Shown: in pieces, positions 1 through 14,009 of the stretch
Position numbering within the stretch: position 1 is the stretch's first letter
Layout: each line of letters begins with the position of its first letter
NCBI GenBank assembly: GCA_021014945.1
Contig: MU266633.1
Span: forward strand, 2,531 to 16,539
Length of the DNA: 14,009 nt
Reading direction: 5' to 3'
DNA from: Leucogyrophana mollusca
Lineage: Eukaryota > Basidiomycota > Agaricomycetes > Boletales
Made by a program: the position numbers and the translations under genes
The notes under the pieces: generated by a model
What the model was told of the DNA's origin: nothing
The model's database searches: none
What the model saw: only the letters and a program-made list of their open reading frames with translations

Positions 1-243
1 GACTTCGGAGACGATGACGAGACCGAATGGCTCGTAGACGAGATCAATGCCCACCGGTGGGTGGGCAGCAAAGTAGAGTTCCAGGTTCGTTGGAACCTGG
101 GAGACTCTACATGGGAGCCTTACAGCGAGTGTAAGGACCTAGAAGCTCTAGACAATTATCTAGAGCTTGCCGGAGTGGGCAACTGGCGACAGTTGCCCAA
201 GGCATCCGCGCGCCCTAAGGCGCGCGCACTTGGTAAAGGTTGA
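1..243 (+). CDS. pol: Pol polyprotein C-terminus with chromodomain (partial)
   Basis: The frame is open from the first base and stops with TGA at 241-243, giving 80 residues. Residues 10-55 read as a chromodomain: an EWLVDEI start, a strand ending in VEFQVRW, then the hallmark STWEPYSE and a C-terminal helix DLEALDNYLEL. In chromodomain Ty3/gypsy elements this module sits at the C-terminus of integrase, binds modified histones and directs insertion to heterochromatin. A basic tail follows (KASARPKARALGKG). The 5' end is cut off by the window edge, so no start applies. Hairpins at 31-42, 50-61, 81-100, 143-168, 176-199 and 207-226 lie inside the coding sequence. The domain call is firm; whether the full pol is intact cannot be seen. 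Confidence 0.85.
   Translation, partial: DFGDDDETEWLVDEINAHRWVGSKVEFQVRWNLGDSTWEPYSECKDLEALDNYLELAGVGNWRQLPKASARPKARALGKG
176..199. repeat. 10-bp hairpin with GCGA loop
   Basis: TGGGCAACTG pairs perfectly with CAGTTGCCCA around a 4-nt loop GCGA, which fits the GNRA tetraloop pattern if transcribed. It lies inside the chromodomain coding sequence. Confidence 0.85.
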
Positions 244-452
244 AGTCCAGTTTAGGACTGGACGCGCGCGTGGGGCCTCGGTCCGAGTCCCTGCCGCCGG
301 GATCCAAATTAGGATCCCGAGATTAACCCGAAATTAATGATTGACTCGTCGAGTCAATCTAGGCTTTACATGAGCGCGGAGCTCGAAATTATTTTAGTAA
401 GGCAAGAGGGACCCCTCTCGCTTTCTTACCCTACACCCTCATTGTCTAGACA
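244..452 (+). other. Non-coding spacer between pol and the next frame, rich in hairpins
   Basis: There is no gene here. The stretch contains consecutive stem-loops at 245-263, 299-318, 322-338, 339-359, 372-384 and 405-418. The last is nested in a weak outer stem (397-401 with 425-429). The spacer ends in the 20-bp palindrome at 438-457 that covers the next start codon. A structured leader controlling translation of the downstream frame is one possibility, but this is inference. Confidence 0.5.
339..359. repeat. 10-bp palindrome with one central base
   Basis: GATTGACTCG and CGAGTCAATC are exact reverse complements separated by a single T. The site is in the non-coding spacer between pol and the next reading frame. 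Confidence 0.85.
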
Positions 453-457
453 ATGAG
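438..457. repeat. Perfect 20-bp palindrome over a start codon
   Basis: CTCATTGTCTAGACAATGAG is its own reverse complement. The ATG at 453-455 lies in its right arm, so in an RNA hairpin the start codon would be buried in the stem. Confidence 0.9.
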
Positions 458-1454
458 CCACAAGCACACCAAGCAGCCCTCGGGCAGCCGCCAGAACACT
501 CGCCGTGCGTCGCCCCTAGGGGAGTTGCACGACGAGCCCATGGACCATGAGTCCACCGAACTGCCCTCCGCACCCTCGACAATGGCAACGTCGAAGAGGT
601 CGCGGTGTCCGAGCGACAACGATAGTCGCTCATCAAAACACCCACCCCACGGGTGGGTATTAAAACCCTTCCTGCAGACGGTAGCTCACGCTACCGGCTG
701 CCCCCACTGCTCCGCGTACATTGAGCACCTCAGTGAGGTGGACAGTACGTCGGGCAGCTTTGCGGCTGCCATCGAGGCGCGCAACAGCTTCTACGCTGAT
801 CGCGCAAATCGTGGCATGCTGCCCGGATGCGATGTCACCCTCTTGGAGGACGACGTGCGACGTTTTCATCGCAGTATGGAGGAGGCGTTCGCCACGCGTG
901 ACGAATACTTGCAGGAGTTGCGCGATCAGGATTCTGAGATCGCGACCCTCAAGGAGGAGCTTGCAGTTGCGCAGGCGCAACTGGCATCGGTGAGCATCCC
1001 GCTGGCTGCTCAAGGGGGGCGGGGGAGCGGCGGCTCCTCAAAACCGACAACGAGGGGCAAAGCTTCGAGCTTTGTTCCCCCGACGTCCAAACCACCCTTG
1101 CTCAACAAGGGTAAGACATTTGAACTGCCCTCAGTGGGCCCTGCGACGCTAGCGTCGCACACTAAGCCAACGGCGATGCTCGCGTCATCAACTAAAACCC
1201 CGGCAACGTCTTCGTTGCCCAATACCGCGAGCAAGCCCGCTGCGGTCCCGACCTCTGAAAAGGGGAAGGGACCTGCAGCCCCGATCCCTGAGAAGGGGAA
1301 AGGGAAGGACATCTGGATCGACTCGTCCCCGCCAGAGAAGCTGTCCAAGCGGGCCCGCAAACAGTTGAACCAGGAGGTCAACCCTAACCTCTTCGGATAC
1401 GTCACTGACGAATCCAACTCCGAGGGGGAGTGCGATATGAGAAGCGTGATATGA
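453..1454 (+). CDS. Extra 3' reading frame A, N-terminal part: unknown coiled-coil protein
   Basis: This is a 333-residue frame starting at the ATG inside the 438-457 palindrome and ending at TGA 1452-1454. I do not recognise a family. Residues 1-70 are Ser/Pro/Arg-rich. Residues 83-86 form a CPHC pair that might belong to a metal site. Residues about 130-180 (LEDDVRRF to AQLASV) are charged and heptad-like, a likely coiled coil. Residues 185-290 are Ser/Thr/Pro/Lys low-complexity sequence with repeated KGKG motifs, followed by a basic patch KRARK that could be a nuclear signal. No signal peptide or membrane segment is visible, so it does not look like an envelope protein. The same frame stays open beyond the TGA to 2093, so the natural product was probably one longer protein. 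Self-assembly or nucleic-acid binding is possible, but this is inference. Confidence 0.6.
   Translation: MSHKHTKQPSGSRQNTRRASPLGELHDEPMDHESTELPSAPSTMATSKRSRCPSDNDSRSSKHPPHGWVLKPFLQTVAHATGCPHCSAYIEHLSEVDSTSGSFAAAIEARNSFYADRANRGMLPGCDVTLLEDDVRRFHRSMEEAFATRDEYLQELRDQDSEIATLKEELAVAQAQLASVSIPLAAQGGRGSGGSSKPTTRGKASSFVPPTSKPPLLNKGKTFELPSVGPATLASHTKPTAMLASSTKTPATSSLPNTASKPAAVPTSEKGKGPAAPIPEKGKGKDIWIDSSPPEKLSKRARKQLNQEVNPNLFGYVTDESNSEGECDMRSVI
1142..1159. repeat. Perfect 18-bp palindrome inside coding sequence
   Basis: TGCGACGCTAGCGTCGCA is exactly self-complementary, with no loop. It lies inside reading frame A. Confidence 0.9.
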
Positions 1455-2093
1455 GTATCGCGAGACGAGCAGACCCAAGCGGTCTACGAAGACAACGGGG
1501 CGAGCAGCTCCGTTCCCAACCCGCCACGCAAGATCGTGGCAAGGAGAGGCAAGGGCAAGGCAGTCGAGACTGCCCCCCAAGCCGCGGAAGTACATGAGGA
1601 CGCCCCCGAGGTCCTCCCCGACGACTCCACGTTCTATGGACGTGGCGAGCAACCCCCAGGGTGGCTGGAAGGGGAGCGGGGGAACCTGCTCTTCCGCTTC
1701 GAGGGCAAAAAGGACGGGACCTTAGTGGTCCTGATTGGCGGTATGGAATACCGCTTCTCCGGCGCAGCTAGACTGCACGCGGAGACCACCATGGCCAATG
1801 GGGCCCCACCCTCTCTTGACGGCGCCCGTCAAGACGCCATTCCGCTGTTCAACAGCTACGCGGAATGGCGCAGTTACTTCGCACGCGCACAAAATCCATG
1901 CCTGCACGACATAGAAACGATCTATAAGATCAAACGCTATGTCGCGCACACGCAACAGGCCTCCCCAAGGACTTGGATTCAAGCCGTGGTCTTGGAGGAG
2001 TGGAGGACTCCCACTTGGTTCGCCAAGTGGAGGGAAGACCACCCTCCTGCGGCACCCTCGGGTGCCGACACTCGTTCTAATGTGCCTGCCTGA
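1455..2093 (+). pseudogene. Extra reading frame A, in-frame continuation after TGA
   Basis: Directly after the TGA at 1452-1454 the same frame continues without stops for 212 codons to TGA 2091-2093. The text still looks protein-coding: a KGKGK basic stretch, then a more ordered part with LLFRFEGKKDGTLVVLIGGM, then an aromatic, helical C-terminus (SYAEWRSYFARAQ, IYKIKRYVAHTQQ, WIQAVVLEEW, WFAKWREDH). The simplest reading is one protein of about 546 residues broken by a single nonsense codon, though stop-codon readthrough is not excluded. A GTG at 1536 begins another possible start, but I see no reason for initiation there. No domain is recognised. Hairpins at 1559-1574, 1738-1754, 1814-1834, 2011-2030 and 2050-2067 are embedded in it. 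Confidence 0.5.
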
Positions 2094-2129
2094 GGCATTC
2101 ACCCTAAGCCAGTGAAAAAAGAGGGCTGG

Positions 2130-2143
2130 CCCTGGTACCAGGG
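2130..2143. repeat. Perfect 14-bp palindrome between frames A and B
   Basis: CCCTGGTACCAGGG lies in the 65-bp gap between the two extra reading frames. It is followed at 2161-2178 by a 7-bp hairpin with a TTCG loop that begins at the last base of the next ATG. Confidence 0.85.
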
Positions 2144-2158
2144 TTGTACCGAGAATAA

Positions 2159-2858
2159 ATGGCCATGTTCGCATGGCCCATTGCCCCGACATTCGAACCT
2201 GTGCGGTTCGAAGGACACGTCGACAACCTGACGGAGGACGACGTTGCCCGGCACTTAGCGCAGTGCGGGGTAACCCTCCATCAGGTTGATGACATTCAAC
2301 CCTATGCGCGACACTGGCTGTCGTGCTGTCTGGACACCTGTCATGGGTTCCTGATGGACGACGAACGACGAACGCGCCGTCCTCAGCAAACGCCTGGCAA
2401 TCGCGGCGTCCCCGGACGCGAGTACCACCCTCTCTCTCGAGGGACGTGCCGAGCTCGAGGCAATCGCGCGCAAGCAGGGGACCGAGCTCCCCGACGCTGC
2501 TCCCGCCTCGAGGTTATTCTCATCGTTAGACGATGAGCAGATGAGCCTGCTGGCTGATCCCCCCACCATGCACAATTTAGTCACGGCCAGTGCGACATCT
2601 GGACTTGTCGCTGGGGGGTTCGCCACCACCAATCCGTTGGTCGACGTGGACCACGAAATGGCCACGATTGTCCCCAACAATGAGCGGCAGCTCATCATCA
2701 GCCGTCCCCGCGACTCTCCCCCTCCTGGCGAGGGGGCGGTCTCTCTCAACTACCGAGAGGGAGATGTACCCGTCAACATGAGCATTGACGCCGCCCATGT
2801 CCCCGATGACCTAACCGGTCATCCCAACGTCCCCGCTAACGAGGCCCCGCCCTCGTAA
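2159..2858 (+). pseudogene. Extra 3' reading frame B, broken by a 7-bp duplication
   Basis: The frame starts at ATG 2159, with TAA immediately upstream in the same frame. It reads about 67 good codons (including TEDDVARHLAQCGVTLHQVD) and then loses frame at a 7-bp tandem repeat, ACGAACG at 2361-2367 and 2368-2374. After the repeat, coding text resumes in the frame that ends at TAA 2856-2858 (KRLAIAASPDAS, GRAELEAIARKQGTELPD, SSLDDEQMSLLADPP, a Pro-rich end). Without one repeat unit the two parts join in frame to about 230 residues. The protein is acidic, alanine-rich and unknown to me. The TEDDVARHL...VDDI stretch vaguely recalls unnamed proteins encoded by Agaricomycete gypsy elements (memory only). 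It follows frame A by 65 bp and is followed by the 3' LTR. Confidence 0.5.
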
Positions 2859-2872
2859 GCGTTCCATCACTC

Positions 2873-2892
2873 ACGCTACCCTAGGGTAGCGT
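2873..2892. repeat. Perfect 20-bp palindrome after frame B
   Basis: ACGCTACCCTAGGGTAGCGT is exactly self-complementary. It lies 15 bp after the stop of frame B and just before the pyrimidine-rich tract. Confidence 0.9.
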
Positions 2893-2894
2893 CT

Positions 2895-2940
2895 GTTTCA
2901 TTTTCCTTTTCCTTTTCCTCATCATTCTCATTTTCCCTTA
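2895..2940. repeat. Pyrimidine-rich tract with CCTTTT/CATTTT units
   Basis: The + strand is almost purely pyrimidine here, with short units such as CATTTT and CCTTTT repeated. It lies between the palindrome at 2873-2892 and the last hairpins before the LTR. No coding role is seen. Confidence 0.6.
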
Positions 2941-3065
2941 CTTAAAATATGCAAGTACCTCTGTGGTACTTGCTCTCTGTACTACTTCTGCTTAGTACAT
3001 TACTGTACCACCACCCGCACGTCTCGACGCGCGCCGCTAAAATTATCAGAGTCCCAAGGGACTCT

Positions 3066-3076
3066 AGTGGGGGGAG
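3066..3076 (+). promoter_or_regulatory. Polypurine tract priming plus-strand DNA synthesis
   Basis: AGTGGGGGGAG lies directly against the LTR start TGTAAGGGG. This is the expected position and composition of an LTR-retrotransposon polypurine tract. It follows an 8-bp hairpin at 3048-3065 with no gap. Confidence 0.75.
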
Positions 3077-3933
3077 TGTAAGGGGCTGTTACCCTTTTAG
3101 GGTGACAGCTCATATACTCATTCCTATCTACTATAAATAGTTACAAAAACCTTATTTACAGTAACATTGTACTTACTCATTCACTTACCATCAATACTAC
3201 CAAGTGGTCATGTTAGTGGTTCGAGTGATCAAGTATAACAAAAACCTTACATTCACTCCTCGGCCACTATCGCAGAGTTACAGAGTTGTGGTGTCAAAGG
3301 TACGTGCTCGCCGAGACGCTTGGACTGCGTATCAAGGATAGAGTAGCTGCCAACCTGACTGTAGTACAAGTAGGCATTCTTGTATTGTAGACCACAGTGA
3401 AGAACACCCCTGTTTCTTCAGCTCACATTTTGAAGTCCATATCTCTAAGCAACAGCGCAACCAAGAGTCTTTGACTTATTGGTGGCGTATATCACTTATA
3501 GTGTTCACCCCTCTGGCAACTCATTAGTGTACTACCCATTTGGCGTTCCCCTTTCAGTGTTCTTACTCTTTAGCATTCTCTCCCCTTCGGCGACTCTCTA
3601 GTGACCAGCGTATCCCCTCGGCGATCCAGTTTCAGTCTCTTGACCTTAGTAGCAGCGTACAGCTTGGGCGACGGGTCTTGGACCTGATTGCAATCCAGTC
3701 TAACGCTCACTCGGTTATACTTGCTCGCTGTGTATCTTGACCAGTGATTGAGTTGTATCCTATACTAACCAAACCCCCTTTTCCCCTCACTGACCTCGGC
3801 TGTCACCCAGTCAAGACTCAGAGGTCCTAGTTGGAGATCCGCGCACCTCTCAGACTAGTTCCACAGGTAGCGAGCACATTGATGTTCGTCAATAATCCAT
3901 GTTCTCGCTACCAAACACTTTTGGTGCATGACA
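3077..3933 (+). repeat. 3' long terminal repeat of the gypsy element
   Basis: The LTR starts with TGTAAGGGGCTGTTACCC directly after the polypurine tract. A second, diverged copy of positions about 3258-3850 exists in inverted orientation at 8764-9402, which confirms that this non-coding stretch is a dispersed repeat. The 3' end is uncertain. It could be ...TTCCACA at 3865 or ...GCATGACA at 3933. I prefer 3933 because element-style hairpins (3866-3912 and 3910-3925) continue to there. The length is therefore about 790-860 bp. Three degenerate CCCCTYGGCRAC-like units lie near 3509-3525, 3582-3597 and 3614-3627. No reading frame inside it looks real. Confidence 0.7.
3131..3140 (+). promoter_or_regulatory. 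TATA box in the LTR
   Basis: CTATAAATAG lies 54 bp inside the LTR. It fits a pol II TATA box for the element's transcript and is itself a small inverted repeat (ACTAT-AA-ATAGT, 3130-3141). If correct, U3 is very short. Confidence 0.4.
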
Positions 3934-4360
3934 GCGGAAAGAAACAGGAGGTGATAAAGCTGATATTCAAACTGAGGTAAAGACATACATCAGAGCAATA
4001 TCCATACTATGGAGTCGGGCTGTGCTACTGAGCGTATGTGGGTACAGTATCTGGAAACTGGTGAAACAAAAACAATAAGGAAAACAAAGAAGGAATGGTT
4101 CTGGAGGATGGAGTGAGTCCTGAACTTGGAAGAAGCTATGTAAGTTGGACAGGCATAGGATTAGTATGACAACATCAGGAAATCCGCAAATTTCTTGGCG
4201 TGATTTAATGCCGCTTGGAGTTCTTATTTTATCCCTCAAGTAAATTAAGCACAACAAGTACGTGCAATACTTATTTGATGGCCTGAGTGTAAGTATAGCA
4301 AGCAAAAAAATGGAATTAAGTATCACTCAAGTAGTTTTCATACATACAATAGAAACAAAT
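3934..4360. other. Non-coding DNA between the LTR and the Plavaka pseudogene
   Basis: I see no gene, RNA or repeat here. The open stretch on the minus strand (3967-4326) has no recognisable motif and reads as chance. It may contain the 3' untranslated region and terminus of the Plavaka element, but I could not identify an end. Confidence 0.4.
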
Positions 4361-6645
4361 TCAAATTTTTAAGCTAATAGTAAATGCATGATGATTGGCA
4401 TATATATTGACATAGTATGCAATGAAAAGATCATATGAATGACAATGCTTGATCTCCTTTGGTAAGAAATTTGAACCATATACAGGGAATGAGCGGCTCC
4501 AAAAATGGAATCAACATGTATCACTAAAATCTCTCTCAAGCCATCTTCATTGAACCGTGGTTCAACCTTCCACATGCCCGTGTCCTCGTCAGGGCCGTTG
4601 CCAATGCATGCAAACCAATGCACGACCGCTGATGGATACAGGGTCCCCCGGAACACAAATGAGAAAAAGCATAGTATGCGGGCAATATTGAGCCCCCACA
4701 TGCCGTTTAAGCCAGAGTTAATATTAACAAAACGCAATCATACTGAGGGTAACGCTTGCTCCACGATGGTGTGGCACAAATATGTTCTCTTTTCATGCCT
4801 TCAACACCGCTCAGGTCACTCAGGGCATAGAATATTGCACTGGAAGAATTGAACACCAAGATCTTGCCTTCGAAATGTAGACATTCAGCCAGGGGGATCT
4901 CATCTGTGCTCCAATAATCTTTGGGGTGGATTTGAGTGTGCAGGAGGTGTCGGATGAATTGGGGTTCTCTGAGCTCCTCAGCCAATGTAGGCACAGTCTT
5001 TGGTCGCTTGTGTTCTGAGATATATAGTTAGTTTACATTGCTGTATACTAAGAAAAACTTCAAAACTCACAAGGTGTTCAAGCCAAGTCGATGTGAGCTT
5101 GGACAGCCGGCCCGTTGACTATCTCGTCATCGTCCTGTGCATCTTCATCACGGGGTGCGTCTGTGGTGTCTGTTGTCTGTGCAGGTGTGGTGTGAGCTGG
5201 GGGCTGTGTGTCTGCACTGATTGGACCTATTGACTGTCAATGATATGAACCACTTACCAAGCTGATGAAGCCTGTTGGATAGGCATGTTCCATCCAACAT
5301 TCCATAGCTCTTGAAGTTGACGCCAGATGCAGTGATTTTATCAAGGCACTGGTTAGTAAGTAACATCTGGCTGAGCACCTCGAAGTGGCTTAAACGCCGC
5401 CATGGCTTTTTTACTGCTTTGATATGTTTGGACTCTGTGATAGAGGAACAGAGGCCATTGGGGGAGCCAAACATACATGTGAGCATAAGATATGTTGCCG
5501 AGAAAGGGATAAGTGTTGGCGTAAACCGACTGTCTGGAAAATTACCCGGTATTTATGGAACTGCTCGAGTGTGTCCTGTAGCTGTAGGAGACTATCTTTG
5601 GTGTGATAGTTGCGCCGCGCAATATAACAAAATTCTAGAAATGCGCAAATCATTCACACAATGTCTTGAGGGACATGGCCTTTGATAGCAGGTAGATAGA
5701 CCTAAGATAAAAGTCAGAAAATGTCGAAGCAAACAACACTGACTGACCTTCATGAGTGCTTTTGAATTGTCACCTGTCCATTGTTTGAATCCATGGCCAT
5801 CAGGAAATCTCCATAATCCGGCACACAGCGCAACAGCTGCAATCCTACTGTAGCTGTCAGGTCTACGTTTGGGGATCTGAGTGGGAAGACTCACCAATGG
5901 TCAATATTGTCCAAGATCTTGGCCGCCTCGGTTTTCCTGTGCTCCATCTTGAGGTATTCTTGGACCCAGGTCACAAGATGGTCCTTGAACGTCCCCTTGA
6001 TGAGTTGATGTAAGATGTCCGGCATGAGGAGCTTGTGAATGTCTGCATGAGAGAAATCATTGGTAAAGGGCTGTTGGATAGATATTGTATCAGATTGATA
6101 ATGTGTTTTGAGAATGGTCCTTACCACCAGATCCCCCACAAGACCATACTCATTCCACAGAGTCTTGAGGTCAAGTTTGTCAATAAGTATGCGAACATGT
6201 TCGCGACTACGTTTGGTGGCGCTGTCATTGAGTCAATCCAGAAATGCTGTTGACAGGTCAATCAACGTGCCGTTTGCATCACCCTGCAAGAATATCAGAT
6301 AAATGTCAGATATTCAGCACATGGCTCACCATCAAGTGCCTCATGGTAATTGCGCACTCAAGCTTTGGGACCAGGGGAACCTTGGCGAGATCTGAGAGGA
6401 GAGGACAGCTGGTAGTGTGCATTGCCCGTCATCGTGTCGTAATGGGGTTCGTAAGGATCCTCAATTTCCATTGCATCTTCCTGAGCAGGTGGAAGATGTG
6501 CATGTGTAAGTGGGGAGTTGAGATGCTGGGTCGGCCCAGACTGGGTTTTGAAGTAGCATTGACAGCCTAGGTATGTGCAAGGTAAGAGGTGAGTGTTGTG
6601 GGTGTGATGGTGAGCGCTCTGAGTGCACAGAATGCTCTGTGCCAT
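4361..6645 (-). pseudogene. Plavaka-type transposase, internally deleted and broken
   Basis: The likely ATG is at 6643-6645. Residues 23-60 carry a degenerate C2H2-like finger (CTYLGC...TQHLNSPLTHAH), then an acidic linker and YHEALDG...DANG. The text then jumps to KLDLKTLWNEYGLVGDLV, FTNDFSHADIHKLL, HQLIKGTFKDHLVTWV, GFKQWTGDNSKALMK, AFLEFCYIARRN, GLCSSITESKHIKAV, SQMLLTNQCLDK, ILCFFSFVFRG and PDEDTGMWKVEP, ending HHAFTISL with TGA at 4361-4363. This order matches the Plavaka transposases I remember, but a central few hundred residues are missing near 6200-6240. Introns fit at 6071-6124, 5848-5894, 5702-5747 and 5015-5070, and less cleanly near 6284-6329. Nonsense codons lie at 6358-6360, 6233-6235, 5654-5656 and 5078-5080, plus a TAA split across the last intron. 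Frame breaks lie near 5490, 5230-5257, 4730 and 4487. The copy cannot make active transposase. Confidence 0.85.
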
Positions 6646-6888
6646 GGATTAAGTCGAGTGGGGAAGTTGGGGAGGTGGGAGAGACATATAGATCCATGTA
6701 TATAACCTTGTATGGTGAGGCATGCAGTGGGTGCATGGAGTAAGCATGTTTTGTTTGTAGACGCCTATAAAATTTACAAGTGCAAACATACACTGGACCC
6801 TACCCTCCCCACCTTCCACCTGTCAGCATCTGCATTGTTGCCCTGCTCCCTTCTCTATCCACTTTCGCTGCTGATCTTCTCGCTTACA
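6646..6888. promoter_or_regulatory. Divergent promoter between transposase and accessory gene
   Basis: This 243-bp spacer separates two start codons pointing away from each other. On the plus strand CTATAAAA lies at 6765-6772, about 120 bp before ATG 6889, followed by a pyrimidine-rich stretch up to the start (CTTACAATGG). On the minus strand TTATATAC lies near 6697-6705, about 55 bp before the transposase ATG. The arrangement fits a shared bidirectional promoter. It is inferred from motif and position only. Confidence 0.45.
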
Positions 6889-8510
6889 ATGGCTATCAAA
6901 ATGTGTGCCAAGAATGTGACTCAGCATCCCAGTGAAATCTTGCTGAGGGACAAACAGGTTCCTCCTCAGAATAGAAGGCCAAGGATGACCAGCATGAGCG
7001 GGAAGTAGTTGAGCAGCAAGTCACTGCTAAACAGGCTGGGTTGGCTCATATTGCCACTGTTGAGGATAAGTTGGCAGTGGCGGAGGTAAATGAGTCTGCT
7101 AACCCACCTCAGCCTAAGCCCCACCCTCGGCGACCCTCACACAAAGCCATTGAAGCCACAGAGAACAACACTGTTGAGGAGTCTGTGGCAGCTGCTACAG
7201 AGAGCAGCGCCAGTGCGCCATGCAGTAAGGGAAAAGGGAAGCTGAAAGAGGTGGTCGGAGTACCAGGTGGAGATGGTGATAGCGGTGATAACAATAGTAA
7301 TGCGCCAACAGGGAAGGGTTGTAAGCGTAGGGCACAGCAGACAACACAGAGAGGTGCCATTCAGGCTGCCCGCTAGTTCTCAGGTGATTGGATGGAAGCC
7401 CTAGGCACACATCAGTAAATGGGGTGAGTCATTCCTTTTCGGGCATTTCCATATTTAACAATCTATCTACAGCACTCAACTTCGACCACCGCTGGCCAGG
7501 TCCAAGCCTTGCAATAACCACCCTGGCAGAGCTCACCACCCCCCGCAAACACTCCAGCCATCAAGAGGAAAGTGTCTGCACTCAAGATCTCTGACTCTGA
7601 GCCAGATACCAGTGATAACGACTTCCTGGCGAACACAAATGATATCTTAGTTGACAACAACGACATCTCAGGGGACGACATTGCCAACGATGCCAAGAAA
7701 ATGGAGCTCAAGCCACCGCCCCCAAGCCAACCACACAATACCACCATGGTAAGTCATTTTATGAATGCAGACAAGGTCCTAACATTTGCACAGACCAGCA
7801 TCAAGGTTACACAACGGGCTGTTGTGGTCCCTGCCACAAGACGAATCAGGGCGGCTTCGAGCCGCAACACCCAAAGTGTAGAAGGATGGTGCTGTAACCG
7901 TAAGTTCTACCACTCAGCTGTCCAACCACTCCTTCCGTTTGGCCTTGATCTCTGTGGACACTGACAACAGTGGCAATAGCAACAATTACAACAGCCATGG
8001 CAACACAGCGGTGATGCACTGCATCCATTACACAAACCCTCACCTGCCGGTGGGAGTGTTCCCGGAGAGTCGTGGTGTGTATATGTTGCCCCTTATTTTT
8101 GTATGGAGATCCCACATTTTAATATAAAGGGTGCCCTCACATTGTCTGCCACCACCGTAAGTTGTCCCCTTGATATGTGCCCAGTATCTGATGTTTCCCC
8201 CTCACCTCAGGCAGAATATGTACTGTGTCTTGCTGCCACGGGTAACCTCAAAATCTCAGATGAGGATATGGATATGATTGCAGCCAAAGGCAAGGGTAAA
8301 AAGCTTGTGGCAGTTGCTACAACGCTGAACAAGTCGACCGGCAAGGAGAGCAAAACAGCAACGGGTTTCAACGAGGGGAATTGGGGCACCGTGGCCAGGA
8401 AGTACATGGAATCCGTCAATAACCTGTCCGATGAATCGTTGAAAGCAATTTGTGATGAGGCCCAGCAAATTGCCATCATCTGGAGATGGAAAAGCTTGTT
8501 CTTTGCATGA
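6889..8510 (+). pseudogene. Decayed accessory gene divergent from the Plavaka transposase
   Basis: ATG 6889 opens with CAKNVTQHPSEIL. This resembles a K-N-x-T-Q-H-P motif that I remember in many unnamed Agaricomycete proteins (memory, not a search). The frame then shifts near 6965. Coding text resumes after TAG 6972 with EKAKDDQHEREVVEQQ and a helical, KGKGK-containing part to TAG 7374. Further pieces are an acidic Ser/Asp stretch (7521-7748), TQRAVVVPATRRIRAASSR (7809-7866), a segment near 8040-8100 (HLPVGVFPESRG), and IPHFNIKG to NEGNWGTVARKYMESV (8106-8430). Introns fit at 7424-7472, 7749-7793 and 8157-8210. Another in-frame stop lies at 7515-7517. The function is unknown. The head-to-head position suggests an accessory protein of the same transposon, comparable in role to TnpA of CACTA elements (inference). 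Confidence 0.55.
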
Positions 8511-8529
8511 TTGCTGATTATTCTGGATT

Positions 8530-8768
8530 TGTTTATTGGTATATACAGATTCATCAAAGGTAACATCACAGGATAGTAGCACAGTATATCTTTCCTTGTC
8601 CCAGAAACAATAGTCTTTAGAGCCTGGCTCATATCCTACAAATACCATAGCTTTTGCTTTTATGGCTAGCTTGTTTTGTCTTCCTTCTTTCTGTATATGG
8701 ATATATGCTAGACATCCAAATACACCAGAAATATGATATATCCAGTATGGTTCCATTCCAGAGTGTAA
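8530..8768 (-). pseudogene. Ty1/copia pol fragment (integrase C-terminal region)
   Basis: On the minus strand the text runs LWNGTILDIS, then after a small frame break HISGVFGCLAYIHI, AKAMVFVGYEPGSKDYCFWD and CDVTFDESVY. This order (KPDISHLRVFGC, then FVGY...K.Y..W, then RDVTFDE) is diagnostic of the region after the integrase core in Ty1/copia polyproteins. Only about 75 codons survive. Upstream the fragment stops at the start of an LTR-derived repeat (8764), and downstream it meets the end of the Plavaka accessory gene near 8510-8530. It is a truncated relic with no start, no catalytic residues and no product. The frame remains open past the copia part on the minus strand, but that is the reverse of the accessory gene. 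Confidence 0.75.
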
Positions 8769-9402
8769 TAGGATATCTCCAACTAGAATCTCTGAATCTT
8801 GACTAGATAACAGCCGAGGTCAGTGAGGGGAAGGAGGTTAGTTAGTATAGTATACAACTTGAGCATAACCAAGTGAGACTGCCTGAATGCTAATGCAATC
8901 GGATAGCAAACAAGGTCATCAAAGTTGGTATGAGACCACTAGAATAATGGTAGACTGGGTTGTGATCGAGTCTGAGACCGGTTGCCCAAGTCGTATGCTG
9001 GAACAGAGGGTCAAGAGGCTATAATATGGATCACCAAGGGATACACTGGTCGCCAGAGAGCCACTGAAGGGGTGAGAATGCTAAAGAGTGGAAACATCAC
9101 AGGGGAACACCAAATGGGGAATACGCTAATGAGTCCCCAGAGAGGGAAACACTATGAGAGATATATGCTACCAAGAAGTCAAAGACTTTCAGTCATGCAT
9201 TGCTTAGAGGTGTAGACTTCAAAACTGTGAGCTGAAGAGTGGGGTGTGCTTCACTGTCTTTTACAATACAAGAGTATCTACTTATACTACTTCTAGTCTG
9301 ACAGCCACTCAACCTTTGGTACACAGCCCGTGTATCTCAGGGAGTGTGTACCTTTCAGATCACAACTCCACAACTCTGCAAAAGTGGCCAAGGAGTTACT
9401 AT
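8764..9402 (-). repeat. Old, inverted, truncated copy of the gypsy LTR
   Basis: Read on the minus strand, this stretch aligns end to end with about 3258-3850 of the 3' LTR. Shared blocks include GATCTCCAACTAG-like ends, CAGCCGAGGTCAGTGAGGGG, GAATGCTAAAGAGT, AAGTCAAAGACT and GTGAGCTGAAGA (given on the + strand of this copy). Many differences are CpG in one copy and CpA or TpG in the other. The first ~180 bp of the LTR (start and TATA region) are not recognisable. The + strand edge starts TGTAATAGG at 8764, beside the copia fragment. No internal region follows, so it is a solo or truncated LTR much older than the element at 1-3933. Confidence 0.85.
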
Positions 9403-9960
9403 TGATAGAGTACCAGCCTAGACATCATGGAAGCGTTGGGAAAGCGTGAGGCAGTGTCCTGGGTTGAGGGTGATTGGAATTGATGTGGGTCAACAATAAC
9501 TTGTCTCATTGATGGACATGGGCTTCTGCAACTCTGGCCTACCAGCCAGAGTGTTGGGGACACCTGTGATGTAAGGATAACAAAGCCCTGGGCATAGGGG
9601 AAGGGTAGACCCTCCCCCTAAAGGGGGGAGGGGATGAAACAGGAAACCTCCAGAGGGACGATGGAATCACCCAAAGTCGCCTGCTAATGTGCATCCTGAT
9701 TTCCTGGGGGTTTTGTCCTTTGGGACTTATCAGGCAGGGCACACACCCCACTACCCCCAGTTTTTTCGCAACAAACAGGTGGCCCTTTTATAAGGGCATC
9801 TTAGAATAGTCAGCGGTACCAGAACTTGCGGTGGGGATATACCCGCAATTCAGCCAGGTGCAAGGAGCCTTCTTGGCATTCGTTCAACGAGCAACTGGTT
9901 AGTGACTATGTCTGGATTACAATATAATCACTCACCACACACCTTTTAGCTGTTGAAAGA
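9403..9960. other. Non-coding region, possible LTR at 9570-9921
   Basis: There is no gene. The segment 9570-9921 starts TGTAA and ends TTACA, and it has a TATA-like TTTTATAAGGG at 9786-9796, so it could be a 352-bp LTR of another family. Matching 5-bp target duplications are not seen (TGTGA before, ATATA after), which weakens this. A 9-bp G/C hairpin (CCCTCCCCC with GGGGGAGGG, 9610-9632) lies near its start. Confidence 0.25.
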
Positions 9961-9969
9961 AACCTCTGA

Positions 9970-10572
9970 GTGCAAGGTGAGGCTGAAGTAGCAACAACGA
10001 GGGACAACTCTGATAGTGACAACGAGTCTGAGGGGAATGAAGAGGAAGATGATCTCCAGCTACCAAACAGCAACAGACCTTACCAGATGAGTCCAGAGAG
10101 TAATGCACCACCCCTGGATGTGGGCAGTGATGCATCACAGCCAGATGTGACCAGTGATGCATTACATAAGGACCCAGTCAGTGCTGTATTTGACATTGTG
10201 AGTAATGTATCACGTGCACTCCAATACAATACTGACCATATCAATGTATTAATCCAGACATCCCAGTCACACACCATTGGTGCTCCCAATGTGGAGGGCT
10301 TAGGTGCCATGGTGGGACTCACAAATAATCTAGATTTTATCCTCCTATATGGTAAATTTGACTTGTTCATCCAGCAACTCCACCCTATGACTAATCTGCT
10401 TGGGGGCAGCATTGTTAACTTGTTCATTGGCCTTAACACATACACACGTACAGAAACCCTGCCATACCAATCTACCCATGTCATGAACCTGTTTTGCAGA
10501 GTGTGGATATCCTCAGCGACTATATTGAATTTGAGGCAGATGTGCAAAAGCTTTACGAACTCGATGAAATGA
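9970..10572 (+). CDS. Possible acidic-protein exon, unknown
   Basis: This 200-codon open frame begins without an ATG, so a real start would need an upstream exon. A possible acceptor (TTTTAG) lies at 9944-9949. Residues 13-28 are very acidic (SDSDNESEGNEEEDD). A small internal repeat follows (DVGSDAS then DVTSDAL). About residues 70-115 look like an ordinary amphipathic protein. From about 10320 on, the opposite strand carries recognisable Tnp2 transposase, so the later part of this frame is probably a shadow and only 9970-10320 may be coding. I do not recognise a family. Confidence 0.25.
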   Translation: MQGEAEVATTRDNSDSDNESEGNEEEDDLQLPNSNRPYQMSPESNAPPLDVGSDASQPDVTSDALHKDPVSAVFDIVSNVSRALQYNTDHINVLIQTSQSHTIGAPNVEGLGAMVGLTNNLDFILLYGKFDLFIQQLHPMTNLLGGSIVNLFIGLNTYTRTETLPYQSTHVMNLFCRVWISSATILNLRQMCKSFTNSMK

Positions 10573-11135
10573 TCATAGTACCTTCTCTTTGAGGATTGCT
10601 GATAGAGTAAAACTGGTCCAAGATACAGTGTCCAGAAGGACCGAGAGTCGGCAGTACACATTGAGCGTTCCTTCACAATGTTGGGTGGTCGAGCGCCAAA
10701 TGCAGAAGGTAGTGATGGTCCTGCAGCAGCCGTTGCTGCACCAATAGCCTCCCAAATGCGTGGTCCCAGTTCATAGCTTCCACTTCCCCCGTTGATCCCC
10801 TTGAACTCTTCTGTCCAAAGTAAAACCAGATTCTTGATCAAGTTTTCCCAGATCAAGTACATGAAATCATAAGGAAAAGATGCAGGGAATGAAAGTGAGG
10901 TGAGGTAACTTAATACTGGCATGCCCTTGACACCATATTGTTTTGAGAGTCGGTCCATTTCAGCAGCTGTGGCTGCCAGTTGGACTTTCTGTCCTTGGGC
11001 AAACATTTCATCATGGGCCCGCATTGGCAAATTGCCGGGATGGTACTTTTTGACTGCCGTCGCTGAAGTGCACACATTGGGGTGGTTACTACGGTCCAAT
11101 GGCACATAGTGAACTGGATTTCGTGACCCAGGGAC
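10320..11135 (-). pseudogene. Tnp2/CACTA-type transposase fragment
   Basis: A minus-strand frame stays open from 11234 to 10080. The part from 11135 to about 10320 reads as Agaricomycete Tnp2 transposase: PVHYVPLDRSNHP, NLPMRAHDEMF, AEMDRLSKQYGVKGMPVLS, FPYDFMYLIWENLIKNLVLL, GPRIWEAIGAATAAAG, PSAFGARPPNI, CTADSRSFWTLYLGPVLL and YYDHFIEFVKLLHICL. These are the C-terminal half of the remembered family; the N-terminal part with the early catalytic residues is absent. After LTMLPPS (near 10390) the family pattern is lost or compressed, with only KSNLPYRRIKSRL still similar, so an internal deletion is likely. There is no start and no complete product. It abuts a plus-strand gene at 11139 almost without spacer. 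The family call is confident from these motifs; activity is excluded by truncation. Confidence 0.8.
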
Positions 11136-11138
11136 AAA

Positions 11139-12152
11139 ATGACAAATGAAAACGTACCCCCAGTAGCACCCAAGTCTAGGAAACCTGGGACCATGCAAAA
11201 CAGTCCGACGGCAGTAAGAAATGGAGGCATGCAAAAAACAAACACCGCACCTACCAAGAAAGCACTGGTTTTGAAAACAGCAGCAAAGTCAGTCACAAAA
11301 GTGCCCACTGTTACCAAGCAAGTCCTGCAAGAGAAAAACAGTGAGCTCATTGATGAACTTGAAAGACTCAAGGGTTAGTTGGTGGATCTTGCTCCCATCT
11401 TCGAGGATACTAAACTGTGCAAAGCACAATTGCTCCAGGCACATGATGCTCGAAAGGAAGCAGAGAAGACTGCAAAAGAGGCCAGAAAGGAAGCTGAAGA
11501 TGTAGCTAAAAATACCATTGCCAAAAACACACCCACTGGCATGGTTCCCAAGCCAAAAGCAGCCGACTTCAATGAGGGCACAGATCAATTGAGGAAGGCA
11601 ATGAGTTTAATGGACGATAAAACAGAATATCTTGTGATACAAGTGAGCCACCGTCTTTTAGTGGTTGCATACCAATCGATGCACTGATTGATGGCTAATG
11701 CCACATGTATCAATAGGGAACCATCCATGATCTGGTCCCTTGTGTTGGCCTGGACTTCGCTGTCAAATATACCGATCAGTCATCCAGTGAGCTTGGAAAG
11801 CTATTTAAGTTGGTGAATCAGGCTGAAAAGAATACCACTCACAGTGGCTTATTGTTGGTTTTTACCCAGGCACGCCATGCTCACCCACTCCCGGGGCGTT
11901 TTCAGAACAATTGGGCGACAGCAGAGCTAATTAAACAGTACCTTTGCAATCGCTGCAAAAGCGTTGCCAAGAAGCAAAAGAACAGCACTTATGGGGGTTT
12001 CTTTACAACCACTCAGTGGTTGTAAACATCGCCACATTGATGATTCAGTTGATAACGAAGAATTTGACCAGGAAAGTCGTGAGAGTGACGATGAAGAGGA
12101 AGCACCTGCCAGGGCTGATGGGAGTGTTGATGAGGATGAGATCTATGCCTAA
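11139..12152 (+). pseudogene. Decayed coiled-coil/acidic gene head-to-head with Tnp2
   Basis: ATG 11139 (ACAAAATGAC) opens 79 residues rich in Lys, Thr and Pro and ends in a heptad-like stretch (EKNSELIDELERLKG) at TAG 11376-11378. The same frame continues in good coding text: a Lys/Glu/Ala coiled coil (ARKEAEKTAKEARKEAEDVA), then FNEGTDQLRKAMSLMDDK, an intron fitting 11644-11714, and HDLVPCVGLDFAVKYT, ELGKLFKLVNQAE and RFQNNWATAELIKQYLCNR. A frame break near 12000 leads to an acidic tail (HIDDSVDNEEFDQES...DEDEIYA) ending at TAA 12150-12152. The W-A-T-A-E-L-x-K-Q-Y-L motif resembles an unnamed protein family I remember from Agaricomycete genomes. The TAG is one C-to-T change from CAG. The function is unknown; a transposon accessory (DNA-binding or assembly) role is inferred from position. 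Confidence 0.5.
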
Positions 12153-12740
12153 TTCAAGTGCAGGTTAGTGTCCGTGGTGAAGATCTGACAGTACCAATTG
12201 ATGTCCCATCCCAATGATATCTGTGATAGCCCATAATTCCGTGTATGGTTGATGTTTACTAAGATGTGTTGTGCAAATCACTATTTTCAACGACGTCAAT
12301 TCACCTCTCTATCTGGGAGAAATCACTTTAAAAAGCACGTGAAGATCACTCTCTTACTGGGCTGAAATCACGACTATGAAATGGTACATATCACTCAATG
12401 AGAATGACTAAAATTACCCAAGTAAGTAGTGATCATTGCTACTGATTCTGTCCTTCAAAGAGTGGTGGATTCGGTAAAAAAAAGCGGTGTTAATCACCAG
12501 TTTTTGACACCTGCATCCTAAGTGATCTTAAGCCAGCAAGGGGGATTCCCACCCACAAAACTGTCTATATTCACCTTTTTCGTGGGTGCTGAGGTGGGTG
12601 AAATTAGCCTCCCCTGGGGTGTACAGTGATTTGCTGCACCTTGGTACTACCATTCCTTGCACTTTGCTGGGGGCTTGTACCACTTATGCTTATATCTTGC
12701 TGTGAGCTTACTGCTTTCTGTGGGTCTAGTATTATAAGGA
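12153..12740. other. Non-coding region with minisatellite and a nested inverted repeat
   Basis: No gene is seen. A degenerate minisatellite occupies about 12271-12428. A small nested inverted repeat lies at 12551-12601: ACCCAC with GTGGGT (12582-12587), overlapping TTCACC with GGTGAA. The rest is AT-rich and featureless to me. Confidence 0.5.
12271..12428. repeat. Degenerate minisatellite, 22-23-bp period
   Basis: The word ATCAC (once TTCAC, once ATTAC) recurs at 12277, 12300, 12322, 12345, 12367, 12390 and 12413, spaced 23, 22, 23, 22, 23 and 23 bp. The surrounding bases follow a loose consensus GTGAAATCACTCTCTTACTG. Seven diverged units in tandem are the simplest explanation. It is not a CRISPR array, because the conserved core is too short and the units vary throughout. 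Confidence 0.6.
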
Positions 12741-12920
12741 CCTGTAGTTGCAGTGCTACTAGTATTTACCACTTGCTATAACTCTAGTAGCACTAGCACC
12801 CACTACTTCTAGCATGCAATAACAGGTACAGCAGGAACGAGATGGGGCTAAATCTACTCTCGGTATCTCATGTTACCAAATATAATGATAGGACATATTA
12901 TACACCATTCTGCACCTTTT
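12741..12920 (+). repeat. Left terminal inverted repeat
   Basis: This arm matches the reverse complement of 13425-13613 at roughly 80% by eye. Near-identical blocks include ACTAGTATTTACCACTT, TAGTAGCACTAGCACCCACT and GGGGCTAAATC-ACTCTCGG. Confidence 0.8.
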
Positions 12921-13142
12921 TTAAGACCTGATTCTGAATGCCTTCACTTGGTATACAATTATAGATACTCACTTTTACATCTGACTGATATTTAGTTTTC
13001 ATGAATATTTATGCTACTTGCTTCTCTATTTTTGAGCTGAGCTTTGAGGTTATTACTAAGGTAAGACCTGATTCTAAATCCACTCATATAGCACTACAGT
13101 CCTAGATACTCAGTGTTACATCTTCTTGATGTTCAAAATTCC
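12921..13142. repeat. Internal direct repeat of about 80 bp
   Basis: TAAGACCTGATTCT at 12922 and 13062 starts two related stretches (about 12921-13005 and 13061-13142). They continue with AAT-CC, then TAGATACTCA-T-TTACATCT and a TGAT-TT end. They are diverged direct repeats inside the TIR element, with a shift of 140 bp. Confidence 0.65.
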
Positions 13143-13424
13143 ATAATAAACCTGATAACAAAACTATAATGGCTACACTGAGCTCAAAACCAGCTCAAAT
13201 GACAAAGAAAGGGTAGGAATAGGGTCCCCTAGTATAGAGCTACCATCCTAGACCATAACTATACTCATAACCCTTCCTTTTTTTCAACAAGCCATCCCCT
13301 TGAGTAGCTCTCTGTAAAGAAGGCTACAAGATTTTATTTCACAGAAGCTGTGGAAAAATATACCCCAGGGCCAACCCAGGACTTCCATTATAAGATCTGT
13401 GACCACCACTGCATTCATATTGAA

Positions 13425-13613
13425 AAATGGTGCTAAATGGTATATAATATGTTCTATTACTATATTTGGTAATATTAGATGCCGAGAGTGGATTTAGCCC
13501 CATTTGGTTCCCACCGTACCTGCTATTACATATTAGAAGTAGTGGGTGCTAGTGCTACTAGGGTTATACTAAGTGGTAAATACTAGTAACACTGGGCCCA
13601 TAACAACTATAGG
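13425..13613 (-). repeat. Right terminal inverted repeat
   Basis: This is the reverse complement of the left arm (12741-12920), with scattered substitutions and one insertion of about 9 bp near the outer end (around 13595-13603). Confidence 0.8.
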
Positions 13614-13657
13614 TGCTGGGTCAGTGGGCTGAGTGTTGGTATTGGGTTTTGGTTTGT

Positions 13658-13959
13658 GTTCAGTGGGGAGGATACATGGATGGATGGTGATGGTGACAAT
13701 GACAACAGTGAGGGTGATTTGGAAGGAGAACAGCAGTTGAAGATGTACCAACTAATGGAAGGTTGACTTTTGAGGTAAAAGGCTCTTCACAAAAGAGTGA
13801 AGTTTATATACTTGAGTTGAGTTACAAACACCACTTGGTCATTGGTTACTGAACTCTTGTGTCTTTTCAGTAATGTCAAGCTTACAGTGGAATCTGCACT
13901 GATGCTGCCTCTCTGGCCCAGCATCACCGAGGATGCATTCAATGGTGTATTTACTACTG
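13658..13959 (+). pseudogene. Possible broken two-exon gene fragment at the window edge
   Basis: An acidic stretch (MDGDGDNDNSEGDLEGEQQ, near 13675-13730) runs into QLKMYQLMEG and a TGA at 13764-13766. One frame over, GRLTFE reaches a donor GTAAAA at 13775. After a possible acceptor (TGTCAAG, ending 13880) the text LTVESALMLPLWPSITEDAF and NGVFTT reads on to a donor GTAAGC at 13960. The second piece looks protein-like, but I do not recognise it, and the first part needs a frame change. It may continue beyond the window. Confidence 0.25.
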
Positions 13960-14009
13960 GTAAGCTTCTGGAATTTATTAACTTTAACATAGTCCTGAAC
14001 CATATTGTC

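Follow-up and report, generated by a model that had tools for sequence, protein, structure and literature searches.

The window (the whole 14,009-nucleotide stretch of DNA analyzed here) comes from the wood-decay fungus Leucogyrophana mollusca (Boletales), the host of the element described below. The stretch contains a Ty3-type LTR retrotransposon, of which the 3' half is present, laid out as follows.

1..243, forward strand: C-terminal part of pol, including a chromodomain-like stretch; stop codon at 241-243; 6 hairpins
244..452, forward strand: hairpin-rich non-coding gap between pol and the next ORF
453..1454, forward strand: ORF of 333 aa; 9 hairpins; no Pfam match above the cut-off
1536..2093, forward strand: ORF of 185 aa; 5 hairpins; no Pfam match
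2126..2127, no strand: site where about 213-215 nt found in four other copies (C393, C363, C414, C170) are absent
2159..2536, forward strand: ORF of 125 aa; 3 hairpins; no Pfam match
2541..2858, forward strand: ORF of 105 aa; 2 hairpins; no Pfam match
2859..3076, forward strand: 3' non-coding part; 4 hairpins; purine-rich tract at the end adjoining the LTR
3077..3251, forward strand: 3' LTR of 175 bp, TGTAAGG...CCTTACA; the alignments of several other copies stop at 3251/3252
3085..3109, forward strand: LTR hairpin of 10 pairs including one T.G, loop TTTTA

Element identity

In copy C378, pol encodes RVT_1, RT_RNaseH, Integrase_H2C2, and rve, the reverse transcriptase (RT), RNase H, integrase order of Ty3/Gypsy elements. 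Copy C497 has RT_RNaseH, H2C2, and rve in the same order, with rve at 31.5 bits, just below the cut-off; its three ORFs between an LTR-like stretch and pol gave no match in a Pfam search for Gag. The LTR has the TG...CA ends of Ty3/Gypsy elements in the window and in C204, where it is 177 bp long with identical ends. A Pfam profile search placed a Chromo match at the pol C-terminus (E=6.5e-4), at 20 bits under the cut-off of 25.1. The 333-aa ORF has six database matches: itself, four other L. mollusca proteins, and one unnamed ENA protein. No structured RNA family reached the gathering score in an Rfam search of the window.

Hairpin saturation and its distribution

Hairpins were defined as perfect inverted repeats with a stem of at least 7 bp and a loop of 0-8 nt. 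A reading made from the sequence alone had counted 32 of them between 81 and 3065, far above a chance expectation of about 1.7; our scan found 33 there and 34 in 1-3075:

48..67, stem 8, loop 4
81..100, stem 8, loop 4
118..136, stem 7, loop 5
143..168, stem 10, loop 6
176..199, stem 10, loop 4
207..226, stem 8, loop 4
245..263, stem 7, loop 5
298..319, stem 8, loop 6
339..359, stem 10, loop 1
438..457, stem 10, loop 0
611..631, stem 7, loop 7
640..658, stem 8, loop 3
679..696, stem 7, loop 4
726..740, stem 7, loop 1
964..983, stem 9, loop 2
1058..1074, stem 7, loop 3
1094..1112, stem 7, loop 5
1142..1159, stem 9, loop 0
1202..1219, stem 7, loop 4
1559..1574, stem 7, loop 2
1738..1754, stem 7, loop 3
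1814..1834, stem 9, loop 3
2011..2030, stem 8, loop 4
2050..2067, stem 8, loop 2
2130..2143, stem 7, loop 0
2161..2178, stem 7, loop 4
2192..2212, stem 8, loop 5
2519..2537, stem 8, loop 3; A-T pair replaced by G-C in two other copies
2718..2736, stem 7, loop 5
2805..2823, stem 7, loop 5; A-T pair replaced by G-C in three other copies
2873..2892, stem 10, loop 0
2951..2973, stem 9, loop 5; stem invariant in 5/5 aligned copies, loop varies
2978..2999, stem 7, loop 8
3048..3065, stem 8, loop 2

Dinucleotide shuffles of 1-3075 (n=200) gave a mean of 1.69 hairpins and a maximum of 7, and local 60-nt shuffles (n=200) a mean of 2.0 and a maximum of 9. The excess was also seen for stems of at least 8 bp (19 vs 0.5) and at least 9 bp (9 vs 0.1). 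It survived synonymous-codon shuffling in ORF 453-1454 (9 vs 0.66, maximum 4) and ORF 1536-2093 (5 vs 0.41, maximum 3), while the counts of the two short ORFs fell inside the shuffled range (2159-2536: 3 vs 0.5, maximum 3; 2541-2858: 2 vs 0.65, maximum 5). Both the scan and the shuffles agree with the earlier observation that the pattern ignores coding/non-coding borders.

Stems are 7-10 bp long, and loops are mostly 3-7 nt with a maximum at 4-5 nt; some stem excess persists at longer loops (9 vs 1.6 at 15 nt; 21 vs 7.6 at 21-30 nt). As had been noted, every stem is different: all 34 are distinct, and the longest word common to two is 7 bases. The dispersed double-hairpin elements of fungal mitochondria, which also provide many short hairpins, are in contrast repeats of one sequence. 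Hairpin spacing, tested against 21-mers, is not such that every 21-mer is touched.

The remainder of the window, described earlier as nearly hairpin-free from 4000 to 14009, is at background over 3252-14009 (7 vs 5.4). The statement that hairpins are largely missing from the LTR body relied on an LTR boundary that was wrong; that the true LTR (3077-3251) has no perfect stem means little, because at the element's density only about 2 would be expected in 175 bp.

Equal stem density elsewhere in the genome would have spoken against a special property of the element. From 36 integrase matches in the genome, 30 loci were extracted, of which 27 were near background (73 stems summed vs 41 by shuffling), as was a copia element. 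The other three were saturated, and all belong to the clade of the window's element. Of 15 aligned pol stretches from this clade, 14 carry 5.2-10.9 stems per kb and one, C302, carries 1.4. Among the loci examined, only this clade is saturated.

Predicted folding and stem evolution

Folding was predicted for fragments of four stretches that jointly sample the gag side, pol, and the 3' ORFs. The excess over dinucleotide-preserving shuffles was 25-35%, and 33/33 fragments had z<-2; with the same script, the RNA phages MS2 and Qbeta gave 28.7% and 32.3%, and seven control sequences -0.2 to 3.9%. The predicted folding of the element RNA is therefore as tight as that of an RNA phage genome. Its pairing is more local and more strictly Watson-Crick than that of the phages: perfect stems number 2.0 and 3.6 per kb in MS2 and Qbeta and 9.7 per kb in the element, and GU makes up 5-7% of predicted pairs in the element vs 11% in MS2/Qbeta and 10-14% in controls. 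The antisense strand showed an equally strong excess on average, with a sense preference in C307 (-0.92 ± 0.28) and an antisense preference in C442 (+0.89 ± 0.31); MS2 and Qbeta are likewise strand-symmetrical.

GU was not favored over AC in single-mismatch stems (7 vs 9; 7 vs 10 in a second test), in one-sided changes (207 vs 213 in close copies, 369 vs 453 in deep comparisons), or among the non-Watson-Crick states shared within clade I (22 vs 21). This counts against a simple RNA reading, but the mismatch test has little power: on MS2 and Qbeta pooled, it scores GU and AC almost alike (8 vs 6). Closing pairs are C-G in 45/90 cases vs G-C in 18, and loops are rich in A and poor in C relative to spacers.

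A search for compensatory changes between copies, suggested in the sequence-only reading, bore out that suggestion. Two-sided Watson-Crick changes exceeded the numbers obtained with partners re-dealt, both in copies at least 85% alike (60 vs 14.6) and in copies less than 82% alike (370 vs 163), and at least two Watson-Crick types occur in 64/651 stem-pair columns. It should be noted that close copies also have a slight excess of unpaired two-sided changes (7 vs 3.1). On one 501-column slice, pair-counting gave a mixed picture: two-sided change was in excess when counted by cells (10 vs 4.8, 3/500), as was the covariation score (1/500), but not when counted by pairs (5 vs 4.0, 181/500), and further pair types showed no excess (13 vs 15.7).

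With stems mapped in a copy that was not itself compared, third-codon sites differed 35% less in stems than outside (0.076 vs 0.116), and the first and second codon positions had a similar stem/non-stem ratio. Within clade I, no constraint was seen on stems that had been mapped in other clades (0.0864 vs 0.087). Clades that are about 70% alike have 14/39 stems in common, the remainder being replaced; single stems turn over while overall density stays. In the C378 RT, the majority residue of 14 homologs was matched at 72% of codons lying wholly in stems and 68% outside, and residues coded by stems are thus as conserved as others.

What may maintain the hairpins

Three explanations had been offered from the sequence alone, namely folding selection, a copying process, and composition. 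We consider it probable that the element is under selection for pervasive local folding, a reading supported by the compensatory changes, the lower stem divergence, and the intact RT sequence. Whatever freedom the protein code leaves, together with the non-coding DNA, would be spent on making and keeping short local Watson-Crick hairpins. The selected trait would be the fold of the element RNA, possibly also of its single-stranded cDNA, because folding as such is kept and not any single hairpin. The gain might be a poorly accessible transcript that anneals little with antisense RNA or small-RNA guides, a suggestion made with less confidence; Argonaute- and RdRP-type genes are present in the host genome. 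Gag packaging or RNA stability could be gained instead, and part of the mutations may come from fold-back template switching where hairpins already exist.

The property resembles the genome-scale ordered RNA structure (GORS) described in RNA viruses (PMC7642675), which shares with the element folding in excess of dinucleotide-preserving shuffles from end to end, successive short-range stem-loops within coding sequence whose individual pairings are poorly conserved, and less diverse paired sites (in the element, this is lost with stems from other clades). The term was made for viruses with RNA genomes; an LTR retrotransposon that works alike stands outside that group. The earlier statement that no such family is described holds for retrotransposons, as our search of open-access papers found no hairpin-saturated retrotransposon family, and fails in that RNA viruses have a similar property.

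Composition, codon use, or a genome-wide property can be excluded for practical purposes. The saturated stretch is higher in GC than its flank, and, taken together, the other 27 integrase loci have about 1.8x the shuffled stem number; however, the excess survives dinucleotide, local, and synonymous shuffles, the integrase locus L027 has 1 stem vs 1.4 shuffled at 57% GC, and six inserts interrupting element copies are near background, with 2 stems in 4.5 kb. Selection at the DNA level, with single-stranded cDNA hairpins or cruciforms as its target, would fit the average strand symmetry and the absence of a GU preference, yet seems improbable: the two RNA phages are equally symmetrical, sense-strand loops are purine-rich (0.592 vs 0.536, P=0.019, with the A-T and G-C excesses singly borderline at P=0.086 and 0.051), and the sense-strand T.G of the LTR hairpin sits at one pair in the window's LTR and at another in that of C204, where C-G replaces the window's T.G.

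A copying process, most simply fold-back template switching by the element's own RT, could turn one arm into the reverse complement of the other and go on repairing mismatches, with protein selection as a filter and no need for folding selection. We regard it as rather doubtful. Template-switch hairpins of RNA genes are described as enriched in 4-nt loops and marked by multiple compensatory changes and inverted loops (PMC8794818); the element shares perfect stems, compensatory changes, and a dominance of 4-5-nt loops, and differs in its little one-arm change and in having about ten hairpins per kb over the stretches studied. The strictly Watson-Crick stems, without GU preference, also fit copying. 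One pol hairpin has the loop TGG in C378 and its reverse complement CCA in five copies, but this is 1 inversion in 445 loop comparisons, with one partial case in 56 in the window's half. Between groups, two-sided transversions are common (139 vs 56 with partners re-dealt); within clade I there are 0. Divergence is lower at stem sites than elsewhere, a difference that correction of one arm by the other would not be expected to produce if it acted alone, and the RT codons in stems show no protein damage. The comparison of stems present or lost among aligned copies, also proposed earlier, gave a divided answer: lost stems with four differences are more often one-sided than control windows (0.17 of 29 vs 0.06), those with two, three, five or more are not, and over all stems the two-difference cases are less one-sided (0.25 vs 0.44). 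Copying is weakened because, with one class excepted, the differences in lost stems are not one-armed beyond controls. In an unlikely variant, fold-back switching by the RT would build the hairpin chain by copying mechanics, protein selection would direct it to synonymous sites, and the by-product folding would then pay.

Pervasive ordered RNA structure in RNA viruses has been linked to persistence, and its cause is hard to part from the replication of an RNA genome. Here a clade predicted to be folded lies beside LTR elements that are not, in one host, with the same RNAi genes and related pol proteins. This natural contrast opens two questions to testing: the selective cause of whole-genome folding, and whether hairpins are built by template switching or point mutation. 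The element otherwise resembles the Ty3/Gypsy elements (Metaviridae) of Agaricomycetes in its RT, RNase H, integrase, SH3_Tf2-1, chromodomain-like stretch, and TG...CA LTR, and differs from them in its saturation, which was seen in 0/27 integrase loci checked outside its clade in this genome. Its best named RT match, from Meripilus lineatus, shares 71% identity across 74% of the query.

Hairpin saturation and structure of the element

The genome analysed was the 32.3-Mb assembly of Leucogyrophana mollusca (Boletales), a wood-decay fungus, in which the window occupies C307:2531-16539. A mechanical scan of the window for perfect inverted repeats with a stem of at least 7 bp and a loop of at most 8 nt (hairpins or stems hereafter) found 34 in positions 1-3075 and 7 in the remaining 10.9 kb. 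The sequence-only reading had counted 32 between 81 and 3065, where the scan gave 33, a difference of one, and its statement that every stem has its own sequence was borne out (34/34 differ). As it had anticipated, shuffling removed most of these stems: dinucleotide shuffles of 1-3075 gave a mean of 1.69 (maximum 7, n = 200), and 60-nt-block shuffles gave 2.0 on average (maximum 9). The corresponding codon-preserving control held for two longer ORFs, which lay far above synonymous-codon shuffles, and failed for two short ones. The claimed scarcity of hairpins outside the element was also recovered, the window flank being at its own shuffled background. A lone flank hairpin at window positions 12002-12026 is perfect, with a 12-bp stem and a 1-nt loop. 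No Rfam match was found in the window.

The reverse transcriptase (RT), RNase H, integrase, and Tf2-1-like SH3 stretch encoded in related copies identify the element, by sequence, as a Ty3-type LTR retrotransposon. Two of its parts were delimited in the window:

1-243, C-terminal end of pol, with six hairpins
3077-3251, LTR, downstream of a purine-rich tract; the alignments of several other copies stop there

What had been read from the sequence alone as the body of the LTR is actually flanking DNA. The pol end at the window start is chromodomain-like, with a Chromo score under the curated cut-off. The ORF at 453-1454 (333 aa), located downstream of pol and upstream of the 3' LTR, matches an L. 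mollusca protein at 99% identity along its entire length; the ORF has six database matches including itself, and the five that are named all come from L. mollusca. The LTR's opening 34 bases (3077-3110) have exact matches at eleven other places on ten contigs, perhaps solo LTRs. At 2126/2127, the window is without about 213-215 nt that the copies on contigs C393, C363, C414, and C170 have. The stretch L015 (C497:1-9990) holds the end of one copy, an LTR-like stretch (about 815-988), and the gag side and pol of the next copy, a tandem arrangement, as well as two inserts of about 0.7 kb that are nearly without hairpins. In the flank, an ORF on the minus strand (8256-8756) resembles, by eye, a copia polyprotein remnant, and a repeat at 3706-3871 has a 93% identical match at L017:6529-6691, within a stretch interrupting the C363 element copy.

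Distribution of saturation in the genome

To define the clade, DNA matches were taken to the 333-aa ORF (eight, the window among them) and to a pol stretch (24, some being pieces of a single copy). Fifteen pol stretches, on 14 contigs and all from the L. mollusca genome, were alignable. Clade I contains eight, mutually 86-97% alike, and clade II contains those on C404, C442, C529, C283, and C302, which are 83-96% alike and share about 70% (63-73%) with clade I. C204 (about 80% to clade I) and C535 (about 67%) lie outside both. Of the 15 aligned stretches, 14 carry 5.2-10.9 hairpins per kb, and C302 carries 1.4. The gag-side ORFs of the C497 copy are saturated too, with 30 hairpins in 3.3 kb. 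No relatives of the element were found in the viral contigs searched.

As a control, 36 integrase matches were collected and 30 loci cut out. Twenty-seven are near background (0-8 stems each; total 73 vs 41 shuffled); the three others are saturated, and all belong to the hairpin clade. A 7.2-kb copia element carries 5 stems (3.6 expected), and six stretches that interrupt element copies, and whose aligned flanks abut, carry 2 in 4.5 kb. The segment of about 214 nt lost from the window's copy has 2-3 stems in each of the three copies counted. Because the control loci, copia, and the interrupting stretches are poor in hairpins and this missing segment is rich, saturation is a property of the element's own sequence and not of location, host, or composition. 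Taken as a set, the 27 control loci have about 1.8 times the shuffled stem number, and four integrase loci (L029, L044, L047, and L050) have a small hairpin with the stem GGCTGTG in common.

Predicted folding and evolution of the stems

Predicted folding energies of 350-nt fragments were compared with those of dinucleotide shuffles. The predicted excess was 25.3% for the window's copy, 35.1% for the C378 pol, 28.6% for the C497 gag side, and 31.7% for C442, with z < -2 in all 33 element fragments. The identical script gave 28.7% for MS2 and 32.3% for Qbeta, RNA phages under structural selection, and -0.2 to 3.9% for the controls (window flank, copia, and five other integrase loci; 8/81 fragments with z < -2). 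The median span of predicted pairs is 15-18 nt in the element vs 28-32 in controls. Loops of the excess stems measure 0-7 nt, most often 4-5, and numbers drop sharply at 8, with a small excess persisting at some longer distances; long stems are mostly 7-10 bp, and those of at least 11 are rare. Sense and antisense folding differed with opposite signs in two segments; there was no average difference, and MS2 and Qbeta showed none either.

Compensatory change, which the sequence-only reading had proposed as a check, was counted by recording, for each stem of one copy, the bases of another copy at the same pairs, with partners re-dealt as the control. Two-sided changes that keep Watson-Crick pairing are in excess (60 vs 14.6 re-dealt in close copies; 370 vs 163 in deep ones), whereas two-sided unpaired changes number 7 vs 3.1 and 188 vs 200, in counts that draw repeatedly on related copies. 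Counted once per column, 64 of the 651 stem pairs have at least two Watson-Crick types, and a few have three (e.g., G-C, T-A, A-T). On one 501-column slice, an independent pair counter agreed for cells changed on both sides and for the covariation score, and did not agree for the number of pairs changed on both sides. The hairpin at 339-359 showed two single changes and no compensation across other copies.

Across clades, 14 of the 39 clade-I stems persist with no more than one pair lost, as do 9 of the 18 clade-II stems; the remainder have been replaced. When stems were defined in a third copy outside the compared pair, third-codon divergence was 0.076 in stems vs 0.116 elsewhere. Within clade I, stems taken from other clades made no difference (0.0864 vs 0.087), as expected if most stems are unshared between clades. 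Among C378 RT residues coded wholly in stems, 72% (n = 83) agree with the majority residue of 14 homologs, vs 68% of the others (n = 321), and columns conserved at 0.9 or more are mismatched at 1/49 in stems vs 10/126 outside. Stems set third against second codon positions in 53 of 117 cases, vs 33 and 31 for the other phases, some of the ORFs being homologous copies. Together, the evolutionary and codon data argue that the hairpins are structure written into the freedom that the protein leaves. Copy-to-copy differences in clade I pol are mostly C to T and G to A, and frames are broken mainly by TGA, a pattern as from deamination in silent copies.

A strong spacing peak at 28-39 nt arose mostly from counting related copies and was set aside; in a non-redundant set, only a 31-36 nt spacing is left (29 vs 17; 0.6% of simulations), without clear later peaks.

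Origin and possible role of the hairpins

Selection for folding probably both produces and keeps the hairpins; that a copying process, template switching, writes them seems unlikely, and a mixture of the two is likely. PMC8794818 describes template switching as able to create and repair hairpins, and this process should leave one-arm differences at gained stems as well as inverted loops. Where stems have been lost, differences are confined to one arm no more often than in control windows, apart from the four-difference class (0.17, n = 29, vs 0.06 in controls), and two-difference cases, over all stems, are more balanced than in control windows. A search of aligned copies for inverted loops yielded one in favor of copying, at L010:3387-3405 on the minus strand (the C378 pol), where TGG stands against its reverse complement CCA in five other copies; this inversion changes a Gln that is almost invariant in the RT/RNase H protein. 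Copying would also account for the absence of a GU preference over AC in stems, in a test that is weak because it hardly distinguishes GU from AC in MS2 and Qbeta, both RNA phages.

Under selection for folding, the structure may serve evasion of silencing. Piwi-domain matches on four host contigs and RdRP matches on five suggest that the host probably has RNA interference. A folded transcript would anneal poorly with antisense RNA and guides, and Dicer cuts stems longer than 7-10 bp. The hairpins are not placed so as to contact every 21-mer, and siRNA tiling was rejected, as 21-mers without hairpin contact occur at the random-placement share in 4/4 segments. Gag packaging and RNA stability are possible alternative roles. 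In searches of open-access papers, no retrotransposon came up that is described as saturated with hairpins. The element is like genome-scale ordered RNA structure (GORS) in three tested respects; GORS is known from RNA viruses (PMC7642675), whereas its counterpart here is carried by an LTR retrotransposon.
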